Below, in pieces: positions 1-64,000 of a stretch of DNA of 64,000 bases. The notes beneath the pieces are model-generated. The model worked only from the letters and a program-made list of their open reading frames with translations. It did no database searches and was not told the origin of the DNA. Location of the stretch: the NCBI GenBank assembly GCA_017512725.1, contig JAFWEW010000037.1, positions 1 to 64,000 on the forward strand. Reading direction: 5' to 3'. This DNA comes from Solobacterium sp. GTDB taxonomy: Bacteria > Bacillota_I > Bacilli_A > Erysipelotrichales > Erysipelotrichaceae. Numbering within the stretch: the stretch's first letter is position 1; every line of letters starts with the position of its first letter. Made by a program: the position numbers and the translations under genes.

Positions 1-309
1 GATACCAAGGAAGGTCTTAACCGCTGTATGAACAATGAAGATATTTATCTGCGGCTTGTAGACATGGGATTGAATGATACGAACTTTGAAAAGCTCTCTG
101 CCGCAGTCAATGCCGGTGATAAAAAAGCGGCTTTTGAGGCATCCCATGCGCTCAAGGGCGTGATGGGAAATCTGTCTCTGACACCGCTTTTCACGATCAC
201 TTCCGAAATGACAGAACTGCTGCGGGCAAAAAAAGACGCCGATTATCCGGCATACCTGAAACAGCTCCTTGAGAAACGCGCAGAGCTTCGTGCTTTACAG
301 GAAGGCTGA
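1..309 (+). CDS. Hpt-domain phosphotransfer protein, 5' end cut by window
   Basis: The frame is open to base 1, so the protein begins outside the window; the visible part is about 102 residues. A first internal ATG lies at 28, but the residues before it (DTKEGLNRC) fit the start of an Hpt domain, so 28 is probably not the true start. The core motif SHALKGVMGNL carries the phospho-accepting histidine in its usual ALKG setting. Hpt domains pass phosphoryl groups between hybrid kinases and response regulators. Whether this is a free Hpt protein or the C-terminal domain of a larger kinase cannot be seen. A rho-independent terminator follows about 75 bases later. Confidence 0.8.
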   Translation, partial: DTKEGLNRCMNNEDIYLRLVDMGLNDTNFEKLSAAVNAGDKKAAFEASHALKGVMGNLSLTPLFTITSEMTELLRAKKDADYPAYLKQLLEKRAELRALQEG

Positions 310-381
310 CCTCAGATATTCAACCGCGATACTCAAACTGACCGGCTTCCAAACCTCTGAAGGAAGGACGGTGTTTTACGG

Positions 382-411
382 ATGATCTCATACAATGGGA
401 TCATTTTTTTC
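382..411 (+). terminator. Rho-independent terminator after the Hpt gene
   Basis: An 8-bp stem (ATGATCTC with GGGATCAT, one G-T pair) and 7-base loop are followed by seven T residues. It closes the Hpt transcript. The remaining 115 bases up to the convergent DeoR gene hold nothing I can identify. Confidence 0.75.
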
Positions 412-526
412 GCAAAACCATTCACAGATGAAACGGAGATCTCTTAATCGTTCTCCAATTGGATATCGGATTCTGAATTCACGGGAAATAATATATGTTA
501 GATGTGTATTCTGTTTCCGATAATGA

Positions 527-1282
527 TTATTCGAGATTGGACTTTCCGGAAGTCGTGATGAAACGGATCGAAGATTCATCAAAATCCTTAATTGTATCCG
601 TCAGGATGATTGCTTCACTGAGCCGGGCAAACGGAACCGGACTCAGTTTGTTGAACTTGGAGGAATCTGCCAGGATATATGGATTGCGGCTGTGGCGGAT
701 CGCGAGTGCCTTCGTATCCGCTTCGAGTTCATTAGAGGTAGTGAAGCCGATCTGATCATGAATGCCGTTGGTTCCGACAAAGGAGATATCAAAGTAGAGA
801 TCTTCCATCTGTGTGACTGCGGTCTTTCCGGTGATCGCTTCCGTCGGCCAGTGCAGCTTTCCGCCTAGCACGATCGTGGAGATCGAGCGCTGTCCCAGTA
901 TTGTCAGATGTGGTACTCCGGTCGTGACGACGGTAATATTTCTGGCATTGATATACTGCAGCATCTCAAATGTCGTACTTCCGGCATCGATATAAACCAT
1001 CTGATTGTCGCGGATCAGCCGTGCTGCCGCATAGCCGATCTGTCTTTTTTCATGCGCATTCAGTTCAGACTTAATCAGCATTGCCGGTTCATTGTAGGAA
1101 GATCCCGACAGCCGTGCACCGCCATGGAAGCGCTCCAGCATGCGCAGGTCTTCCATATCCTGAAGATCGCGGCGGATCGTGGCCGGGCTTGCCTTGAGCA
1201 GACGGCAGAGTTCATCCACCGTAACGGTTTCCTGCGTCCGGCAGAGATCAATAATGCTTGACCATCGGTTTTGTTTTGACAT
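527..1282 (-). CDS. DeoR-family transcriptional regulator of the sugar operon
   Basis: 251 residues, the usual DeoR-family length. The N-terminal winged helix contains the typical stretch SPATIRRDLQDMEDLRML (about residues 32–50), and the C-terminal part has the sugar-phosphate sensor fold with DAGSTTFEM and VGTNGI motifs. I chose the ATG at 1282 because a GGAGA site lies just upstream; a longer reading to 1369 has no ribosome site. The gene is divergent from the kinase–PTS–dehydrogenase operon, so it most likely represses that operon and responds to its phosphorylated sugar. A near-perfect inverted repeat at 1303–1325 lies between its own promoter and start codon, suggesting autoregulation. 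Confidence 0.88.
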   Translation of the reverse strand: MSKQNRWSSIIDLCRTQETVTVDELCRLLKASPATIRRDLQDMEDLRMLERFHGGARLSGSSYNEPAMLIKSELNAHEKRQIGYAAARLIRDNQMVYIDAGSTTFEMLQYINARNITVVTTGVPHLTILGQRSISTIVLGGKLHWPTEAITGKTAVTQMEDLYFDISFVGTNGIHDQIGFTTSNELEADTKALAIRHSRNPYILADSSKFNKLSPVPFARLSEAIILTDTIKDFDESSIRFITTSGKSNLE

Positions 1283-1302
1283 ATCCGTTCTCCATTTTTG
1301 AC

Positions 1303-1325
1303 TTCGCTCAATATTAATGAGCGAA
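1303..1325. promoter_or_regulatory. Candidate DeoR operator (inverted repeat)
   Basis: TTCGCTCA and TGAGCGAA form perfect 8-base arms around a 7-base AT-only spacer. It sits 20 bases upstream of the regulator's start codon and downstream of its predicted transcription start, a position suited to autorepression and possibly control of the divergent operon. Confidence 0.6.
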
Positions 1326-1340
1326 TGATAATTAGTTTTG

Positions 1341-1369
1341 ATTATAATATCATGAAAAATGATGAACAA
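1341..1369 (-). promoter_or_regulatory. Promoter of the DeoR-family gene
   Basis: On the minus strand TTGTTC (1369–1364) and TATAAT (1346–1341) are separated by 17 bases. Transcription would start near 1334, just upstream of the inverted repeat at 1303–1325. Confidence 0.5.
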
Positions 1370-1387
1370 TCATAAAACGATGAGTAT

Positions 1388-1415
1388 TTGATTGAACGTG
1401 CGTAAAGCGTATTGA
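1388..1415 (+). promoter_or_regulatory. Possible promoter of the kinase–PTS operon
   Basis: TTGATT and TATTGA with 16-base spacing lie 62 bases ahead of the kinase start. The match is moderate; a TATAAT at 1343–1348 is an alternative -10 without a good -35. Confidence 0.3.
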
Positions 1416-1476
1416 ATTGTCGATCTGCCTATTGCACAATGCAAGTGCAGCAGCTGCAAAAGTGAGGAATTTGAGA

Positions 1477-2403
1477 ATGATTTATACCGTAACATTTAAT
1501 CCTTCATTGGATTACATCGTAACCGTAGATCACTTCAAAGCGGGGCAGATCAATCGTACTGCAGACGAACTGATCTATCCCGGTGGAAAGGGCATCAATG
1601 TATCGATCGTTCTGAAGAACCTCGGATTCGAAAACACGGCTCTGGGCTTTATGGCCGGATTCACCGGGAAAGAGATCCAGCGTCTTCTTGAGGAAATGGG
1701 GGTCAGTACGGATTTTATCCACGTCGCGAACGGCACCAGCCGGATTAACCTCAAGATGCGCTCGGACCAGGAAACCGAAATCAACGGCAGAGGTCCGGTC
1801 ATCGGGGATGATGATATCCGTAAGCTGTATACACAGCTCGACGATCTGAAGGCAGGAGACATACTTGCCCTGTCCGGCAGTATTCCTTCCAGTATGCCTG
1901 AGACAATCTATATGGATATCATGCAGTATCTTGAAGGGAAAGGGATCGAGGTCGCAGTCGATGCGACAAGAGATCTTCTGGTCAAAGTGCTTCCGTATCA
2001 TCCTTTTGTCATCAAACCGAACAATCACGAACTTGGCGAAATCTTTCAGACAGAAATCACATCGAAAGATGATGTGATCCGCTATGCACATAAGCTTCAG
2101 GAGATGGGCGCACGCAATGTGCTGGTCTCCATGGCAGGAGAAGGGGCGGTTCTGGTAACAGAGAACGGTGAAGAATACCGTGCCTCTGCGCCAAAAGGAA
2201 TTCTGAAGAATTCCGTTGGAGCAGGGGATTCGATGGTCGCTGGCTTTCTGGCCGGCTACCTGAAGAATCATGACTACCGGGAAGCGTTCCGGATGGGCGT
2301 TTGCACGGGCAGTGCAAGTGCCTTCTCAGATGCGCTGGCAACGAAGGAAGAAGTTGAGACATTGATTATCCGCAGTACAGATTGCTTTGAAATGGGCGCA
2401 TAA
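1477..2403 (+). CDS. PfkB-family 1-phosphofructokinase / tagatose-6-phosphate kinase
   Basis: 308 residues of the ribokinase/PfkB fold, FruK/LacC branch. It begins with the branch signature TVTFNPSLDYIV, has the substrate-binding PGGKGINVS segment near residue 37, and the C-terminal anion-hole motif VGAGDSMVAGF with the likely catalytic base Asp251. These kinases phosphorylate fructose-1-P or tagatose-6-P to the bisphosphate that aldolase cleaves. The ATG at 1477 is preceded by GTGAGGA; an upstream in-frame ATG at 1417 has no ribosome site. It is the first gene of an operon with a mannitol-type PTS and an MDR dehydrogenase, which does not decide between the two substrates. Confidence 0.85.
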   Translation: MIYTVTFNPSLDYIVTVDHFKAGQINRTADELIYPGGKGINVSIVLKNLGFENTALGFMAGFTGKEIQRLLEEMGVSTDFIHVANGTSRINLKMRSDQETEINGRGPVIGDDDIRKLYTQLDDLKAGDILALSGSIPSSMPETIYMDIMQYLEGKGIEVAVDATRDLLVKVLPYHPFVIKPNNHELGEIFQTEITSKDDVIRYAHKLQEMGARNVLVSMAGEGAVLVTENGEEYRASAPKGILKNSVGAGDSMVAGFLAGYLKNHDYREAFRMGVCTGSASAFSDALATKEEVETLIIRSTDCFEMGA

Positions 2404-2426
2404 CGTTGCGCAGAAGGGGTTTATTC

Positions 2427-4286
2427 ATGAAAGAGAGAATACAGTCATTCGGGCGGTTCCTGAGTGCTATGGTCATGCCGAATATCGGCGCATTTATCGC
2501 ATGGGGTCTTCTGACCGCATTATTCATCGACACAGGCTGGCTGCCGAATGCCCAGCTTTCCACAATCGTAGGCCCGATGCTTACGTATCTGCTTCCCATC
2601 CTGATCGCTTATCAGGGCGGTAAAATGGTCGGCGGTGACCGCGGTGCGATTGCCGGAACGATTGCAACCGTAGGTACCATCTGCGGAACGGAATACACCA
2701 TGCTTATGGGCGCGATGGTGATGGGTCCGTTTGCCGGATGGGTCATGAAACAGTTTGACCGTGCAATCGAAGGCAAGGTAAAAGCCGGTTTTGAAATGCT
2801 CGTTAATAACTTCTCGCTTGGCATCATCGGCCTTCTGCTTGCGATTCTTGGCTTCTATGTCATGGGTCCGTTCATGGCTGGTGTTCTCGGTGTCCTCAGT
2901 GCAGGTGTTCAGGTTCTTGTTGATCACGGAATCCTGCCGCTCATTGCTATCTTCGTTGAACCGGCAAAGGTTCTCTTCCTGAACAATGCGATCAACCACG
3001 GTATCTTCACACCGCTCGGCGCAGAACAGGTGAAGGCGGTCGGCCACTCCATTTTCTACATGATCGAGACCAACCCGGGTCCTGGTACCGGCGTCCTGCT
3101 TGCCTACTGGTTCTTCTCCAAGGATGAGACCACAAAGAGCTCTGCACCTGGCGCTCTCATTGTTCATCTGCTCGGCGGTATCCACGAGATCTACTTCCCT
3201 TATGTTCTCATGAACCCGCTGCTTCTGCTCGCAACGATCGGCGGTTCTGTTGCGGCAATGTTCTACAACACGATCTTCAACCTCGGTCTTGCGTCTCCTG
3301 CTTCTCCGGGTTCCATCTTCGCCTATGTTGGTATGGCACCCCGCGGTTCCACTCTGGCAGTTCTGCTTTCCGTCGTAATCGGTGCAGTGGTATCCTTCCT
3401 GATTGCTTCCCCAATCGTCCGTCTTACAAATACAAAGGGCAGCCTCGATGAAGCAGAAACCAAAATGAAGGATATGAAGGCACAGTCTAAGGGTCTCAGT
3501 GCCTACGCGGTTGGTGAAACCGGCAGAAAGATCGACCTCCGTACACTGAAGAATATCGTCTTCGCATGTGATGCAGGTATGGGCAGTTCCGCCATGGGTG
3601 CTACCGTACTTCAGAAGAAGCTTGAAGCAGCCGGCTTTGATCAGATCAAGGTCACACACGCTTCCGTATCATCTGTACCGGCGGATGCCGAACTCGTTGT
3701 CTGCCATAAGGATCTTGCGGAGCGGGCAAAGAAGAGTGCACCGGATGCGAAAATTGTTACCATCACAAACTTCATGACGGCCCCGGAATATGATCAGATC
3801 GTCCAGGATCTGCTTGATGCACGTATCAATACGAATCCGGAAGTCGAAACCGGAACCGACTATCATGGCGGTATCCTGCTCAAGAAGAACATTCTCCTCA
3901 ACCTTCCGAAGGAATCCAAGGAAGCAGTCATTAAGCGCATGGGCAAAGTCCTCAAGGACAGCGGCTATGTTACAGAGCGCTACACAGAAGCGATGTTTGA
4001 GAAGGAAAAAGTCTTCAACACTGCGATCGGTAATAACATTGCAATCCCGCATGGCATTGAATCCATGACCGGTGAGATCTTGAACTCCGGTATCGCGATC
4101 TTCAGCTACCCCAATGGCGTTGACTGGGGCGAAGGCAAGAACGTGAAGCTCGTCATTGGTGTTGCATCAGTCGGAGACGACCACATGCAGGCACTCGCAA
4201 AGATTGCCGATGCATGTGATACCGAAGAAGCGGTTGAAAAGATTCTGACACTCAGTGTTGATGAAGTCTATGATCTGTTCCGCTAA
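2427..4286 (+). CDS. mtlA: Mannitol-type PTS permease, EIICBA fusion
   Basis: 619 residues, close to the full-length enterobacterial MtlA (about 637). The IIC membrane domain fills roughly residues 1–345 and carries the GGIHEIYFPYVLM motif of mannitol permeases. The IIB domain follows with phospho-cysteine 381 in FACDAGMGSSAMG, and the IIA domain ends the protein with phospho-histidine 542 in IAIPHGIE. The protein therefore takes phosphate from HPr and imports and phosphorylates a hexitol or similar sugar without a separate IIA. An AAGGGG site stands 8 bases before ATG 2427. Family membership strongly suggests mannitol, but no MtlD-type dehydrogenase is next to it; the following gene is an unrelated MDR enzyme. 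Confidence 0.9.
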   Translation: MKERIQSFGRFLSAMVMPNIGAFIAWGLLTALFIDTGWLPNAQLSTIVGPMLTYLLPILIAYQGGKMVGGDRGAIAGTIATVGTICGTEYTMLMGAMVMGPFAGWVMKQFDRAIEGKVKAGFEMLVNNFSLGIIGLLLAILGFYVMGPFMAGVLGVLSAGVQVLVDHGILPLIAIFVEPAKVLFLNNAINHGIFTPLGAEQVKAVGHSIFYMIETNPGPGTGVLLAYWFFSKDETTKSSAPGALIVHLLGGIHEIYFPYVLMNPLLLLATIGGSVAAMFYNTIFNLGLASPASPGSIFAYVGMAPRGSTLAVLLSVVIGAVVSFLIASPIVRLTNTKGSLDEAETKMKDMKAQSKGLSAYAVGETGRKIDLRTLKNIVFACDAGMGSSAMGATVLQKKLEAAGFDQIKVTHASVSSVPADAELVVCHKDLAERAKKSAPDAKIVTITNFMTAPEYDQIVQDLLDARINTNPEVETGTDYHGGILLKKNILLNLPKESKEAVIKRMGKVLKDSGYVTERYTEAMFEKEKVFNTAIGNNIAIPHGIESMTGEILNSGIAIFSYPNGVDWGEGKNVKLVIGVASVGDDHMQALAKIADACDTEEAVEKILTLSVDEVYDLFR

Positions 4287-4309
4287 AATAACTGACAGGG
4301 AGTAAAAGC

Positions 4310-5584
4310 ATGAAAACAAAAGCAGTAAGAATGTATGGAGAGATGGATCTTCGTCTGGAGGAGTTTGAACTCCCTGAAATCAAGGACGATGAGATTCTCG
4401 CAAAGATCTACAGTGACAGCATCTGCATGTCTACTTACAAGCTCGCGGCCCAGGGCAAAAACCACAAGCGGGCTCCGAAAAACATCGATACGAATCCGAT
4501 CATCGTCGGACACGAATTCGCAGGCATTATCGTCAAGGTCGGTGAAAAGTGGAAGGATCAGTTCAAGCCGGGCATGCGGTTTGCCCAGCAGCCGGCGCTG
4601 AACTATAAAGGATCCATGGATTCCCCGGGTTACTCCTATGAGTACTTTGGCGGAGACTGCACCTACTGCATTTTCCCTCATGAGGCGATGGAAGTCGGGG
4701 CACTGATGCCGTTTGACGGTGACAGCTTTTACAAGGCAAGCCTTGGGGAACCACTGTCCTGCTCGATCGGTGCCATGCACGCCCAGTACCACACCAAACA
4801 GGGTGTCTACCAGCATGAAATGGGACTCAAGCGCGGCGGAAACCTCATCATCATGGGCGGATGCGGTCCAATGGGACTTGGCGCAGTTGCCTATGGGTGC
4901 GTCTGTGAGTATCATCCAAAGCGCATCGTAGTCACCGATGTCGATGACGCAAAGATCGCACGGGCGAAGGAAGTCGTTTCCATCGAATGGGCAAAGGAAC
5001 ATGGAGTAGAGCTTATCTACGCCAACACGGCCGCAATGGAGGATTCGTATCAGGGCCTGATGGACCTTACGGAAGGTCATGGCTATGATGACGTACTGAT
5101 CTATGTACCGATTCCTGCGGTATGCGAACTCGGCAACCGGGTGCTTGCGTATGATGGCTGTATGTCCTTCTTCTCGGGACCGAGCGACAAGAACTTCAGT
5201 GCGACAGTCAATCTCTATGACTGTCACTACAACGCGACCCACATCATGGGTACAACCGGCGGAAACAATGATGACCTGATCGAGGCAAATGACCTCGCTG
5301 CCAGAGGAATCATCGATCCGGCCATCATGGTTACTCATGTCGGCGGCCTTGATTCCGTCGCTGAGACAACCTGCAATCTTCCGCATATTGCGGGAGGAAA
5401 GAAACTCGCCTATACGCAGTTCAACATGCCGATGACGGCAATCGAGGATTTCGGAAAACTCGGAGAGAGCGATCCGTTCTTCAAAGAACTCGATCGCTGC
5501 TGCAAGGCGCACAACGGCCTCTGGAACCCGGAAGCGGAGAAGATGATCTTCGAACATTTCGGGGTTACGGTGGATACATTCTGA
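4310..5584 (+). CDS. MDR-family sugar-phosphate dehydrogenase (sorbose-1-P reductase-like)
   Basis: 424 residues of the zinc-dependent medium-chain dehydrogenase superfamily. Likely zinc ligands are Cys39 in DSICMSTYK and His68/Glu69 in VGHEFAG; the nucleotide-binding glycine motif is GGCGPMGLGAV near residue 182, followed by VVTDVDD. Length and overall pattern resemble L-sorbose-1-phosphate reductase (SorE), larger than common ~350-residue alcohol dehydrogenases. Being the third gene of the operon (24 bases after the PTS, GGGAG site), it should interconvert the PTS product with a ketose phosphate for the kinase. Its exact substrate is inference. A strong terminator follows. Confidence 0.75.
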   Translation: MKTKAVRMYGEMDLRLEEFELPEIKDDEILAKIYSDSICMSTYKLAAQGKNHKRAPKNIDTNPIIVGHEFAGIIVKVGEKWKDQFKPGMRFAQQPALNYKGSMDSPGYSYEYFGGDCTYCIFPHEAMEVGALMPFDGDSFYKASLGEPLSCSIGAMHAQYHTKQGVYQHEMGLKRGGNLIIMGGCGPMGLGAVAYGCVCEYHPKRIVVTDVDDAKIARAKEVVSIEWAKEHGVELIYANTAAMEDSYQGLMDLTEGHGYDDVLIYVPIPAVCELGNRVLAYDGCMSFFSGPSDKNFSATVNLYDCHYNATHIMGTTGGNNDDLIEANDLAARGIIDPAIMVTHVGGLDSVAETTCNLPHIAGGKKLAYTQFNMPMTAIEDFGKLGESDPFFKELDRCCKAHNGLWNPEAEKMIFEHFGVTVDTF

Positions 5585-5603
5585 CTGCTGTATGACAGCT
5601 AGG

Positions 5604-5630
5604 AAACCGGCTACGGCCGGTTTTCAATTT
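5604..5630 (+). terminator. Terminator of the kinase–PTS–dehydrogenase operon
   Basis: A perfect 8-bp stem (AAACCGGC/GCCGGTTT) with a TACG loop and a T-rich tail lies 20 bases after the dehydrogenase stop. Confidence 0.75.
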
Positions 5631-5705
5631 GTCAGGAGGTTTAACGGATTTTTATACACAACGGACACTGAACCGGAAATGTCAGAATATCCGCACGGAC
5701 ATAAT

Positions 5706-5737
5706 AAAAACTGCAGCTCCATTGCAGAGTCTGCAGT
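5706..5737 (-). terminator. Probable terminator of the lipoprotein gene
   Basis: On the minus strand a 7-bp stem (ACTGCAG/CTGCAGT) encloses a 14-base loop and runs into TTTTT, 17 bases past the lipoprotein stop codon. Confidence 0.5.
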
Positions 5738-5753
5738 CTTACAGTTGTTTCAG

Positions 5754-6299
5754 TTACTGAATCGCATTGACCAGGGTTTTGACCGCATCCGAATCGATGC
5801 CATAGGTGTCATGGAGATCACCGGACCCGCGTACAGTGATGCTGTAACTGAAGTTATCCGAAAGCCAGGTAGCTTTCATCATTTTGCCTTCTTCATTGCC
5901 CCAGCAGTTGACGGTCCAGTCACCGGCTTCCTGAGTCCAGCTGTACTTATACTCGTTGTAGTCACCGGATTCATCATCGCTTTCCTGTTTGAGTCCCTTG
6001 CGGACGATGAGTTCAGCAGTACCGATTCCGCCTCTTGCCTCAGCAAGGTGCTCCATGTAACGGTATTCGTCCCAGTGTACCGGTCCGCCAGATGTCTCAG
6101 CTCCGTCTTCCGGAACTTCGAAGTATCCTACTTCCGCACCTTCGGCAGCTGCCTGTGCAGAATCCGCATCCGACCAGGGATTCGGCATTCCGGCAGTCTG
6201 TTCGGTTGTTTCGGCCGGAGTTTCCTCGGTCTTCTTGGCGCATGCGGCAAGACTTACAGCTATTAGTGCGGCAGCAGTCAGTGCAATGAACTTTTTCAT
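5754..6299 (-). CDS. Surface lipoprotein of unknown function
   Basis: 181 residues. The N-terminus is a lipoprotein signal peptide with basic n-region (MKK), a hydrophobic stretch and lipobox SLAAC, giving acylated Cys20. A Thr/Glu-rich linker (about 21–36) leads to a globular domain rich in Trp, Tyr and acidic residues with no motif I recognise; a phrase like SDNFSYSITVRGS near the C-terminus suggests a β-sandwich fold. An AGGAGG site precedes the ATG. It is transcribed alone, convergent with the sugar operon. Function is not assigned. Confidence 0.75.
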   Translation of the reverse strand: MKKFIALTAAALIAVSLAACAKKTEETPAETTEQTAGMPNPWSDADSAQAAAEGAEVGYFEVPEDGAETSGGPVHWDEYRYMEHLAEARGGIGTAELIVRKGLKQESDDESGDYNEYKYSWTQEAGDWTVNCWGNEEGKMMKATWLSDNFSYSITVRGSGDLHDTYGIDSDAVKTLVNAIQ

Positions 6300-6516
6300 G
6301 TGTCTTTCCTCCTATTAATCATTAGTTTAAACGATACAGATAGCAGATATCCACGGTCCGGACATGCTCATCGAAAACACTGTACAGAGAAGCAGGGAAA
6401 GAACATCGCTTCCTTTACCATTTCGTTCGGAACGGGAAGATTTGTACCTGCTTGTTTATCCCTTGTATTTGGTTCGCCTGAAAATATGCCGATTTGTCCT
6501 GAACAACAACTTTTCC

Positions 6517-6544
6517 TTGCCAGTTTTCCGGTTTGGAGTATGCT
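6517..6544 (+). promoter_or_regulatory. Promoter of the membrane-protein/regulator operon
   Basis: TTGCCA and TATGCT with a 16-base spacer predict transcription starting near 6551, exactly at a perfect palindrome. Confidence 0.5.
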
Positions 6545-6550
6545 CTTAAT

Positions 6551-6565
6551 TGTAGAGACTCTACA
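6551..6565. promoter_or_regulatory. Candidate operator palindrome at the transcription start
   Basis: TGTAGAG-A-CTCTACA is a perfect 15-base palindrome placed at the predicted +1 and 14 bases ahead of the ribosome site. It is the obvious binding site for one of the two regulators encoded in the same operon. Confidence 0.6.
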
Positions 6566-6592
6566 AAATAGAGTATTTGGAGGAAATCTGTT

Positions 6593-7300
6593 ATGGATGA
6601 ATTAAATCGTGATCCGAGAGAGGATATATCTCTGATCAAAGAGATGCTTGAGAAGGCGATGGATGATATGAAACCCATTGTTCCCTGGTTTACAGGGTTT
6701 GGCATCGTGTGGCTTATCTACGGTGGATTCTCTGCGCTGCAGAGAGTCCTGATACCCAATGTTCCGCTTTCCGTGGCGATGATTCTTTCCCGGGCCGGAT
6801 CGATCGCGGGAGTTCTGTTCTGTCTGATCACAGCGGTCGGTTATGTTGCCTGCCGGAGAAGTTCTGCATGCAGGAATCTGGATTCGCTTGCAGGAAAGCT
6901 GCTTGATTTGTGGGGTGTATGCATTTTCCTGTATCTTCTCCTTACACTGCTCGTTAACCCGGTGATGCAGATCGCCGCGGCACATTCCGTTTCCCAGCAG
7001 GCGGCACAGGGACTGTATAAGGCGTGCGCGCTCTGCCGGAGTTTTCTCTTCTTCCTCTTTCCGGCAGCTCCGCTTCTGATTACCGCCAGGTTCCTCGGCA
7101 GCCGGAAGATGTTTCTTGCGGGAATTCTGCTCGCGGTGCTTGCGGCAATCGTTATCTGCAGCCATGGACTGTTATTGTTTGATGATACCGGTACGATGGG
7201 AGAGGGATTGCTGTATTTATGGTGCGCAGCCGCCTGTATCCTGGATCTTTCTCCCGGAATCATGTTGCTGAGGTTTGCGCATCAGCTGAAGGAAAGGTGA
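6593..7300 (+). CDS. Multi-pass membrane protein paired with a winged-helix regulator
   Basis: 235 residues. After a charged N-terminal segment of about 35 residues, six or so hydrophobic segments are visible (around 40–60, 70–92, 105–130, 145–165, 172–192 and 205–225). No catalytic motif is recognised. The gene opens a three-gene operon in which the next frame starts 4 bases after this stop, encoding a small winged-helix protein; such pairs of membrane protein and small regulator are common in Bacillota and usually sense envelope state or control an exporter. An AGGAGG-like site (GGAGGA) precedes the ATG. Confidence 0.7.
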   Translation: MDELNRDPREDISLIKEMLEKAMDDMKPIVPWFTGFGIVWLIYGGFSALQRVLIPNVPLSVAMILSRAGSIAGVLFCLITAVGYVACRRSSACRNLDSLAGKLLDLWGVCIFLYLLLTLLVNPVMQIAAAHSVSQQAAQGLYKACALCRSFLFFLFPAAPLLITARFLGSRKMFLAGILLAVLAAIVICSHGLLLFDDTGTMGEGLLYLWCAAACILDLSPGIMLLRFAHQLKER

Positions 7301-7303
7301 ATC

Positions 7304-7594
7304 ATGGAGCTTCATGAAATTCCTTCCGCATTTCAGTCCCGATTGAGGCTTGCGGTCGTAGCCGCGCTGATGACAGGTCCGAAGGACTTTACAACGCTTA
7401 CCCGGCTGACGGAAGCGACACCGGGAAATCTGGGCAGGCAGCTCGAATTGCTGGAGGCAGAAAACATCCTTTCCTGCAGCAGGGAAATGACGGGAAAGCG
7501 GCAGCGGTCCACTTATCAGCTGACACAAGCAGGACGCGATATCTTTCTGGCCTATGTAGAGATGCTTGAGAAGATCGCGGGAGGTGAGGCATGA
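7304..7594 (+). CDS. Small winged-helix transcriptional regulator
   Basis: 96 residues forming a single MarR/ArsR-like winged helix: a recognition helix region around TEATPGNLGRQLELLEAENI (residues 33–53) and a β-wing with SRE…RQRSTYQLT. It resembles the stand-alone winged-helix domain family usually encoded next to a membrane protein, as here. It probably binds the palindrome at 6551–6565 and controls its own operon. Its stop overlaps the next start (ATGA). Confidence 0.75.
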   Translation: MELHEIPSAFQSRLRLAVVAALMTGPKDFTTLTRLTEATPGNLGRQLELLEAENILSCSREMTGKRQRSTYQLTQAGRDIFLAYVEMLEKIAGGEA

Positions 7595-7803
7595 GACTGC
7601 GTATCCGGGAGCTCCGGGAAGCGAGAGGCCTAACGCAGCTTGCCGTAGCGGAAGAGCTGGTCTGTGACCAGTCGCTTTACTCAAAGTATGAGCGGGGAAT
7701 CCGCTCGCTGCCGCTGGAAGCTGCCGTTCACCTTGCGGAATACTACGGTGTCAGTCTGGATTACCTTGCCGGCCGTACGGATGAGTCTGCCGAAATCCGT
7801 TAA
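7591..7803 (+). CDS. XRE-family helix-turn-helix protein
   Basis: 70 residues, almost entirely one Cro/CI-type helix-turn-helix: IRELREARGLTQLAVAEEL then YSKYERGIRSLPLE and LAEYYGVSLDYLAGRTD. The ATG overlaps the previous stop, so translation is coupled and it belongs to the same operon. DNA-binding regulator of unknown target; possibly acts with the winged-helix partner. Confidence 0.85.
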   Translation: MRLRIRELREARGLTQLAVAEELVCDQSLYSKYERGIRSLPLEAAVHLAEYYGVSLDYLAGRTDESAEIR

Positions 7804-7814
7804 TACATGGAATC

Positions 7815-7840
7815 AGGGTCTTTATGACCCTCTTTCTTTG
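7815..7840 (+). terminator. Terminator of the two-regulator operon
   Basis: AGGGTC/GACCCT, 6-bp stem with TTTAT loop and T-rich tail, 12 bases after the XRE stop. Confidence 0.65.
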
Positions 7841-7900
7841 TGCGGAATATCAATAGATGCAGACTGCCGGGTTGCAATAAAAACCTGCACAATACAATTT

Positions 7901-7935
7901 ATAAAAAGCCGCAGATCATCAGAAGCTACGGCTTT
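7901..7935 (-). terminator. Terminator downstream of the small lipoprotein gene
   Basis: AAAGCCG and CGGCTTT (7 bp) around a 17-base loop; on the minus strand the hairpin is followed by T residues, 33 bases past the lipoprotein stop. Confidence 0.5.
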
Positions 7936-7967
7936 CGTCATATTGTGAGTTGTTTTCAAAGAAGGAA

Positions 7968-8363
7968 TTATTCCAGGCCGTACAGGTTTTTGACCTCATC
8001 GACATGATCACCCCATTTTTCTGCAATCAGATCCAGGACCTGGTCTTTTGTTTCATCGGGGATATCCAGGTTATTGATTTTGTCACAGACATCGAAATAC
8101 AGATCCTCAAAATCCTTGATCGCATTCTCATAAAGTTCTTTCCGCTGTTCATCATCGGAAGTCTGCTCGAATGCCTCCCGGTAATATGTCATCTTTTCTT
8201 CCATTGCCTGAAGCACGGTTTTTGAAATCTCTTCCGGATCTTCACTCGTGACAGTGGTATCCGTTTCGGGTTCTTCTGTCGTTTGTGGAGTGAAGGTCTC
8301 TTGCGGTTTTGAAGCAGGTGCTGCGTTTCCACATCCGGTCAGGAAGAGAAATGCTGCACACAC
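7968..8363 (-). CDS. Small lipoprotein, start uncertain (possible frameshift)
   Basis: The frame encodes 131 residues with an LTGC lipobox and a Thr/Pro/Glu-rich linker, then a helical acidic domain (about 45–130). The only available start is a GTG at 8363 without a ribosome site, and it gives an n-region lacking basic residues. A good AAAGGAG site lies upstream at about 8408–8414, and the next frame reads RISRIRKQIVCVC before merging into the hydrophobic core. A one-base indel near 8355–8365 would restore a normal lipoprotein signal peptide. The gene may be damaged or the sequence may carry an error. Function unknown. Confidence 0.55.
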   Translation of the reverse strand: MCAAFLFLTGCGNAAPASKPQETFTPQTTEEPETDTTVTSEDPEEISKTVLQAMEEKMTYYREAFEQTSDDEQRKELYENAIKDFEDLYFDVCDKINNLDIPDETKDQVLDLIAEKWGDHVDEVKNLYGLE

Positions 8364-8562
8364 AAACGATCTGTTTTCTGATTCTGCTGATTCTGATAAT
8401 GATTAATTCTCCTTTTGTTGTACCGCGAATTACTGCGGTTGTTGTATATTCCTATCCTACACCTGAACGGACAGAGATGGCACAGGTAAGGGCTGGTTGG
8501 GTTCCTTGAAATGAAAACGGAACAGTAAGTTCGATTAAGATGTTCCAGGGCCAGCAGTTTTT

Positions 8563-8817
8563 TTGGAAGATAGCTTAGACCAAACGTCAAAAAAGGCCGA
8601 TTTCCAAGCGGAATTCAACCTTTCATACAAAGATGTGAAAGAGCATACAAATGTACCTGAATTGAGGGAAGAATACACAAACGTAACGGCAAGCGGAAAA
8701 TACAGTCTTAACGGAGAAGATACAGAGAAGCGAATTGCAGCTCTCCGAAACGCTGTCCTTAGTGTATATCAGTTTCTGCAATCTACCAGATGGGGTGTAG
8801 ACAGAAACTCGAAATAA
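8563..8817 (+). CDS. Doubtful small reading frame in the integration scar
   Basis: 84 residues from a TTG codon after a GGCCAG…TTTTT stretch with no convincing ribosome site. The product is hydrophilic and lysine/glutamate-rich and matches nothing I recognise. It lies directly before the integrase fragment and may be debris of the same element in a shifted frame. Confidence 0.2.
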   Translation: MEDSLDQTSKKADFQAEFNLSYKDVKEHTNVPELREEYTNVTASGKYSLNGEDTEKRIAALRNAVLSVYQFLQSTRWGVDRNSK

Positions 8818-8818
8818 T

Positions 8819-9010
8819 CTTCCATTGCGGCATTCACATGCTTCTATCCTCATAAACAATGGGTTTAACATTGTTGCTGTTTCAAGAAGATTAGGGCACA
8901 GTGATGTGAACATCACACTAAAGGTCTATACTCATTTACTCCAAAAAAGAGATGAAGAGATGATGGTTTTCTTGGATAAATCTTCTCAAAATCTTCTCAC
9001 AGTCATGTGA
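8819..9010 (+). pseudogene. C-terminal remnant of a phage-type tyrosine recombinase
   Basis: About 63 residues covering the catalytic C-terminus: LRHSHASILI (Arg and His of the active site), then VSRRLGHSDVNITLKVYTHL (second His region and the nucleophilic Tyr). The frame is closed by a TAG at 8798, so the N-terminal core and arm-binding domains are gone. It points at and ends 46 bases from the 3' end of tRNA-Ser, the classic attachment arrangement, so it marks a decayed integrative element. Confidence 0.8.
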
Positions 9011-9016
9011 AGATAT

Positions 9017-9039
9017 AAAAAAACCGCATAACCATGCGG
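9017..9039 (-). terminator. Terminator of tRNA-Ser
   Basis: CCGCAT/ATGCGG stem with a 4-base loop followed on the minus strand by seven T residues, 17 bases past the tRNA 3' end. Confidence 0.7.
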
Positions 9040-9055
9040 ACAGATTGATATGCAG

Positions 9056-9141
9056 CGGAGAAGGGGGGATTCGAACCCCCGCACGCTTTCACGTCTGCTG
9101 GTTTTCGAAACCAGTCCCTTCAGCCTCTTGGGTACTTCTCC
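9056..9141 (-). tRNA. tRNA-Ser, anticodon CGA
   Basis: An 86-base class II tRNA. The acceptor GGAGAAG pairs with CTTCTCC, the discriminator base is G, the anticodon loop reads TTTCGAAAA with anticodon CGA, there is a long variable arm, and the T-arm carries GGTTCGAATCC. A TATACT -10 (minus strand, 9161–9156) lies about 15 bases upstream. The integrase remnant sits next to its 3' end, marking it as an integration site. Confidence 0.93.
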
Positions 9142-9201
9142 ATAAGCGCTTTACCAGTATAACATACGAAAACCAGTCGGAATAACCATTCTGAAGATCT
9201 G

Positions 9202-9648
9202 TCAGATTTCGAGTTCCATCCAGGATCCGGATGGTTCAAACCCCTGTTTTTCATATACCGGTCTGCCGTAGCCTGAGGCACTGAGGAAAAGCCTTGAAAC
9301 TCCTCTGCTTTTGGCTTCTTCGATCAGAAGTTTCAGGATTTCAGATGCGATTCCCTGACCCCGGTATAAAGGATCGGTATACATATTCGTGATATAGCCG
9401 CGGACACCTTTTGGATTCGTAAAGGTCGGCGGGAACGGAAAGAAGATAACTGCTCCGGAGGCGATCAGTTTTCCGTTTTCTTCTTTCACATACTCAACAA
9501 ACAGATCCGTATTCAGCCATTCTTTAAAATAACGAACCAGTTCTTCCTTTATGGAATTGCTCTGGGGGATCCCTTCATCAATCAGCTGCTGGGTGCGGAA
9601 CGAACACAGGGTAGGTATATCTTCTGCAGTGGCTTTGCGAATCGTCAT
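9202..9648 (-). CDS. GNAT-family N-acetyltransferase
   Basis: 148 residues. N-terminal MTIRKATAEDIPTL is typical, the acetyl-CoA pyrophosphate loop is YRGQGIASEIL near residues 94–104, and the C-terminal YEKQGFEPSG motif is present. An AGGCGC-type site precedes the ATG. It is a single-gene unit on the minus strand; the acceptor substrate cannot be predicted. Confidence 0.85.
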   Translation of the reverse strand: MTIRKATAEDIPTLCSFRTQQLIDEGIPQSNSIKEELVRYFKEWLNTDLFVEYVKEENGKLIASGAVIFFPFPPTFTNPKGVRGYITNMYTDPLYRGQGIASEILKLLIEEAKSRGVSRLFLSASGYGRPVYEKQGFEPSGSWMELEI

Positions 9649-9842
9649 AAGCGCCTCCTTTTCCGTAACCTAATCATAATCGTTTGCGGGAAGGAAATGG
9701 GATCTGTGCGGTAACAGATTCATTTTTCTTCACTGATACCGGTTACATTTCATCGCATGAACATTATTAAAGTCTAATTGCTGGCAGTTTTCCTGCGGCC
9801 GCGCTATAATCGTGAGCACTGAGTAAAAAGAGGGGGTATGAA

Positions 9843-11276
9843 ATGAAAGCGAAGTTTTCAGAATATCTGAATGAAATCGCCCCGGCCATGAAAGAACTGA
9901 TTGCGGTTCTGAAAGAGCGCTATGACTATGTCAGTGTTCTGTCGAGTGATTCGGTCGGTTTTACGGCTGCGATTTCACAATATGCCAAGAGCGTTTCCAA
10001 CAGTACGATTACCACCGAACGGGGTAATGTCGTTCGTGTGTATAAAGATGGTCTTTACAGTGAATATGCGTTCAACCGCTTTGATGCCAGCAACATCAGC
10101 GGTCTGTGTGAAGAGATCATTCACGCGCTTGATTCCCAGCTGGATCTGCTGAAAGAAACTGGTGTAAAGGTGTATGAGACTCCTGTGCTTCCCGATGAAC
10201 CGATTGTGGTTTTTGAAGAGATGGAAACAGGATCCATGCCGGAAAACACCAGTCTTGAAAAACTGGTGGAAGAGCTTACGGCTGTCAGTAATGAAGTGGT
10301 AAACAGCAGTGAAGCAATTGCGGAATGCATTGTCCGCGGATCTTCCACACATATCAATAAGATGTTTCTCACTGCGAACCGGGATATGAGACAGAGCTAT
10401 GTCTATACCGAGGGCATGGCAGCTCCGATCGCCATGAGAGACGGACGCAATGAGCTGAGCTATACCAGCGTTTCCGGAAGAAAAGGACCTGAAATCCTTT
10501 CGGGTCTTCGCGATAAGGCACTGGAAGCGGCGAAAACAGCAGAGGAGCTTCTGGATGCCGAGGCGATCGAACCAGGGGAATATGAAATCATCACGACTCC
10601 GGAGGTATCTGGCCTGATTGCGCACGAGGCATTTGGCCATGGCGTAGAGATGGACATGTTTGTAAAAGACCGTGCACTTGGGAAAGAGTATATCAATAAG
10701 CGGGTCGGATCCGATCTGGTTACCATGCATGAAGGCGCACTCTGCACCGAGGAAGTCGCAAGTTATGCATTTGATGACGAAGGCACACTCGCCGGGGATA
10801 CCATTGAGATTCAAAACGGTATTCTGAAGACCGGCGTATGTGATGCGCTGTCTGCGCTGCGTCTTGGCGGTAAGCCGACCGGGAACGGAAAACGGGAAAA
10901 CTTTGAGCACAAAGTATATACCCGTATGACCAATACGGTATTTGACGCCGGGAACAATACCCTGGACGAGATGATCGCATCGGTGAAATCCGGCTATCTT
11001 CTGAAAGGAATGAAATCCGGAATGGAAGATCCGAAACACTGGGGAATTCAGTGCATCATTGAACGGGGCTATGAGATCAAAGACGGAAAACTGACCGGCA
11101 AGGTCGTCGCTCCGATCGTCATGACCGGATATGTGCCGGATCTGCTTGGCAGTATTACCATGGCCGGAACAGATAAGGAAGTATTCGGCTCCGGTGCCTG
11201 CGGTAAAGGACATAAGGAATGGGTAAAGGTTTCTGATGGAGGCCCTTGCCTGAAAGCGAAAGCGAGGTTGGGCTGA
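9843..11276 (+). CDS. tldD: TldD metalloprotease subunit
   Basis: 477 residues of the TldD/PmbA family. The zinc-binding motif HEAFGH is at residues 261–266 (VIAHEAFGHGVEMD context), which marks the catalytic subunit. TldD/TldE heterodimers are cytosolic proteases that trim unfolded or leader peptides, first known from microcin B17 maturation and CcdA degradation. An AGAGGGGG site is upstream. The TGA overlaps the ATG of tldE, so both subunits are made together. It might process small peptides such as those encoded at 30.8 and 36.9 kb, but this is speculation. Confidence 0.92.
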   Translation: MKAKFSEYLNEIAPAMKELIAVLKERYDYVSVLSSDSVGFTAAISQYAKSVSNSTITTERGNVVRVYKDGLYSEYAFNRFDASNISGLCEEIIHALDSQLDLLKETGVKVYETPVLPDEPIVVFEEMETGSMPENTSLEKLVEELTAVSNEVVNSSEAIAECIVRGSSTHINKMFLTANRDMRQSYVYTEGMAAPIAMRDGRNELSYTSVSGRKGPEILSGLRDKALEAAKTAEELLDAEAIEPGEYEIITTPEVSGLIAHEAFGHGVEMDMFVKDRALGKEYINKRVGSDLVTMHEGALCTEEVASYAFDDEGTLAGDTIEIQNGILKTGVCDALSALRLGGKPTGNGKRENFEHKVYTRMTNTVFDAGNNTLDEMIASVKSGYLLKGMKSGMEDPKHWGIQCIIERGYEIKDGKLTGKVVAPIVMTGYVPDLLGSITMAGTDKEVFGSGACGKGHKEWVKVSDGGPCLKAKARLG

Positions 11277-12550
11277 TGCTTGATACGATTATAAAACTGC
11301 TGAAGGAAGCGAAAACGGACGGCTGGGAAGTAACGGATACCGTCACGGAAGGATGGGAATTCTATTTCATCCGCCATGAACTGGATCAGAACCGTGTCCG
11401 TAATGTAGAGCACATCAGTGTAAAGGTATATAAGAAATTCGGAGAATATCTGGGCAGCGCAAGCGGAGAGATTCCGGTAAGTGCCAGCGAAGAAGAAGCA
11501 CAGAAGATGATCGAACGACTGCTGTTTGAAGCACAGCTGGTTGAAAATCCGGTGTATTCCCTGAATGTTCCGTCCGGAGAAACTGCGGCAGAAGGAGAAC
11601 TGCCGGATGTACGTACAATCGCCAGGGATTTCATTGAAGTCATGAACGATCTTCCGGAAACCGAAACGGAAGACATCAACTCGTTTGAAATCTTTGCGAC
11701 AGCGGAAAGGACGCGTTTTATCAATTCCAACGGAATCGATGTCACTTCGGTTTACCCGTCTTCCATGCTGGAAGTGGTATTCAATGCACGCAAGGACCGG
11801 CACGAGATTGAACTGTACCGTCTGTACCACAGCGGTACCTGCGACAAGGCTGCGATGAAGAAAGAACTCAGTGAAACGCTGAGCTATGGAAAGGACAAGC
11901 TGTCTGCCGTGAACACACCGAATCTTGGAAAGTGTGCGGTTCTCTTCTCAACCGACGCAAGCATTCAGATCTACAACTATTTTATCTATAAAATGAATGC
12001 GTCGATCAAATACCGGAAACTCTCGAACTGGGAGATCGGGACACCGATTGCAGAAGACGTGAAAGGAGACAGGGTTACGATCCGTGCCCTTAAGACCCTT
12101 GAGAATTCTTCCTGCAATCAGACCTATGACAGTGAAGGTGCTCCGGTAAGAGATCTTCTGATTCTGGACCAGAATGTACCGGCTCACTTTGTCGGCTCAC
12201 GCCAGTTCTCACAGTATCTCGGCATTGAAGATTCCTTCATTCCCGGCAACTTTGCCGCAGAAGGCGGCACAAAGAGTGCTGCGGAACTGCGGAAGGGAAC
12301 CTATCTTGAAATCGTTGAATTCTCGGATTTCCAGGTTGAGACCATGACCGGAGCGATCGCAGGTGAGATCCGTCTAGGATATCTCCACGAAGGTGATCAG
12401 GTTACGATCGTATCGGGCGGTTCCGTATCCGGAACGATGACGGATTATGTAAAGGATATGTATCTGTCAAAGGAACAGAAGCAGTATAACAATATGCTGG
12501 TGCCGGCAGTGACACGTCTTGAGAACGTATCGATTACCGGTGCTGAGTAA
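11276..12550 (+). CDS. tldE: TldE (PmbA) subunit of the TldD/E protease
   Basis: 424 residues, the PmbA/TldE branch: no HExxxH motif, with conserved segments around GIDVTSVYPSSMLEVVF and the C-terminal SDFQVETMTGAIAGEIR. It forms the non-catalytic half of the heterodimer and shapes the cleft. The start ATG at 11276 overlaps the tldD stop (TGATG), so an upstream in-frame codon at 11246 is not needed. A terminator follows within 10 bases. Confidence 0.9.
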   Translation: MLDTIIKLLKEAKTDGWEVTDTVTEGWEFYFIRHELDQNRVRNVEHISVKVYKKFGEYLGSASGEIPVSASEEEAQKMIERLLFEAQLVENPVYSLNVPSGETAAEGELPDVRTIARDFIEVMNDLPETETEDINSFEIFATAERTRFINSNGIDVTSVYPSSMLEVVFNARKDRHEIELYRLYHSGTCDKAAMKKELSETLSYGKDKLSAVNTPNLGKCAVLFSTDASIQIYNYFIYKMNASIKYRKLSNWEIGTPIAEDVKGDRVTIRALKTLENSSCNQTYDSEGAPVRDLLILDQNVPAHFVGSRQFSQYLGIEDSFIPGNFAAEGGTKSAAELRKGTYLEIVEFSDFQVETMTGAIAGEIRLGYLHEGDQVTIVSGGSVSGTMTDYVKDMYLSKEQKQYNNMLVPAVTRLENVSITGAE

Positions 12551-12557
12551 TTCAGAG

Positions 12558-12582
12558 AATGCAGAGACAATCTGCATTTTTT
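12558..12582 (+). terminator. Terminator of tldD–tldE
   Basis: Perfect 8-bp stem (AATGCAGA/TCTGCATT), 5-base loop, then a T run; 8 bases after tldE. Confidence 0.8.
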
Positions 12583-12641
12583 GTACCGGTTTCACCGCTT
12601 TACGAACGCTGTTAATTTCGTTACAGTAACAATTGCGCATT

Positions 12642-14468
12642 ATGGAACAGAAACAGGAAAACAGACGCTTTGAGACAAAAGCGCAGATGCTCGTATATTT
12701 CATGAAAGGAAGCGTACGTTTCTTTGTTTTTTCCGTTGTCTACACGCTGGTGGTAACACTGCTGGACATGGTCAATCCACGCATTATCTCCTTTACGGTT
12801 GACTCTGTGATTTCGAACAAGCCATCGAGTCTTCCTCCGTTCATCATGAACTGGCTGAATTCGTTTGGCGGAACTGAATACCTGAAGAGCCATATGGGCG
12901 TTATCGCATTGACGGTGATCACGGTTGCCCTGCTGCGGGCGCTGTTCCGTTATCTCTGGCGGTTATATAACGCCAAGGGGGCGGAAACGGTAGTGGAAAC
13001 TGCCCGGAACGAAGTGTTCCATCATCTGCTGTACCTGCCTTCTTCCTGGCACAGCAGTCACCATACCGGAGATATTATCCAGAGATGTACCTCTGATGTT
13101 GAAACCATCAAGATGTTCCTTTCCGAACAGCTGGGAAGCCTGTTCCGGATCATTCCCACGCTGATCCTTGCGTTTGTATTCATGGGCCGGATCCATGTGA
13201 AACTGATGCTGGTGGCGCTGGTATTTCTTCCTCTGATTGTGGGTTACAGCCTGTTCTTCCATAAACGGATCGGCAGTGCATTCCGCAAAGCGGATGAGGA
13301 AGAAGGAAAACTGTCTGCGATTGCCCAGGAAAACCTGACCGGAGTACGAGTCGTACGTGCGTTCGGGAAAGAAATGTATGAACGGAACCGGTTTGAAGAA
13401 AAGAACCGGACTTATACCGCACTCTGGATCCATCTCATGAGACTGCTGGCTTCGTTCTGGTGCTCCATGGACCTGCTTTCGGGTGCGCAGATCCTGCTGA
13501 TTACTTCCCTTGGTGCAGTCTATGCTGTACATGGGGAACTGACTGCGGGAGAGTTTATCGCGTTCCTTGCCTATAACACCATGATGATCTGGCCGGTACG
13601 CATGCTTGGCCGAATCATTGCCAATCTTTCAAAAGCCGGTGTTGCCATTGACCGTCTGCGGGAAATCATGAACGGGGAACCGGAACAGGACGCACCGGAT
13701 GCGGTGGAACCGGATATGAGCGGCGATATTTCCTTTGAACATGTGAACTACGTTTTCGAAAACGGAACTGCAGAGGTTCTGCATGATGTCAGCTTTACCG
13801 TCAAAGCCGGTACGACCGTCGGGATCCTCGGCGGTACCGGATCTGGAAAATCCACACTGATGTATCTTCTGGACCGCATCTATCCGCTGAATGAAACCGA
13901 TGGAACGATCACGATCGGCGGTGTTGATATCCAGAAGATCAAAGCATCCTATCTGCGAAGTCATATCGGTATGGTGCTGCAGGAACCGTATCTGTTTTCA
14001 AGGTCCCTCGAAGAAAATATCCGGATTGCAAGCCGGTCATCGGATCTCAGGGAAGTCCGGGAAGCAGCCGGCATCGCAGCACTGGATGAAACGATTGAAC
14101 ACTTTGAGGATGGTTACGACACGTTTGTCGGAGAACGCGGGGTTACGCTTTCCGGCGGACAGAAGCAGCGCACTGCCATTGCACAGATGCTGATACGGAA
14201 ACCTCCGATCATGGTATTTGATGATTCGCTGTCTGCGGTTGACGCAGAAACAGATGCGAAGATCCGCGCGGCGCTGCAGGAGAATACCGGCGATGCGACC
14301 GTATTCCTGATCGCACACCGGATCACAACGCTCATGCATGCGGATCAGATTATCGTTATGGACCGCGGCGTGGTTGCGGAGCGGGGAAATCATCAGGAGC
14401 TGATGGAACTTGGCGGTATCTATCGGAAGATTTTTGATCTGCAGATGGCCGGAAGGGAGGTGGACTGA
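12642..14468 (+). CDS. Heterodimeric ABC exporter, subunit 1 (degenerate ATP site)
   Basis: 608 residues, six-helix type IV exporter membrane domain (about 25–330) fused to an ATPase domain. Walker A GGTGSGKST is at 397–405, signature LSGGQKQR is intact, but Walker B reads VFDDSLSAVD: Asp528 replaces the catalytic Glu. The stop overlaps the next gene's start. This is the subunit carrying the non-catalytic nucleotide site in LmrCD/BmrCD-type transporters. No C39 peptidase domain is present, so it is not a bacteriocin-processing exporter. There is no clear ribosome site before the ATG. Substrate unknown; drugs, lipids or peptides are possible. Confidence 0.88.
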   Translation: MEQKQENRRFETKAQMLVYFMKGSVRFFVFSVVYTLVVTLLDMVNPRIISFTVDSVISNKPSSLPPFIMNWLNSFGGTEYLKSHMGVIALTVITVALLRALFRYLWRLYNAKGAETVVETARNEVFHHLLYLPSSWHSSHHTGDIIQRCTSDVETIKMFLSEQLGSLFRIIPTLILAFVFMGRIHVKLMLVALVFLPLIVGYSLFFHKRIGSAFRKADEEEGKLSAIAQENLTGVRVVRAFGKEMYERNRFEEKNRTYTALWIHLMRLLASFWCSMDLLSGAQILLITSLGAVYAVHGELTAGEFIAFLAYNTMMIWPVRMLGRIIANLSKAGVAIDRLREIMNGEPEQDAPDAVEPDMSGDISFEHVNYVFENGTAEVLHDVSFTVKAGTTVGILGGTGSGKSTLMYLLDRIYPLNETDGTITIGGVDIQKIKASYLRSHIGMVLQEPYLFSRSLEENIRIASRSSDLREVREAAGIAALDETIEHFEDGYDTFVGERGVTLSGGQKQRTAIAQMLIRKPPIMVFDDSLSAVDAETDAKIRAALQENTGDATVFLIAHRITTLMHADQIIVMDRGVVAERGNHQELMELGGIYRKIFDLQMAGREVD

Positions 14469-16291
14469 TGAGTGAGAAGAATGAATCGGAATTCAAGACA
14501 CTTCCGATGCTCGGTATTCCCGAACTCCTTCCGTATCTGAAACCATACCGGAAACTTCTGGCAGGCATGGCCGCGCTGGGGCTGGTTGCTTCGGTCATGG
14601 ATTCTGTCATGCCGCTGTTCAACCGGTATGCGCTGAACCATTTCATCGGGGAACAGAAACTGGATACGCTCGGACTGTTCATTGTCACCTATATCGGCGT
14701 GACGTTTGTAAAAGTAACGGCAGATTTCATCAGTCTGCTGATGGCCGGGAAAGCGGAGATGTCCGTGAACCGGGATCTTCGCAATGCCAGCTTCAATCAC
14801 CTGCAGACATTGTCTTTTTCCTACTTCAATCAGAATTCGGTCGGCTACATTCATGCAAGGGTCATGAGCGATACCGGAAAAATCGGAGAGCTTGTGGCCT
14901 GGAGGATGATGGATATTGTCTGGAATGTTTCCTACATTCTGGCGGTGATCATTGTGATGTTCAATCTGAATGTCCGGCTGGCACTGCTGTTTGTTCTGAT
15001 CATTCCAATCGCGACGGCACTGATCACGTACTTCGGAAGAAAGTACATGGTCCTGAACCGGAAGATCCGGGAGATCAACTCCAGAATTACCGGAAACTTC
15101 AATGAAGGGATCACCGGCATCCGCTCGATCAAGACAATGGCAATTGAAGAGGTCATTGATACGGATTTCAAAGCGGAAACAGGAAATATGAAACGTACTT
15201 CGGTCCATGCAATGCATTACGGATCGATTCTCTCGACGTTTGTGACCGGCATCGGTTCGGTTGCTCTGGCGCTGGTGCTGTGGCAGGGAGGCCTGCTGAC
15301 CAGTGAACTGGCAATCGAAATCGGAACGCTGTCGGTATTTATCTCCTATGCGGTTGGAATCATGGATCCGATCGAGATGTTAACGGAAACGATTGCCGGC
15401 ATTATCGCAATTCAGGTAAATATCGAACGCTTTACAAAACTCATGAAAACCGAGAGTGATGTGGCGGACCGGCCGGAAGTGATTGAACGGTATGGTGACA
15501 CGTTCCATCCAAAAAAAGAAAACTGGGAAGAACTGATCGGAGATATTGAATTCCGGGATGTCAGCTTCCAGTATCCGGATGGAAAGGAACTGGTGCTGGA
15601 ACACTTCAATCTGAAGGTTCCGCATGGTACGAATGTGGCGATTGTCGGTGAGACCGGCGCAGGGAAATCAACCCTGGTGAATCTGGTGTGCCGTTTCTAT
15701 GAACCGACCGAAGGACAGGTTCTGATTGACGGCAGAGACGCAAGGGACCGCTCGCAGCTGTGGCTCCATTCCAACATCGGATACGTGCTGCAGACACCGC
15801 ATCTGTTTTCCGGAACGATCCGTGACAATCTGAAGTATGGCAATGAACAGGCCGATGATGCAGAGATCATGCATGCACTGAAGCTGGTGAATGCGGACGG
15901 CATTGTCGCAAAAATGGAAAACGGTCTGGACAGTGATGTCGGTGAAGGCGGAGATCAGCTTTCGGTCGGAGAGAAGCAGCTGCTGTCCTTTGCCCGGGCA
16001 CTGCTGGCAGATCCGAAGATTCTGATCCTGGATGAAGCGACTTCCTCGGTCGATACCGTAACGGAAAAAGCAATCCAGACTGCGATCTCAACGGTCGTCA
16101 AAGGACGTACCAGTTTTGTGATCGCCCATCGTCTCAGTACGATCATTGATGCGGATGTCATTCTTGTCGTTCAGGACGGAAAGATCATTGAACAGGGAAA
16201 ACACCGTGATCTGATGAAGCAGAAAGGGTATTATTACGGGCTGTATACGAGACAGTTTGAAGCCGCAGCCGTGGATTCCCTGCAGTCATAA
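14468..16291 (+). CDS. Heterodimeric ABC exporter, subunit 2 (catalytic ATP site)
   Basis: 607 residues with the same membrane-plus-ATPase layout. Walker A GETGAGKST and Walker B ILILDEATSSVD with Glu523 are canonical, while the signature motif is LSVGEKQ instead of LSGGQ. Because each ATP site pairs one subunit's Walker motifs with the other's signature, all deviations fall in the same site: subunit 1 Walker B plus subunit 2 signature. This makes an asymmetric heterodimer with one working site. The start overlaps subunit 1's stop, and a terminator follows immediately. Confidence 0.9.
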   Translation: MSEKNESEFKTLPMLGIPELLPYLKPYRKLLAGMAALGLVASVMDSVMPLFNRYALNHFIGEQKLDTLGLFIVTYIGVTFVKVTADFISLLMAGKAEMSVNRDLRNASFNHLQTLSFSYFNQNSVGYIHARVMSDTGKIGELVAWRMMDIVWNVSYILAVIIVMFNLNVRLALLFVLIIPIATALITYFGRKYMVLNRKIREINSRITGNFNEGITGIRSIKTMAIEEVIDTDFKAETGNMKRTSVHAMHYGSILSTFVTGIGSVALALVLWQGGLLTSELAIEIGTLSVFISYAVGIMDPIEMLTETIAGIIAIQVNIERFTKLMKTESDVADRPEVIERYGDTFHPKKENWEELIGDIEFRDVSFQYPDGKELVLEHFNLKVPHGTNVAIVGETGAGKSTLVNLVCRFYEPTEGQVLIDGRDARDRSQLWLHSNIGYVLQTPHLFSGTIRDNLKYGNEQADDAEIMHALKLVNADGIVAKMENGLDSDVGEGGDQLSVGEKQLLSFARALLADPKILILDEATSSVDTVTEKAIQTAISTVVKGRTSFVIAHRLSTIIDADVILVVQDGKIIEQGKHRDLMKQKGYYYGLYTRQFEAAAVDSLQS

Positions 16292-16293
16292 TG

Positions 16294-16324
16294 AAAAAAA
16301 GGCATCCGGGAGTGGGTGCCTTTT
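16294..16324 (+). terminator. Terminator after the ABC exporter genes
   Basis: A 10-bp stem (AAAGGCATCC with GGGTGCCTTT) and T tail; A-rich on the other side, so it may also stop the convergent acetyltransferase transcript. Confidence 0.75.
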
Positions 16325-16332
16325 GAATGCGA

Positions 16333-16779
16333 TCATAGGAGTTTCCGGTAGAGGGTCGCACTCCAGAATGTCATGTCCAGTTCTTCCAGGTAGAAGTGAA
16401 GAATTGCCTTCCAGTTTTTCGTGGCAGTGCTCAGGACGATATATTCTGCTTCGGAGCGGACTGCATTTTCCGCATAACGGAACAGTGAAGAACCGATTCC
16501 ATCTGAGCGCCGGGAAGGAACTACATACAGCTCTGCTACCTCAAAAAACGGAGTGTTCTCCGCCATGATGGAAGTCTTTTTCTCAGAACGGGAAAGCTTG
16601 CCGAACAGATAGCCGATCACAGTGCCGTCTTCTTCAGCCAGAAAGATCCGATTGCCTTCGATATCGGAATTGTCATTTTCCCGGTACCCGGTGCAGCTGT
16701 TTTCAGCTGCCCAGTCTCTGGAAAGTTCGATCAGTGTATTGACAGTATTGGTGTCCGGTACTGCTTCGTGAATGATCAT
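16333..16779 (-). CDS. GNAT-family acetyltransferase
   Basis: 148 residues from the ATG at 16779, chosen because GAGGAGG lies just upstream. Motif A is VVPSRRSDGIGSSLFRYAE (acetyl-CoA binding), preceded by EVAELYV. The family transfers acetyl groups to amines; the GYLFGKL and TATKNWKAILHFY segments resemble small-molecule or protein N-acetyltransferases. It is convergent with the ABC exporter and shares its terminator. Confidence 0.82.
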   Translation of the reverse strand: MIIHEAVPDTNTVNTLIELSRDWAAENSCTGYRENDNSDIEGNRIFLAEEDGTVIGYLFGKLSRSEKKTSIMAENTPFFEVAELYVVPSRRSDGIGSSLFRYAENAVRSEAEYIVLSTATKNWKAILHFYLEELDMTFWSATLYRKLL

Positions 16780-16927
16780 AATAAGTCCTCCTCTATTATT
16801 GCACCCGGTTTTACGAAATGACATAACATCAGAACAGCCGATTGAACCCTGCTGTTTTCATTTCCGGAAAACAGGAGTTCACGGTACTGGAATCGTTTTA
16901 GAAATCATAGATTCTTTTATAAATATG

Positions 16928-16950
16928 TGCTATGTTTAGAGAGTTCTAAA
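16928..16950 (+). promoter_or_regulatory. Extended -10 and inverted repeat before the peptide-binding lipoprotein
   Basis: TGCTATGTT (16928–16936) is an extended -10 without a good -35. TTTAGA-GAGT-TCTAAA (16935–16950) is a perfect inverted repeat overlapping its end and the expected transcription start, so it is a candidate operator for the oppA gene. Confidence 0.4.
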
Positions 16951-16966
16951 ATATGGAGGGAAAGAA

Positions 16967-18988
16967 ATGAAGAAGTATTTTACAACATTACTCTCTGCAT
17001 TGATGGCTCTCGCTCTTGCGGCATGCGGCAACGGCACAACTCAGCCGACAACACCGACCGAAGGCGGCAATGAGGGCGGAAACACTGCTTCCGGCAGCGT
17101 AGCAGACATCAAGCTCGCAGACACAGAGAACCTCGTCGAAGTTACCTCTTATGAACTTCAGAGCATGGACTATGTTGTCTCTGCAAAGACAGAAGATCAT
17201 GAGTACAACGCAAACTTCGTAGACGGTCTCCTCGAGAATGACACCTACGGAAACCTGAAGCCCTGCCTGGCTGAATCCTACGAAGCCAGCGAGGACGGCC
17301 TGACATGGACATTCCACCTGAGAAAGGGTGCAATGTGGGTCACAAGCGATGGCGAAGAATATGAAGAAGTCAAAGCAGAAGACTTCGTCACAGGTCTCCG
17401 TCACGGCGTTGAATTCAACTCTGAAACAGCATGGCTCCTCGAAGGCGTTATCAAGGGATACGCTGAGTACGAAGGAAGCGACTTCAGCGATGCGGAATGG
17501 GAAAAGGTCGGCGTCAAGGCAGTTGACGACTACACCCTCGAGTTTACACTCGAAGCACCGGCTCCTTACTTCCCGAGCATGACCTGCTATGCAGTTCTCT
17601 ACCCGATCAACAAGACCTTCCTCGAAGGTAAGGGCGAAGGCTGCAAGCTCGGTTCCCCGAACATGGAAGCATGTGACTTCGGTGTTGTTCAGCCGGATTC
17701 CATTCTCTACAACGGCGGATTCCTCCTCGAATCCAACGACCTCAAGTCCAGCACAGTTCTGATCAAGAACGAAAAGTACTGGGATGCTGATGAGATCCAC
17801 CTGAAGAGCGTTAAGCGCATCTACGATGATGGTTCCGATCCGTATTCCGTCATCCGTGGCTTCGAAGCAGGTACATACGCAGCTTCCGCAATCAGCCCGC
17901 TCTGGGAGGATTTCGATGCTTACATGTCCAAGTATGACGGCTATGTCAACGCTTCTCTGCCTGATCATTCCACATTCGGTGTTGTCTTCAACATGAACCG
18001 TCAGGTATTCGAGCAGTCCAACTACTGCGAGAACGATCCGGCAGCGAATGAGAACACACATAAGGCAATCCTGAACGAGAACTTCCGTAAGGCTCTCCGT
18101 GCTGCTTATGACGTTAAGGCATACAACATGGTTACCTCTCCGGAAAGCATCGCGCTCTCCATGATCCGTAACATCGACAACGACTCCAACATCGTTCGTA
18201 CATCCGATGGTACTGCTTATGGCGAACTCGTTAACAAGGCTTACAACGATGCAACAGATACACCGGCTGACCTGTCCGACGGACAGTATGCATGGCTCGA
18301 CAAGGAAAAGGCTCTTGCTTACATCGAAGCAGCCAAGGAAGACGGAATTGAGTTCCCGGTTCACCTTGACATGCTCGTAGACGAAACTTCCAAGGCACGT
18401 TCCGACCGCGGACGTTCCATGAAGGATTCCATCGAAGCCAACACAGATGGCCAGATCATTATCGAACTCGTTATGAGAGATTCTGACACAGTCACCAACA
18501 TCGCTTACCGTAACAGCGATCCGGCAGCTATGGACTATGACATCTCCACCTTCACAGGATGGGGCCCTGACTATGCTGACCCGAAGACATTCGTTGATAT
18601 CTACAGCCCGGTTTCTGGTTACTACATGAAGGCTATGGGTCTTGAGAACGGCCTTGACGGCGCAGCTGACAAGGACATCAAGATGGCAGTTGGTCTTGGT
18701 GAGTACGAAGAGCTCTACCGTGCAGCAGATGCAATCGTTGATGACATGGATGCTCGTTACGAAGCATTCGCAAAGGCAGATGCCTGCCTCGTTGAGAATG
18801 CATTCTACATTCCGACATCCACCAACACCAGAAGCGTAAGAGTTTCCCATGTAGTTCCGTTCACACGTTACTACTCTGTATGCGGTATGACCGAGTACAA
18901 GTACAAGGGACTCCAGCTCCAGGAAGACATCGTTACGTCTGCAGATTATGACGCAGCGTATGCGAAGTGGGAGAAGGGCGGCGAGTAA
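16967..18988 (+). CDS. oppA: Oligopeptide ABC transporter substrate-binding lipoprotein
   Basis: 673 residues, size of the Ami/Opp binding proteins. Signal peptide MKKYFTT… ends in the lipobox LAAC (Cys20), followed by a Thr/Gly linker. The family features ESYEASEDGLTWTFHLRKGAMW and ALRAAYD are present, with a conserved YYMKAMG/DPKTFVDIY C-terminal part. It captures extracellular peptides for the permease encoded at 20.1–24.6 kb. GGAGGG precedes the ATG. A strong terminator and an unrelated gene separate it from the permease genes, allowing more binding protein than membrane complex. Confidence 0.92.
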   Translation: MKKYFTTLLSALMALALAACGNGTTQPTTPTEGGNEGGNTASGSVADIKLADTENLVEVTSYELQSMDYVVSAKTEDHEYNANFVDGLLENDTYGNLKPCLAESYEASEDGLTWTFHLRKGAMWVTSDGEEYEEVKAEDFVTGLRHGVEFNSETAWLLEGVIKGYAEYEGSDFSDAEWEKVGVKAVDDYTLEFTLEAPAPYFPSMTCYAVLYPINKTFLEGKGEGCKLGSPNMEACDFGVVQPDSILYNGGFLLESNDLKSSTVLIKNEKYWDADEIHLKSVKRIYDDGSDPYSVIRGFEAGTYAASAISPLWEDFDAYMSKYDGYVNASLPDHSTFGVVFNMNRQVFEQSNYCENDPAANENTHKAILNENFRKALRAAYDVKAYNMVTSPESIALSMIRNIDNDSNIVRTSDGTAYGELVNKAYNDATDTPADLSDGQYAWLDKEKALAYIEAAKEDGIEFPVHLDMLVDETSKARSDRGRSMKDSIEANTDGQIIIELVMRDSDTVTNIAYRNSDPAAMDYDISTFTGWGPDYADPKTFVDIYSPVSGYYMKAMGLENGLDGAADKDIKMAVGLGEYEELYRAADAIVDDMDARYEAFAKADACLVENAFYIPTSTNTRSVRVSHVVPFTRYYSVCGMTEYKYKGLQLQEDIVTSADYDAAYAKWEKGGE

Positions 18989-19011
18989 TCGCTCTCTCAA
19001 AAGAGATACAG

Positions 19012-19047
19012 AAGTCACTCTTTGTTCATCAAAGAGTGGCTTTTTCT
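19012..19047 (+). terminator. Terminator after oppA
   Basis: A 12-bp stem (GTCACTCTTTG with CAAAGAGTGGC, one G-T pair), loop TTCAT and a TTTTT tail. Confidence 0.85.
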
Positions 19048-19081
19048 TTTCAGCGGGGAACGGCTGTATTACGCTTAAGAC

Positions 19082-19918
19082 ATGAACGAATGGAAAAATT
19101 ATGGAGTTTCCGCGCTGGGGCTTGGCACCACGGGCTACTGGTCCGGTATTAATAAAGGGCTGGATCAGTGCATCGAAACAGCGTTTTACGAATACGGAAT
19201 CAATGTCTTTGATACGGCAGAGATGTACGGAAACGGCCGCTGTGAAGAAGCCCTTGGCAAAGCGGTCCGTGCATTTCCGAGAGACCGTGTTTTCCTCATC
19301 AGCAAAATTCTACCGGACAATGTCAAAGAGGATACCTTTGAACAGTATCTGGACAACAGTCTGGCCCGCCTGAAGACCGATTATATTGATCTCTATCTGC
19401 TGCACTGGCGGGCGAACTGTGACCTTTCCCTTCTGGTGAAAAAAATGGAAGAAGCGGTCCAGAGCGGCAGGATCCGCCGCTGGGGCGTCTCCAATTTTGA
19501 TACCGGTGATCTTCGGGACCTGCTCGCAATTGCGGGCGGAGAGAACTGTTTCTGCAATCAGGTTTTTTTCAATATCTATGAACGCGGGCCGGAAACGGAA
19601 CTTCTGCCGTTTATGAAAACAAACGGCATCCTGCCGATGTCCTATTCCTCGCTTGGCTCAGGCTATCATCCTCATCCCGATATCCATGCCGTTGCGGAAA
19701 TCGAAACCATGTGCCGGAAGAATGGTGTTTCTGCGGAAAGCGTCATGCTGAAATTCAATACACAGGCAGGGTTTCTCGCGCTGTTCAGCACCGCTTCGCT
19801 TTCTCATCTGCAGAAGGATCTTCAGGAAGTAACCGAAGAACAGTATGCGAAACTGTTTCCGATCTTTGACCAGGCATTTCCTGCTCCGGATCATAATTAT
19901 CCGCTGGTAAAGATCTGA
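19082..19918 (+). CDS. Aldo/keto reductase
   Basis: 278 residues of the (β/α)8 aldo/keto reductase superfamily. The catalytic tetrad is visible: Asp and Tyr in FDTAEMYGNG, Lys in LISKILP and His in LLHWRA. Conserved GRIRRWGVSNF follows. NADPH-dependent carbonyl reductase of unknown substrate. There is no ribosome site; a TATTAC -10 lies 9 bases before the ATG, so the mRNA may be leaderless. It sits between oppA and oppB but reads as its own unit. Confidence 0.88.
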   Translation: MNEWKNYGVSALGLGTTGYWSGINKGLDQCIETAFYEYGINVFDTAEMYGNGRCEEALGKAVRAFPRDRVFLISKILPDNVKEDTFEQYLDNSLARLKTDYIDLYLLHWRANCDLSLLVKKMEEAVQSGRIRRWGVSNFDTGDLRDLLAIAGGENCFCNQVFFNIYERGPETELLPFMKTNGILPMSYSSLGSGYHPHPDIHAVAEIETMCRKNGVSAESVMLKFNTQAGFLALFSTASLSHLQKDLQEVTEEQYAKLFPIFDQAFPAPDHNYPLVKI

Positions 19919-20025
19919 AGCGGATTTCGATGCGGATCGGCGGGGATGCGGGAAGGCATTTTGAAAAACACCGTTTAAAATGTAAATAGTTTTCATTCCG
20001 GTAACGGAGTATGAATGCTTTTATA

Positions 20026-20036
20026 TATGATATAAT
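20026..20036 (+). promoter_or_regulatory. Extended -10 promoter of oppBCDF
   Basis: TGATATAAT (TG-n-TATAAT, TATAAT at 20031–20036) without a recognisable -35, 68 bases before oppB. Confidence 0.5.
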
Positions 20037-20104
20037 TTACAAAATCTGAAAATGATTTCTTCTTTTTTATATGTTTTAAAAAAGACGTTATAGAGGGGGA
20101 TGTT

Positions 20105-21580
20105 ATGAGAAATTACATCTTGAAGCGAATATTGAAATCGTTTGTTTCAATTTTTGCGGTCGTATCGATCATCATTGTCATGATCTATACGATGATTCCG
20201 AGCGAAAAGGTATTCGATAATGATGCCGGCGCGAAGAAAATGAAAGGGGACCAGCTTACCACGTACAAGCTGAAAAAGCTGGAAGAGCTTGGCTATCACG
20301 ATTATGTCAGTAAGATCGACATGTGCACGGCCACGTTCGGGGATGGAGCCCAGAGCTGCATTGACGGCGATGAGGCAAAGCTCAAAGAAGCTTCAGATGC
20401 GTATGCCGCAAGCGGCTATGAGATCCTGACCCTGAAATCGGGAGAACCGTATGCCCTTCATACATATAAATGGTATGAACTGATCGCACGCTTCTATAAG
20501 CGTCTGCTGGTCATTGACAATAAAAATGCGATCCAGGATCCGGAAGATCCGGATATGGAGCGCAAGTACTACTGGGGAAAGAATCCGGAGAACGGAAGCC
20601 CGGCACTGCTTTGTCAGGGATGTACCTATAAATATCAGATGTGGTTTGACGGCTCCTTTCCGTTCATCCATCAGAACAAGTTCAAACTGGACTTCGGTAC
20701 GTCCTTCCCGACCAACTCCGGTATTCCTACCATGCAGGTCATTACCGACGGTCAGGGATCAACAAAGAAGATCAACCAGACGTTTGATACCGGCCTGAAC
20801 GAAGAAAGTGCGCTGATCCAGACCAGCTGCCAGTACAAAGTACAAGTAGACCATCTGGACGCAAAGCGGTTCACAGACAAGTATGCAAACTGCCGTTCGT
20901 ATCACGAGTCTCCGTCCATGGTTAATACATCGTATATCCTTGGTCTGATTGCACTGGTGATTGCCTATGTCATGGGACTGCCGCTCGGCATGGCCATGGC
21001 AGCACATAAAGACAAACTGCTGGATAAGATCGGAATTGCCTATATCAACCTTCTGATCGCTGTTCCTTCGCTGGCGTTTATCTTCTTCATGCGTTCGATC
21101 GGAACCCTGTTCAACCTGCCGGATAAATTCCCGCAGCTTGGCTTCAATGATATCCGTTCGTATATCATGCCGGTTCTGATTCTTGCGCTGCTGCAGACAC
21201 CGAGTCTCATGATGTGGCTGCGCCGTTATATGATCGACCAGTCCAATGCGGACTATGTCAAGTTTGCACGTGCGAAGGGTCTTTCCCAGAATGAGATCTT
21301 CCGCAAGCATATTCTGAGAAATGCGATCATTCCGATCGTCAACGGTATTCCTGCTTCCATCATTCTGTGCATCAGCGGTGCCCTGATCACTGAGTCCGCA
21401 TTTGCGGTACCTGGCATGGGTAAGATGCTGCCGGATGCGATCAAGCAGACAAACAACAATATGGTCATTACGCTTGTATTCATCTTCACGTCACTGTCGA
21501 TCCTGTCAGTACTGATCGGTGACCTGCTGATGACGGTTGTCGATCCGAGAATTTCGTTAACCGCGAAGGGAGGTGAGTAA
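20105..21580 (+). CDS. oppB: Oligopeptide permease, Ami-type OppB
   Basis: 491 residues, much longer than an ordinary OppB (about 310) and close to streptococcal AmiC (about 498). A first membrane helix (9–30) is followed by a hydrophilic, probably extracytoplasmic insert of about 240 residues, then five helices. The binding-protein-dependent permease loop DYVKFARAKGLSQNEIFRKHILRNA contacts the ATPases. GAGGGGG ribosome site. It starts an oppBCDF operon with short gaps or overlaps. The insert probably docks the large binding lipoprotein. Confidence 0.9.
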   Translation: MRNYILKRILKSFVSIFAVVSIIIVMIYTMIPSEKVFDNDAGAKKMKGDQLTTYKLKKLEELGYHDYVSKIDMCTATFGDGAQSCIDGDEAKLKEASDAYAASGYEILTLKSGEPYALHTYKWYELIARFYKRLLVIDNKNAIQDPEDPDMERKYYWGKNPENGSPALLCQGCTYKYQMWFDGSFPFIHQNKFKLDFGTSFPTNSGIPTMQVITDGQGSTKKINQTFDTGLNEESALIQTSCQYKVQVDHLDAKRFTDKYANCRSYHESPSMVNTSYILGLIALVIAYVMGLPLGMAMAAHKDKLLDKIGIAYINLLIAVPSLAFIFFMRSIGTLFNLPDKFPQLGFNDIRSYIMPVLILALLQTPSLMMWLRRYMIDQSNADYVKFARAKGLSQNEIFRKHILRNAIIPIVNGIPASIILCISGALITESAFAVPGMGKMLPDAIKQTNNNMVITLVFIFTSLSILSVLIGDLLMTVVDPRISLTAKGGE

Positions 21581-21583
21581 GCG

Positions 21584-22516
21584 ATGAGTGAACTGAATAA
21601 AGACGATCTGTTTACGATTGATCTGTCCGATGATTCCGAATCGGAACACATCGCCGCACCTCAGTATTCCTACTGGCGCAGCGTATTCCGTAAATTCTTC
21701 TCCTCCAAGCTTGCAATCTTCATGATGATTCTCTCCGGAATTGTCATCCTGCTGGCAATCTTCCAGCCGATGATCTCCGGCTATGACCCGAATGTCACGC
21801 CGAACATTAACCGTCCGGAAATGAAATACATCCGTCCCAACGCTACTTACTGGTTTGGTACAGATGATGTTGGAAACTCCCTGTTTGATGCAGTCTGGAA
21901 AGGTACTGCAACCTCGCTGTTCGTATCCTTCATGGCAACCGCCATTACAACCGTGCTCGGTGTAGCAGTCGGCATGTGGTGGGGTTTCTCTAAGCGTGTG
22001 GATACCGTCATGATCGAGGTTTACAACATCGTATCCAATATCCCGGCAACCCTGATTGCCATGATCCTTGTATATGCGATCGGCGGCGGTGTATGGCAGA
22101 TCATCTTTGCACTGTCTGTTACTTCCTGGGTCAGCACTGCTTACTTCATAAGAGTCCAGGTCATGATTATCCGTGACCGTGAATACAACCTGGCTTCAAG
22201 ATGTCTGGGTACACCTACCTGGAAGATCATTACACACAACATCCTGCCGTATCTGATCTCGGTCATCATGACCAGTGTCAGCCGTGATGTTCCGTCATTC
22301 ATCTCGTACGAAGTATTCCTGTCCTTTATCGGTGTCGGTCTTGGACAGCAGTACGCATCGCTTGGACGAATGATCCAGCAGTATTCTCCGTACATGACTT
22401 CTACACCGTATCTGTTCTGGATCCCGGTTGCGATCTCGGCACTGATCTCCGTATCGCTGTATATCGTAGGTCAGACACTGGCAGACGCGAGCGATCCGCG
22501 TACGCACATGATCTGA
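21584..22516 (+). CDS. oppC: Oligopeptide permease OppC
   Basis: 310 residues, six predicted helices, starting 3 bases after oppB. An N-terminal cytoplasmic segment of about 35 residues precedes the first helix. The EAA-type loop LASRCLGTPTWKIITHNILP and FLSFIGVGLGQQYASLGRMI are characteristic of OppC/AmiD. Partners OppB in the membrane channel. Confidence 0.92.
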   Translation: MSELNKDDLFTIDLSDDSESEHIAAPQYSYWRSVFRKFFSSKLAIFMMILSGIVILLAIFQPMISGYDPNVTPNINRPEMKYIRPNATYWFGTDDVGNSLFDAVWKGTATSLFVSFMATAITTVLGVAVGMWWGFSKRVDTVMIEVYNIVSNIPATLIAMILVYAIGGGVWQIIFALSVTSWVSTAYFIRVQVMIIRDREYNLASRCLGTPTWKIITHNILPYLISVIMTSVSRDVPSFISYEVFLSFIGVGLGQQYASLGRMIQQYSPYMTSTPYLFWIPVAISALISVSLYIVGQTLADASDPRTHMI

Positions 22517-22529
22517 GGAGGGTAACATA

Positions 22530-23606
22530 ATGAGCGAAACAAATAAAAACATTATTTTATCCGTCAAGGATCTGGAAGTGAAGTTTAAGGTGCGTGACCG
22601 TGTACTTACTGCGATCCGTCATATTTCGATGGATTTTGAAGAAGGCAAGGTTGTCGCAATCGTCGGAGAATCCGGTTCCGGAAAATCCGTATTTACCAAG
22701 ACGTTCACCGGTATGCTCGAAGTCAACGGTGAAGTAACAAACGGTGAGATCTGGTTCGAAGGCCAGGATCTTGCAAAGATCAAAAAGGATTCCGACTGGG
22801 AGAAGATCCGCGGAAAGAAGATCGCTACGGTCTTCCAGGATCCGATGACCAGTCTGAACCCGGTAAAGAAGATCGGTGATCAGATTTCGGAAGTTATTAT
22901 CAAGCATCAGGGAAAATCCAAAGCGGAAGCCAAGAAGATGGCAATTGAGATGATGGGAAAGGTCGGCATCAAAGACCCGGACCTCCGCTACGATGAATAT
23001 CCGTTCATGTATTCCGGCGGTATGCGTCAGCGTATCGTTATTGCGATCGCGCTTGCCTGCCGTCCGAAGATCCTGATCTGTGATGAACCAACAACCGCAC
23101 TGGATGTAACCATTCAGGCGCAGATCATCCGCCTGATCAAGGATCTGTCAGAGGAATATGGATTCACAACGATCTACATTACCCACGACCTTGGCGTCGT
23201 TGCCAATGTCGCGGATATCGTTGCGGTTATGTATGCCGGCCAGATCATTGAGTATGGCAAGGTTGATGAAATCTTCTATGACAGCAAACACCCGTATACC
23301 TGGGGACTGCTTTCCTCTCTGCCGCAGCTTGGTGAGAAGGGTGAAGATCTGTTTGCGATCCGCGGTACACCGCCGTCGCTGTTTGAAGAAGTCAAGGGTG
23401 ATGCGTTTGCGCCTCGTTCCAACTATGCGATGAAGATTGACTATGTGGAAGAACCTCCATTCTTCAAAGTAACGGATACCCACTATGCAAAGACATGGCT
23501 CCTTGACCCGCGAGCTCCGAAAGTGGAACCGCCGGCAGCGGTAAAGGAACTCCATGAGCGGATGCTGGCTCTGACATCGAAGGGAGGGATTTACAGTGAG
23601 CGTTAA
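22530..23606 (+). CDS. oppD: Oligopeptide transporter ATPase OppD
   Basis: 358 residues. Walker A GESGSGKS (about 47–54), signature YSGGMRQR, Walker [14 protein letters not shown]-loop ITHD. The C-terminal oligopeptide-transporter domain with [12 protein letters not shown] is present, as in OppD/AmiE. GAGGAGGG site upstream. Its last bases overlap oppF. Confidence 0.93.
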
Positions 23607-24561
23607 CAATGAAAAAGAAGTCCTTCTCGATGTAAAGCATCTCGAAGTAACCTTCAGCAATTCCAAGAAACATGTCTTCAAGGCAGTCAAAGACGCAAAC
23701 TTCCAGATTTATAAGGGAGAAACATTCGCCCTGGTCGGCGAATCCGGCTCCGGCAAGACGACGATTGCCCGTGCGATCATTCGTCTGAATGATACCTCCG
23801 ACGGAGAGATTCTCTTCCGGGGAAAGAAGATCAACGGAAAGCTCTCCAAGGAAGACAAAAAATGGGTGCAGCGGAATATTCAGATGATCTTCCAGGATCC
23901 TGCCGCTTCCCTCAATGAACGTGCGACCATCGACTACTGTATCTCGGAAGGTCTGTACAACTTCCATCTGTATACCGATGAGGCAGACCGTCAGAAGAAG
24001 GTAGACCTGGCACTGGATTCGGTCGGTCTTCTGCCGGAACACAAGTCCAGATATCCGCATGAGTTCTCCGGCGGTCAGCGTCAGCGTGTCGGTATTGCCC
24101 GTGCGATGATCATGGAACCGGAATTCATTATTGCCGATGAACCGATCTCCGCACTTGATGTTTCGATCCGTGCACAGGTTCTGAACCTGATGAACAAGTT
24201 CAAGGAAGAACGGGGTCTGACCTATATGTTCATCGCCCACGACCTCTCTGTCGTACGTTACTTCGCAGACCGGATCGCGGTTATCCATAACGGCCGCATC
24301 GTAGAGGTAGCGCCTTCCAATGAACTGTTCCACTTCCCGATCCATCCGTATACAAGATCTCTGCTTCAGGCCGTTCCGATGCCTGACCCTGAGATTGAAA
24401 AGGCGAAGGAACTGAAGCCGTACGACCAGGAGAAGGAAAACAAGGCCGATGAGACCGGCTCTCTGCAGGAAATCAAACCGGGTCATTTCATCTTCATGGC
24501 TGAGAACGAACGCGAGGAATACGAAGCGATCGTCAAGGAAATGGAGAAAACGGCAAAGTAA
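23596..24561 (+). CDS. oppF: Oligopeptide transporter ATPase OppF
   Basis: 321 residues from a GTG start inside the end of oppD; GGGAGGG lies 7 bases upstream, which decides this start. Walker [10 protein letters not shown], signature FSGGQRQR, Walker [13 protein letters not shown], and the OppF C-terminal [15 protein letters not shown] are visible. Forms the ATPase heterodimer with OppD. The C-terminal tail is acidic and Lys-rich. Confidence 0.93.
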
Positions 24562-24591
24562 AGGAACCGGAAGGAATTTCTTCCCGAAATG

Positions 24592-24626
24592 AAAAGATCT
24601 CGCTGTGAACTGTGAGATCTTTTTAT
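24592..24626 (+). terminator. Terminator of oppBCDF
   Basis: A perfect 10-bp stem (AAAAGATCTC/GAGATCTTTT) with a 12-base loop and T tail, 30 bases after oppF. Confidence 0.85.
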
Positions 24627-24685
24627 ATAGGGAATGCGATGAATGTAAGCGGGGTCCATCAGGGCTGCCGCTGTGAAACCGTATC

Positions 24686-24991
24686 TTACTTTTTCTCCTT
24701 TGAGCGCTTATCGTTGATGATCTTCATCTGCTCAACATCAATCCGTTTGACATGATTTTCCTCTGCCCATTTCACACAGCCTTTTAATACCGTGGGAAGG
24801 AATACGCGGGGAACTTTAACAAGCATGGCGAGTGCTTCATCGGTAAACGCAACATCCGTCTGGAGCCGGTCCGCTGCATAACGTACCGAAGAAACCGTTG
24901 TCTCCCGCTGCGGCAGATCATTAATCTTGGAAAGTATAATCTCGGGGAATTCATACGGGAAGAAGGCTTTCATACCGTAATCTGCACTCAT
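24686..24991 (-). CDS. Unrecognised small protein, possibly truncated
   Basis: 101 residues from the ATG at 24991; the frame continues upstream to 25273 but there it is antisense to the glycosyltransferase fragment and looks non-coding. No ribosome site precedes 24991. The C-terminal half (ALAMLVKVPRVFLPTVLKGCVKWAEENHV) is helical and looks like a genuine protein domain, faintly like the small domain at the C-terminus of protochlorophyllide-reductase-like subunits, but I cannot name it. Both this frame and the plus-strand fragment lack their 5' ends where they meet. Confidence 0.35.
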   Translation of the reverse strand: MSADYGMKAFFPYEFPEIILSKINDLPQRETTVSSVRYAADRLQTDVAFTDEALAMLVKVPRVFLPTVLKGCVKWAEENHVKRIDVEQMKIINDKRSKEKK

Positions 24992-25771
24992 GTCTTCGGG
25001 GGAATGATGCTGACGGCGGCGATAGCGCAGTTTAATCTGCAGATTCGCACGGCAATTGTAGAAACGGATTACTGGAATACCCCCGGCAGTATCAACAATG
25101 ATCTGGATTGTCATTTTGTTCCATATGCCACTCTGGTTCATGAACTGGTCAATTATGGCATCGATGAAAAACGGATTGTGGTTTCCGGTATTCCCGTAAG
25201 GAATGAAGCGACTACAATGCAGGACAAAGCAAAGGCTAAGGCAGAGCTCGGAATTCCTGAGGGCCGTGCCCATGTTCTTGTAATGGGTGGCAGTATGGGC
25301 GGTGGCTCGATTCCTTCACTTGTCGAACAATTGTATGAAACGGTGAATGATATTTCGGATATCAGCATTATCTGCGGAACAAACGAAAAACTGGAAAAAT
25401 CAATTCAGGCAAAATATGAAGGCTGTGACGATATTCATATTTATGGGTATGTAAAGGATATGGCCAGACTGTATTCCGGTGCAGATGTTTTTGTGACAAA
25501 ACCAGGCGGCATCAGCACAACCGAGGCCGCAGTAAACGGTCTGCCCATGGTGCTTCTGAAAGGTGCGGCTTTCTGTGAAGAATTCAATCTGAATTTCTTT
25601 GTTGGACATGGAGCGGCATTGAGCGGGGAAACCGAGGAAGACCTTTCGAATGCATGCCGTACACTACTGGAACATGAAGAAATGCGGAATGTAATGGCAG
25701 AAATCCTCCGCCGGATCGGGAACCGGAATGCCTCAAAAATCATCTATGAAACAATTGAACAGACCGCATAG
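24935..25771 (+). pseudogene. Glycosyltransferase (MurG/UgtP-like), N-terminal half missing
   Basis: The readable frame encodes about 275 residues with no start codon of its own: GFHTVICTHVFGGMM and AIVETDYW precede the first ATG at 25004 in frame, and the frame is open back to a TAA at 24785. The C-terminal nucleotide-sugar domain is complete: VSGIPVRNEA, VLVMGGSMGGGS, GYVKDMARLYSGADVFVTKPGG and TTEAAVNGLPMVL. This matches processive diacylglycerol glucosyltransferases and MGDG synthases. The N-terminal acceptor domain of about 110 residues is absent, so the gene is probably dead. Confidence 0.65.
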
Positions 25772-25934
25772 CCGCCGTCGCCCAGCGATTGTTTTCGGAA
25801 TCGTCAGACTCTCTTTGGATGCACTTTTTGCCGCCTGCGATTGTTTCCGGTTCATCGAGATTCGGTTCTTGAACTTTTTTAGGACACAGATCCTTAGTGT
25901 TCCTTACTGTTTAATATTTCGCTTGCCTCTGAAA

Positions 25935-25975
25935 AAAACCAGCACCATGCCCCATGAAAGGCAGATGCTGGTTTT
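25935..25975 (-). terminator. Bidirectional terminator
   Basis: AAAACCAGCA/TGCTGGTTTT, 10-bp perfect stem with a 21-base loop. It follows the FtsX-type permease on the minus strand and also faces the glycosyltransferase fragment. The 160 bases between that fragment and this hairpin hold nothing I recognise. Confidence 0.7.
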
Positions 25976-25990
25976 AAGAATACGAGGAAT

Positions 25991-28900
25991 CTAGAGAATA
26001 TCATGGAAATTCAGATGGTATACCTTACGGAATACACTTCCGTTAATCACAATGGTAAAGAGTCCTTCGATTAAGACTGCAATGATCCATGCATTCCAAT
26101 ACGTCGAGCGGACAAATGTACAGTCGATCGGTTCAATGATTGAAAGCAGGGACGGGGTCAGCACAATACCAAAGATCACACCCAGGATAAGACCGCAGAC
26201 AGACGTAAGAATCGTTTCCTTGGTCAGATAATTGATAGTCTGCTTAATGGAGAACCCGTTGATGCGCATGACAATCAGTTCTTTTTTCTTGTGGTTCAGG
26301 AAGATGTTGGCAAGATTGGTAAGAATGATAAAGGACATGATTACTGCGATGCTGATGGAGATAATCACAATAATGTTGTACAGGATAAAGGTGCTGTGAA
26401 GATGATCCATGTAATAATCCGAGCGTTCAGCCACAAAGTCTCCATCGGATGAAGCAAGCAGGGATAAGAAGGTTTTTTCATCTGTTCCGTTGAGAAGTAC
26501 GAAGTAACAGTTATCGACAGGATCTTCCTTGAAAATTTCACGATAACCAGCCTTCGTGCAGATTCCGTTTCGCCCGATATAGTTCAGATAAACGCCTTCT
26601 ATATAGGCCTGATAGGTATTCAGAGAGGAGTCATAAAGCGTAAGCGTATCGCCGGGCTTCACACCAAACGATTCCATTAGCTTGTTCTGAACGAGAATGC
26701 CGGAGGATGGAATCGAAAGCGGCTTTTTCGAAGTGCTGCGAATCTGGAAATAGTCATTCAGTTCGTCGCTGTCACAACAGAGCAGCTCTAATGCCTGAAG
26801 CTGATCATTTTTCTCAAATAAATGTGCGGTATAGGAAATCGGTATATAACGGATACCGGAAGCTTCCAGGGATTTTTCAAGTTCCTGTTTTTGTTCCTCC
26901 GTGACCGTACTGCTGTCATAATCAATCCGATAATCATAGATCGTAACATCTGTAATCTGGCGCTTGGTCATTCCTTCAAATGCGAACTTCATGGAAAGTC
27001 CGACACCGACAATACAGCAGCCTCCGGCGATGATAACGATGGAAATCAGCACACGGGTTTTCTCGTTGATCATATTGCGTATGACAAGATGGGAGTAGAG
27101 AGAACCGTGACATCTGCCTGACAGCACCTTCTTCTGTTTTTTGCTGTCTGGTTTGGCAACGCCGTTCATCAGATAGTATGCCGGAGTTTTCAAAAGACCG
27201 GTGCAGGCAAATACCGTGACGGCAGCGCAGAGAACAATTGCGCCAATACATACCACCAGTGTTTCGATGGGATTAATGGAAATGTGGTTGATCTGGAAGA
27301 GGTACATTTTGTTTTCGCTCAGCATGTTCGTGACAAATGCGGTGATTCCGCATCCCATGGCGATGCCGAGCAGAGATCCAAGCGCCGCGGCACTGACCGC
27401 GAAGATCAGATATTTGGCAAGTATTTCACGGTTCTTGAATCCGAATGCTTTCGTTGTGCCAACCAGCTTACGCTCTTCTTCGATAATGATCGTAAGGGTA
27501 GAGAAACAGACAAGGGATGCAACGATGAGGAACAGACCGCCAAGCGCATATCCCATACTGCTGGCAGCGCTGACATTATTGAGAACATCGAAGTAACCGT
27601 AATTGACGCTCCGCTCCTGAATGATCCAGTTTGCTTCAAGACTGTCCGCTTTTTTGCGTGCTTCGGCAAGCTGTTCTTCTGCTTCTTTGATCTTTTCCTC
27701 CAGCTGCTTCTTGGCGTCTTCAATCTGAGCGCGGAATTCTGCTTCTTTTTCCCGCATCTCCCGTTCTTTTTCATTGACCAGTCTCAGATTTGCGTAATAG
27801 GCTGCCCATCCGCTGTTGAGCTGCGCACGTCCCTGGGCAACCATGGATTCTGCATTCAGAATCGTGTTGCGGGCCTGACGGACTCTGGCACATGCCGCAT
27901 GGAGCCGGGCAAGTGCCGCTTCATCATAGGTATCGGTGTAAATCGCAGCGTCAACGGTATCCTGCAGGTTATAGCCGAAATACTGGTCGGCTAATGCAAG
28001 CCGGACCTGGACACCAGGGTCGGACAGGAACTGCGCCGCTTCTTCCTTTCGCTGCCGGCGGGTTTCTTCATCCGGAGCGGTTTCAATTGCGTTGAGCATA
28101 CTGTCAAAACGCGCAACATCGGAAAGGATATCGGCAGGGCTGATATCATTCTCCGAAGCTTCCTTCAGCATGATCACACCGCGCATTTCATTCATGGTAT
28201 TTCGCAGGGAAGGAAGATTTGCGGGATTCTTTGCCTGTTCTCTTACGTTAATTCCGTATACCGCCTGGATGACTTCTGCTTTCCGGCTGTTTTCGGGGGC
28301 GTTCAGGTGTTCCTGCAGGGCATACAGTGCTGTGTTTTTCTCTTCCGGGGTGGAGGCATACTCATAGGCATCGATATAGTAGATCGAAGTATTCAGATAA
28401 TAGAGCATGTCACTGTTGTCCACACCGCTCAGAAGTGCATTTACTTCATGGACGGCTTTTAAGAGTGCTTCTGCATCCCTCAGTTTGGCTTCTCCGTTCA
28501 GCAGCTGCTGACGTGCACTTTCCAGCTGGGAGCGGGCATAGGCGAGCTGTGCTCTGGCACTGGCCAGCTGTGCTTCGAGTTCTGCCTCCGCAGACGCAAT
28601 CTGTGTTCGGGCTTCTTCGATCTGTTCCTGTGCTTTTTCCCATTCCGCATCGATCTGTTCATTCGCCAGACGCCGCGCATCGATACTGGAATCTTCCTGC
28701 AGGGAAGGAAGAAGGGCACGGAGCCGATCGGTGATATCTTCCACGGAACTCGAATAGCTGGCCGTGAACATGTTTTCCTGATCTGCGTTTTCCGCACTGA
28801 GCATGGCTCTGGTATAGCGGTTTTCCATTCCTTCCAGGTTGAAGGCAGAAAGCGGAAGGATTACCGTAAGCGTACTGTTCGCACGCACATAGTCCGGGTG

Positions 28901-29419
28901 ATCTACCAGTCCGGTGACAGTAAACGCTTCATTCAGAAGGGGATCGACATTATAAATGGAAGGTGTTTTGAGAAAGACACGGTCACCAATCCGGATTCCG
29001 TGATCGTTCGCAAAATCCGCCCCGATGGCGCATTCACTTTCCTGTACCGGCCGGCTTCCTTCAACGAGAACCGGGACACTGACGGATTCGGTCCAGGAAA
29101 CGAGTGATACTTTGAACGACTGATCATCTTTATAGAGACTTCCGTCCAGAACGACTGCGCCTTCTGCAGAATGAATTCCTGAAACAGCACGAAGACGCTT
29201 CAGATCGTTTTCCGTAATACCGATCGAAGACGCCAGTTCGTAATCCTTGAAGTTCTGCTGACGAAGGAATTCTGCGGCGGAGTCAGCGATGCTTGAAGCA
29301 GAATAACGCGACATGAAAAAACCGCCGGTTCCCAGCATGATGATAAATACGATGGAAAGAAACGAAACGAATCGCTTCTTGATATTCCGCAGGGCGTCAA
29401 TCAGCTGAATCTTTTCCAT
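25991..29419 (-). CDS. Large FtsX/MacB-family ABC permease with coiled-coil extracytoplasmic domain
   Basis: 1142 residues. A first helix (about 18–38) is followed by an extracytoplasmic domain of some 600 residues whose middle part (about 260–320 and 520–600) is Ala/Glu/Gln-rich coiled coil. Then come two FtsX-type permease blocks with helices around 625–650, 675–700, 720–750, 800–820 and, after a second soluble domain, 1025–1050, 1075–1100 and 1110–1130. This is the large LolCE/MacB-like class found in Bacillota, often working in lipid, peptide or antimicrobial-stress transport. It starts 13 bases after its ATPase gene and works with it. Confidence 0.85.
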   Translation of the reverse strand: MEKIQLIDALRNIKKRFVSFLSIVFIIMLGTGGFFMSRYSASSIADSAAEFLRQQNFKDYELASSIGITENDLKRLRAVSGIHSAEGAVVLDGSLYKDDQSFKVSLVSWTESVSVPVLVEGSRPVQESECAIGADFANDHGIRIGDRVFLKTPSIYNVDPLLNEAFTVTGLVDHPDYVRANSTLTVILPLSAFNLEGMENRYTRAMLSAENADQENMFTASYSSSVEDITDRLRALLPSLQEDSSIDARRLANEQIDAEWEKAQEQIEEARTQIASAEAELEAQLASARAQLAYARSQLESARQQLLNGEAKLRDAEALLKAVHEVNALLSGVDNSDMLYYLNTSIYYIDAYEYASTPEEKNTALYALQEHLNAPENSRKAEVIQAVYGINVREQAKNPANLPSLRNTMNEMRGVIMLKEASENDISPADILSDVARFDSMLNAIETAPDEETRRQRKEEAAQFLSDPGVQVRLALADQYFGYNLQDTVDAAIYTDTYDEAALARLHAACARVRQARNTILNAESMVAQGRAQLNSGWAAYYANLRLVNEKEREMREKEAEFRAQIEDAKKQLEEKIKEAEEQLAEARKKADSLEANWIIQERSVNYGYFDVLNNVSAASSMGYALGGLFLIVASLVCFSTLTIIIEEERKLVGTTKAFGFKNREILAKYLIFAVSAAALGSLLGIAMGCGITAFVTNMLSENKMYLFQINHISINPIETLVVCIGAIVLCAAVTVFACTGLLKTPAYYLMNGVAKPDSKKQKKVLSGRCHGSLYSHLVIRNMINEKTRVLISIVIIAGGCCIVGVGLSMKFAFEGMTKRQITDVTIYDYRIDYDSSTVTEEQKQELEKSLEASGIRYIPISYTAHLFEKNDQLQALELLCCDSDELNDYFQIRSTSKKPLSIPSSGILVQNKLMESFGVKPGDTLTLYDSSLNTYQAYIEGVYLNYIGRNGICTKAGYREIFKEDPVDNCYFVLLNGTDEKTFLSLLASSDGDFVAERSDYYMDHLHSTFILYNIIVIISISIAVIMSFIILTNLANIFLNHKKKELIVMRINGFSIKQTINYLTKETILTSVCGLILGVIFGIVLTPSLLSIIEPIDCTFVRSTYWNAWIIAVLIEGLFTIVINGSVFRKVYHLNFHDIL

Positions 29420-29431
29420 TCTATCTGCCTC

Positions 29432-30634
29432 TTACCAGGAAAGATCCTCCGCATGAAGCGGATGGGGATTAACGCGGATGCTTGATATCAATCCGTCTTT
29501 CAGACGAATGACGCGGTCTGCCATCTTTGCGATTTCGATATTATGAGTAACCATGATCACGGTTGTTCCATGTTCACGTACAATGCTTTCAATCAGTTTC
29601 AATACTTCCTGACCCGTATGAAAATCAAGCGCTGCAGTCGGCTCGTCCGCAAGAATGATCTTCGGGTCCTTTACGATTGCACGGGCGATACAGACGCGCT
29701 GCTGCTGTCCGCCGCTCATGGAGGAGGGCATGTTTTCGGATTTGTCTGCCAGACCGACCATGCTGAGCATCTCTTCAGACTCCAGCGGATGCTCACTGAT
29801 TTCCGCGATGAATTCAATGTTTTCAAGTGCGGAAAGGTTCGGCATCAGGTTGTAGGACTGAAAGATAAATCCAATGTAATCCCGCCGGAAGCGTGTAAGC
29901 TCATCTTCGCTGGGATGGGAGAAGTCTTTGCCTTCAATCAGAAGCTGTCCGTCGGTTGCCTGATCCATTCCACCGATGATATTGAGCATCGTGCTCTTCC
30001 CGCATCCGCTTTCTCCAAGTACGACCAGCAGTTCTCCCTCATAAACATCAAGATCAATTCCTTTCAGGATTCTGCGGATCTCCTCGCCAGACAGAAACTC
30101 CTTGATGATTCCCCGCAGGGATACCAGGGGAACCCGGTCTTTTCCGGGCTTGAATTCAAGTTCTTTATCTTCAATGTCAAGCGCGATCAGGGAACAGCAG
30201 TTTTCGACCAGCTTGATATCGTCATCGGAAAAACCGCCGGCAGGATCGTTCAACTGCAGTACGCCATATGATCCAAACGGTGTGCGCATTGGAACAACCA
30301 GTGAAGTACTGCCGAGCAGAGGGGCATCATCACTGCCTTCTGCACGGGGGTCGGTCGAATATACCACTTCAGACGATTTTCCGTTATACACAGAACCGAT
30401 TACGCCCTGACCGACGCGTACACTGACGCCGGACTGATCAACGGGTGCTTTTGTGGCCAATATATAAATCCGGTCATCATCCGTGCTCTTCATCCAGATA
30501 TAGCCTGTTTCACATTCTGTGACATCACAGAAAATGTCGAGGTTGGCAGAAAGTGCCTCCTCCAGCTGCGTGGTCTGTTTCAGCTGATCCATGATGCGCC
30601 ATACAGTTGTTATGAAACGGGTGTCATTTGTCAT
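29432..30634 (-). CDS. GAF-domain ABC ATPase fusion
   Basis: 400 residues. Residues about 10–160 form a GAF sensor domain (TGYIWMKS, VRVGQGVIGSV, VVPMRTPFGSYGVLQL, LVENCCSLIALDIED). Residues about 170–385 are a LolD/MacB-type ATPase with Walker A GESGCGKST, signature MSGGQQQR, Walker B IILADEPTAALD and THNIEIA. It energises the adjacent FtsX-type permease. A GAF domain fused to this ATPase family is unusual and suggests that a small ligand or redox signal gates the transporter. AGGAGCG ribosome site; a TATAAT -10 lies at 30665–30660 on the minus strand. Confidence 0.85.
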   Translation of the reverse strand: MTNDTRFITTVWRIMDQLKQTTQLEEALSANLDIFCDVTECETGYIWMKSTDDDRIYILATKAPVDQSGVSVRVGQGVIGSVYNGKSSEVVYSTDPRAEGSDDAPLLGSTSLVVPMRTPFGSYGVLQLNDPAGGFSDDDIKLVENCCSLIALDIEDKELEFKPGKDRVPLVSLRGIIKEFLSGEEIRRILKGIDLDVYEGELLVVLGESGCGKSTMLNIIGGMDQATDGQLLIEGKDFSHPSEDELTRFRRDYIGFIFQSYNLMPNLSALENIEFIAEISEHPLESEEMLSMVGLADKSENMPSSMSGGQQQRVCIARAIVKDPKIILADEPTAALDFHTGQEVLKLIESIVREHGTTVIMVTHNIEIAKMADRVIRLKDGLISSIRVNPHPLHAEDLSW

Positions 30635-30840
30635 AGTTGGTTCGCTCCTACAGCTCTATATTATAAACATAATAATAAGTTTAACTTGAGAATATTCTTG
30701 GATCCTGCTCCATACGTGCAGCGGTGCCCGGACGGATCATTCCGCTTTCACCCGAAGCGTATAGGTTTCTGCTCGATCGTTCGAGTTATTCCGAATCCGG
30801 ATGCGTGCAATACTGGCATGCATGGTCAATCTGGATAGAC

Positions 30841-30960
30841 ATGAACGAGAAAATCAACAAAATTACAGAGTCTGTAAAAGAAAAAAGGATCAGCGATGAA
30901 ATGATGCGTAAAGTAGCCGGAGGGGACTTATTCACTAAGGAAGAAATGACGGGCATATGA
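30841..30960 (+). CDS. Small Gly-Gly leader-type peptide
   Basis: 39 residues. The N-terminal part is charged and helical and ends in ISDEMMRKVAGG, resembling a double-glycine leader, with an 11-residue remainder (DLFTKEEMTGI). The same pattern (LSDEIMNQISGG) occurs in the peptide at 36.9 kb. A longer GTG reading from 30724 is less likely. The ribosome site is weak (CTGGAT). A strong terminator begins 15 bases after the stop, supporting a real mini-gene. It is divergent from the GAF–ABC/FtsX transporter. Function unknown. Confidence 0.45.
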   Translation: MNEKINKITESVKEKRISDEMMRKVAGGDLFTKEEMTGI

Positions 30961-30974
30961 CGGACACTTTCATG

Positions 30975-30998
30975 AAAGCCGCACATGCGGCTTTTTTA
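30975..30998 (+). terminator. Terminator of the 39-residue peptide gene
   Basis: AAAGCCGC/GCGGCTTT, perfect 8-bp stem, ACAT loop, T run. Confidence 0.8.
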
Positions 30999-31070
30999 AA
31001 GGCTTCATATACCTTATTCGGTCAGAGCCGGCAGTACGTATCACGTATTCTTCCTCATCCTTGAGCATAC

Positions 31071-31095
31071 AAAAAAAGATCCTCAGCGGAGGATC
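31071..31095 (-). terminator. Terminator overlapping the DUF3899 stop codon
   Basis: GATCCTC/GAGGATC, 7-bp stem with CGCT loop followed by seven T residues on the minus strand. Confidence 0.75.
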
Positions 31096-31436
31096 ATGTA
31101 GAAACCGGTAAGGATCAGAGATATCGCAAGCAGGATAAGACCTGCATACAGGGGATGGTTTTCCGTATTCTTTCGCTCTTCCCTCAGCTGTTCACGATAG
31201 GTGAGAAAAGACGCTTCATCCCGTTTCCTCCAGGTGAAGAAGGCAAAGAAACCTTCCTTCCACCAGTAATTCAGAACACCGGCCAGCAGGAAAAGTATGG
31301 CGGCGATGGACAGTCCATCGATGAACCGCAGCAGAAACTGCCCCGACAGAATGCCATATAACACCGATACCAACACGGCAAGACCGATCCGGATCAGTAC
31401 ATTACGATGCAGAAATTTCTCTTTCACAGGAATCAT
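31083..31436 (-). CDS. DUF3899-type small membrane protein
   Basis: 117 residues with helices at about 14–33, 38–58 and 96–115. The arrangement FIDGLSIAAILFLLAGVLNYWWKEGFF followed by a basic cytoplasmic loop fits the DUF3899 family of uncharacterised Bacillota membrane proteins. No ribosome site is obvious before the ATG. It reads alone between two hairpins. Confidence 0.65.
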   Translation of the reverse strand: MIPVKEKFLHRNVLIRIGLAVLVSVLYGILSGQFLLRFIDGLSIAAILFLLAGVLNYWWKEGFFAFFTWRKRDEASFLTYREQLREERKNTENHPLYAGLILLAISLILTGFYMILR

Positions 31437-31441
31437 TGTAT

Positions 31442-31468
31442 AAAAAAAACCGGTTTTTTGAACCGGTT
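31442..31468 (-). terminator. Terminator of the DUF1622-like gene
   Basis: AACCGGTT occurs twice, self-complementary, separated by 5 bases, with eight T residues following on the minus strand; it overlaps the stop codon. Confidence 0.75.
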
Positions 31469-31832
31469 ACTTTTCTTCTGCAGAACCTTTCTCTTTCATG
31501 GACCGTTCGCGATGCCATACTTTGTTTTTCATTTCCCACTGTACTTCAAATGCCAGGGCAAATCGCAAAACGATGATTGCGCCAAGCGCAATGTAATCAT
31601 TCATATTATTGGCGGTAACGGTTTTCAGAACTTCTCCGCACATCATGAATTCCAGTGCTTCAAGAATGCCTTCTTCGAGACGCGGCCCATCTTCTTCCCG
31701 CTTCAGCCAGCGCTTGAATCCGCGGAAGCCAGCATCGAGCATGACATAGATTCCGATCAGTTCCAGTGCGATTGCCCCGAACGTGACCACGTATTCCAGA
31801 ATTTCTTCAATAAAATGAATTATCCCTTCCAT
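31467..31832 (-). CDS. DUF1622-family membrane protein
   Basis: 121 residues, helices near 8–32, 58–70 and 78–95, with the family's LEFMMCGEVLKTV segment and a charged C-terminal tail. Members are uncharacterised inner-membrane proteins. ATG at 31832 with a weak GAGGAC-type site. Convergent relative to nothing; single-gene unit. Confidence 0.7.
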   Translation of the reverse strand: MEGIIHFIEEILEYVVTFGAIALELIGIYVMLDAGFRGFKRWLKREEDGPRLEEGILEALEFMMCGEVLKTVTANNMNDYIALGAIIVLRFALAFEVQWEMKNKVWHRERSMKEKGSAEEK

Positions 31833-31950
31833 ATTGTCCTCATTTCTATAGCTTATTGTACCTCACGTTTGGCATGGATGACCACCAAAAATTATGAATG
31901 GAAGGAAGATAAAATCGCATGAATAAGCGCTTTCAGGCACGATACACGCA

Positions 31951-31979
31951 TTGCTTAACAAAAACGGCGATGCTATAAT
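31951..31979 (+). promoter_or_regulatory. Promoter of sepF–ylmH–divIVA
   Basis: TTGCTT and TATAAT separated by 17 bases, with an extended TGC before the -10. Transcription would start near 31986, 27 bases ahead of sepF. Confidence 0.7.
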
Positions 31980-32012
31980 GAACGCGATTGTAACGAACAG
32001 GAGGTACAACCT

Positions 32013-32441
32013 ATGGGTCTCAAAGATAAGCTGATCAAATTCGTCGCTCCGGTAGAAGATGAAGACGAAGAAGAATATGAAGACGAAGAGGAAGAAGAAG
32101 TCGAATACAAGCAGGCTGAAACCAAGCCGGTAAGCAGCTACGAGCAGACCCGCAACTCCAAGGTACAGAAGGTCAGTCCGGACACCAAGATGGTGCTGTT
32201 CGAACCGAGAAGTCTTGAAGAAGCGGAAGAAATTGCCCGTCACCTGAAACAGCGCAAGGCAGCTGTCGTAAACCTGCATCGTCTGCAGAGAGAATATGCA
32301 CAGCGCACGATCGACTTCCTGAACGGCGTAATCTTCGCACTGGACGGAACGATTCAGAAGATCGGACACAATGTTATTCTGTGTGCACCGAAATCAATCG
32401 GTGTAGACGGCGTCATCTCCCTGGACAGTGAAGATGAATGA
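32013..32441 (+). CDS. sepF: Cell-division protein SepF
   Basis: 142 residues. A short amphipathic N-terminus (MGLKDKLIKFVAP) for membrane binding is followed by an acidic low-complexity linker (about 16–36) and the SepF domain with VVNLHRL and TIDFLNGVIFALDGTIQKIG. SepF anchors FtsZ filaments and organises the septal ring. CAGGAGG site. It begins the sepF–ylmH–divIVA cluster; the yggT gene usually lying after sepF is missing. Confidence 0.93.
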   Translation: MGLKDKLIKFVAPVEDEDEEEYEDEEEEEVEYKQAETKPVSSYEQTRNSKVQKVSPDTKMVLFEPRSLEEAEEIARHLKQRKAAVVNLHRLQREYAQRTIDFLNGVIFALDGTIQKIGHNVILCAPKSIGVDGVISLDSEDE

Positions 32442-33186
32442 TCCGTATGATGTGATCTCGCGGCTAAAGGATCTGGAACGGCAGTCCCAGCGCAGATACA
32501 TGCATACCGAATCAGGATTTCTGAATGAAGAAGAGCAGGCAACTGCCCTGCAGGTGTTCCCGGAATCCGCACTCATACGATATGACGGCGGATACCCGGA
32601 TGCCAGGAAAAAGAAAGTCATCTTTCTCAGAGATGAGGAGGATGACTTTTCTGATATCGTATGCATCCGTACTGCGATCGACCAGCGTTTCCGTTCGATC
32701 GGCCATCGGGATGTGCTGGGCGCACTGATGCACCTGCAGATCGACCGGCACAGCTTCGGGGATTTCTGGATCGAGGACAACGGCATTTATATCTATACCT
32801 CGGATTCCATGGCCGGATTTCTGTGTGACAATCTGATCCGTATTTCCAGTCTTTCGGTATCGTTTGAACGCATTGAAGAACATCCCTGCCAGACGTTTTA
32901 TACCAGAGAATTCAAGTCGGTGATCACCAGTGAACGGGCGGATTCAATCGTCGCTGCACTGGCAAAAGTGAGCCGCAGTGAAGCGCAGCGGATGATCCGC
33001 CAGGACAGGGTCCAGCTCAACCACAGACCGCTTGTCGAGCCTGATGAATTGTGCGATAATGATTGCACGATTTCGATACGGGGAGCCGGTCGTTTCCGGT
33101 ATCTCGGCGTGGTCCGAAGGACACGAAAAGATCGGATCGTAGTGCGGTTTTCACAGGATATTCAGGGGAAGGAGCGGGACACATGA
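32434..33186 (+). CDS. ylmH: YlmH-type RNA-binding protein with S4 domain
   Basis: 250 residues. The C-terminal S4 RNA-binding domain is clear: ALAKVSRSEAQRMIRQDRVQLNHR (about residues 173–195). YlmH homologues associate with the ribosome and help rescue stalled peptidyl-tRNA complexes, and are encoded next to division genes in many Bacillota. The ATG at 32434 overlaps the end of sepF; a GTG at 32428 is an alternative. The stop overlaps divIVA (ATGA). Confidence 0.88.
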   Translation: MNDPYDVISRLKDLERQSQRRYMHTESGFLNEEEQATALQVFPESALIRYDGGYPDARKKKVIFLRDEEDDFSDIVCIRTAIDQRFRSIGHRDVLGALMHLQIDRHSFGDFWIEDNGIYIYTSDSMAGFLCDNLIRISSLSVSFERIEEHPCQTFYTREFKSVITSERADSIVAALAKVSRSEAQRMIRQDRVQLNHRPLVEPDELCDNDCTISIRGAGRFRYLGVVRRTRKDRIVVRFSQDIQGKERDT

Positions 33187-33668
33187 CATCACCAAGGCCG
33201 ACATTCAGAGTCATGAAAAACGGCTATGACCGGTTCGCGGTTGATGATGCGGTGGATCGCTACGCTTCCAGAGTTGATCAGCTCGAGAAGAAACTGACGG
33301 TTTACCAGCAGCAGCTGGAAGAGACCAACAAGCGGCTGATCAAGCTTCAGGCGGATTATCAGACACTTGAAAATTCCGTCGATGCGCAGCGGCAGGCTGC
33401 TGAGAATATCGCAAGGCTCTCCTTAAGGGAAGCCAATGAGATCATCGAGACCGCGCGGCAGAACGCGGATGCGATCATCCGGGAAAGTCTGATCACAGCC
33501 CGGCTGATCCTGACGGATCTCTCCAGGCTGTATGGAGATGCAAGCACCGTGAAGACTGCGACTCTGGCAAAACTCGAAGGGCTGATCAAAGAACTGGAGG
33601 AGTTCGAGCTCCCGAAGATGCCGGATCTCCGCTGGCTGAAAGAAGCGGAAGAAAAAATGATGCGCTGA
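33183..33668 (+). CDS. divIVA: DivIVA-family polar coiled-coil protein
   Basis: 161 residues. The N-terminal domain FRVMKNGYDRFAVDDAVDRYA is the DivIVA lipid-binding type, followed by coiled coil (about 30–95) and further helices. Members mark curved membranes at poles and septa and recruit division or growth proteins. The ATG at 33183 overlaps the ylmH stop, which decides the start against upstream codons. Shorter than B. subtilis DivIVA at the C-terminus. Confidence 0.88.
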   Translation: MTSPRPTFRVMKNGYDRFAVDDAVDRYASRVDQLEKKLTVYQQQLEETNKRLIKLQADYQTLENSVDAQRQAAENIARLSLREANEIIETARQNADAIIRESLITARLILTDLSRLYGDASTVKTATLAKLEGLIKELEEFELPKMPDLRWLKEAEEKMMR

Positions 33669-33674
33669 CTGAGG

Positions 33675-33866
33675 ACGCGCTGACCTGTATCAGAAGTAAG
33701 AGAGAGCCCGGGTATGGTGAAAACGGGACGGACGGACAGGAACAGACATCACCTCATGAGTATCCGTTGTTCCCGCGTTAAGGGAAATAATCGAGGGCAT
33801 GTGATGAACACATGAACTAAGGTGGTACCGCGTGATAAGCGTCCTTAGGCTGTAAGGACGTTTTTT
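33675..33866 (+). promoter_or_regulatory. T-box riboswitch controlling ileS
   Basis: The leader between divIVA and ileS holds a T-box: AGTAAGAGAG at the base of stem I (33695–33704), the conserved box AAGGTGGTACCGCG (33819–33832) that pairs with the tRNA acceptor end, and a terminator stem CGTCCTTA/TAAGGACG (33840–33860) followed by TTTTTT. An ATC triplet at 33762–33764 is the likely isoleucine specifier. Uncharged tRNA-Ile should favour read-through into ileS. Confidence 0.9.
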
Positions 33867-33888
33867 ATTTGAAGGGAGACACAGCATT

Positions 33889-36603
33889 ATGGACTACAAA
33901 GACACACTGAACATGCCGAAAACGGACTTTGAGATGAGGGGAAATCTGGCAAAGAAAGAACCCGGCATTCTGGAACAATGGGAAAAGGCGGATCATTACA
34001 ATCAGATTCTTGCGCATCACAAGGGACAGCAGGCATATGTTCTGCATGACGGTCCTCCGTATGCCAACGGGAACCTGCATGCCGGCACGGCGATGAACCG
34101 CTGCATCAAGGATTTCATTACCCGTTCTCATGCGATGAGCGGATACTATACACCGTTCTTCCCGGGCTGGGATACCCACGGCCTGCCGATCGAGAATGCG
34201 ATCCAGAAACTGGGTGTGGACCGCAAGAAGCTTTCCCCGGCGGAATTCCGTTCCAAGTGTGAGGCCTATGCCCGCGAACAGCTGGCTGTTCAGATGGCGA
34301 CAGAAAAGCGTCTTGGTCAGGTGGCGGATTATGAACATCCGTATATCACGCTGAACAAGGAGTTTGAGGCACGTCAGATCCGTGCATTCGAAAAGATGGC
34401 ACTGGATGGTCTGATCTTCCAGGGACTGAAACCGATCTACTGGTCTCCGTTCAACGAAACCGCTGTCGCAGACTCGGAAATCGTCTACCGTGATGTCACC
34501 GATGCGACGATCTATCTGGCGTTCCAGGTCGCAGACGGCAAGGGAGTTCTGGACAGTGATGACTACTTTGTCATCTGGACCACAACCCCGTGGACCATTC
34601 CGAGCAACGAGGCAGTCTCCCTGCACCCGGATCTTACCTATGCAGAAGTACAGACTGAAAAGGGCAAGCTGATCTTCCTGGAATCCATGACCGACAGACT
34701 GCTCGGCGAATTCCAGCTGGAGAACAAGGGCGTGCTCCGTACTTTCAAGGGCCGTGAGCTTGAAAATATTACGTACCATCATGTTGTCCTTCCGAAGGAG
34801 TGCCCGGTAATTCTGGGTGATCACGTCACGGATGAAGACGGTACCGGATGCGTCCATACCGCCGGCGGTCATGGTCTGGATGACTATTATGTCTGCCAGA
34901 AGTACGGTATCGCACCGATCTGCTCGGTCGATGAGAAGGGCTATATGAATGAAGAAGCAGGACCGGAATGTCAGGGTCTCTTCTTCGAGGACTGCTCAAA
35001 GAAGATCATCACGATGATGAATGAAAAGGGATGCCTGCTGGCAATCAACAAGATCACCCACAGCTACCCGCATGATGACCGTCTTAAGAAGAAGGTTATC
35101 TTCCGTGCTGCCAAGCAGTGGTTCTGCTCCATCGAAAAGATTCGTACAGAACTGCTGGACCAGATTCAGAACCATGTTACATGGCATAACGAATGGGGCC
35201 AGATCCGCATGTACAACATGATCAAGGACCGCGGTGACTGGTGCATTTCCAGACAGCGTCTGTGGGGTGTTCCGATTCCCATCATCTACTGTGAAGACGG
35301 TTCGCCGATCATGGAAAAAGAAGTATTCGATAACATCGCCGATCTGTTTGAACAGTATGGATCCAATGTCTGGTTCGAGCGGGAAGCGAAGGATCTTCTG
35401 CCGGAAGGCTACACGAACCCGAAATCCCCGAACGGACAGTTCACAAAGGAATCCGATATCATGGACGTCTGGTTCGACAGCGGCTCTTCCTGGACCGAAC
35501 TGGAAGCCCGCGGCGGAGAATTCCCGTGTGATATCTACTTTGAAGGAAGCGATCAGTACCGCGGCTGGTTCAACTCTTCTCTGATCGTCGCAACTGCAGT
35601 CAAGGGCAGGGCTCCGTACAAGGAAGTTCTCAGCCATGGCTATGTCTGTGACTCCAAGGGTGAAAAGATGTCCAAGTCGGTTGGTAATGTCATCAACCCG
35701 CTTGATATCATCAACAAGAACGGTGCGGATGTATTCCGTCTCTGGGTCATGGTATCCGATTTCCGCCAGGATCTCCGTCTTGGTGAATCCAACATCAAGC
35801 AGGTCAGTGAGATGTACCGCAAGATCCGGAACACATTCCGCTTCCTGCTTGGAAACATCAATCCGCAGGACTTCAATCCGGCTTCCGATATGGTTGCCTA
35901 TGAGAACCTTGAGGCAGTTGACCGGTATATTCTGGTCCGCCTGAATGAGGTTGTAAAACAGGTGCGGGAAGATATCCTGAAATACGATTATGTATCCGTA
36001 AACAAGAACCTCATGAATTTCATGGTCAATGAGCTCAGCTCTTATTACTGTGATTTCACCAAAGATATCCTTTACTGCAATAAGGCAGACAGTGCCCGCA
36101 GACGTCAGGTGCAGACCGTTTACTGGCAGTGCACCGATGCGCTGGTGCGCATGTGGGCGCCGTTCCTGTGCTATACCGCAGAAGAGATCTGGAAGTTCTT
36201 CGGAAACAGGGAAGCGGAATCCGTTCATTATCTGGAACTTCCGACTGTGAAGGAATACGCTGACAGCGAAACTCTGAAGGCACAGTTTGAGACACTGCTT
36301 GAGGTGCGCTCTGTTGTGACAAAGGCATTGGAAGATGCACGTACGGCGGATCTGATCCACTCCGCACAGGAGGCTGCAGTTGAGATCACCTGCACGGAAG
36401 CGGATCAGAAGCTTCTGGAAGAAGGACTTGGAAAAGATCTGGCGCAGTGGCTGATCGTATCCCAGGCTTCTGTTAATACCGGTGAAGGCCGCAGTGCGGT
36501 TATCCACCGTGCTTCCGGCGTTAAGTGCCCGCGCTGCTGGAACTTCAGTGAAGAAGCAGATGAAAATGGTCTCTGCCCGCGCTGCCACGACGCAATGAAT
36601 TAA
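33889..36603 (+). CDS. ileS: Isoleucyl-tRNA synthetase with altered HIGH motif
   Basis: 904 residues, normal for bacterial type IleRS1. The PPYANG segment leads into HAGT at residues 64–67 where class I enzymes have HxGH, so the fourth position is Thr. The GWDTHGLPIE motif, the editing domain, KMSKS (593–597) and the C-terminal zinc knuckle (CPRCWNF…CPRCH) are all intact. It charges tRNA-Ile in the cytosol. Expression is governed by the T-box immediately upstream; GAAGGGAG is the ribosome site. The change is encoded clearly (CAT GCC GGC ACG) and is not a frame artefact. Confidence 0.95.
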   Translation: MDYKDTLNMPKTDFEMRGNLAKKEPGILEQWEKADHYNQILAHHKGQQAYVLHDGPPYANGNLHAGTAMNRCIKDFITRSHAMSGYYTPFFPGWDTHGLPIENAIQKLGVDRKKLSPAEFRSKCEAYAREQLAVQMATEKRLGQVADYEHPYITLNKEFEARQIRAFEKMALDGLIFQGLKPIYWSPFNETAVADSEIVYRDVTDATIYLAFQVADGKGVLDSDDYFVIWTTTPWTIPSNEAVSLHPDLTYAEVQTEKGKLIFLESMTDRLLGEFQLENKGVLRTFKGRELENITYHHVVLPKECPVILGDHVTDEDGTGCVHTAGGHGLDDYYVCQKYGIAPICSVDEKGYMNEEAGPECQGLFFEDCSKKIITMMNEKGCLLAINKITHSYPHDDRLKKKVIFRAAKQWFCSIEKIRTELLDQIQNHVTWHNEWGQIRMYNMIKDRGDWCISRQRLWGVPIPIIYCEDGSPIMEKEVFDNIADLFEQYGSNVWFEREAKDLLPEGYTNPKSPNGQFTKESDIMDVWFDSGSSWTELEARGGEFPCDIYFEGSDQYRGWFNSSLIVATAVKGRAPYKEVLSHGYVCDSKGEKMSKSVGNVINPLDIINKNGADVFRLWVMVSDFRQDLRLGESNIKQVSEMYRKIRNTFRFLLGNINPQDFNPASDMVAYENLEAVDRYILVRLNEVVKQVREDILKYDYVSVNKNLMNFMVNELSSYYCDFTKDILYCNKADSARRRQVQTVYWQCTDALVRMWAPFLCYTAEEIWKFFGNREAESVHYLELPTVKEYADSETLKAQFETLLEVRSVVTKALEDARTADLIHSAQEAAVEITCTEADQKLLEEGLGKDLAQWLIVSQASVNTGEGRSAVIHRASGVKCPRCWNFSEEADENGLCPRCHDAMN

Positions 36604-36819
36604 GAATGGCTGAAAGCGGCTGGTAAGAACCCAAAGCGTCAACCTGAAAATCGGCTGGCGCTTATTTGTATCAAACTCGAACATTTATGGAAGTGGTTGC
36701 GATACCAGAATGCAATGATATGTTCAGGAAAAAGAACGCAATGCCGCAAAAAAAACACTGCGATCAGAGACTTCCGGATATTCGTCAAAATGTTATAAGC
36801 ACCGTATCTCAGAAATTGC
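36604..36819. other. Intergenic stretch without recognisable content
   Basis: After ileS there is an imperfect 8-bp hairpin (AAGCGTCA with TGGCGCTT, around 36634–36662) without a strong T tail that may end the ileS transcript. I see nothing else until the inverted repeats before the small peptide gene. Confidence 0.4.
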
Positions 36820-36901
36820 GTCATTTTCCTGTGAAATGACAGATGTAATCTGAGAAAATAGAACAGGAAAATGATGATTTTCCCGAAGTGAATCGTATAT
36901 A
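36820..36901 (+). promoter_or_regulatory. Two inverted repeats and a -10 before the small peptide gene
   Basis: GTCATTT-N7-AAATGAC (36820–36840) and GGAAAAT-N4-ATTTTCC (36866–36883) are both perfect 7-base inverted repeats. A TATATA -10 follows at 36896–36901. The second repeat covers the -35 position, so it could be a repressor or activator site; the first is placed for an upstream regulator. Confidence 0.45.
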
Positions 36902-36922
36902 TAGTTAAAAGGAGTTTTTAAA

Positions 36923-37138
36923 ATGAAGAAAATTGTACTGAGTGATGAGATTATGAATCAGATCAGCGGCGGTGTACTGCCGGAGGGATGGGAACAGATC
37001 GCTGATCAGATGGCACCTTCCATGAAGGAACAGTATCCGGACATGACTTACGAGGAGGCATGTGCCATGCTGAGTCAGTTCTTTACGGATCCGGCTGACA
37101 TCGCAGCGGTCTCCGAATACATGAAGAAGTATTTCTGA
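36923..37138 (+). CDS. Small Gly-Gly leader-type peptide
   Basis: 71 residues with a strong AAAAGGAG site. The N-terminus MKKIVLSDEIMNQISGG has the shape of a double-glycine leader: hydrophobic residues at spaced positions before GG. The remaining 54 residues are acidic and helical (EGWEQIADQMA…YEEACAMLSQFF) without Cys pairs or obvious modification residues. A terminator follows 25 bases later. No modification enzyme or peptidase-containing exporter is nearby. It may be a secreted peptide, a bacteriocin-like precursor or a peptide pheromone; function not established. Confidence 0.7.
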   Translation: MKKIVLSDEIMNQISGGVLPEGWEQIADQMAPSMKEQYPDMTYEEACAMLSQFFTDPADIAAVSEYMKKYF

Positions 37139-37163
37139 TTCATAAGAGAATTGCCTGTAAGTG

Positions 37164-37192
37164 AAAGCATCCGTTTCTGCGGATGTTTTTCA
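37164..37192 (+). terminator. Terminator of the 71-residue peptide gene
   Basis: AAGCATCCG with CGGATGTTT (one G-T pair), loop TTTCTG and T tail. Confidence 0.7.
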
Positions 37193-37204
37193 TTTGCAAC
37201 GAAT

Positions 37205-37241
37205 AAAAAAACTGTCGGAAGCTATTCCGCTTCCGGCAGTT
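37205..37241 (-). terminator. Terminator of the exonuclease/phosphatase gene
   Basis: A 14-bp near-perfect stem (AAACTGCCGGAAGC with GCTTCCGACAGTTT) and a run of T on the minus strand, overlapping the stop codon. Confidence 0.8.
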
Positions 37242-37998
37242 TAATGACCGTTAATACCGGGCAGTGATCACTTGGGTAGCGTCCCATGTACATCCCGGTG
37301 ATGATCTCGGATTTGAGTACTTCAAGGTTTTTTGAGACCAGGATATGATCGATCGGACGGAAATGCGAGGTACCGGCCTGAATAAATGAACGGATCGTAC
37401 TGACACCATCGGTAGGCACGGTATCTTTCAGGTCGAGTTCCGGACTGCTTACCAGTGTGTGAACCGCAAGGCTCAGATAGGAACTGTTGAAATCGCCGGT
37501 CAGTACCAGGAAGTCCCCGTCTTTTACTTCAATCAGTTTATCGCGCAGCACGGCAGCCTGCTTTGCCCGGGTGGCGGGCAGTAAATGATCCAGATGCGTA
37601 TTGGCAAACGTGAAGGTTTGCTCAGTCAGCTTATCTTTGAGCAGGGCAAAAGTAGAAATCCGCGGAAACAGGGATTCCAGAAACCGGCTTCCTCTGACAT
37701 CCGGGGTAGAAGAAAGCCAGAAGGTATCACCCCGAAGGAGTTCGAACCGGTCTTTCTTAAACAGCAGACAGGTCCGCTCGTTCGTGTTTCCGGCTGAACC
37801 GCGGGCTTTTCCGTAAAACGTATAGGTTTCCGTCAGCTCCGGCAGGTAATCGATCATCGGATCAATCAGTTCCTGTGTTCCGATGATATCCGGATCATGC
37901 CAGCGTACCAGTTCCTGAATCGAAACGGCACGCTTCGCAAAGGACGATGTAATCGACGCGTTCTTGACGTTCAGCGTCATAATCTTCAGTTCACTCAT
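37222..37998 (-). CDS. Endonuclease/exonuclease/phosphatase-family protein
   Basis: 258 residues of the DNase I-like fold. Visible motifs are LNVKNA at the start (metal-binding Asn), IIGTQEL (Glu), GDFNSS (Asp/Asn) and the C-terminal YPSDHCPVLTVI (Asp-His). All catalytic residues of a metal-dependent phosphodiesterase are present. There is no signal peptide, so it acts in the cytosol. Whether it cleaves nucleic acid, inositol phosphates or other phosphodiesters is unknown. Confidence 0.85.
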   Translation of the reverse strand: MSELKIMTLNVKNASITSSFAKRAVSIQELVRWHDPDIIGTQELIDPMIDYLPELTETYTFYGKARGSAGNTNERTCLLFKKDRFELLRGDTFWLSSTPDVRGSRFLESLFPRISTFALLKDKLTEQTFTFANTHLDHLLPATRAKQAAVLRDKLIEVKDGDFLVLTGDFNSSYLSLAVHTLVSSPELDLKDTVPTDGVSTIRSFIQAGTSHFRPIDHILVSKNLEVLKSEIITGMYMGRYPSDHCPVLTVIKLPEAE

Positions 37999-38040
37999 AG
38001 TTGTATCTCCACAGAAAAATTATAACGCTGTTCGAAATGC

Positions 38041-39132
38041 TTAAAATTCAATCTTTCGGAACTGTTCCCAGGGAAGATCTGCTTTTCCAAAGTGTCCGTA
38101 GTTGGTGGTTCTGCGGTAGATCGGTTTCTTCAGATCCAGCTCTTTGATGATGTTGGAGACGGAGAAATCAAAGTTACTTGTGATCACCTTCATCAGTTCT
38201 TCGTCACTGAGTCTGCCGGTACCAAATGTATTGATGTTGACGGAAGTGGGACGCGGTTTGCCGATCGCATAGGAAAGCTGCAGCTGAACCTTGTCCGCAA
38301 GACCGTTGGCAACAATGTTGCGGCAGACATAGCGGGCATAATAGGCAGCAGAGCGGTCAACCTTGGTCGGATCCTTGGAAGAGAAACAGCCTCCTCCGAT
38401 CGGGGCATAACCCCCATAGGTATCGACGACGATTTTTCTTCCGGTAGTACCGGAATCGCCCCAGCTTCCGCCGACGATAAACGAACCGGATGGATTGATG
38501 AAGTACTTGGTTTCCTCATCAATCAGTTTCGGATCCACAACGGGGCGGATTACCTTGTCCATGATCAGTTCCCGCAGTTCCTCCTGCGTAATATCTTTTG
38601 TGTGCTGGGTGGAAACGACAATGGTGTCGACTCTCTTAAGGACACCGTCATCATATTCCACCGTTACCTGTGTCTTTCCGTCCGGGCCAAGACGATTGTC
38701 ACCCCGGCGCACTTCTTCCAGACGTCTGGCAAGTCTGTGGGCACAGTCAATCGCAAAGGGCATATAGGATTCGGTTTCATTGCTCGCATAGCCGAACATG
38801 ATACCCTGGTCTCCTGCGGCGACCTCCTCCTGAGAGACGGCCTGATTGATCTCGGGGCTCTGCCTGTTGACCTTTACGACGACATAGTATTCTTCGTTGA
38901 AGCCGATCTCCTTGAGAACGGATTTGGCGATCGCTTCGTAGTCCAGGACCGCTTTGGTTCCAGCCTCTCCATAGATCAGGATCAGATCATCCTTGATCGT
39001 TGCCTCTACTGCCATGTGAGAATCGGGGTCCTGACGGATCGCCTCATCGAGAATGGTATCTGCGATCAGATCGCAGATCTTGTCGGGATGTCCGCTTGTG
39101 ACGGACTCTGAAGTGAAATACATTTTTGCCAT
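38041..39132 (-). CDS. metK: S-adenosylmethionine synthetase
   Basis: 363 residues, slightly shorter than E. coli MetK (384). N-terminal FTSESVTSGHPDKICD, GEAGT and the phosphate-binding GGGCFSSKDPTKVDRS are all present. It makes SAM from methionine and ATP. I set the start at ATG 39132 because AAGGAG precedes it and the protein homology begins there; the frame is open to 39297 but that part is the structured leader described separately. Transcribed divergently from the AI-2E-family permease. Confidence 0.95.
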   Translation of the reverse strand: MAKMYFTSESVTSGHPDKICDLIADTILDEAIRQDPDSHMAVEATIKDDLILIYGEAGTKAVLDYEAIAKSVLKEIGFNEEYYVVVKVNRQSPEINQAVSQEEVAAGDQGIMFGYASNETESYMPFAIDCAHRLARRLEEVRRGDNRLGPDGKTQVTVEYDDGVLKRVDTIVVSTQHTKDITQEELRELIMDKVIRPVVDPKLIDEETKYFINPSGSFIVGGSWGDSGTTGRKIVVDTYGGYAPIGGGCFSSKDPTKVDRSAAYYARYVCRNIVANGLADKVQLQLSYAIGKPRPTSVNINTFGTGRLSDEELMKVITSNFDFSVSNIIKELDLKKPIYRRTTNYGHFGKADLPWEQFRKIEF

Positions 39133-39300
39133 ATGAAAAAGCTCCTTCCTTTTGTCTTTTGAACAAGCTAGAAAGAGCTTGTGGATGAACTCTTTCTTTA
39201 TCGATGTCAGCAGTACCACCTTACAGACTTTTTTTGAAAGCAGGCTGGTATGGGGCCAACGAGCTGACTCTCTTGCCCCATTCTTGATAAAAGACATACC
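39133..39300 (-). promoter_or_regulatory. Structured metK leader, candidate SAM-sensing riboswitch
   Basis: The leader RNA can form a closing helix (TTTATC near 39291–39286 with GATAAA near 39202–39197), a second hairpin (ATGGGGC, 39281–39275, with GCCCCAT) whose loop carries GTCAG (39268–39264), and a third helix (ACCAGCC, 39249–39243, with GGTGGT). CTGAC (39210–39206) just before the closing strand complements the second hairpin's loop, giving a pseudoknot. Downstream, AGAAAGAG can pair with CTCTTTCT, and AAGCTCT can instead cover the GGAGC ribosome site. The helix order resembles SAM-clan riboswitches, but the GAGGGA and GGCAACC core strings of the S-box are absent. Confidence 0.55.
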
Positions 39301-39301
39301 T

Positions 39302-39329
39302 ATTCTGACAGAAAAATGAATCTTGTCAA
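39302..39329 (-). promoter_or_regulatory. Promoter of metK
   Basis: Minus-strand TTGACA (39329–39324) and CAGAAT (39307–39302) with 16-base spacing; transcription would start near 39295, giving a 160-base leader. Confidence 0.65.
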
Positions 39330-39364
39330 TCGGCTGCCGGCAAAAAGCAGAGGAAAAACTGAGC

Positions 39365-39370
39365 TATAAT
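39365..39370 (+). promoter_or_regulatory. -10 box of a leaderless transcript
   Basis: A consensus TATAAT ends 9 bases before the ATG of the AI-2E-family gene, and there is no ribosome site between them, so transcription should begin at or within a base or two of the start codon. Confidence 0.55.
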
Positions 39371-39379
39371 ATTATTACT

Positions 39380-40516
39380 ATGAAAGCTCCCTGGACGACA
39401 GAAACACAAAACCATATCCGAGAATACACGATCAGCGGGATTATCATTGCGGCAGTCTGCTTTGCCTTTTTTCACTGGAGCGAAATTGCTTCGTTCCTGG
39501 CAGCGATCTGGAAGGCCATGTCCCCGTTTATCTGGGGTTTCTGTATTGCGTTTATCCTGTCGCCGCTCTGCAGGATGTGTGAAGACCGGTGGCTGGTCGG
39601 TCTGAAGATCTCTCCGAAACTGAAACGGGTCATTTCGGTCACCGTTTCCCTGATCGTATTCATACTGATCATCACGATGTTCTTCGTGATCCTGATCCCG
39701 CAGCTTACCAGCAGCTTTGAAATGTTAATGGATTCCATGGACGGATATATCGGAACCGTTCAGAATTTCCTGGACAAGTTCAGCCAGAATAAGGAACTGG
39801 ATGAGATTCTGATTAAGCTGTATGAGAATTTAAGGGAAAACATGGTTGGCTGGCTGAGCAGCACCAGCAGTATCGTATCCAAGCTGCTTTCCTATTCCGT
39901 TACGTTTGTTAAGGGAATCATCAATTTCCTGGTGGGCATTATCATTGCCGTTTATCTTCTGATCGACAAGGAGCGCTGGAAGCGGCAGGTAAAGAAGATC
40001 GTTTATTCCCTGATGTCTGTAGAGCACGCCGAAAATGTATTTCATGTCATGCGTCTGACCTCGGATATGCTGGACAGTTTTATCTTCGGCAAGGCACTGG
40101 ATTCCCTGATCATCGGTATTGCGGCGGCAGTCTGCTGCAGTCTGATGCAGATACCGTATACACCGCTGATCGCATTTATCGTCGGACTGACCAACATGAT
40201 CCCGGTCTTCGGTCCGTTTATCGGGGCGGTGCCCTGTGCGTTTATCCTTCTGATCATCTCACCGGCAAAGGCGCTGGAGTTTATCGTATTTATCCTGATC
40301 CTGCAGCAGATTGACGGAAACATTCTCGGCCCGTATATTCTCGGGGATTCCATGGGACTGCCTCCGGTGTGGATCATGTTTGCTATTATTATCGGCGGTG
40401 CTCTCTGGGGTGTTATCGGCATGTTCCTCGGAGTTCCGGTTTTTTCGGTGATCTATGTGCTCGCAAAAGATCTGATCGAGCGACGGCTGAAGGAACGGCG
40501 GATCCGGGTAGAGTAG
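39380..40516 (+). CDS. AI-2E / PerM-family permease
   Basis: 378 residues with about eight membrane helices and a central soluble segment (about 105–180). The C-terminal signature GLTNMIPVFGPFIGAVP and the QQIDGNILGPYILGDSMGLPP stretch are diagnostic for the family, which includes TqsA and Na+/H+ antiporter-like exporters. Role in this organism is unknown. The ATG at 39380 follows a TATAAT by 9 bases without a ribosome site, which suggests a leaderless mRNA; an upstream frame extension from 39323 overlaps the metK promoter and is rejected. Confidence 0.88.
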   Translation: MKAPWTTETQNHIREYTISGIIIAAVCFAFFHWSEIASFLAAIWKAMSPFIWGFCIAFILSPLCRMCEDRWLVGLKISPKLKRVISVTVSLIVFILIITMFFVILIPQLTSSFEMLMDSMDGYIGTVQNFLDKFSQNKELDEILIKLYENLRENMVGWLSSTSSIVSKLLSYSVTFVKGIINFLVGIIIAVYLLIDKERWKRQVKKIVYSLMSVEHAENVFHVMRLTSDMLDSFIFGKALDSLIIGIAAAVCCSLMQIPYTPLIAFIVGLTNMIPVFGPFIGAVPCAFILLIISPAKALEFIVFILILQQIDGNILGPYILGDSMGLPPVWIMFAIIIGGALWGVIGMFLGVPVFSVIYVLAKDLIERRLKERRIRVE

Positions 40517-40625
40517 AAATTACGGCTCGTCTTAACGGACGGGTTTTTCTTTTTTTAAACGAACGGCATTACGTTATAATTTACCTATCAGGTTTCCAGA
40601 AAACCAAACATCATATGGAGGGATT

Positions 40626-42545
40626 ATGAAAAAACTACTTGCATTTATTTCAGCGGTAGCTTTGGCTGCGTCTCTTGCGGCGTGCGGTACTTCAACGGCA
40701 CAGCCGGCATCGGATGGTTCCGGAGTATCCGGTACCTTTACCGGAGAAGCAGCAGGGCAGGGCGGTGAAGGCAATCCTGTCAAAGTTACGCTCACACTTG
40801 AGAACTCCGTGATCACCGGGTGTACTGCAGAAGGTCCGGGCGAAACAGACGGCATCGGATCCAAGGCAATCGATTCCATGCCTGGTGCGATCGCGGAAAG
40901 CGGCTCGATTGCAGTTGATACGGTAAGCGGCGCAACCGTTACCAGCAACGCGATTCTTGCGGCAGCGGCATCGGCACTGGAAAGTGCCGGCCTGAATCCG
41001 GAAGACTACAAGAAAGAGGTTGCGGCAGCACAGGCATCGGCAGAAGATGTCACCAAGACAGCGGATGTTGTGATCGTCGGCGCAGGCGGTGCCGGCATGA
41101 CAGCGGCAATCGTTGCCAGTGATGCGGGCAAAAAAGTCATTATTGTAGAAAGTCAGTCCATGGCTGGCGGAAACTCCGTTCGTTCGACCGGCGGTATGAA
41201 TGCGGCCAAGACAAAATTCCAGGATGAAAATGAATTTGGAGAGAGCGCAGGCGTTGAAAAGACCCTGAAATCTGCAGATTCCTTCACCGGAACAAATGAA
41301 GAGACGATCAAGGATCTTGCAAAGACGGTCAGTGAACAGTGGACCGCCTATCAGGCTTCTCCGGAAGGCTATTACGATTCTGTTGAACTGTTCGAACTTG
41401 ATACCATGATCGGCGGTAAGGGCCTCAATGATCCGGAACTGGTCAAGACCCTTGCGGAAAAGAGTGAGAGCGCAATTGACTGGCTCGATGAGATCGGCGC
41501 AGAACTCCATAATGTCGCAGCGTTCGGCGGTGCCAGCGTTAAGCGTATCCACCGTCCGGTCAACGCGGAAGGCAAGGTAGTCTCGGTTGGTGCGTATGTC
41601 ATTCCGATTCTGGAAAAGAACCTGAATGACCGCGGCATCGAAGTGCTCTATGAGACAACCGCAAACAAGATCATTATGGACGGCGGCAAGGCAGTCGGTA
41701 TTGAAGCGGTTACCTCTGCCGGAGGAAAAGTCACAATCAACGCCGGTGCGGTTATTCTTGCGGCAGGCGGATTCGGTGCCAACAACGATATGGTTGTTGC
41801 CCAGAACCATCCGGAGCTCAAAGGATACATCACGACAAATGCGGCCGGTATTCTCGGTCAGGGAATCGATATGGGCGTTGAGGTCGGCGCAGCTACCGTC
41901 GACATGGATCAGATCCAGCTTCACCCGACCGTACACGTGGCAGATGACGGCAGTGCAAATCTGATCACGGAAGGTCTGCGCGGAGACGGTGCAATTCTCG
42001 TCAACGCGGAAGGTCTGCGTTTCTATGATGAAGTCAGCACCCGTGACAAGGTATCCGATGCCGAAAACAATCAGACCGGCGGTTATGCATGGCTGATCGT
42101 TGACCAGAAAATGCTGGACGCAAGTGCAGTCATCCAGGGCTATGTTTCCAAAGGCTGGACCGTAACCGGAGAGACCGCGGAAGATCTGGCAAAGGAAATG
42201 GATATGGACGGCGCCGTTCTTGCGGAAACCATTGAAAAGTGGAACGCCTGTGTTGAAGCCAAGGAAGATGCAGAGTTCGGAAGAACCTCCTTCGCAGAAA
42301 AGCTGGAAGGTCCGTTCTATGCACTGACCGTACAGCCGGGTATTCACCACACCATGGGCGGATTAAAGATCAACAGCAATGCGGAAGTACTGAAGGAAGA
42401 CGGTTCTGCAATTACCGGCCTGTTTGCGGCAGGCGAGATCACCGGCGGCGTACACGGTGCCAACCGTCTCGGCGGAAACGCAGTTGCGGACTTCATCGTC
42501 TACGGACGCATCGCAGGCGAAAGCGCAGCGAATTACCTCAAATAA
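40626..42545 (+). CDS. Surface FMN/FAD-dependent reductase lipoprotein (fumarate/urocanate reductase-like)
   Basis: 639 residues. Signal peptide with lipobox SLAAC (Cys20) anchors it outside the membrane. Residues about 35–125 form an FMN-binding domain with flavinylation motif DTVSGAT; Thr104 should carry covalent FMN added by ApbE. Residues about 140–639 are the fumarate-reductase flavoprotein fold: FAD motif VVIVGAGGAGMTAA, LHPTVH, and the C-terminal HTMGGLKIN…GGVHGANRLGGNA. Such enzymes take electrons from membrane quinones or extracellular flavins and reduce fumarate, urocanate or similar acceptors. Substrate cannot be fixed from sequence. GGAGGG ribosome site; single gene. Confidence 0.9.
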   Translation: MKKLLAFISAVALAASLAACGTSTAQPASDGSGVSGTFTGEAAGQGGEGNPVKVTLTLENSVITGCTAEGPGETDGIGSKAIDSMPGAIAESGSIAVDTVSGATVTSNAILAAAASALESAGLNPEDYKKEVAAAQASAEDVTKTADVVIVGAGGAGMTAAIVASDAGKKVIIVESQSMAGGNSVRSTGGMNAAKTKFQDENEFGESAGVEKTLKSADSFTGTNEETIKDLAKTVSEQWTAYQASPEGYYDSVELFELDTMIGGKGLNDPELVKTLAEKSESAIDWLDEIGAELHNVAAFGGASVKRIHRPVNAEGKVVSVGAYVIPILEKNLNDRGIEVLYETTANKIIMDGGKAVGIEAVTSAGGKVTINAGAVILAAGGFGANNDMVVAQNHPELKGYITTNAAGILGQGIDMGVEVGAATVDMDQIQLHPTVHVADDGSANLITEGLRGDGAILVNAEGLRFYDEVSTRDKVSDAENNQTGGYAWLIVDQKMLDASAVIQGYVSKGWTVTGETAEDLAKEMDMDGAVLAETIEKWNACVEAKEDAEFGRTSFAEKLEGPFYALTVQPGIHHTMGGLKINSNAEVLKEDGSAITGLFAAGEITGGVHGANRLGGNAVADFIVYGRIAGESAANYLK

Positions 42546-42572
42546 TACAGAACTCAAAACGAGTTAATACAG

Positions 42573-42608
42573 ACTGCCGTTCTGCGGATATGCAAAGCGG
42601 CAGTTTTT
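42573..42608 (+). terminator. Terminator of the flavin reductase gene
   Basis: ACTGCCG/CGGCAGT, 7-bp stem with a long loop and TTTTT, 28 bases after the stop. Confidence 0.6.
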
Positions 42609-42621
42609 ACATGCATGCGAA

Positions 42622-42666
42622 AAAGAAAAACATCAGCCGGTTCCGAATCGGAACGGGCTGATGTTG
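42622..42666 (-). terminator. Terminator of glutamine synthetase
   Basis: On the minus strand a long stem (ACATCAGCC…GTTCC with GGAAC…GGCTGATGT) is followed by TTTTTCTTTTT. Confidence 0.8.
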
Positions 42667-42673
42667 ATATGAA

Positions 42674-44761
42674 TTACAGAGAGAACAGCATCTCTTCGTA
42701 GCTGGGCACCCGGTAGAATTCCTTCGAAGCGATTACTTCATAGCGGTCAATGCAGGCACGGAGCCGGTTCATCCGGTCGTTGATTTCGCCGTACATCCTG
42801 CGGCCGGCCTTTTCACTGGATTTTTCCGTGAGAACATCCTGGTATTCCTTCTCCAGATCAAGCATCTGGGTATATACCTGATCGATCAGCTTTGTGAGTT
42901 CGGAAGAGCGGTCCTTGAGGAATTTCGGCGGTTTGGCAGCTGCGCTCATGGCTTCTGCATAGAACTTCATTTCCGCACTCATCGCCGGCAGGACCAGTTT
43001 CCGTACCATGGACAGCATCGTTTTGACTTCAATTCCCATGATGGAAACATACTGATCAGCGTAGATCGCTTTACGTGCCGCAAGTTCCTTTTCGGTATAG
43101 ATTCCAAGCCCCGTAAGCATCTCGATCGTCTTTTCATCATCCAGTACATCGATGCTTTCAATGAATGAGGTGATATTTGGAAGACCTCTGCGTTCGGCTT
43201 CCTTGACCCATTCCTGGGAATAGCCGTCTCCGGAGAACAGCACCCGCTTGTGGGAATCGATGATGCCGCGGCAGATTTCCAGTGCTTTGGCACGCACATC
43301 CTGCAGGTATTTCAGGCCTTCCAGCTGTTCGGAGATCTCGTTAAGCGAATCGGCCATGATGGCGTTGAGTACGGTGTTGACAACCGCTGCCGACATTGAG
43401 GATCCCAGCATGCGGAATTCGAACTTGTTTCCGGTGAAGGCGATCGGTGCGGTACGGTTGCGGTCGGAGTTGTCGTGGGGAATATAGGACAGACCGGAAA
43501 TCGGACTGAACTCGGAACGGGAATCTTTCGGCATCTTTGCCTTGTCTCCCATATAGAGACCGTAAAGGATCTGTTCGATATAGCTGCCCATGTAAATGGA
43601 GATGATTGCCGGCGGCGCTTCACATCCGCCCAGACGATGATCATTTCCGGCACTGCTGGCACTCATGCGCAGAAGTTTTGCGTTTTCGTCGACTGCCTTG
43701 ATAAAGGCACAGACAAACATCAGGAACCGGATATTTTCTGCCGGCTTTTCGCCCGGAGAAAACAGGTTCTGGCCGGTATCGGTCATGATCGACCAGTTGT
43801 TGTGCTTGCCGGAACCGTTGATACCTTCGAACGGTTTTTCATGAAGCAGACATGCAAGGTCATGCTTTTCCGCGGTGCGGGTAAGGATTTCCATGATGAG
43901 CTGGTTGTCATCGACTGCCATATTGCAGTTGGAATACACCGGTGCCAGTTCAAACTGACCGGGAGCGACTTCGTTGTGTTCCGTCTTGGCATAAATGCCC
44001 AGCTTCCACAGTTCATTGTCGACATCACTCATAAACTCCGAGACCCGTCTTGGAAGGGAGCCGAAGTAGTGATCCGAAAGCTCCTGTCCCTTGGATGCCT
44101 GTGCGCCGAACAGGGTGCGGCCAGTCAGCTTCAGGTCCGGACGGAGTTCAAAGTGCGTTTTATCGATCAGGAAGTATTCCTGTTCGAGGCCGACGACCGG
44201 TGTACAGGAACGGACATCCTTGTCGCCGAGCAGGTTGACCATGCGGGTGGATGCTTCAGAAAGGGCCTTGATGGATTTCAGAAGCGGGTCTTTCTTATCC
44301 AGAGATTCTCCGTTGTAGGAAACAAATACGGTCGGGATGCAGAGCACGTTGTCTTTGATAAATGCAGGGCTGGTCACATCCCAGTAGGTATAGCCTCTTG
44401 CCTCAAAGGTGGCACGAAGACCGCCGCTTGGAAAGCTGGACGCATCCGGTTCCCCCTTGATGAGATTCTTTCCCGAAAAGTGCGTCATCGGTTCGCCATT
44501 GCTGTCCGGATCGATAAATGCATCATGTTTTTCGGCAGTGGTTCCGGTCAGAGGCTGGAACCAGTGCGTATAATGGGTGGCGCCGTTATCCAGTGCCCAG
44601 CGCTTCATGGCATGAGCGATGGAGTCTGCCGTCGGACGATCCAGTGTTCCTTCATTCGCAACGGTTTTTTTCCAGGAAAGATAGACGGGCTTTGGGAGCC
44701 GTTCTTTCATCGTGGATTCTGAGAATACCAGTGAACCAAAGTCTTCAAAAGGCTTTTCCAT
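42674..44761 (-). CDS. glnN: Glutamine synthetase type III
   Basis: 695 residues, the size of GSIII enzymes of Bacteroides and Clostridia. Recognisable are the N-terminal FGSLVFSESTMKERL, THYTHWFQPLTG, the GGLRATFEARGYTYWD block, and the ammonium/glutamate-binding KHNNWSIMTD and PHDNSDRNRTAP segments. It joins ammonia to glutamate using ATP. ATG 44761 is favoured by AAAGGGGA at proper spacing; a TTG at 44767 would be too close. The 140-base upstream region is very AT-rich with no clear operator. Confidence 0.93.
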   Translation of the reverse strand: MEKPFEDFGSLVFSESTMKERLPKPVYLSWKKTVANEGTLDRPTADSIAHAMKRWALDNGATHYTHWFQPLTGTTAEKHDAFIDPDSNGEPMTHFSGKNLIKGEPDASSFPSGGLRATFEARGYTYWDVTSPAFIKDNVLCIPTVFVSYNGESLDKKDPLLKSIKALSEASTRMVNLLGDKDVRSCTPVVGLEQEYFLIDKTHFELRPDLKLTGRTLFGAQASKGQELSDHYFGSLPRRVSEFMSDVDNELWKLGIYAKTEHNEVAPGQFELAPVYSNCNMAVDDNQLIMEILTRTAEKHDLACLLHEKPFEGINGSGKHNNWSIMTDTGQNLFSPGEKPAENIRFLMFVCAFIKAVDENAKLLRMSASSAGNDHRLGGCEAPPAIISIYMGSYIEQILYGLYMGDKAKMPKDSRSEFSPISGLSYIPHDNSDRNRTAPIAFTGNKFEFRMLGSSMSAAVVNTVLNAIMADSLNEISEQLEGLKYLQDVRAKALEICRGIIDSHKRVLFSGDGYSQEWVKEAERRGLPNITSFIESIDVLDDEKTIEMLTGLGIYTEKELAARKAIYADQYVSIMGIEVKTMLSMVRKLVLPAMSAEMKFYAEAMSAAAKPPKFLKDRSSELTKLIDQVYTQMLDLEKEYQDVLTEKSSEKAGRRMYGEINDRMNRLRACIDRYEVIASKEFYRVPSYEEMLFSL

Positions 44762-44910
44762 AAACAAATTCCCCTTTATGGGTTCATTTTGAACTGAAAA
44801 ATCAGAAAATCAACCAAAAACCCAAAAAATTCTTAAAAATTGCAGCAAAAAAACAAAATATGAGCTTAAATCTGATTTTTGAACAGGAAATCACTGCGAT
44901 TTTTTCCGGG

Positions 44911-44938
44911 AAAAGAAAAATTCGCGTTTCCGCGAATT
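44911..44938 (-). terminator. Terminator of the NifU-like gene
   Basis: AATTCGCG/CGCGAATT, 8-bp stem with GAAA tetraloop and T-rich tail on the minus strand; overlaps the stop. Confidence 0.75.
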
Positions 44939-45248
44939 AATACCAGGAATATCCGCTGCCGTTGCCGACACCGTAGCCGTCATATCCAACCGGAGAATCC
45001 AGTTTCACTTCCCTGACCTCCGGTACCTCATCCAGCAGGATTGCCTGAATGCCGTCGGTCAGCGTTGCGTCAAGCGCCATACAGCCGGCACATGCCCCAA
45101 GCATGCGTACGGTGACAACACCGTCCTGGAAATCAACCAGTTCCACATCGCCGCCGTCCTGCTGAATATAGGGACGGATCTTATTGATCGTTTTTTCGAT
45201 ACGTTCCAGCACATCGCTGGAAACCGTGTTTTTTTCCTGTTCGCTCAT
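44937..45248 (-). CDS. NifU C-terminal-domain Fe-S scaffold protein
   Basis: 103 residues. The NifU/NfuA domain carries the CxxC pair in GACAGCMALDATL plus IRPYIQQDGGDVELVDF, so it can bind and hand on a 4Fe-4S cluster. A Gly/Tyr-rich tail (DGYGVGNGSGYSWY) is unusual. ATG 45248 follows AGAGGCAG; an earlier codon at 45281 overlaps the next gene. Probably co-transcribed with the YuiD-like gene, whose stop lies 22 bases upstream. Confidence 0.88.
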   Translation of the reverse strand: MSEQEKNTVSSDVLERIEKTINKIRPYIQQDGGDVELVDFQDGVVTVRMLGACAGCMALDATLTDGIQAILLDEVPEVREVKLDSPVGYDGYGVGNGSGYSWY

Positions 45249-45270
45249 TGTTCTCTGCCTCTTTTTGTAA

Positions 45271-45726
45271 TTACAGACCAAAATGGAAAATCAGTGCAAT
45301 CATAACGCCAAGCACCAGACCGCCGAAGATTTCCTTCCATTTGTGGCCCAGTACTTCTTTCAGCTTCGTCTGATAGATCGGATCATCAAACTCCGTGTGC
45401 AGATTTTCCTGAACGTCCTTTACCAGCTGCTGGGTAACCCGGATGTTCTGTCCGCTATAATAGCGCACATTTGCGGCATCGTAAATTACAATGACCGCCA
45501 GCGCAAGCGTTACCGCAAAGATCGTGGAACTGAACCGTTCCTGCAGTCCTACGGACATTGCCAGGGCACTGACCAGTGCTGTATGGGAACTTGGCATTCC
45601 GCCGCTGTCGATCAGAAGATGGAGCTTCCACTTCCGCTTTCGGATATAGTAGATAATCGGTTTCAGCAGCTGCGCAAGAACTGCGGACAGAATTGCTGAC
45701 CAGAATGGATACATCGACTTAATCAT
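45271..45726 (-). CDS. YuiD/DUF212 membrane phosphatase-like protein
   Basis: 151 residues. SGGMPSSHTALVSALA is the acid-phosphatase/haloperoxidase-like signature of the DUF212 family, with helices around 8–24, 48–90 and 128–148. Members are uncharacterised membrane proteins related to PAP2 lipid phosphatases. ATG 45726 follows GTGAGG. Likely in one unit with the NifU-like gene. Confidence 0.85.
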   Translation of the reverse strand: MIKSMYPFWSAILSAVLAQLLKPIIYYIRKRKWKLHLLIDSGGMPSSHTALVSALAMSVGLQERFSSTIFAVTLALAVIVIYDAANVRYYSGQNIRVTQQLVKDVQENLHTEFDDPIYQTKLKEVLGHKWKEIFGGLVLGVMIALIFHFGL

Positions 45727-45865
45727 TTCAAACCTCACATGGAAGTATATCACAACACCGACAGCGGGGAAGAAGGATCTGAGGATACGGATTGAAACAC
45801 TTAAAGTGGTTTTCCGATACCCATATAAAATGGAAGTAGTGTAAAATTACGAATAGGAGTTAAAA

Positions 45866-46237
45866 ATGCAGTATCGTATCGGACAGACAGCAGAAGGCAA
45901 AGTAACCGGCATTCAGCCATACGGGGCGTTTGTAATGCTGGACCGGCAGACCAGCGGACTGATTCATATTTCGGAGATCAGTGACGGGTATGTCAGGGAT
46001 ATCAGCCGGTATGTTAAAGTTGGAGATACGGTTACCGTCAAGATCATCGATTTTGACGCCGCTGCAGGTCAGGCGCGGCTTTCTCTGAAAGCGCTGCATC
46101 ATTCGAATTCCAGAAGCCGCAGAAGACCAATGAATCGAAAGGCGGAACTGCCGCCGAATCATATCGGTTTTTCTTCCATCGCCGCAATGATGGAACAATG
46201 GATCTTGGAGTCAGAAGAAGGAGAAAACAAAAAATGA
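45866..46237 (+). CDS. S1-domain general stress-type RNA-binding protein
   Basis: 123 residues. The S1 domain occupies residues 1–72 (GQTAEGKVTGIQPYGAFVML…GLIHISEIS…VKVGDTVTVKIIDFD), as in YugI/GSP13. The rest is a basic Arg/Ser patch then an acidic end. It probably binds RNA or ribosomes. Its stop overlaps the pgi start (ATGATGA), so the two genes are translated together, a pairing also seen in other Bacillota. Confidence 0.88.
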   Translation: MQYRIGQTAEGKVTGIQPYGAFVMLDRQTSGLIHISEISDGYVRDISRYVKVGDTVTVKIIDFDAAAGQARLSLKALHHSNSRSRRRPMNRKAELPPNHIGFSSIAAMMEQWILESEEGENKK

Positions 46238-47514
46238 TGAAATTAGATTCCACACAGGCTTTTCTGAGAGAAGACATTGAGTCTTATCAGAAAGAAGTCA
46301 GCCGCATCCACACAATGATTCATGAGAAGTCTGGCGAAGGGAATGACAGACTTGGCTGGGTCGACTGGGCTGAAACGTATGACAAGGAAGAATTTGACCG
46401 GATGATCCGGATTGCAGAAAAGCTGAAGGACAAGACAGACTGCGTTGTTGTCTGCGGTATCGGCGGATCCTACCTTGGAGCGCGTGCTGCGATTGAAATG
46501 ATCCAGGGTCTTTACCCGGATAATGACAAAGAGGTTGTCTTTGTGGGGAATACCTTCTCTAGCACTTATATCAGCCAGGTTCTGAATCATATTAAAGATA
46601 AGAATGTCGTGCTCAATGTTATTTCGAAATCCGGAACAACGACTGAAACAGCACTTGCTTTCCGTCTTCTGAAGCAGTTCATGGAACGCAAATACGGCAA
46701 GGAAGAATGCCGTGAACGGATTCTTGCGACAACCGACAAGGCAAAGGGAACCTTAAAGGCACTTGCGGATAAAGAAGGTTATGAGACCTTCGTAATTCCG
46801 GATGACATCGGCGGCCGTTACTCTGTTATGACACCGGTAGGTCTTCTGCCGATGGCTCTGATGGGAATCGATATCAATGAGGTCATGAATGGGTTCAAGT
46901 CTGCCTACATTGATCTGAAGACGGATGATCTCAAGAAGAATGATGCGTATCGTTATGCGGTAGCCCGCCGTATTCTGCAGAACCAGGGCTATAACGTTGA
47001 GATGTTTGTGACCTATGAACCGCAGCTGCAGTGCCTGGGTGAGTGGTTCAAGCAGCTGATGGGTGAATCGGAAGGCAAGCACGGCAAAGGCATCCTGCCG
47101 GATTCCGCAACGTTCTCGACCGATCTGCATTCCCTTGGCCAGTTCATTCAGCAGGGAAATAAGGTCCTCTTTGAAACACTGCTGAAGGTTGAAAAGCCGA
47201 CACTGGACGCAATCGTTCCGTCCGATCCGGAAAATACCGATACGATGAACTATCTGGCAGGCAAGAAGCTTGACTGGATCAATAAGATGGCAATGAAGGG
47301 AACGCTGGAAGCGCATGTTGAAACCGGCGGTGTACCGAACCTGGTAATCGAAATGCCGGATATGAGCGCATTCTCATTCGGCTATCAGTGCTACTGGTTC
47401 TTCAAGGCAACCGCAATGACCTGCTACATGCTGAATATCAACCCGTTTGACCAGCCGGGCGTTGAGGTCTACAAGAAAAATATGTTCCGTCTCCTTGGAA
47501 AACCGGGAGCGTAA
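46234..47514 (+). CDS. pgi: Glucose-6-phosphate isomerase
   Basis: 426 residues, the short bacterial form. CGIGGSYLGARAAIE, the sugar-phosphate SKSGTTTET loop, GGRYSVMTPVGLLP and QGNKVLFET…GGVPN are present. It links glucose-6-P from PTS substrates (such as the GH1 product) to fructose-6-P. Two successive ATGs (46234, 46237); the first has better spacing from AAGAAGGAG. Confidence 0.94.
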   Translation: MMKLDSTQAFLREDIESYQKEVSRIHTMIHEKSGEGNDRLGWVDWAETYDKEEFDRMIRIAEKLKDKTDCVVVCGIGGSYLGARAAIEMIQGLYPDNDKEVVFVGNTFSSTYISQVLNHIKDKNVVLNVISKSGTTTETALAFRLLKQFMERKYGKEECRERILATTDKAKGTLKALADKEGYETFVIPDDIGGRYSVMTPVGLLPMALMGIDINEVMNGFKSAYIDLKTDDLKKNDAYRYAVARRILQNQGYNVEMFVTYEPQLQCLGEWFKQLMGESEGKHGKGILPDSATFSTDLHSLGQFIQQGNKVLFETLLKVEKPTLDAIVPSDPENTDTMNYLAGKKLDWINKMAMKGTLEAHVETGGVPNLVIEMPDMSAFSFGYQCYWFFKATAMTCYMLNINPFDQPGVEVYKKNMFRLLGKPGA

Positions 47515-47539
47515 TCGGAACGATCCATTCGGATTCACG

Positions 47540-47571
47540 AACAGGGGTGTAACAGCTCCTGTTTTTTTTTA
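47540..47571 (+). terminator. Terminator after pgi
   Basis: AACAGG/CCTGTT stem with 12-base loop and a nine-T run. Confidence 0.75.
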
Positions 47572-47686
47572 CGCGAATGACAGATGATATCGGATAATGA
47601 CAACTTGGCAAGAACCCTGTACAAACATTGCGGAATCCGGATATGATTACACTGTAGCAAAAGAGATACAGGTAAGTATTTTTAAT

Positions 47687-47896
47687 ATGAGCGACTTTGA
47701 CAGGAACAGAAAAGATGACACTCTGATCCGCCAGCTGAAACAGCGGAATGCACAGTGGATCCATGATAAAATCCCCGATAAGAAATATCTCGGCGGATAT
47801 AAATACTCAGCCACCTGTAAATGCAGTGTGTGCGGTTTTGTTGCAGGGCATGAAATGCCGGTATGCCCTGGCTGCAAGACGAGAATCATGCGCTGA
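47687..47896 (+). CDS. Zinc-ribbon microprotein, paralogue A
   Basis: 69 residues from ATG 47687 (weak AGGTAAG site); an upstream in-frame ATG at 47597 would add 30 residues but has no ribosome site. WIHDKI precedes a four-cysteine ribbon, CKCSVCG…MPVCPGC. The same layout (WIHEKI, CTCSNCG, LPVCLGC) occurs in the protein at 52.0 kb, so the two are paralogues. The family is unknown to me; the ribbon suggests metal-stabilised nucleic-acid or protein binding. Followed closely by a terminator. Confidence 0.7.
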   Translation: MSDFDRNRKDDTLIRQLKQRNAQWIHDKIPDKKYLGGYKYSATCKCSVCGFVAGHEMPVCPGCKTRIMR

Positions 47897-47911
47897 AGAA
47901 GACAATGAGAG

Positions 47912-47935
47912 AATGCGGGAAATCCGCATTTTTTC
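47912..47935 (+). terminator. Terminator after zinc-ribbon gene A
   Basis: AATGCGG/CCGCATT, 7-bp perfect stem, 5-base loop, T run. Confidence 0.8.
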
Positions 47936-47992
47936 TTTGGATTCTGCTGTGCAAACAGATATAGTGGAATTAACGAAAGAGGAAATCATAAT

Positions 47993-48472
47993 ATGGGAAG
48001 ACTGAAGGATCTGAGGGCAGTCGTTGAAGAACGGCTGAAGGAAGTGGAAGATGCCGGAAAGCGGAATTCTGCACTTGTGCATCTTTATGGTGTTTCGCTT
48101 GCCGCAACCCTGATTGCCCGAAAGAGAGGACTGGATCCGGAACTGGCTTCCATGGCTGCCATGCTGCATGATCTTGCGGCGTATCTTTCCGGCAGCTATG
48201 AAGACCATGCCCACCGGGGTGCGGATCTCGCACGGCAGATTCTGAACGAAATGAAGATTACCAGTTCTGATGAAACCGAGACCATCTGCTCGATGATCTA
48301 TCATCACGATGACAAGCATACCGTCGATTCGGAAATGGATGAGGTGCTGAAGGATGCGGATGTGATCCATCATTGTTTTCACGATCTCTCCAAACCGGTC
48401 AAGGAAAAAGAACAGAAGCGCTATGATGCGCTCGTAGAAGAGTTTGGTCTTAATGGAAAGGGGGAACTGTGA
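47993..48472 (+). CDS. HD-domain phosphohydrolase
   Basis: 159 residues. The HD signature is complete: HLYGV (first His), MLHDLAAYL (HD), YHHDD and the distal KDADVIHH. It resembles small metal-dependent hydrolases acting on nucleotides or dinucleotides. AGGAAA site upstream; the stop overlaps the GH13 start, so it is in an operon with an amylase-like enzyme and a PH-domain protein. Substrate unknown. Confidence 0.82.
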   Translation: MGRLKDLRAVVEERLKEVEDAGKRNSALVHLYGVSLAATLIARKRGLDPELASMAAMLHDLAAYLSGSYEDHAHRGADLARQILNEMKITSSDETETICSMIYHHDDKHTVDSEMDEVLKDADVIHHCFHDLSKPVKEKEQKRYDALVEEFGLNGKGEL

Positions 48473-49788
48473 TGGCAGTTTCAACAAATGCGAATCTGAA
48501 GAGACAGATGATCTATCAGATATTTACCAGAAATTATAAAGGCGGTACCTTCCGCGATGTGAAGGAGGATCTCGACCGGATCCAGGCACTTGGCACCGAT
48601 ATTATTTATCTTCTGCCGATCCAGCCATGCGGTGAAAAAAACCGAAAGGGATCGGTCGGTTCTCCGTATGCCATTCAGGATTACCGGTCCGTTGATCCGT
48701 CGCAGGGAACGATGGAAGATTTCGTTGAACTCTGCCGGGCGGTTCATGAGCGTTCCATGAAGATCATCATCGATGTGGTATACAACCACACATCTCCGGA
48801 TTCCCGGCTGGCCAAAGAACACCCGGACTGGTTCTATCACAAACCGGACGGTTCTCTCGGCAACCGGATCGGGGAGTGGTGGGATGTCGTAGATCTCGAT
48901 TATTCCAATGCCGATCTCTGGCGTTACCAGATTGATACGCTGAAGATGTGGGCAGGACTGGTGGATGGGTTCCGCTGTGATGTGGCACCGCTGATCCCGC
49001 TGGAATTCTGGCTGCAGGCACGGAAGGAAGTGGAGGAAGTGCGGCCAGGCTGTATCTGGCTGGCGGAATCGGTTGAACCGGAATTCATAGCAGCCAACCG
49101 GGCACTGGGCTTTGGATCCCTTTCGGACGGGGAACTGTATCAGGCGTTTGATATCTGCTATGACCATGATGTCTATTATCAGATGAAGAACGCGATTACC
49201 GGAGAGGGCTCTTTATCCGATTATCTTTCGCTTGTGAATCTTCAGGAGGCGATCTATCCGGCAAATGCCATTCGCCTGCGTTTTCTCGAGAATCATGACC
49301 GGCCAAGAGCGGCGGCTCTGATCCCGGATGAGAGAACGCTGCGGAACTGGACTGCCTGGAGTTTCTTTGCCAAGGGAACGGTTCTGTTATACTCCGGGCA
49401 GGAGTTTGAAAATACCCATCATCCGACGCTGTTTGACAAAGACACGATTTCATTCGATACCGGAAAGGATCTCTCTGCCTTTATCCGGAAGCTGAGCGAG
49501 ATCCGCAGGGATCCGCTGTTTGAACATTCGGTGTTCCACGCAGAACGATGCGGAAAGAACAGGAGCGTAATTGTCGCAAGGCTTACCGGAATCAAGGGAA
49601 CAGCTTCTGAAGGCAGAGAAGCAGTCGGGATTTTCCAGACATCCCCGCAGATTGAGAATGTAAAGATTGATCTTCCGAACGGTACCTACCGGAATGAAAT
49701 CAGTGAAAGCGAACTGGATGTGTTTGAAGGTGTTGCGGTGTGGGATAATGAACCGGTAATACTGTTTCTCGACGAAAAGGGAGGTTAA
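48472..49788 (+). CDS. GH13-family α-glucan/sucrose-type hydrolase, cytosolic
   Basis: 438 residues of the α-amylase clan. The catalytic triad can be read: Asp in GFRCDVAP, Glu in WLAESVEP and Asp in LENHDRP; region I DVVYNHTS is intact. There is no signal peptide or carbohydrate-binding module, so it acts on imported or stored sugars. Start ATG 48472 (AAAGGGGGAACTGTG upstream) overlaps the HD gene stop. Specificity (maltodextrin, trehalose phosphate, sucrose) is not determinable. Confidence 0.85.
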   Translation: MAVSTNANLKRQMIYQIFTRNYKGGTFRDVKEDLDRIQALGTDIIYLLPIQPCGEKNRKGSVGSPYAIQDYRSVDPSQGTMEDFVELCRAVHERSMKIIIDVVYNHTSPDSRLAKEHPDWFYHKPDGSLGNRIGEWWDVVDLDYSNADLWRYQIDTLKMWAGLVDGFRCDVAPLIPLEFWLQARKEVEEVRPGCIWLAESVEPEFIAANRALGFGSLSDGELYQAFDICYDHDVYYQMKNAITGEGSLSDYLSLVNLQEAIYPANAIRLRFLENHDRPRAAALIPDERTLRNWTAWSFFAKGTVLLYSGQEFENTHHPTLFDKDTISFDTGKDLSAFIRKLSEIRRDPLFEHSVFHAERCGKNRSVIVARLTGIKGTASEGREAVGIFQTSPQIENVKIDLPNGTYRNEISESELDVFEGVAVWDNEPVILFLDEKGG

Positions 49789-49790
49789 TT

Positions 49791-50174
49791 ATGATTGTAT
49801 TTGATGAGGATGTACTGACAATTCTCGTTCAGGGAAACAAGGTCAGTGAAGGGGTTGTGAACCTGCTTCAGACCAATGAAGCGGTGCTTCTGAGCGGACG
49901 TTCTGAAAAAAGACCAAATGACAATACGGTGTTTACCGACCGGAGGATTATCGTAACGGAAGGAAAAGATCTTCTCAATATGAAGCAGACCGTTACCGTA
50001 ATCCCTTATCATTCGATCCAGGTATTTTCCTATGGACTTGGCTCAGGAATTGAACTGGTACCGGAGGCACAGATGGATATCCTGCTGACAAGCGGGAAGA
50101 AACTCAGCATTAAGATTAAAGGAACGAAGGATCTGGGCAGGGTAACCGAAGCAATCAACCGGGTGATTCTCTGA
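49791..50174 (+). CDS. Bacterial PH-domain protein
   Basis: 127 residues, a single bacterial pleckstrin-homology fold: alternating β-strands with VFTDRRIIVTEGKDL, SIQVFSYGLGSGIELV and a C-terminal helix DLGRVTEAINRVIL. Members of this bPH family have no known enzymatic role. It starts 2 bases after the GH13 stop with GGGAGG overlapping it, so it is co-expressed with the amylase and HD protein. Confidence 0.78.
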   Translation: MIVFDEDVLTILVQGNKVSEGVVNLLQTNEAVLLSGRSEKRPNDNTVFTDRRIIVTEGKDLLNMKQTVTVIPYHSIQVFSYGLGSGIELVPEAQMDILLTSGKKLSIKIKGTKDLGRVTEAINRVIL

Positions 50175-50381
50175 TTTTCACGGTTTTTACACAAAAATTC
50201 AGATAAACTTCACACAGAAGCCAGAAAGGAATCACAGGGAACTGGCAGAATAACACTGTCAGCGGAGAGCTGAACATTTCCCTTCTTTAGAATCAAAATG
50301 AAAGTGAGCAGGATTGCAGCCCATTTTTCATTTTGGCGGGAACCGGTCCGAATGTGATAAGTTAAAGACAGGTAATATATC

Positions 50382-51257
50382 ATGAAGATATCGGAAGAAT
50401 GCGCTTCCTGCATGCTGAAGCGGCAGCAGTCCAGATGTTCTGATCCTGTTTTTTTACAGGACATTCAGCAGCTTCTGGACCAGTACCGAACGACAGAGTC
50501 CGCGCCGGAGATCGCTGCACGGTTCGAAGATCTGTATACAGGAACCTATGGACCGCCAAAGGACTGGAAAGCAGTCAAAAAACAATACAACGATCTTGTG
50601 CTCCGGCAGGAAGAAACGGCAGAACGGGAGATTGAACAGTCGGAAGACCCGCTTTTCACATCCATACTCTATGCGCGCACCGGAAACTATATTGATTTCG
50701 GAGCGCTGGAACAGGTCCATCCGGAAGCGTTTATCCGTCTGTTAAATCAGGTCAGCGCTTCAAAACAGGACCGGGAAACCTATGCATCATTTCTGAAGGC
50801 GTGTGAAAGCGGGAGCCATTTTCTGCTTGCGGCAGACAACTGCGGGGAGATCGTACTGGATAAGCTGATGATCCGCCAGCTGAAACGGCGCTTTCCCTCA
50901 CTTACCGCAACAGTACTGGTCCGGGGAAGCGAAACCTATAACGATGCGACGGAAGAAGACGCATTCTATGTCGGCATGGATCGGGAAGCCGGCATCATCA
51001 CCAACGGCACTGCTATCGCGGGTACCGCAGTTCATACCATGCCGGAAGAAAGCCGGAGAATCTTCGATCAGGCAGATGTGATTCTTGCCAAGGGACAGGG
51101 GAACTATGAATCACAGTCCGGAAACGGGAGACATATCTTCTATACGTTTCTCTGCAAGTGTGATCTGTTTGTCAGAAGATTTGGCGTTCCGCAGTTTACC
51201 GGCATGTTCATCGAAGAAGTTCCATCCGTATCATCACAGACTGAAAGGGATCGTTAA
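50382..51257 (+). CDS. DUF89 / ARMT1-like damage-control phosphatase
   Basis: 291 residues. N-terminal ECASCMLKRQ cysteines, the metal-site motif LAADNCGEIVLDK and the distal VILAKGQGNYES match the DUF89 family, whose studied members are metal-dependent phosphatases that remove damaged sugar phosphates or phosphopantetheine. The ribosome site is weak (ACAGG). Twelve bases after it the YhhN-like gene begins with a strong AGGAGG. Confidence 0.82.
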   Translation: MKISEECASCMLKRQQSRCSDPVFLQDIQQLLDQYRTTESAPEIAARFEDLYTGTYGPPKDWKAVKKQYNDLVLRQEETAEREIEQSEDPLFTSILYARTGNYIDFGALEQVHPEAFIRLLNQVSASKQDRETYASFLKACESGSHFLLAADNCGEIVLDKLMIRQLKRRFPSLTATVLVRGSETYNDATEEDAFYVGMDREAGIITNGTAIAGTAVHTMPEESRRIFDQADVILAKGQGNYESQSGNGRHIFYTFLCKCDLFVRRFGVPQFTGMFIEEVPSVSSQTERDR

Positions 51258-51272
51258 AGGAGGAACCGTTTT

Positions 51273-51935
51273 ATGATGAGGATCATTCTGACAGCCGCAT
51301 GCATCGCTCTTGCAGGTGCGTTTATCCTGCAGGAAAAGCAGGAGCACTATGTGCCTGCGGTCATTTTCAAGGGAGCGGCATCGCTCTGCTTTGTTCTGCT
51401 TGGGGTTCTGAATGCCCCGAAAGGCAGCCCGATGGCGGGCAAAATCGTAATCGGCCTGATTCTGGGAATGATTGCCGATGTGCTGCTGAATCTCCGCTTT
51501 GTGGTTAAAAACGGCAAGCCGGTGTTTCTGGTCGGGATCCTGGTCTTTCTGGCCGGACATATTCTGTATCTTCTGGCAGTCTTCCCGATGGTCCGGTCAA
51601 AATGGATCGTACTGATCGCAGCAGTGGTACTGACTGCACTGCTGATGAAATGGATCTTCTCAAAAATCACAGCTGAAAAGGCGTTCAAGATTTTCGGAAT
51701 CGTATATATCGGTGCGATTGTGCTCTTGAACTGTACTGCAGTCTCCAATCTGATTACGGCTCCGGGTGCGTTTACCGCGGTATTCGCCGCAGGTGCGGTA
51801 CTGTTCCTGATCAGTGATATCGTTCTGATTCTGAATACCTTTGGTCCGAAATCTGAATTCCGGCTGCGGGTTACAAACCTCAGCCTGTATTATGCAGGAC
51901 AGATTCTGATTGCATTCAGCCTGATGCTGCTGTAA
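51273..51935 (+). CDS. YhhN/TMEM86-family membrane protein (lysoplasmalogenase-like)
   Basis: 220 residues with about eight hydrophobic helices. GLILGMIADVLLNL, VFLVGILVFLAGHILYLLAV and FLISDIVLILNTF carry the Asp residues conserved in the YhhN family, whose animal member TMEM86B cleaves lysoplasmalogen. Plasmalogens occur in anaerobic Bacillota, so a lipid role is plausible. AGGAGG site; co-transcribed with the DUF89 gene. Confidence 0.82.
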   Translation: MMRIILTAACIALAGAFILQEKQEHYVPAVIFKGAASLCFVLLGVLNAPKGSPMAGKIVIGLILGMIADVLLNLRFVVKNGKPVFLVGILVFLAGHILYLLAVFPMVRSKWIVLIAAVVLTALLMKWIFSKITAEKAFKIFGIVYIGAIVLLNCTAVSNLITAPGAFTAVFAAGAVLFLISDIVLILNTFGPKSEFRLRVTNLSLYYAGQILIAFSLMLL

Positions 51936-51996
51936 AAAGTTCCTTTTCCCAGCGGCATTCCTAAGGTATGATGTTGTAGAGAAAGACGGGGATAAC

Positions 51997-52230
51997 ATGC
52001 CAAATAACTATATCGATCCATGGGGTACAAGCATGAATAATGACAATGCCCAGAAGCCTGCGCCTCATGCATACTGGATTCACGAAAAGATCAAGGTAAA
52101 ACAGTCTGTGACCGGATATTATTATCTTCCCGACTGTACCTGCAGCAACTGCGGCTACTATTCCCGAAGGGAACTTCCTGTCTGTCTTGGCTGCAATGCC
52201 CTGATGGACGCAAAACCACCGAAACGTTAA
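51997..52230 (+). CDS. Zinc-ribbon microprotein, paralogue B
   Basis: 77 residues. YWIHEKIKVKQ, then CTCSNCGYYSRRELPVCLGCNALM: four cysteines as two CxxC knuckles, the same order as in the 47.7 kb protein. The N-terminal 24 residues differ. ACGGGG precedes the ATG; a terminator overlaps the stop codon. Function unknown. Confidence 0.75.
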   Translation: MPNNYIDPWGTSMNNDNAQKPAPHAYWIHEKIKVKQSVTGYYYLPDCTCSNCGYYSRRELPVCLGCNALMDAKPPKR

Positions 52231-52257
52231 GAGCTGTGCAAGCGGCTCTTATTTTTC
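52228..52257 (+). terminator. Terminator after zinc-ribbon gene B
   Basis: TAAGAGC/GCTCTTA stem with an extended loop and TTTTT. Confidence 0.65.
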
Positions 52258-52267
52258 GTTATACATG

Positions 52268-52292
52268 AAAAAACGCCCGGTTATTCCGGGCG
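52268..52292 (-). terminator. Terminator of the RpiR-family gene
   Basis: CGCCCGG/CCGGGCG stem with AATAA loop and six T on the minus strand, overlapping the stop. Confidence 0.8.
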
Positions 52293-53126
52293 AAGTTCGT
52301 TCTGGTAACGGGCAAAGTATAAATGGAACAGAAGGTCGAAGAAATAGGACATTCCGTACCGGGTATAAACGTTGCGGAGCTTCAGCAGGGAGCGGTTGCT
52401 CGGCTGCAGGGTCTCGCTGAGATAGAAGATCGAATCATAGTTCTGTTCAAACAGCACCGTGCGGTTCAGCGTCACCAGACATTTGTATGCCTTTACCTGC
52501 GCGATCTCATCATCAATGATCAGCGCATAGTTTCCGGAAGCGGAACAGGTCATCATAAAATCGTCTTCACCCAGTGTGCTGAGAATCTCCGGGTTGGTCG
52601 ATGCACTGCTTGTGACCAGGCGTACCAGTTTGTCCATTGATAACATCTGCTGCTGGAAATGACGGGCAGCGGAGCTGGAATCTTCCGCATTGACAATAAA
52701 GACGTTCCGGCTGTCATGGATCTTTTCGGCAAGAGAGGACAGCTTCTGCCGGCTGGCCATTTGGTTGATGTCCCGCATCATGCGGTCAACGGAATCCTGC
52801 AGATAATTGGCGAAATCGGTATGATCCGCATAGTTGTGAAAGGATTTCTGATGGTCCATGACCTGAGCGGCACTCTCTTTGAGGGCGGTGAATGTTTCAT
52901 AGCCGATGGATTTGATAAAACGCTGAACGGAACTCCTGGACGTATAGCAGTCATCCGCTACCTGATAGATGCTGAGTTTTGAAAGATTGCGGAAATTCTC
53001 CAGGAAATAACGGGCAAGGGTGACGTTGGTATCACTTTCATCATTGGAATTCAGAACCGCAAGAAAAGAGGTCATCGGGTTGAATCGGACGGCACTGAAC
53101 TGGTTTTCGCGCTCGGAATCGTTCAT
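52281..53126 (-). CDS. RpiR/MurR-family transcriptional regulator
   Basis: 281 residues. The N-terminal helix-turn-helix has SIYQVADDCYTSRSSVQRFIKSIGYETF (about 52–80), followed by a SIS-fold domain (about 105–230, VFIVNAEDSSSAARHFQQQ) that normally binds a phosphosugar. The SIS glycine/serine signature is poorly conserved (MTCSASGNYALI). It is divergent from the GH1–PTS operon, so it most likely senses the phosphorylated β-glucoside and controls that operon. Confidence 0.83.
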   Translation of the reverse strand: MNDSERENQFSAVRFNPMTSFLAVLNSNDESDTNVTLARYFLENFRNLSKLSIYQVADDCYTSRSSVQRFIKSIGYETFTALKESAAQVMDHQKSFHNYADHTDFANYLQDSVDRMMRDINQMASRQKLSSLAEKIHDSRNVFIVNAEDSSSAARHFQQQMLSMDKLVRLVTSSASTNPEILSTLGEDDFMMTCSASGNYALIIDDEIAQVKAYKCLVTLNRTVLFEQNYDSIFYLSETLQPSNRSLLKLRNVYTRYGMSYFFDLLFHLYFARYQNELRPE

Positions 53127-53193
53127 ATATATAAAATATCATATCTATTACTATGCATTAATGGATTTGCGGAAGCTGAGCTGAAAATATGAA

Positions 53194-53258
53194 ACCGGTA
53201 TCAAAATCCGGTACCAATCCGAAGGAATGGTTCAATTGCTGAATCCTTCCGCTTTTTT
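53194..53258 (+). promoter_or_regulatory. Candidate transcription attenuator ahead of the GH1 gene
   Basis: ACCGG-N9-CCGGT (53194–53212) is an inverted repeat. ACCAATCC-GAA-GGAATGGT (53213–53231, one mismatch) forms one hairpin. An overlapping terminator hairpin, GGAATGGTTCA with TGAATCCTTCC (53224–53250), is followed by GCTTTTTTG. The two cannot form together. The terminator lies on the plus strand with no upstream plus-strand gene, so it must act within the leader of the GH1–PTS operon. Confidence 0.5.
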
Positions 53259-53298
53259 GTATCCGTTATTCTGAAATTGCGAAAAGGAGCGGAACCAA

Positions 53299-54810
53299 AT
53301 GAAGCACAATACAAATCCTGTATTTCCGAAAAACTTCTTCTGGGGAGCCTCCTCTGCCGCCTGGCAGGTGGAAGGCGCTACCGCAGAAGACGGACGCACT
53401 CCGGCAATCATCGATCTGAACTCTCAGACGAAGAAGCCGTTTGCGGACAACAGTATTGCCGCGGATCATTATCACCACTACAAGGAAGACGTAGCGCTGA
53501 TGAAGGAATGCGGTTTTACATCCTACCGATTCGGCATCTCCTGGTCCAGAATCATTCCGGGGCCGGACCGCAAGGTCAATCCGAAGGGCATTGAGTTCTA
53601 CAACAACCTGATCAACGAACTCAAGGCTGCCGGCATTGAACCGATCGTAACGATCTACCACTACGACATGCCTGTATGGGTCGATGAGAAATTCGGCGGA
53701 TGGCACGACAGAGGAATCATCGATGAATTCGACTTCTACTGCCGCACCCTGTTTGAGAACTTCGGCGACCGGGTAAAATACTGGCTCTCGATCAACGAAC
53801 AGAACATGCAGATTGTCTATGGCAAGTGGCTCGGTGTTGCCAAAGGCCTCACCGATGAAGAGTGGGAAGTTCAGAAGTGGCAGATCAACCACATCATGAA
53901 CCTGTGCCACGCCAAGGCAGTCATCGCCTGCCACGAGATGGTAGAAGGCGGAAAGATCGGCCCGGTACCGGGTTATGTACCGATCTACCCGAAATCCTGC
54001 AAACCGGAAGATCAGATTGCCGCAATGAATGCGGAAGAGCTGACACAGAAGGTCTGGGATGATCTGTATGCCTTCCGTGAATACAGCACATTCATCAAAA
54101 ACTACTGGGCAGAGCGCGGCATCGATCCGAAGATCCAGCCGGGCGACATGGAACTTATTTCCAAGGCAAAGATCGATTTCTTCGCCATCAACTGCTACCG
54201 CAGCGATGTCGGTATGTGGCCGGATCCTTCCTTCGTCCAGGAGATCGGTCTGAACAAATACGGCCGCAAGGGTGAATTTGTTTATACCAACTGGCCTGGC
54301 GAGTATGCGCTTGACCGCAACCCGTATGTCGAAACAACCGACTGGGACTGGCATATTGACGGCGTATCGATGCGCTACACCATGCGGTACATGTGGGACC
54401 ACTACCACCTGCCGATGATGATTACAGAAGCGGGCTTCGGTGCTCACGAAGACCTGGATGAGAACGGTGAGATTCACGATGACTACCGGATCGACTACCT
54501 GCGTGACTATGCATACAACCTCGGTCTTGCGATCGCAGATGGCGTTGAGGTCTGGGGATTCAACCCTTGGAGCTTCACGGATCTGCTCTCAACCGGAAAC
54601 GGCATGGCCAAGCGGTATGGTCTTGTATTCGTCAACACAACCGATGACGACGTCCGTGACCTGAAGCGTTACAAGAAGAAATCCTTCTACTGGTACAGCA
54701 AACTCATCAAATCCAATGGCCAGGAATGGGGCAAGGATATGAGTGCCTGGAGAGATTTCACAAAGACCAGCGAGATCGCAAGTGATCTCAAAGACAAAGT
54801 AAAGGAATAA
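53299..54810 (+). CDS. GH1 6-phospho-β-glucosidase
   Basis: 503 residues, full-length GH1. The acid/base Glu is in LSINEQN and the nucleophile Glu in ITEAGFG; FFWGASSAAWQVEGA opens the barrel. The C-terminal RYGLVFVNTTDDDVRDLKRYKKKSF contains the Lys/Tyr region that binds the substrate phosphate in 6-phospho enzymes. With the PTS gene just behind, it should hydrolyse a phosphorylated β-glucoside to glucose-6-P plus aglycone or glucose. AAAAGGAG site. The NEQ (for NEP) and EAG (for ENG) variants occur in a GH1 subclade. Confidence 0.9.
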   Translation: MKHNTNPVFPKNFFWGASSAAWQVEGATAEDGRTPAIIDLNSQTKKPFADNSIAADHYHHYKEDVALMKECGFTSYRFGISWSRIIPGPDRKVNPKGIEFYNNLINELKAAGIEPIVTIYHYDMPVWVDEKFGGWHDRGIIDEFDFYCRTLFENFGDRVKYWLSINEQNMQIVYGKWLGVAKGLTDEEWEVQKWQINHIMNLCHAKAVIACHEMVEGGKIGPVPGYVPIYPKSCKPEDQIAAMNAEELTQKVWDDLYAFREYSTFIKNYWAERGIDPKIQPGDMELISKAKIDFFAINCYRSDVGMWPDPSFVQEIGLNKYGRKGEFVYTNWPGEYALDRNPYVETTDWDWHIDGVSMRYTMRYMWDHYHLPMMITEAGFGAHEDLDENGEIHDDYRIDYLRDYAYNLGLAIADGVEVWGFNPWSFTDLLSTGNGMAKRYGLVFVNTTDDDVRDLKRYKKKSFYWYSKLIKSNGQEWGKDMSAWRDFTKTSEIASDLKDKVKE

Positions 54811-54840
54811 TCTTTGCGGATTATACGAAAGGGGTAAATT

Positions 54841-56229
54841 ATGGCAAAGAAAGATTACAAGAAATTATCCGATGATATTATCGCTGCGGCTGGCGGAGTT
54901 GATAATATTCTGACAGCGTCCCACTGCATGACACGTCTTCGTCTGACACTGAAGGATCCTTCCGTGCTCAACATCGAAGAAGCGAAGAAGATTCCGGGTG
55001 TCATCAACATCGTTGTTCAGAACGGTGAACAGCAGTTCGTCATCGGCCAGGATGTTCCGTCCCTCTATGAAGAAATTATCAAGAACGACATCAAGGCTGC
55101 AGGTTCTGTTGACGATGCGGAAGCACTGAAGGCAGATACCCAGGCAAAGAAGAACAGCATTGTTGAAACCGTGCTCTCTTTTATCGGCGGTACCTTCTCT
55201 CCGATCATCCCGATCTTCATCGCCGGAGGACTTACCGGTGCGATTATCTCGCTTCTGACAACATTCGCCGGTCTTGACGCAACCAATGGAACCGTAGTGG
55301 TTCTGAGTGCGATCCAGCAGGCAATGCTCTACTTCCTGCCGATCTACATCGGCTTCTCCTCCGCTTCCCGTCTGAAGTCCAACCCTTACCTGGGTGCGTT
55401 CCTCGGTGCGGTTCTGGTTTACTCCACGATCAACGGTGCAGAAGGACTGACCTTCCTCGGTCTGCCGATCACAACGATCAGCTATAACGGCCAGATCTTC
55501 CCGGTCATTCTCGGAACCCTGTTCATGAGTGTTGTCTACAAGTTCCTGCAGAAGAACCTTCCGATCAATCTCCGTACGATCTTCGTACCGCTGCTCACAA
55601 TGCTGATCACGGTTCCGGTTACACTGCTCGTTCTTGGTCCGATCGGCTACTGGGTTGGTACCGGTCTTGCAAATGCAGTACTTGCAATCTACCGCTTCGC
55701 TCCGGCAGTCGCAGTCGCGATTATCGGTGCTACAACCGTCTGGATGGTCTTCTTCGGCATGAACAACGCTACCTATCCGGTTCTCTTCCTCCTGATGGCA
55801 GAAGTTGGATCTGATCCGCTCATCTGCACCGGTATGGCTCCGGCAAACGTCGCAGTCGGCGGCGCGTGCCTCGCATATGCACTCCTGCAGAAGGATCCTG
55901 AAAACAAACAGATCGGTACCGGTTCTGCAATCACAGCACTCTGCGGCATCACAGAACCTGGTGTATACGGTGTTCTCTTCCCGAACCGTTACCCGCTCAT
56001 CGGCGCTATGGTCGGCGGCGGAATCGGCGGCTTCATCGCTGGTCTGTTCGGCTTCACACAGTTTGTAATCGCAAACCCTGGCTTCCTTTCCTTCGCAGCT
56101 TACATGAACCCGGATGGCACATGGACAAACTTCTGGGGAATGATGGGTGTCATGGTACTGGCAGTTGTCGTAGGCTTCGCAGTCACCTACACGCTCGGCA
56201 AGCGTGCGCTCAAAAAGAAAGCAGCTTAA
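54841..56229 (+). CDS. PTS EIIBC permease, β-glucoside family
   Basis: 462 residues. The IIB domain (about 1–85) has phospho-Cys29 in ASHCMTRLRLTLKD; the IIC domain (about 105–460) has ten or so helices and the GITEPGVYGV motif near residue 377. No IIA domain is attached or encoded nearby, so a glucose-type IIA from elsewhere must supply phosphate. GAAAGGGG site, 30 bases after the GH1 gene; the two form one operon. Confidence 0.92.
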   Translation: MAKKDYKKLSDDIIAAAGGVDNILTASHCMTRLRLTLKDPSVLNIEEAKKIPGVINIVVQNGEQQFVIGQDVPSLYEEIIKNDIKAAGSVDDAEALKADTQAKKNSIVETVLSFIGGTFSPIIPIFIAGGLTGAIISLLTTFAGLDATNGTVVVLSAIQQAMLYFLPIYIGFSSASRLKSNPYLGAFLGAVLVYSTINGAEGLTFLGLPITTISYNGQIFPVILGTLFMSVVYKFLQKNLPINLRTIFVPLLTMLITVPVTLLVLGPIGYWVGTGLANAVLAIYRFAPAVAVAIIGATTVWMVFFGMNNATYPVLFLLMAEVGSDPLICTGMAPANVAVGGACLAYALLQKDPENKQIGTGSAITALCGITEPGVYGVLFPNRYPLIGAMVGGGIGGFIAGLFGFTQFVIANPGFLSFAAYMNPDGTWTNFWGMMGVMVLAVVVGFAVTYTLGKRALKKKAA

Positions 56230-56254
56230 TCAGCGAACATCACAAATACCTGAG

Positions 56255-56278
56255 AAAGAGCCAGACGGCTCTTTTTCT
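56255..56278 (+). terminator. Terminator of the GH1–PTS operon
   Basis: AAAGAGCC/GGCTCTTT, perfect 8-bp stem, AGAC loop, T tail. Confidence 0.8.
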
Positions 56279-56389
56279 ATGTTGATGGGCAGGTGAATAT
56301 TGCGGAACGGATTTCGTTGACGATAATGCGAAAATGCCGTTTTTCTGGGACGTAAAATCAATTACCATTAAGTCAGGAGAACATCGATT

Positions 56390-57496
56390 ATGAAATACAA
56401 ATCATTCCAGAACATTACCCTTTCCAGGCTGGGTCTTGGAAACATGCGTCTTCCGCTTGTTGATCCGGACAAACCGAATTCAGAGATCAACTATGAAGAA
56501 GCCCATAAGATCATTGACCGGGCAAAGGAAAACGGGATCAATTATTTTGACACCGCCTATGTATACAACAGCGGCGATTCGGAAAAGTGCCTCGGTGCGT
56601 GCATGACCAAATATCCACGGGATTCCTTCTATCTGGCGGACAAGTTCAATCATCATGCCAATCCGGACTATGAAGCGGTATTTGAAGAACAGCTGAAGCG
56701 CCTGCAGACGGACCATATCGATTTTTATCTGCTGCACTGCATTCTGGACGGAAACGCAGATGATTACCTGAACTGCGGCTGTATCGAATACTTTGAAAAG
56801 CAGAAGGAACTCGGGCGGATCCGGTACCTGGGCTTTTCCAGTCATGCCGGCACTGAGACCCTGCGGCGGTTCGCAGAATTCCGGAAATGGGATTTTGCGC
56901 AGATCCAGCTGAATTACTTTGACTGGTACTATGGTACGGCCAAAGAGGAATACCAGATCCTGTTTGAAAACAACATTCCGATTATGGTTATGGAACCGGT
57001 CCGCGGCGGCAGGCTGTCAAAACTGTCGGAAGATGCGGAAGCGATTCTGAAGAAAGCACATCCGGACTGGAGTATTTCCTCCTGGGCCCTGCGGTTTGTC
57101 AAGAGTCTGCCGGGTGTGCAGGTCATTCTCAGCGGAATGAGTTCCCTCGAGCAGATGGATGACAATCTGGCGACCTTTGATGATGACGAACGGCTGAGCG
57201 AAGAAGATGTGAACACACTGAAGAAAGCACTGGATTTGTTCCGTGCTTCGATCGTTGTGCCCTGTACCGCCTGCCGCTACTGTACGGACGGCTGCCCGAT
57301 GCAGATCAATATACCGGAATATCTCAAAGTGTATAACGCCTGGAAAACCGAAGGCAGCGAAGCGCTTGGCGGACTGAAGGATGTGGTATCCGAAGGAACC
57401 CCGGACATGTGCATCCAGTGCGGTGCCTGCCAGACCGTATGCCCGCAGTCGATCGCAATTCCGGATCTGCTGAAGGAACTTGCGGAAGCGAAATAA
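56390..57496 (+). CDS. Aldo/keto reductase with C-terminal ferredoxin domain
   Basis: 368 residues. Aldo/keto reductase barrel (1–275) with Asp/Tyr in YFDTAYVYN, Lys in LADKFN and His in LLHCILDG. The C-terminal domain has two 4Fe-4S motifs, CTACRYCTDGCP and CIQCGACQTVCP. Such fusions are common in anaerobes and probably pass electrons between ferredoxin or Fe-S partners and NAD(P)H-dependent carbonyl reduction. AGGAG site. First of three consecutive redox genes. Confidence 0.9.
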   Translation: MKYKSFQNITLSRLGLGNMRLPLVDPDKPNSEINYEEAHKIIDRAKENGINYFDTAYVYNSGDSEKCLGACMTKYPRDSFYLADKFNHHANPDYEAVFEEQLKRLQTDHIDFYLLHCILDGNADDYLNCGCIEYFEKQKELGRIRYLGFSSHAGTETLRRFAEFRKWDFAQIQLNYFDWYYGTAKEEYQILFENNIPIMVMEPVRGGRLSKLSEDAEAILKKAHPDWSISSWALRFVKSLPGVQVILSGMSSLEQMDDNLATFDDDERLSEEDVNTLKKALDLFRASIVVPCTACRYCTDGCPMQINIPEYLKVYNAWKTEGSEALGGLKDVVSEGTPDMCIQCGACQTVCPQSIAIPDLLKELAEAK

Positions 57497-57515
57497 GAAC
57501 AGGAAGGAATTCAGT

Positions 57516-58028
57516 ATGGAATTTAAAAATGTTGTAAAGGACCGGTATTCCTGCAAGAAATTTGAAAGCCGGAACGTAGAGGAAGCTTCGCTGAAGGCAA
57601 TACTTGAAGCCGGACGGCTCGCACCGACTGCCAAGAACCTGCAGGAACAGCACATCTACGTGATCCAGTCGGAAGAACTGCTCAGAAAGATCGATGCGGT
57701 CTGTCCGTGCCGCTATAATGCGCCAACGGTACTGGTTGTGGCATATGACAAAAACAATGTTTTTACCTATCCCGGCGGAAAGCGGGATTCCGGAATTGAA
57801 GATGCGACAATCGTTGCGACGCATATGATCCTGGCGGCAGCGGATGAAGGTGTCGACAGCTGCTGGATCAACTTCTTTGATCCGGATGCACTCGCAAAGG
57901 CAATCGATCTTCCATGGAACGAAGAGATTCTGATGATCATGGATCTGGGCTATGGGACACCGGATGCAGGCCCGCTGCCGAACCATACCGCACGCAAACC
58001 GCTGGAAGAAACGGTTACCTATCTCTGA
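57516..58028 (+). CDS. Nitroreductase-family flavoprotein
   Basis: 170 residues. KDRYSCKKFESR (FMN-phosphate binding start), LEAGRLAPTAKNLQEQ and the C-terminal LGYGTPDA are typical. It should bind FMN as a dimer and reduce nitro or quinone-like compounds. ATG 57516 follows AGGAAGG; the gene starts 19 bases after the Fe-S reductase. Confidence 0.87.
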   Translation: MEFKNVVKDRYSCKKFESRNVEEASLKAILEAGRLAPTAKNLQEQHIYVIQSEELLRKIDAVCPCRYNAPTVLVVAYDKNNVFTYPGGKRDSGIEDATIVATHMILAAADEGVDSCWINFFDPDALAKAIDLPWNEEILMIMDLGYGTPDAGPLPNHTARKPLEETVTYL

Positions 58029-58036
58029 GGTACAAC

Positions 58037-58702
58037 ATGCAGGAAGTCATGGAGCTGATTCAGAAACGTCACAGTGTACGGCAGTACTGCGATCGTCCGA
58101 TTCCGGAAGAAATCCGAAAACAGCTGGACGCCTGCGCTGCGAAATGGAACGGGGAAGGCTCGTTAAACATCCAGATCATTTATGATGATCCGGAATGCTT
58201 CAATTCGCGGCTGGCGCACTATGGCAGTTTTAAAAACTGCAGGAACTATATTGCGATGATCGGAACGCCTGCGAAGGATCTGGAGGAACGGTGCGGCTGG
58301 TATGGAGAACTGCTGGTGCTGGAGGCACAGCGGCTTGGACTGAATACCTGCTGGGCAGCGCTGACGCACGGCAAAAGCAAAGCCGTTCCCGGTCCGGGTG
58401 AGAAGGAAGTGATCCTGATCGCGCTGGGCTATGGAGAAACACAGGGCAGCGCCCGAAAATCAAAGCGTCCGGAAGACGTCAGCGACCTGAATGCTGACAG
58501 CCCGGACTGGTACCGGAACGGAATCACTGCGGCGCTGCTGGCACCGACGGCAGTCAACCAGCAGAAGTTCCGGTTCACGCGAGACGGAAACCGTGTTTCG
58601 GCAAAACCGGGCCGTTTTGGAAGCTGTCTGAAGATCGATCTTGGCATTGTGAAGTGCCATTTCGAGCTTGGCGCCGGAAAAGAAAACTTTGAATGGGTAT
58701 GA
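58037..58702 (+). CDS. Second nitroreductase-like protein
   Basis: 221 residues, divergent nitroreductase fold of the type whose C-terminal half is a second repeat: LIQKRHSVRQYCDRPIP at the start, LLVLEAQRLGLNTCWAALTHGKS in the middle, then GITAALLAPTAVNQQKFRF and CLKIDLGIVKCHFEL. GAGG stands 6 bases ahead of ATG 58037, 8 bases after the previous stop. Same redox operon; ends in a strong terminator. Confidence 0.82.
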   Translation: MQEVMELIQKRHSVRQYCDRPIPEEIRKQLDACAAKWNGEGSLNIQIIYDDPECFNSRLAHYGSFKNCRNYIAMIGTPAKDLEERCGWYGELLVLEAQRLGLNTCWAALTHGKSKAVPGPGEKEVILIALGYGETQGSARKSKRPEDVSDLNADSPDWYRNGITAALLAPTAVNQQKFRFTRDGNRVSAKPGRFGSCLKIDLGIVKCHFELGAGKENFEWV

Positions 58703-58738
58703 AAAAATCAGAAGAGTGCAGAACTCTTCTGATTTTTA
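58702..58738 (+). terminator. Bidirectional terminator after the redox operon
   Basis: AAAAATCAGAAGAG/CTCTTCTGATTTTT, 14-bp perfect stem; A run on one side and T run on the other, so it also serves the convergent gene. Confidence 0.85.
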
Positions 58739-58751
58739 AAGGACGTGATGC

Positions 58752-59249
58752 CTAGCAATATTGCTGACAGAGGATGTCTTCCACGTTGGAAGGCATTGTC
58801 TGGTACAGGATGACGGCAGTGCACATGTCGGTGCCGTCTCTCCGCACCAGGAACAGGACGTGTACCTTGTCCTCTCCCTCTGCGCAGGTATAGTCGAGCC
58901 CCGTCATGACGAGATCCCGGAAGACGTATTCCTGAATCTCGTTTTTTGAGATGATCTGTCCGGCACGGTCATGTTCAAAATGCGCCTGATAGACCTCTTC
59001 CAGATACTGCTGTGCTTCGATGGGTACGTCGTTTGTCCGGCTGAAGCGGATCATCGGAAGATCGTTTTCCGCTTCCGGATAAACGGTTTCTGTTTCACCG
59101 GAAGAGGTGATGTTCTCAATGTATTCCTGCAGGGTATCTCCGGAGAAGGTCGGGTGTTCCTGCAGGCCATAGGCGCGGATCACAAAGGTGGTCATCGTAA
59201 TTGTCAGGACCGCTGCCAGCAGCGCGGTCAGAATATTCTTTTTCATCAT
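58752..59249 (-). CDS. Unrecognised membrane-anchored or secreted protein
   Basis: 165 residues. MMKKNILTALLAAVLTITMTTF is an N-terminal signal-anchor (about 4–24) without a lipobox. The rest is acidic, with a small α/β domain (about 75–160) containing LDYTCAEGEDKVHVLFLVRRDGT and two Cys near the C-terminus (ILCQQYC). I do not recognise the family. Ribosome site GGAGGC. Single gene, convergent with the redox operon. Confidence 0.65.
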   Translation of the reverse strand: MMKKNILTALLAAVLTITMTTFVIRAYGLQEHPTFSGDTLQEYIENITSSGETETVYPEAENDLPMIRFSRTNDVPIEAQQYLEEVYQAHFEHDRAGQIISKNEIQEYVFRDLVMTGLDYTCAEGEDKVHVLFLVRRDGTDMCTAVILYQTMPSNVEDILCQQYC

Positions 59250-59324
59250 TGTCTGCCTCCGTTCATTATAGAAACAGTCCGGAAACGGAATATGTTGCGG
59301 AAAACGAATATTTTATTGGGGGAA

Positions 59325-59333
59325 TGCTATACT
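59325..59333 (+). promoter_or_regulatory. Extended -10 of a leaderless dtd transcript
   Basis: TGCTATACT ends 7 bases before the dtd ATG; no ribosome site intervenes, so the mRNA should start at the initiation codon. Confidence 0.6.
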
Positions 59334-59340
59334 TTAACGG

Positions 59341-59814
59341 ATGAAAGCAGTAATACAGAGAGTTCGTGAAGCTTCCGTCACGGTCGACGGGAACCTTCAG
59401 GGAGCCATCGGAACCGGATTTCTGGTTCTGGCGGGGTTCTCGGATGAAGATGATGAAACGATCGTCCGCGGAATGGCAGACAAGATCCGCAGGCTGCGGA
59501 TCTTTGAGGATTCACAGGGGAAGATGAACCGTTCACTGGAAGAAGTCGGCGGGGAAGTGCTGTCGATTTCGCAGTTTACCCTTTACGCAGACTGTCATAA
59601 AGGGAACCGGCCGAGTTTTTCAGGCGCGGGCAGTCCGGCGCATGCGGAAGAAATGTACCAGCTGTTTAACAAATGTCTGCGGGAAAACGGTCTGAAGGTG
59701 GAAGAGGGCATCTTCGCGGCAGACATGAAAGTGCGTCTGCTGAACGACGGGCCGGTCACGATTATTCTGGATTCGAAGGAGGTGCTCCATGGGAACAGTC
59801 ATTTACGGAAGTGA
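59341..59814 (+). CDS. dtd: D-aminoacyl-tRNA deacylase
   Basis: 157 residues. MKAVIQRVREASVTVDG, SQFTLYADCHKGNRPSF and NDGPVTIIL are the DTD signatures. It removes D-amino acids and glycine mischarged on tRNA. The end overlaps folD by 26 bases. Apparently leaderless: an extended -10 lies 7 bases upstream and there is no ribosome site. Confidence 0.93.
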   Translation: MKAVIQRVREASVTVDGNLQGAIGTGFLVLAGFSDEDDETIVRGMADKIRRLRIFEDSQGKMNRSLEEVGGEVLSISQFTLYADCHKGNRPSFSGAGSPAHAEEMYQLFNKCLRENGLKVEEGIFAADMKVRLLNDGPVTIILDSKEVLHGNSHLRK

Positions 59815-60637
59815 AGTTGCGGAAGATCTGCGCGGGCAGATGGCCGCGCGCATCAGGGAATACAAAGCACAGGGGAAACGGGTGCCGTGCCTGGGGGTCA
59901 TCCTGGTTGGCGACAACCCGGCATCGCGTTCCTATGTGACCGGAAAGGCGAAAGCCTGCAGTTCGGTGGGTATGCTGACGAAGGAAGTGGACCTGCCGGA
60001 GTATACGTCCATGGAGGATCTGAAGAAAGAGATCCGGAAGATGAACGATGATCCGGAGATCGACGGCATTCTGCTGCAGCTGCCGCTGCCGAACGGTCTT
60101 TCGGAAAACGAGGCGATCCTGACGATCGCTCCGGAAAAGGATGTCGACGGGCTCCATCCCATCAGTATCGGCAATTTCTATCTGAATGAGCCGGGATTCG
60201 TACCGTGCACGCCGCTTGGCGTCATCGAACTGCTGAAGCGGATGGGCTGTCCGTTTGACGGCATGAATGCGGTGGTGGTCGGCCGTTCCAAACTGGTCGG
60301 AACTCCGGTTTCGCGCCTGCTTCAGAACCGCAATGCGACCGTTACGGTATGTCACTCCCACACAAAGGATCTTGCGAAAGTCTGTGCAGAAGCGGATATC
60401 CTGATCGCAGCGATCGGAAAACCGAAATTCATCACTGCGGATTATGTAAAGGAAGGCGCGTATGTCATCGATGTCGGCGTGAACCGTCTGGAAGACGGCC
60501 ATCTGTGCGGAGATGTGGATTTTGATGCGGTAAAGGAGAAAGCAGGATTCATCACTCCGGTTCCCAAGGGAGTCGGGCCGATGACGATTACAATGCTGCT
60601 GCAGAATACGCTGAAAGCATACGAGGTGAAGGAATGA
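59789..60637 (+). CDS. folD: Bifunctional methylene-THF dehydrogenase/cyclohydrolase
   Basis: 282 residues. Conserved VGDNPASRSYVTGKAKAC (catalytic Tyr/Lys), GILLQLPLP, VVVGRSKLVGTPVS (NADP binding) and TPVPKGVGPMTITML are visible. It interconverts methylene- and formyl-THF for purine and formate metabolism. Overlaps dtd at its start (GAAGGAGG site) and DUF951 at its end (ATGA). Confidence 0.95.
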   Translation: MGTVIYGSEVAEDLRGQMAARIREYKAQGKRVPCLGVILVGDNPASRSYVTGKAKACSSVGMLTKEVDLPEYTSMEDLKKEIRKMNDDPEIDGILLQLPLPNGLSENEAILTIAPEKDVDGLHPISIGNFYLNEPGFVPCTPLGVIELLKRMGCPFDGMNAVVVGRSKLVGTPVSRLLQNRNATVTVCHSHTKDLAKVCAEADILIAAIGKPKFITADYVKEGAYVIDVGVNRLEDGHLCGDVDFDAVKEKAGFITPVPKGVGPMTITMLLQNTLKAYEVKE

Positions 60638-60840
60638 TCGTACCGGATTATGACCTCAACGATATCGTAGAGATGAAGAAGGAACACCCGTGCCGGAAAT
60701 CAAAGATCTGGAAGGTGATCCGCATGGGCGCAGACATCAAGATCAAATGTCAGGGCTGCGGTGCGGTGATCATGTTTCCGCGGCATGAGTTTGAGCGGAA
60801 GCTGAAGCGCGTCGTGGAAAAAGCGCCTGTTTCGGAATGA
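60634..60840 (+). CDS. DUF951 family small protein
   Basis: 68 residues. DIVEMKKEHPCRKSKIWKVIRMGADIKIKCQGCG is the DUF951 pattern with three Cys that may bind metal. The family is widespread beside ychF and rpsF in Bacillota but has no known role. Translation is coupled to folD by overlap and ychF follows 36 bases later. Confidence 0.88.
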   Translation: MIVPDYDLNDIVEMKKEHPCRKSKIWKVIRMGADIKIKCQGCGAVIMFPRHEFERKLKRVVEKAPVSE

Positions 60841-60876
60841 TGATATACTGTTTGCTTGCCGGAGGAAGAAATTGAT

Positions 60877-61977
60877 ATGGCATTAACTGCAGGGATTGTC
60901 GGACTTCCCAATGTCGGAAAGTCGACGTTATTCAACGCGATAACCAACAGCCAGGTTCTGGCTGAAAACTATCCGTTCGCAACGATTGCGCCGAATGTCG
61001 GTGTGGTCGAAGTGCCGGATGAACGGATGGAAAATCTGAATGAACTGTTCCATCCGAAAAAAGTAATCTATACGACCTTTGAATTCACCGATATCGCGGG
61101 TCTTGTCAAAGGGGCATCGAAGGGCGAGGGTCTTGGCAACCAGTTCCTTGCCAACATCCGTGAGACCAACGCAATCATTCATGTCGTCCGCTGCTTTGAA
61201 GATCCGAATATCGAACATGTGGAAGGATCTGTTGATCCGATCCGTGATATTGAGGAAATCAATCTCGAACTGTGCATGGCAGATCTCGATACGGTGGAAA
61301 ACCGGATCGCAAAGGTGCTGCGGAAAGCACAGACAAAGGAAAAGGGCGCCGTTGAGGAAAACAACGCCCTGCAGAAATTCAAGGAAGCCCTGCTGGCCGG
61401 AACACCGGTACGGCTGCTGGACCTGTCTGCTTCGGAAACAGAATACCTGAAAAACTATTCGCTTCTGACCTCGAAACCGGTGATCTATGTTGCCAACATG
61501 AGTGAGGATGAGGTGAGCAGTCCGGAAGACAGTGAATACTACCGGCGCGTAAAGGCATTTGCAGAGAAGGAAAACAGCGAATGCATCGCGATCTCTGCCC
61601 GGATGGAAGAAGAACTGTCGGGGATGGACAAAGAGGAAAAGGCCGCATTCCTGGAAGAGCTCGGCATTCAGACGGCCGGTCTTGATCAGATTATTCATGC
61701 GGCGTATCATCTGCTCGGCCTGCGGACATTCTTTACGGTCGGCGAACCGGAGAACCGGGCGTGGACCTTCCATGAGGGGATGAAGGCTCCGCAGTGTGCC
61801 GGCATCATTCATACGGATTTTGAAAAGGGATTTATCAAGGCGGAAGTCTACAGCTATGATGACATCATGGAATACAAGACGGAAGCTGCACTGAAAGAAC
61901 ACGGGAAGCTCCGCATCGAAGGCAAGGATTATGTCATGAAGGACGGAGATATCGTATTCTTCCGGTTCAATGTATGA
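60877..61977 (+). CDS. ychF: Redox-regulated ATPase/GTPase YchF
   Basis: 366 residues, full length. [14 protein letters not shown]-loop, [20 protein letters not shown] switch region, NMSED in place of the GTP-specific NKxD, and the TGS domain [10 protein letters not shown]…[10 protein letters not shown]. It binds ribosomes and ATP. ATG 60877 follows GGAGGA; the upstream in-frame ATG at 60856 lacks a site. Confidence 0.95.
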
Positions 61978-61978
61978 G

Positions 61979-62008
61979 AAAAGGTGTGTGGATCACATCT
62001 TTTTTTTC
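61979..62008 (+). terminator. Terminator after ychF
   Basis: AAAGGTGTG with CACATCTTT (one G-T pair) and an eight-T run. Confidence 0.75.
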
Positions 62009-62102
62009 TGGCGGAAGGCATTCTGAAAACGGAAATCCTTTATAATATCCGTAAGAGAAGTACTGTATGAAATGGATCATCAGGAAAAGGAGGTTTCAGG
62101 AT

Positions 62103-62984
62103 ATGAAGCGGATGCTGGCGTTGGTTTGTGCGGTAATCCTGCTGACTGGCTGCGGGAAAGCAGCTCCATCAGGGACTGCGGAAGGAACCGAACCTTCCGC
62201 ACCGGTGAATACGGAAGCTGCCGGGCAGAAAGAAACGGAAGTATCGGCGGCACTGCAGGCATATATCGATGAAATGGAGCCCTATGAAATCATGCGGATC
62301 GCGTTTCTCGGGGGGACCGGGCCGGATCGGACCGTTGATGATATTCTGAAGCGGGCAGCAGGGCTGGAAGGACTTTCCATTGTTTCCGAAATTCCGGCGG
62401 AGCGGATCATCTATGGCGACCAGGGGCAGGAACAGAACAATGTGTATCTGATCATTCCGGCAAACAAAGCCGGGATCCGGGTCGGACGGTACAGCTTTTA
62501 TGCCGGTGAGATCACTGAAGTGTGGCTGGATGAGAAAGAAGCGAAACCGTTTATCTATGTGGAAGACGGAGACTCGGTCGATCCCATCGGAATGATCTGT
62601 TATATGTACAACGGTGTGGATGACGGCAGCAGTATGTATACCGGACTTGCCGCAGTACCGGGAAGACTGCGTACGGATTACCGCATGGGCGTTGTGGATA
62701 TCACACCGTATGATGCGTTTGATTCCACGGAGATCGGATTCTATGCACAGAGCTACTTTGACAAACTTTGTTCCTTTGAAGAAGTTCAGGCGCAGCTGAA
62801 TGCCGGCGGCAAACTGGATCCGATGGAAGAGATGATAAGGGACGGACATGCCTACATGGTCTATAACATGGACGTCGACGGAGATTATACGCTGTATGGC
62901 GTGACTTCTCCCCGGTCCGGGGCACCGGAAGTGATCGTCAGCGAAAACAGCGGCGAGACATGGGAAACACTGGGCAGAGGGTAG
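62103..62984 (+). CDS. Surface lipoprotein of unknown function
   Basis: 293 residues. Signal peptide MKRMLALVCAV with lipobox LTGC (Cys17), a Ser/Thr/Pro/Glu linker to about residue 45, then a mixed α/β region with IRVGRYSFYAGEITEVW and DGDYTLYGVTSP. It resembles no family I can name. ATG 62103 follows AAAGGAGG; an upstream ATG at 62067 would spoil the signal peptide. Confidence 0.75.
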   Translation: MKRMLALVCAVILLTGCGKAAPSGTAEGTEPSAPVNTEAAGQKETEVSAALQAYIDEMEPYEIMRIAFLGGTGPDRTVDDILKRAAGLEGLSIVSEIPAERIIYGDQGQEQNNVYLIIPANKAGIRVGRYSFYAGEITEVWLDEKEAKPFIYVEDGDSVDPIGMICYMYNGVDDGSSMYTGLAAVPGRLRTDYRMGVVDITPYDAFDSTEIGFYAQSYFDKLCSFEEVQAQLNAGGKLDPMEEMIRDGHAYMVYNMDVDGDYTLYGVTSPRSGAPEVIVSENSGETWETLGRG

Positions 62985-63037
62985 TAATGATTGTAAAATA
63001 CAGACAGGTAACAATGTAAAAAAGAGGAGGCGTTCCT

Positions 63038-63361
63038 ATGAAACTGATTCTTGCAATTGTATCGAACGACGATGCTTCATCGGTCAGTGCAGCACTGACA
63101 AAAGAGAATTTTTCCGTCACAAGACTTGCGACAACCGGCGGATTTCTGAGAGCCGGAAACACAACCATGATCGTCGGTACGGAGGATGATCTTGTGGAGC
63201 ACTGCATTGAGATCATCGGCAGTGAATCCAAGCGCCGCACCGAAATCGTGCCTTCAACCGCAAGCTATGATATTGGCCGTTATGCCTCCTTCCCGGTGGA
63301 AGTACAGGTAGGCGGAGCGACCATCTTCGTGCTTGATGTTGAACAGTTCCGCAAGCTGTAA
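63038..63361 (+). CDS. darA: Cyclic-di-AMP receptor DarA/PstA
   Basis: 107 residues of the PII-like DUF970 family: MKLILAIVSNDDASSVSAAL, TRLATTGGFLRAGNTT and GGATIFVLDVEQF. The trimer binds c-di-AMP between subunits, linking this nucleotide to osmotic or central-metabolism control. AGAGGAGG site. Confidence 0.93.
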   Translation: MKLILAIVSNDDASSVSAALTKENFSVTRLATTGGFLRAGNTTMIVGTEDDLVEHCIEIIGSESKRRTEIVPSTASYDIGRYASFPVEVQVGGATIFVLDVEQFRKL

Positions 63362-63365
63362 TAAA

Positions 63366-63392
63366 AACAGCCGGCACACATGCCGGACTGTT
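63366..63392 (-). terminator. Bidirectional terminator between darA and cca
   Basis: AACAG-CCGGCA with TGCCGG-A-CTGTT (one bulged A), CACA loop; T-rich on the minus side, so it mainly ends the cca transcript. Confidence 0.65.
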
Positions 63393-63399
63393 GAAATGC

Positions 63400-64000
63400 T
63401 CAGGAATGAAGCTCTTTCAGATACTGCAGGAGAGCTTCTTTTTCATTTGGAACCCGTTCTTCCATGACTGCCGTAAGACAGGAGTTCATTGCGGCAGAAA
63501 TCTGCGGGCCTTTCAGGTCAAGACTTTTCAGATCGCGGCCGGTGACTTCCAGCTGCTTGAAGGTATAGCAGTCATTGTTCTGAATGATTTCTTTGTAAAG
63601 CGCGTCGAGCTGTGCCCGGTCAAGCCGGGTATCTCTTGCGCAGCGGAAATCGAAAAACTGTGCTGCCGGAACCTTGAGACGGTTGAGTGCCTTGCGCATC
63701 TCGATTTTTGTCGCAAGCGGAAGATTCTTGGTCTCAAGCAGATTGACCAGGGCGTACCGGTCATTGTTGGAATACCGCAGCCGGCGCAGGATCTCATCGC
63801 TGCGGGCGCTGTCATTCAGGCCGTCCAGCAGCAGCGCCATCCGTACACAGGAATCGCTCGGGCTGCGGGAAATATTCATGTATGTGCCGGACCATCTGGA
63901 TTCGGGATATTCTTTCAGCTCCGGAATCAGCTGTAAAAACAGCGGCTGATACTCCTGAAGTATGGATTTAAAGTATGGTGCTCCGACGGTCTTGATCAGT
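63400..64000 (-). CDS. cca: CCA tRNA nucleotidyltransferase, C-terminal part (gene continues past window)
   Basis: About 200 residues are visible and the frame stays open to base 64000, so the N-terminal catalytic head lies outside. The visible tail matches the neck/body/tail helices of bacterial CCA-adding enzymes of the HD-like clade: ESRWSGTYMNISRSPSDSCVRMALLLDGL, RRLRYSNNDRYALVNLL and QLEVTGRDLKSLDLKGPQISAAMNSC, the last being characteristic. It completes or repairs the 3' CCA of tRNAs. Confidence 0.85.
   Translation of the reverse strand, partial: LIKTVGAPYFKSILQEYQPLFLQLIPELKEYPESRWSGTYMNISRSPSDSCVRMALLLDGLNDSARSDEILRRLRYSNNDRYALVNLLETKNLPLATKIEMRKALNRLKVPAAQFFDFRCARDTRLDRAQLDALYKEIIQNNDCYTFKQLEVTGRDLKSLDLKGPQISAAMNSCLTAVMEERVPNEKEALLQYLKELHS

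Follow-up and report, generated by a model that had tools for sequence, protein, structure and literature searches.

The window analyzed here is a stretch of 64,000 nucleotides from Solobacterium sp., the minus strand of which carries metK, a classic SAM riboswitch target. The metK start codon (AUG) lies at 39132-39130 on the minus strand, and the leader (39130-39296, minus strand) contains a closing helix P1, a P2 hairpin, a third helix P3 and a pseudoknot formed by the P2 loop. The gene, its predicted promoter and the aptamer features are:

38041-39132, minus strand: metK, methionine adenosyltransferase (TIGR01034 equivalog, 485.6 bits against a cut-off of 309.4)
39302-39329, minus strand: predicted sigma-70-like promoter TTGACA-N16-CAGAAT (10/12 consensus matches)
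39196-39295, minus strand: SAM-I-clan aptamer with P1, P2a/P2b, pseudoknot and P3, no P4 (RF00162, 35.3 bits; covariation in 62 leaders)
39286-39292, minus strand: P1 5' strand UUUUAUC, in which AUC corresponds to SAM-I A6-U7-C8 (covariation and pocket comparison)
39250-39281, minus strand: P2 hairpin, with P2a AUGGGGC/GCCCCAU, internal loop AA/GUUG and P2b GAG/CUC
39264-39268, minus strand: pseudoknot 5' strand GUCAG in the P2 loop (partner 39206-39210)
39215-39249, minus strand: P3 hairpin with the SAM pocket (RF00162 alignment, covariation and pocket comparison)
39206-39210, minus strand: pseudoknot 3' strand CUGAC, between P3 and P1 (covariation)
39196-39202, minus strand: P1 3' strand GAUAAAG, with the A87 equivalent at 39201 (covariation and pocket comparison)

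The predicted promoter would set the transcript start at about 39296-39294, at the strand GUCUUUU (39295-39289) that contains the P1 5' strand. It is weak on its own evidence, because the scan sees one such promoter and 0.7 are expected from shuffled sequences; a similar arrangement was seen again by eye in relatives.

In the window the P1 strands are CUUUUAUC/GAUAAAGA and those of P3 are ACCAGCCUGC...GUAAGGUGGU, the AA/GUUG internal loop of P2 is a degenerate version of the kink-turn position, and the CUGAC strand of the pseudoknot occupies the place where SAM-I has J3/4. There is no helix between P3 and P1: P4 is deleted in the RF00162 alignment of the window, as it is in all 62 aligned leaders. 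The first-pass annotation had described a closing helix, a hairpin whose GUCAG loop pairs with CUGAC, a third helix and no fourth, and all of these lie on the minus strand as it proposed. The single-strand minimum free energy of the leader gives a z of -2.4.

An alignment of 62 homologous metK leaders from the Erysipelotrichaceae, chosen by a loose motif, shows that the leader fold is far beyond chance. This choice accounts in part for the invariance of the motif bases, but not for the covariation of the helices. Standard pairs make up 93.7% of the total and both sides have changed in 15 of the 31 pairs; the covariation score is matched by none of 500 shuffles and by none of six slid versions of the fold. 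All seven pairs of P2a covary, together with two in P1 and three in P3, and the pseudoknot is paired in 99.4% of cells, with three of its five pairs changed on both sides. The kink-turn core, a tandem G.A in SAM-I, is the canonical GA/GA in 14 of the 62 leaders and AA/GG in 20, including the window. Covariation thus shows an aptamer composed of P1, P2 and P3 with a P2-loop pseudoknot and without P4, and the check in related metK leaders that the first-pass annotation had proposed bears out its view of a pseudoknotted element resembling SAM-I and SAM-IV.

The leader looks new because a scan of Rfam at curated cut-offs returns nothing there. Below these cut-offs, RF00162 (SAM-I) aligns over all 108 model positions with 35.3 bits (E 1.9e-6 in 371 bases), and the match has an E of 3.3e-4 when the window is scanned against all families and of 3.3e-6 in a single-family search of the genome, where it is the sole match. 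The score is short of the gathering cut-off of 44.4 bits, although many relatives' leaders exceed it, and the relatives with the same fold form a graded series from 35 to more than 50 bits. Model R1 gives the window aptamer 103 bits, the window being part of its training set. At E 10 the window genome gives no match to RF01725 (SAM-I/IV) or RF00634 (SAM-IV), and the T-box, SAM-II, SAM-III, SAM-V, SAM-VI and SAM/SAH models have none in the leader at the same threshold; the Rfam scan suggested at first pass therefore found SAM-I at full length, though beneath its cut-off, and no other SAM or T-box family. A T-box had been considered on account of the string GGUGGUAC, and with no T-box match in the leader this resemblance is a coincidence of a P3 strand.

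Elsewhere in the window, a T-box-like leader at 33656-33849 (plus strand; 60.2 bits, E 1.3e-10, below the RF00230 cut-off of 93) stands directly upstream of ileS (33889-36603). This appears from its sequence to be a divergent T-box that is missed by cut-off annotation.

The SAM-I bases at the pocket positions follow the T. tengcongensis numbering. The SAM-I positions within 5 angstroms of SAM are 6-8, 11-12, 44-47, 57-59 and 87 (PMC6890682). In the window C44-A45-A46-C47 is represented by C-A-G-C at 39247-39244 and U57-G58 by 39218-39217, and position 59, a C in SAM-I, is a G at 39216. Across the 62 leaders all pocket positions have the SAM-I base with the exception of 59 and 46. Position 59 is a G that pairs with C43, a swapped pair that is also found in the RF01725 consensus, and position 46 is an A in 54 leaders and a G in eight, including the window. 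All 30 of the 30 leaders that were retrieved purely by DNA similarity have the pocket strings AUCNNGA, CCA[AG]CC and GGUGG. The core of the SAM clan (CL00012), in which P1 is closed by AUC/GAU, J1/2 has G11-A12 and the P3 loop has C-A-A-C and U-G, is found in these leaders, and in the window A46 is the sole departure from it. We consider homology to SAM-I to be established by sequence, fold and pocket, and the full-length alignment and retained pocket bases favor the earlier suggestion of a SAM sensor.

The earlier idea of a new SAM-sensing class, without kinship to SAM-I, would fit the score below the Rfam cut-off, the missing P4 and the absence of the strings GAGGGA and GGCAACC. Neither string is present literally, as had been noted, but both have altered homologues, AAGAGA and ACCAGCC (ACCAACC in most relatives). 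With RF00162 aligning at full length, pocket bases kept in register and same-fold relatives grading up past the cut-off, a new class appears to be largely refuted by homology already, and we give it hardly any credence. That the fold is the same and the ligand has changed, for example to SAH, decarboxylated SAM or spermidine, would fit the G46 of the window and seven other leaders, and SAM-I variants with altered ligands exist (PMC10853860). However, G46 and A46 alternate between L078 and L079, which are 97% identical and both stand before metK, and a ligand change is therefore very unlikely. The gene is metK throughout, and the SAM-type bases that spermidine variants alter are kept in J1/2 and in the P3 loop outside position 46. 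The spermidine variant is, like this leader, a derived SAM-I aptamer, but its J1/2 and P3 internal loop are altered and its four stems are kept (PMC10853860), whereas the leader has lost P4, precedes metK and not polyamine genes, and has an unchanged J1/2 and a P3 loop unchanged but for A46.

Membership of SAM-I/IV rather than SAM-I might be argued from the P3 core, CCAACC...AAGGUGG, which is that of the RF01725 consensus, and from four genomes, out of 196 in the order, that score above the RF01725 cut-off. That model, like the leader, has no helix between P3 and P1. The window genome, in contrast, has no RF01725 match, and SAM-I/IV has a P2 without internal loop or loop pseudoknot (PMC2864571, PMC6890682), both of which are present in the leader. 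The RF01725 alignment of L102 places the P2 arm as an insertion, the leader lacks the 3' hairpin, and complementarity of the P3 loop to the 3' flank (PK-2) is no better than with shuffled flanks, 47 of 200 of which equal it; SAM-I/IV membership seems quite improbable. SAM-IV resembles the leader in P1, P2a/P2b, PK-1, P3 and the lack of P4, but the leader has neither P5 nor PK-2, and with no match to either model in the genome and no PK-2 found we rejected both identities. The closest likeness is to SAM-I (the S box), with which the leader shares P1, J1/2 (AUCAAGA), a P2 pseudoknot to the strand before P1, the CAAC/GGUG pocket of P3, a place upstream of metK and an apparent off-logic that sets P1 against a platform strand. 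It differs in lacking P4 and hence the four-way junction, in its degenerate kink-turn core, in a C-G rather than G-C pair at 43-59, in the G at position 46 of the window, in a ribosome site that forms part of the off-hairpin, and in its score below the cut-off. Because P4 is absent and the cut-off is not reached, both having been tested, we file it as a P4-less SAM-clan member closest to SAM-I. The leader is neither a canonical SAM-I riboswitch nor a new class; it is a P4-less SAM-clan aptamer without PK-2.

Between the aptamer and the start codon lie the components of a putative expression platform:

39190-39196, minus strand: anti-terminator/anti-sequestor strand GAAAGAG (platform folding and pairing comparisons)
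39171-39180, minus strand: switching strand AAGCUCUUUC, which pairs with GAAAGAG (on) or GAAGGAGCUU (off)
39154-39160, minus strand: second capture strand AAAAGAC, complementary to the 5' GUCUUUU (39295-39289)
39136-39149, minus strand: Shine-Dalgarno GGAAGGAG, which doubles as the 3' arm of the off-hairpin and precedes CUUUUU

The platform was analyzed in 43 leaders of the genus. The pairing alternatives pointed out earlier, of AAGCUCU (39180-39174) with either AAAGAG (39195-39190) or the ribosome site GGAGCUU (39145-39139), are available in the window, and CUCUUUC can pair with either GAAAGAG or the Shine-Dalgarno sequence GAAGGAG in the genus leaders. GAAAGAG shares one or two bases with P1 in these leaders; in the window the shared base is G39196, joined by A39195 if P1 forms a bulged extension. 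The off-helix extends further, in that bases just 5' of CUCUUUC covary with those just 3' of the Shine-Dalgarno sequence, giving 79 extra pairs against 40 expected in the 43 leaders. None of 1000 shuffles is as good when the register is fixed by the core alone, and none of 1000 when it is rescanned on the shuffled flanks. A hairpin that masks the ribosome site is thus shown by covariation, in agreement with the masking platform that the first-pass annotation had suggested. The hairpin loop is 19-28 nucleotides long and includes AAAAGAC, and a run of at least four U follows the hairpin before the AUG in 42 of the 43 leaders.

AAAAGAC is kept in nearly all of the genus leaders, most of which can form at least seven contiguous pairs with GUCUUUU. 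There is one clear compensatory case (L075), and the base pair flanking this helix does not covary among the genus leaders. Conservation and folding together suggest that this second capture helix probably forms. In transcripts cut in silico before the Shine-Dalgarno sequence and folded ligand-free, the on-helix has a predicted pairing probability of 0.93, capture of the P1 5' strand 0.88 and P1 0.00, and forcing P1 costs 9.8 kcal/mol on average in a model that leaves out the pseudoknot and the ligand. When P1 is forced in the 43 full leaders, pairing of CUCUUUC with its on-partner falls from 0.58 to 0.07 and with the ribosome site rises from 0.37 to 0.87.

From homology, fold, pocket and the metK gene we infer that SAM is the ligand and that the logic is that of an off-switch. 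SAM binding would presumably stabilize P1, as in SAM-I, leaving its 3' strand less free to hold CUCUUUC, which would then pair with GAAGGAG(CUU) and mask the Shine-Dalgarno sequence. Because a U-run follows at once, the same off-hairpin may in addition terminate transcription immediately ahead of the start codon. In the absence of SAM, the two P1 strands would be captured, through GAAAGAG:CUCUUUC and GUCUUUU:AAAAGAC, before the Shine-Dalgarno sequence is made, and metK would be expressed. The metK leader is thus very probably a divergent SAM-I-clan riboswitch that acts as a SAM-triggered OFF switch for metK.

Whether the off-hairpin acts by termination or by masking of the ribosome site divides the evidence, and we lean modestly towards termination. 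Purely translational control by the same aptamer, with masking and no transcription termination, is a tenable but somewhat less favored account: what is masked throughout the genus is the Shine-Dalgarno sequence itself, the loop is long for a terminator, and a simple terminator scanner calls no terminator at the leader, because the loop exceeds the length it allows. Set against this are the U-runs, the terminator-like hairpin that occupies the same place separately in outgroup leaders, and equilibrium folding, which leaves the site unexposed in the on state. In RNA ending at the AUG, the ribosome site is about 88-90% paired with P1 either forbidden or forced (masking is 0.88 in real leaders versus 0.46 in shuffled ones); since the site is masked either way at equilibrium, the on state must be kinetic or the decision transcriptional.

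Of the 36 genomes of the window's genus that were searched, about 30 have a homologous leader. When 60 relatives were searched at the DNA level, the leader turned up in 31 genomes; every one of them, the window genome among them, belongs to this genus, and no genome of another genus gave a match. All 30 fetched copies stand directly before metK. Relatives recovered with MetK include Solobacterium, Bulleidia extructa, Lactimicrobium massiliense and other Erysipelotrichaceae, and 73 of the 78 metK loci that have sufficient sequence upstream carry the element. The metK leaders L068, L069, L096, L104 and L106 have no recognizable element, suggesting that it has been lost or replaced in some lineages. 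The P4-less aptamer is also found in Anaerorhabdus, Allobaculum, Holdemanella, Faecalitalea, Breznakia and Absicoccus, where an ordinary hairpin resembling an intrinsic terminator comes next and the ribosome site is separate. RF00162 has matches in 151 of the 196 genomes of the order and passes its cut-off in 106; P4 is present in some of these matches and absent from others. Of the 392 genomes in a phylum sample, 77 are matched by a model built on the P4-less alignment, including members of other families of the class, and these matches stand before MetN-like transporters, metK and others.

Several P4-less SAM-I-like copies occur per genome at L164-L167 (genome G214, with five matches) and L169, before genes without an obvious SAM link, such as MoxR-like ATPases (L165 and L166, by eye) and uncharacterized proteins; these are possibly carried by mobile elements. 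Another such element (L177:2518-2607, minus strand) lies about 100 bases upstream of an apparent fused tandem DNA cytosine-5 methyltransferase (motifs by eye), a SAM-consuming enzyme, and in L127 and L140 elements above the RF00162 cut-off precede a look-alike, by eye, of an ECF-type transporter S component.

The open-access literature that we searched yielded no P4-less SAM-I or Erysipelotrichaceae metK riboswitch, an absence that is no proof of novelty. There is about an even chance that these leaders form a distinct P4-less SAM-I-clan subtype in Bacilli, standing between SAM-I, with its P2-loop pseudoknot, and SAM-I/IV, with its P3 core. In the Solobacterium/Bulleidia group this subtype would drive a platform in which both P1 strands are captured ligand-free and the Shine-Dalgarno sequence itself supplies the 3' arm of a terminator-like hairpin.

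These data suggest that the SAM pocket can be kept even though P4 is missing and the kink-turn weakened, and that the leader forms a link between SAM-I and SAM-I/IV in their peripheral architectures. They also suggest that standard cut-offs miss such P4-less members in a common bacterial group of the gut and rumen, and the metK gene of the window gains a putative regulator that annotation at curated cut-offs would not report.
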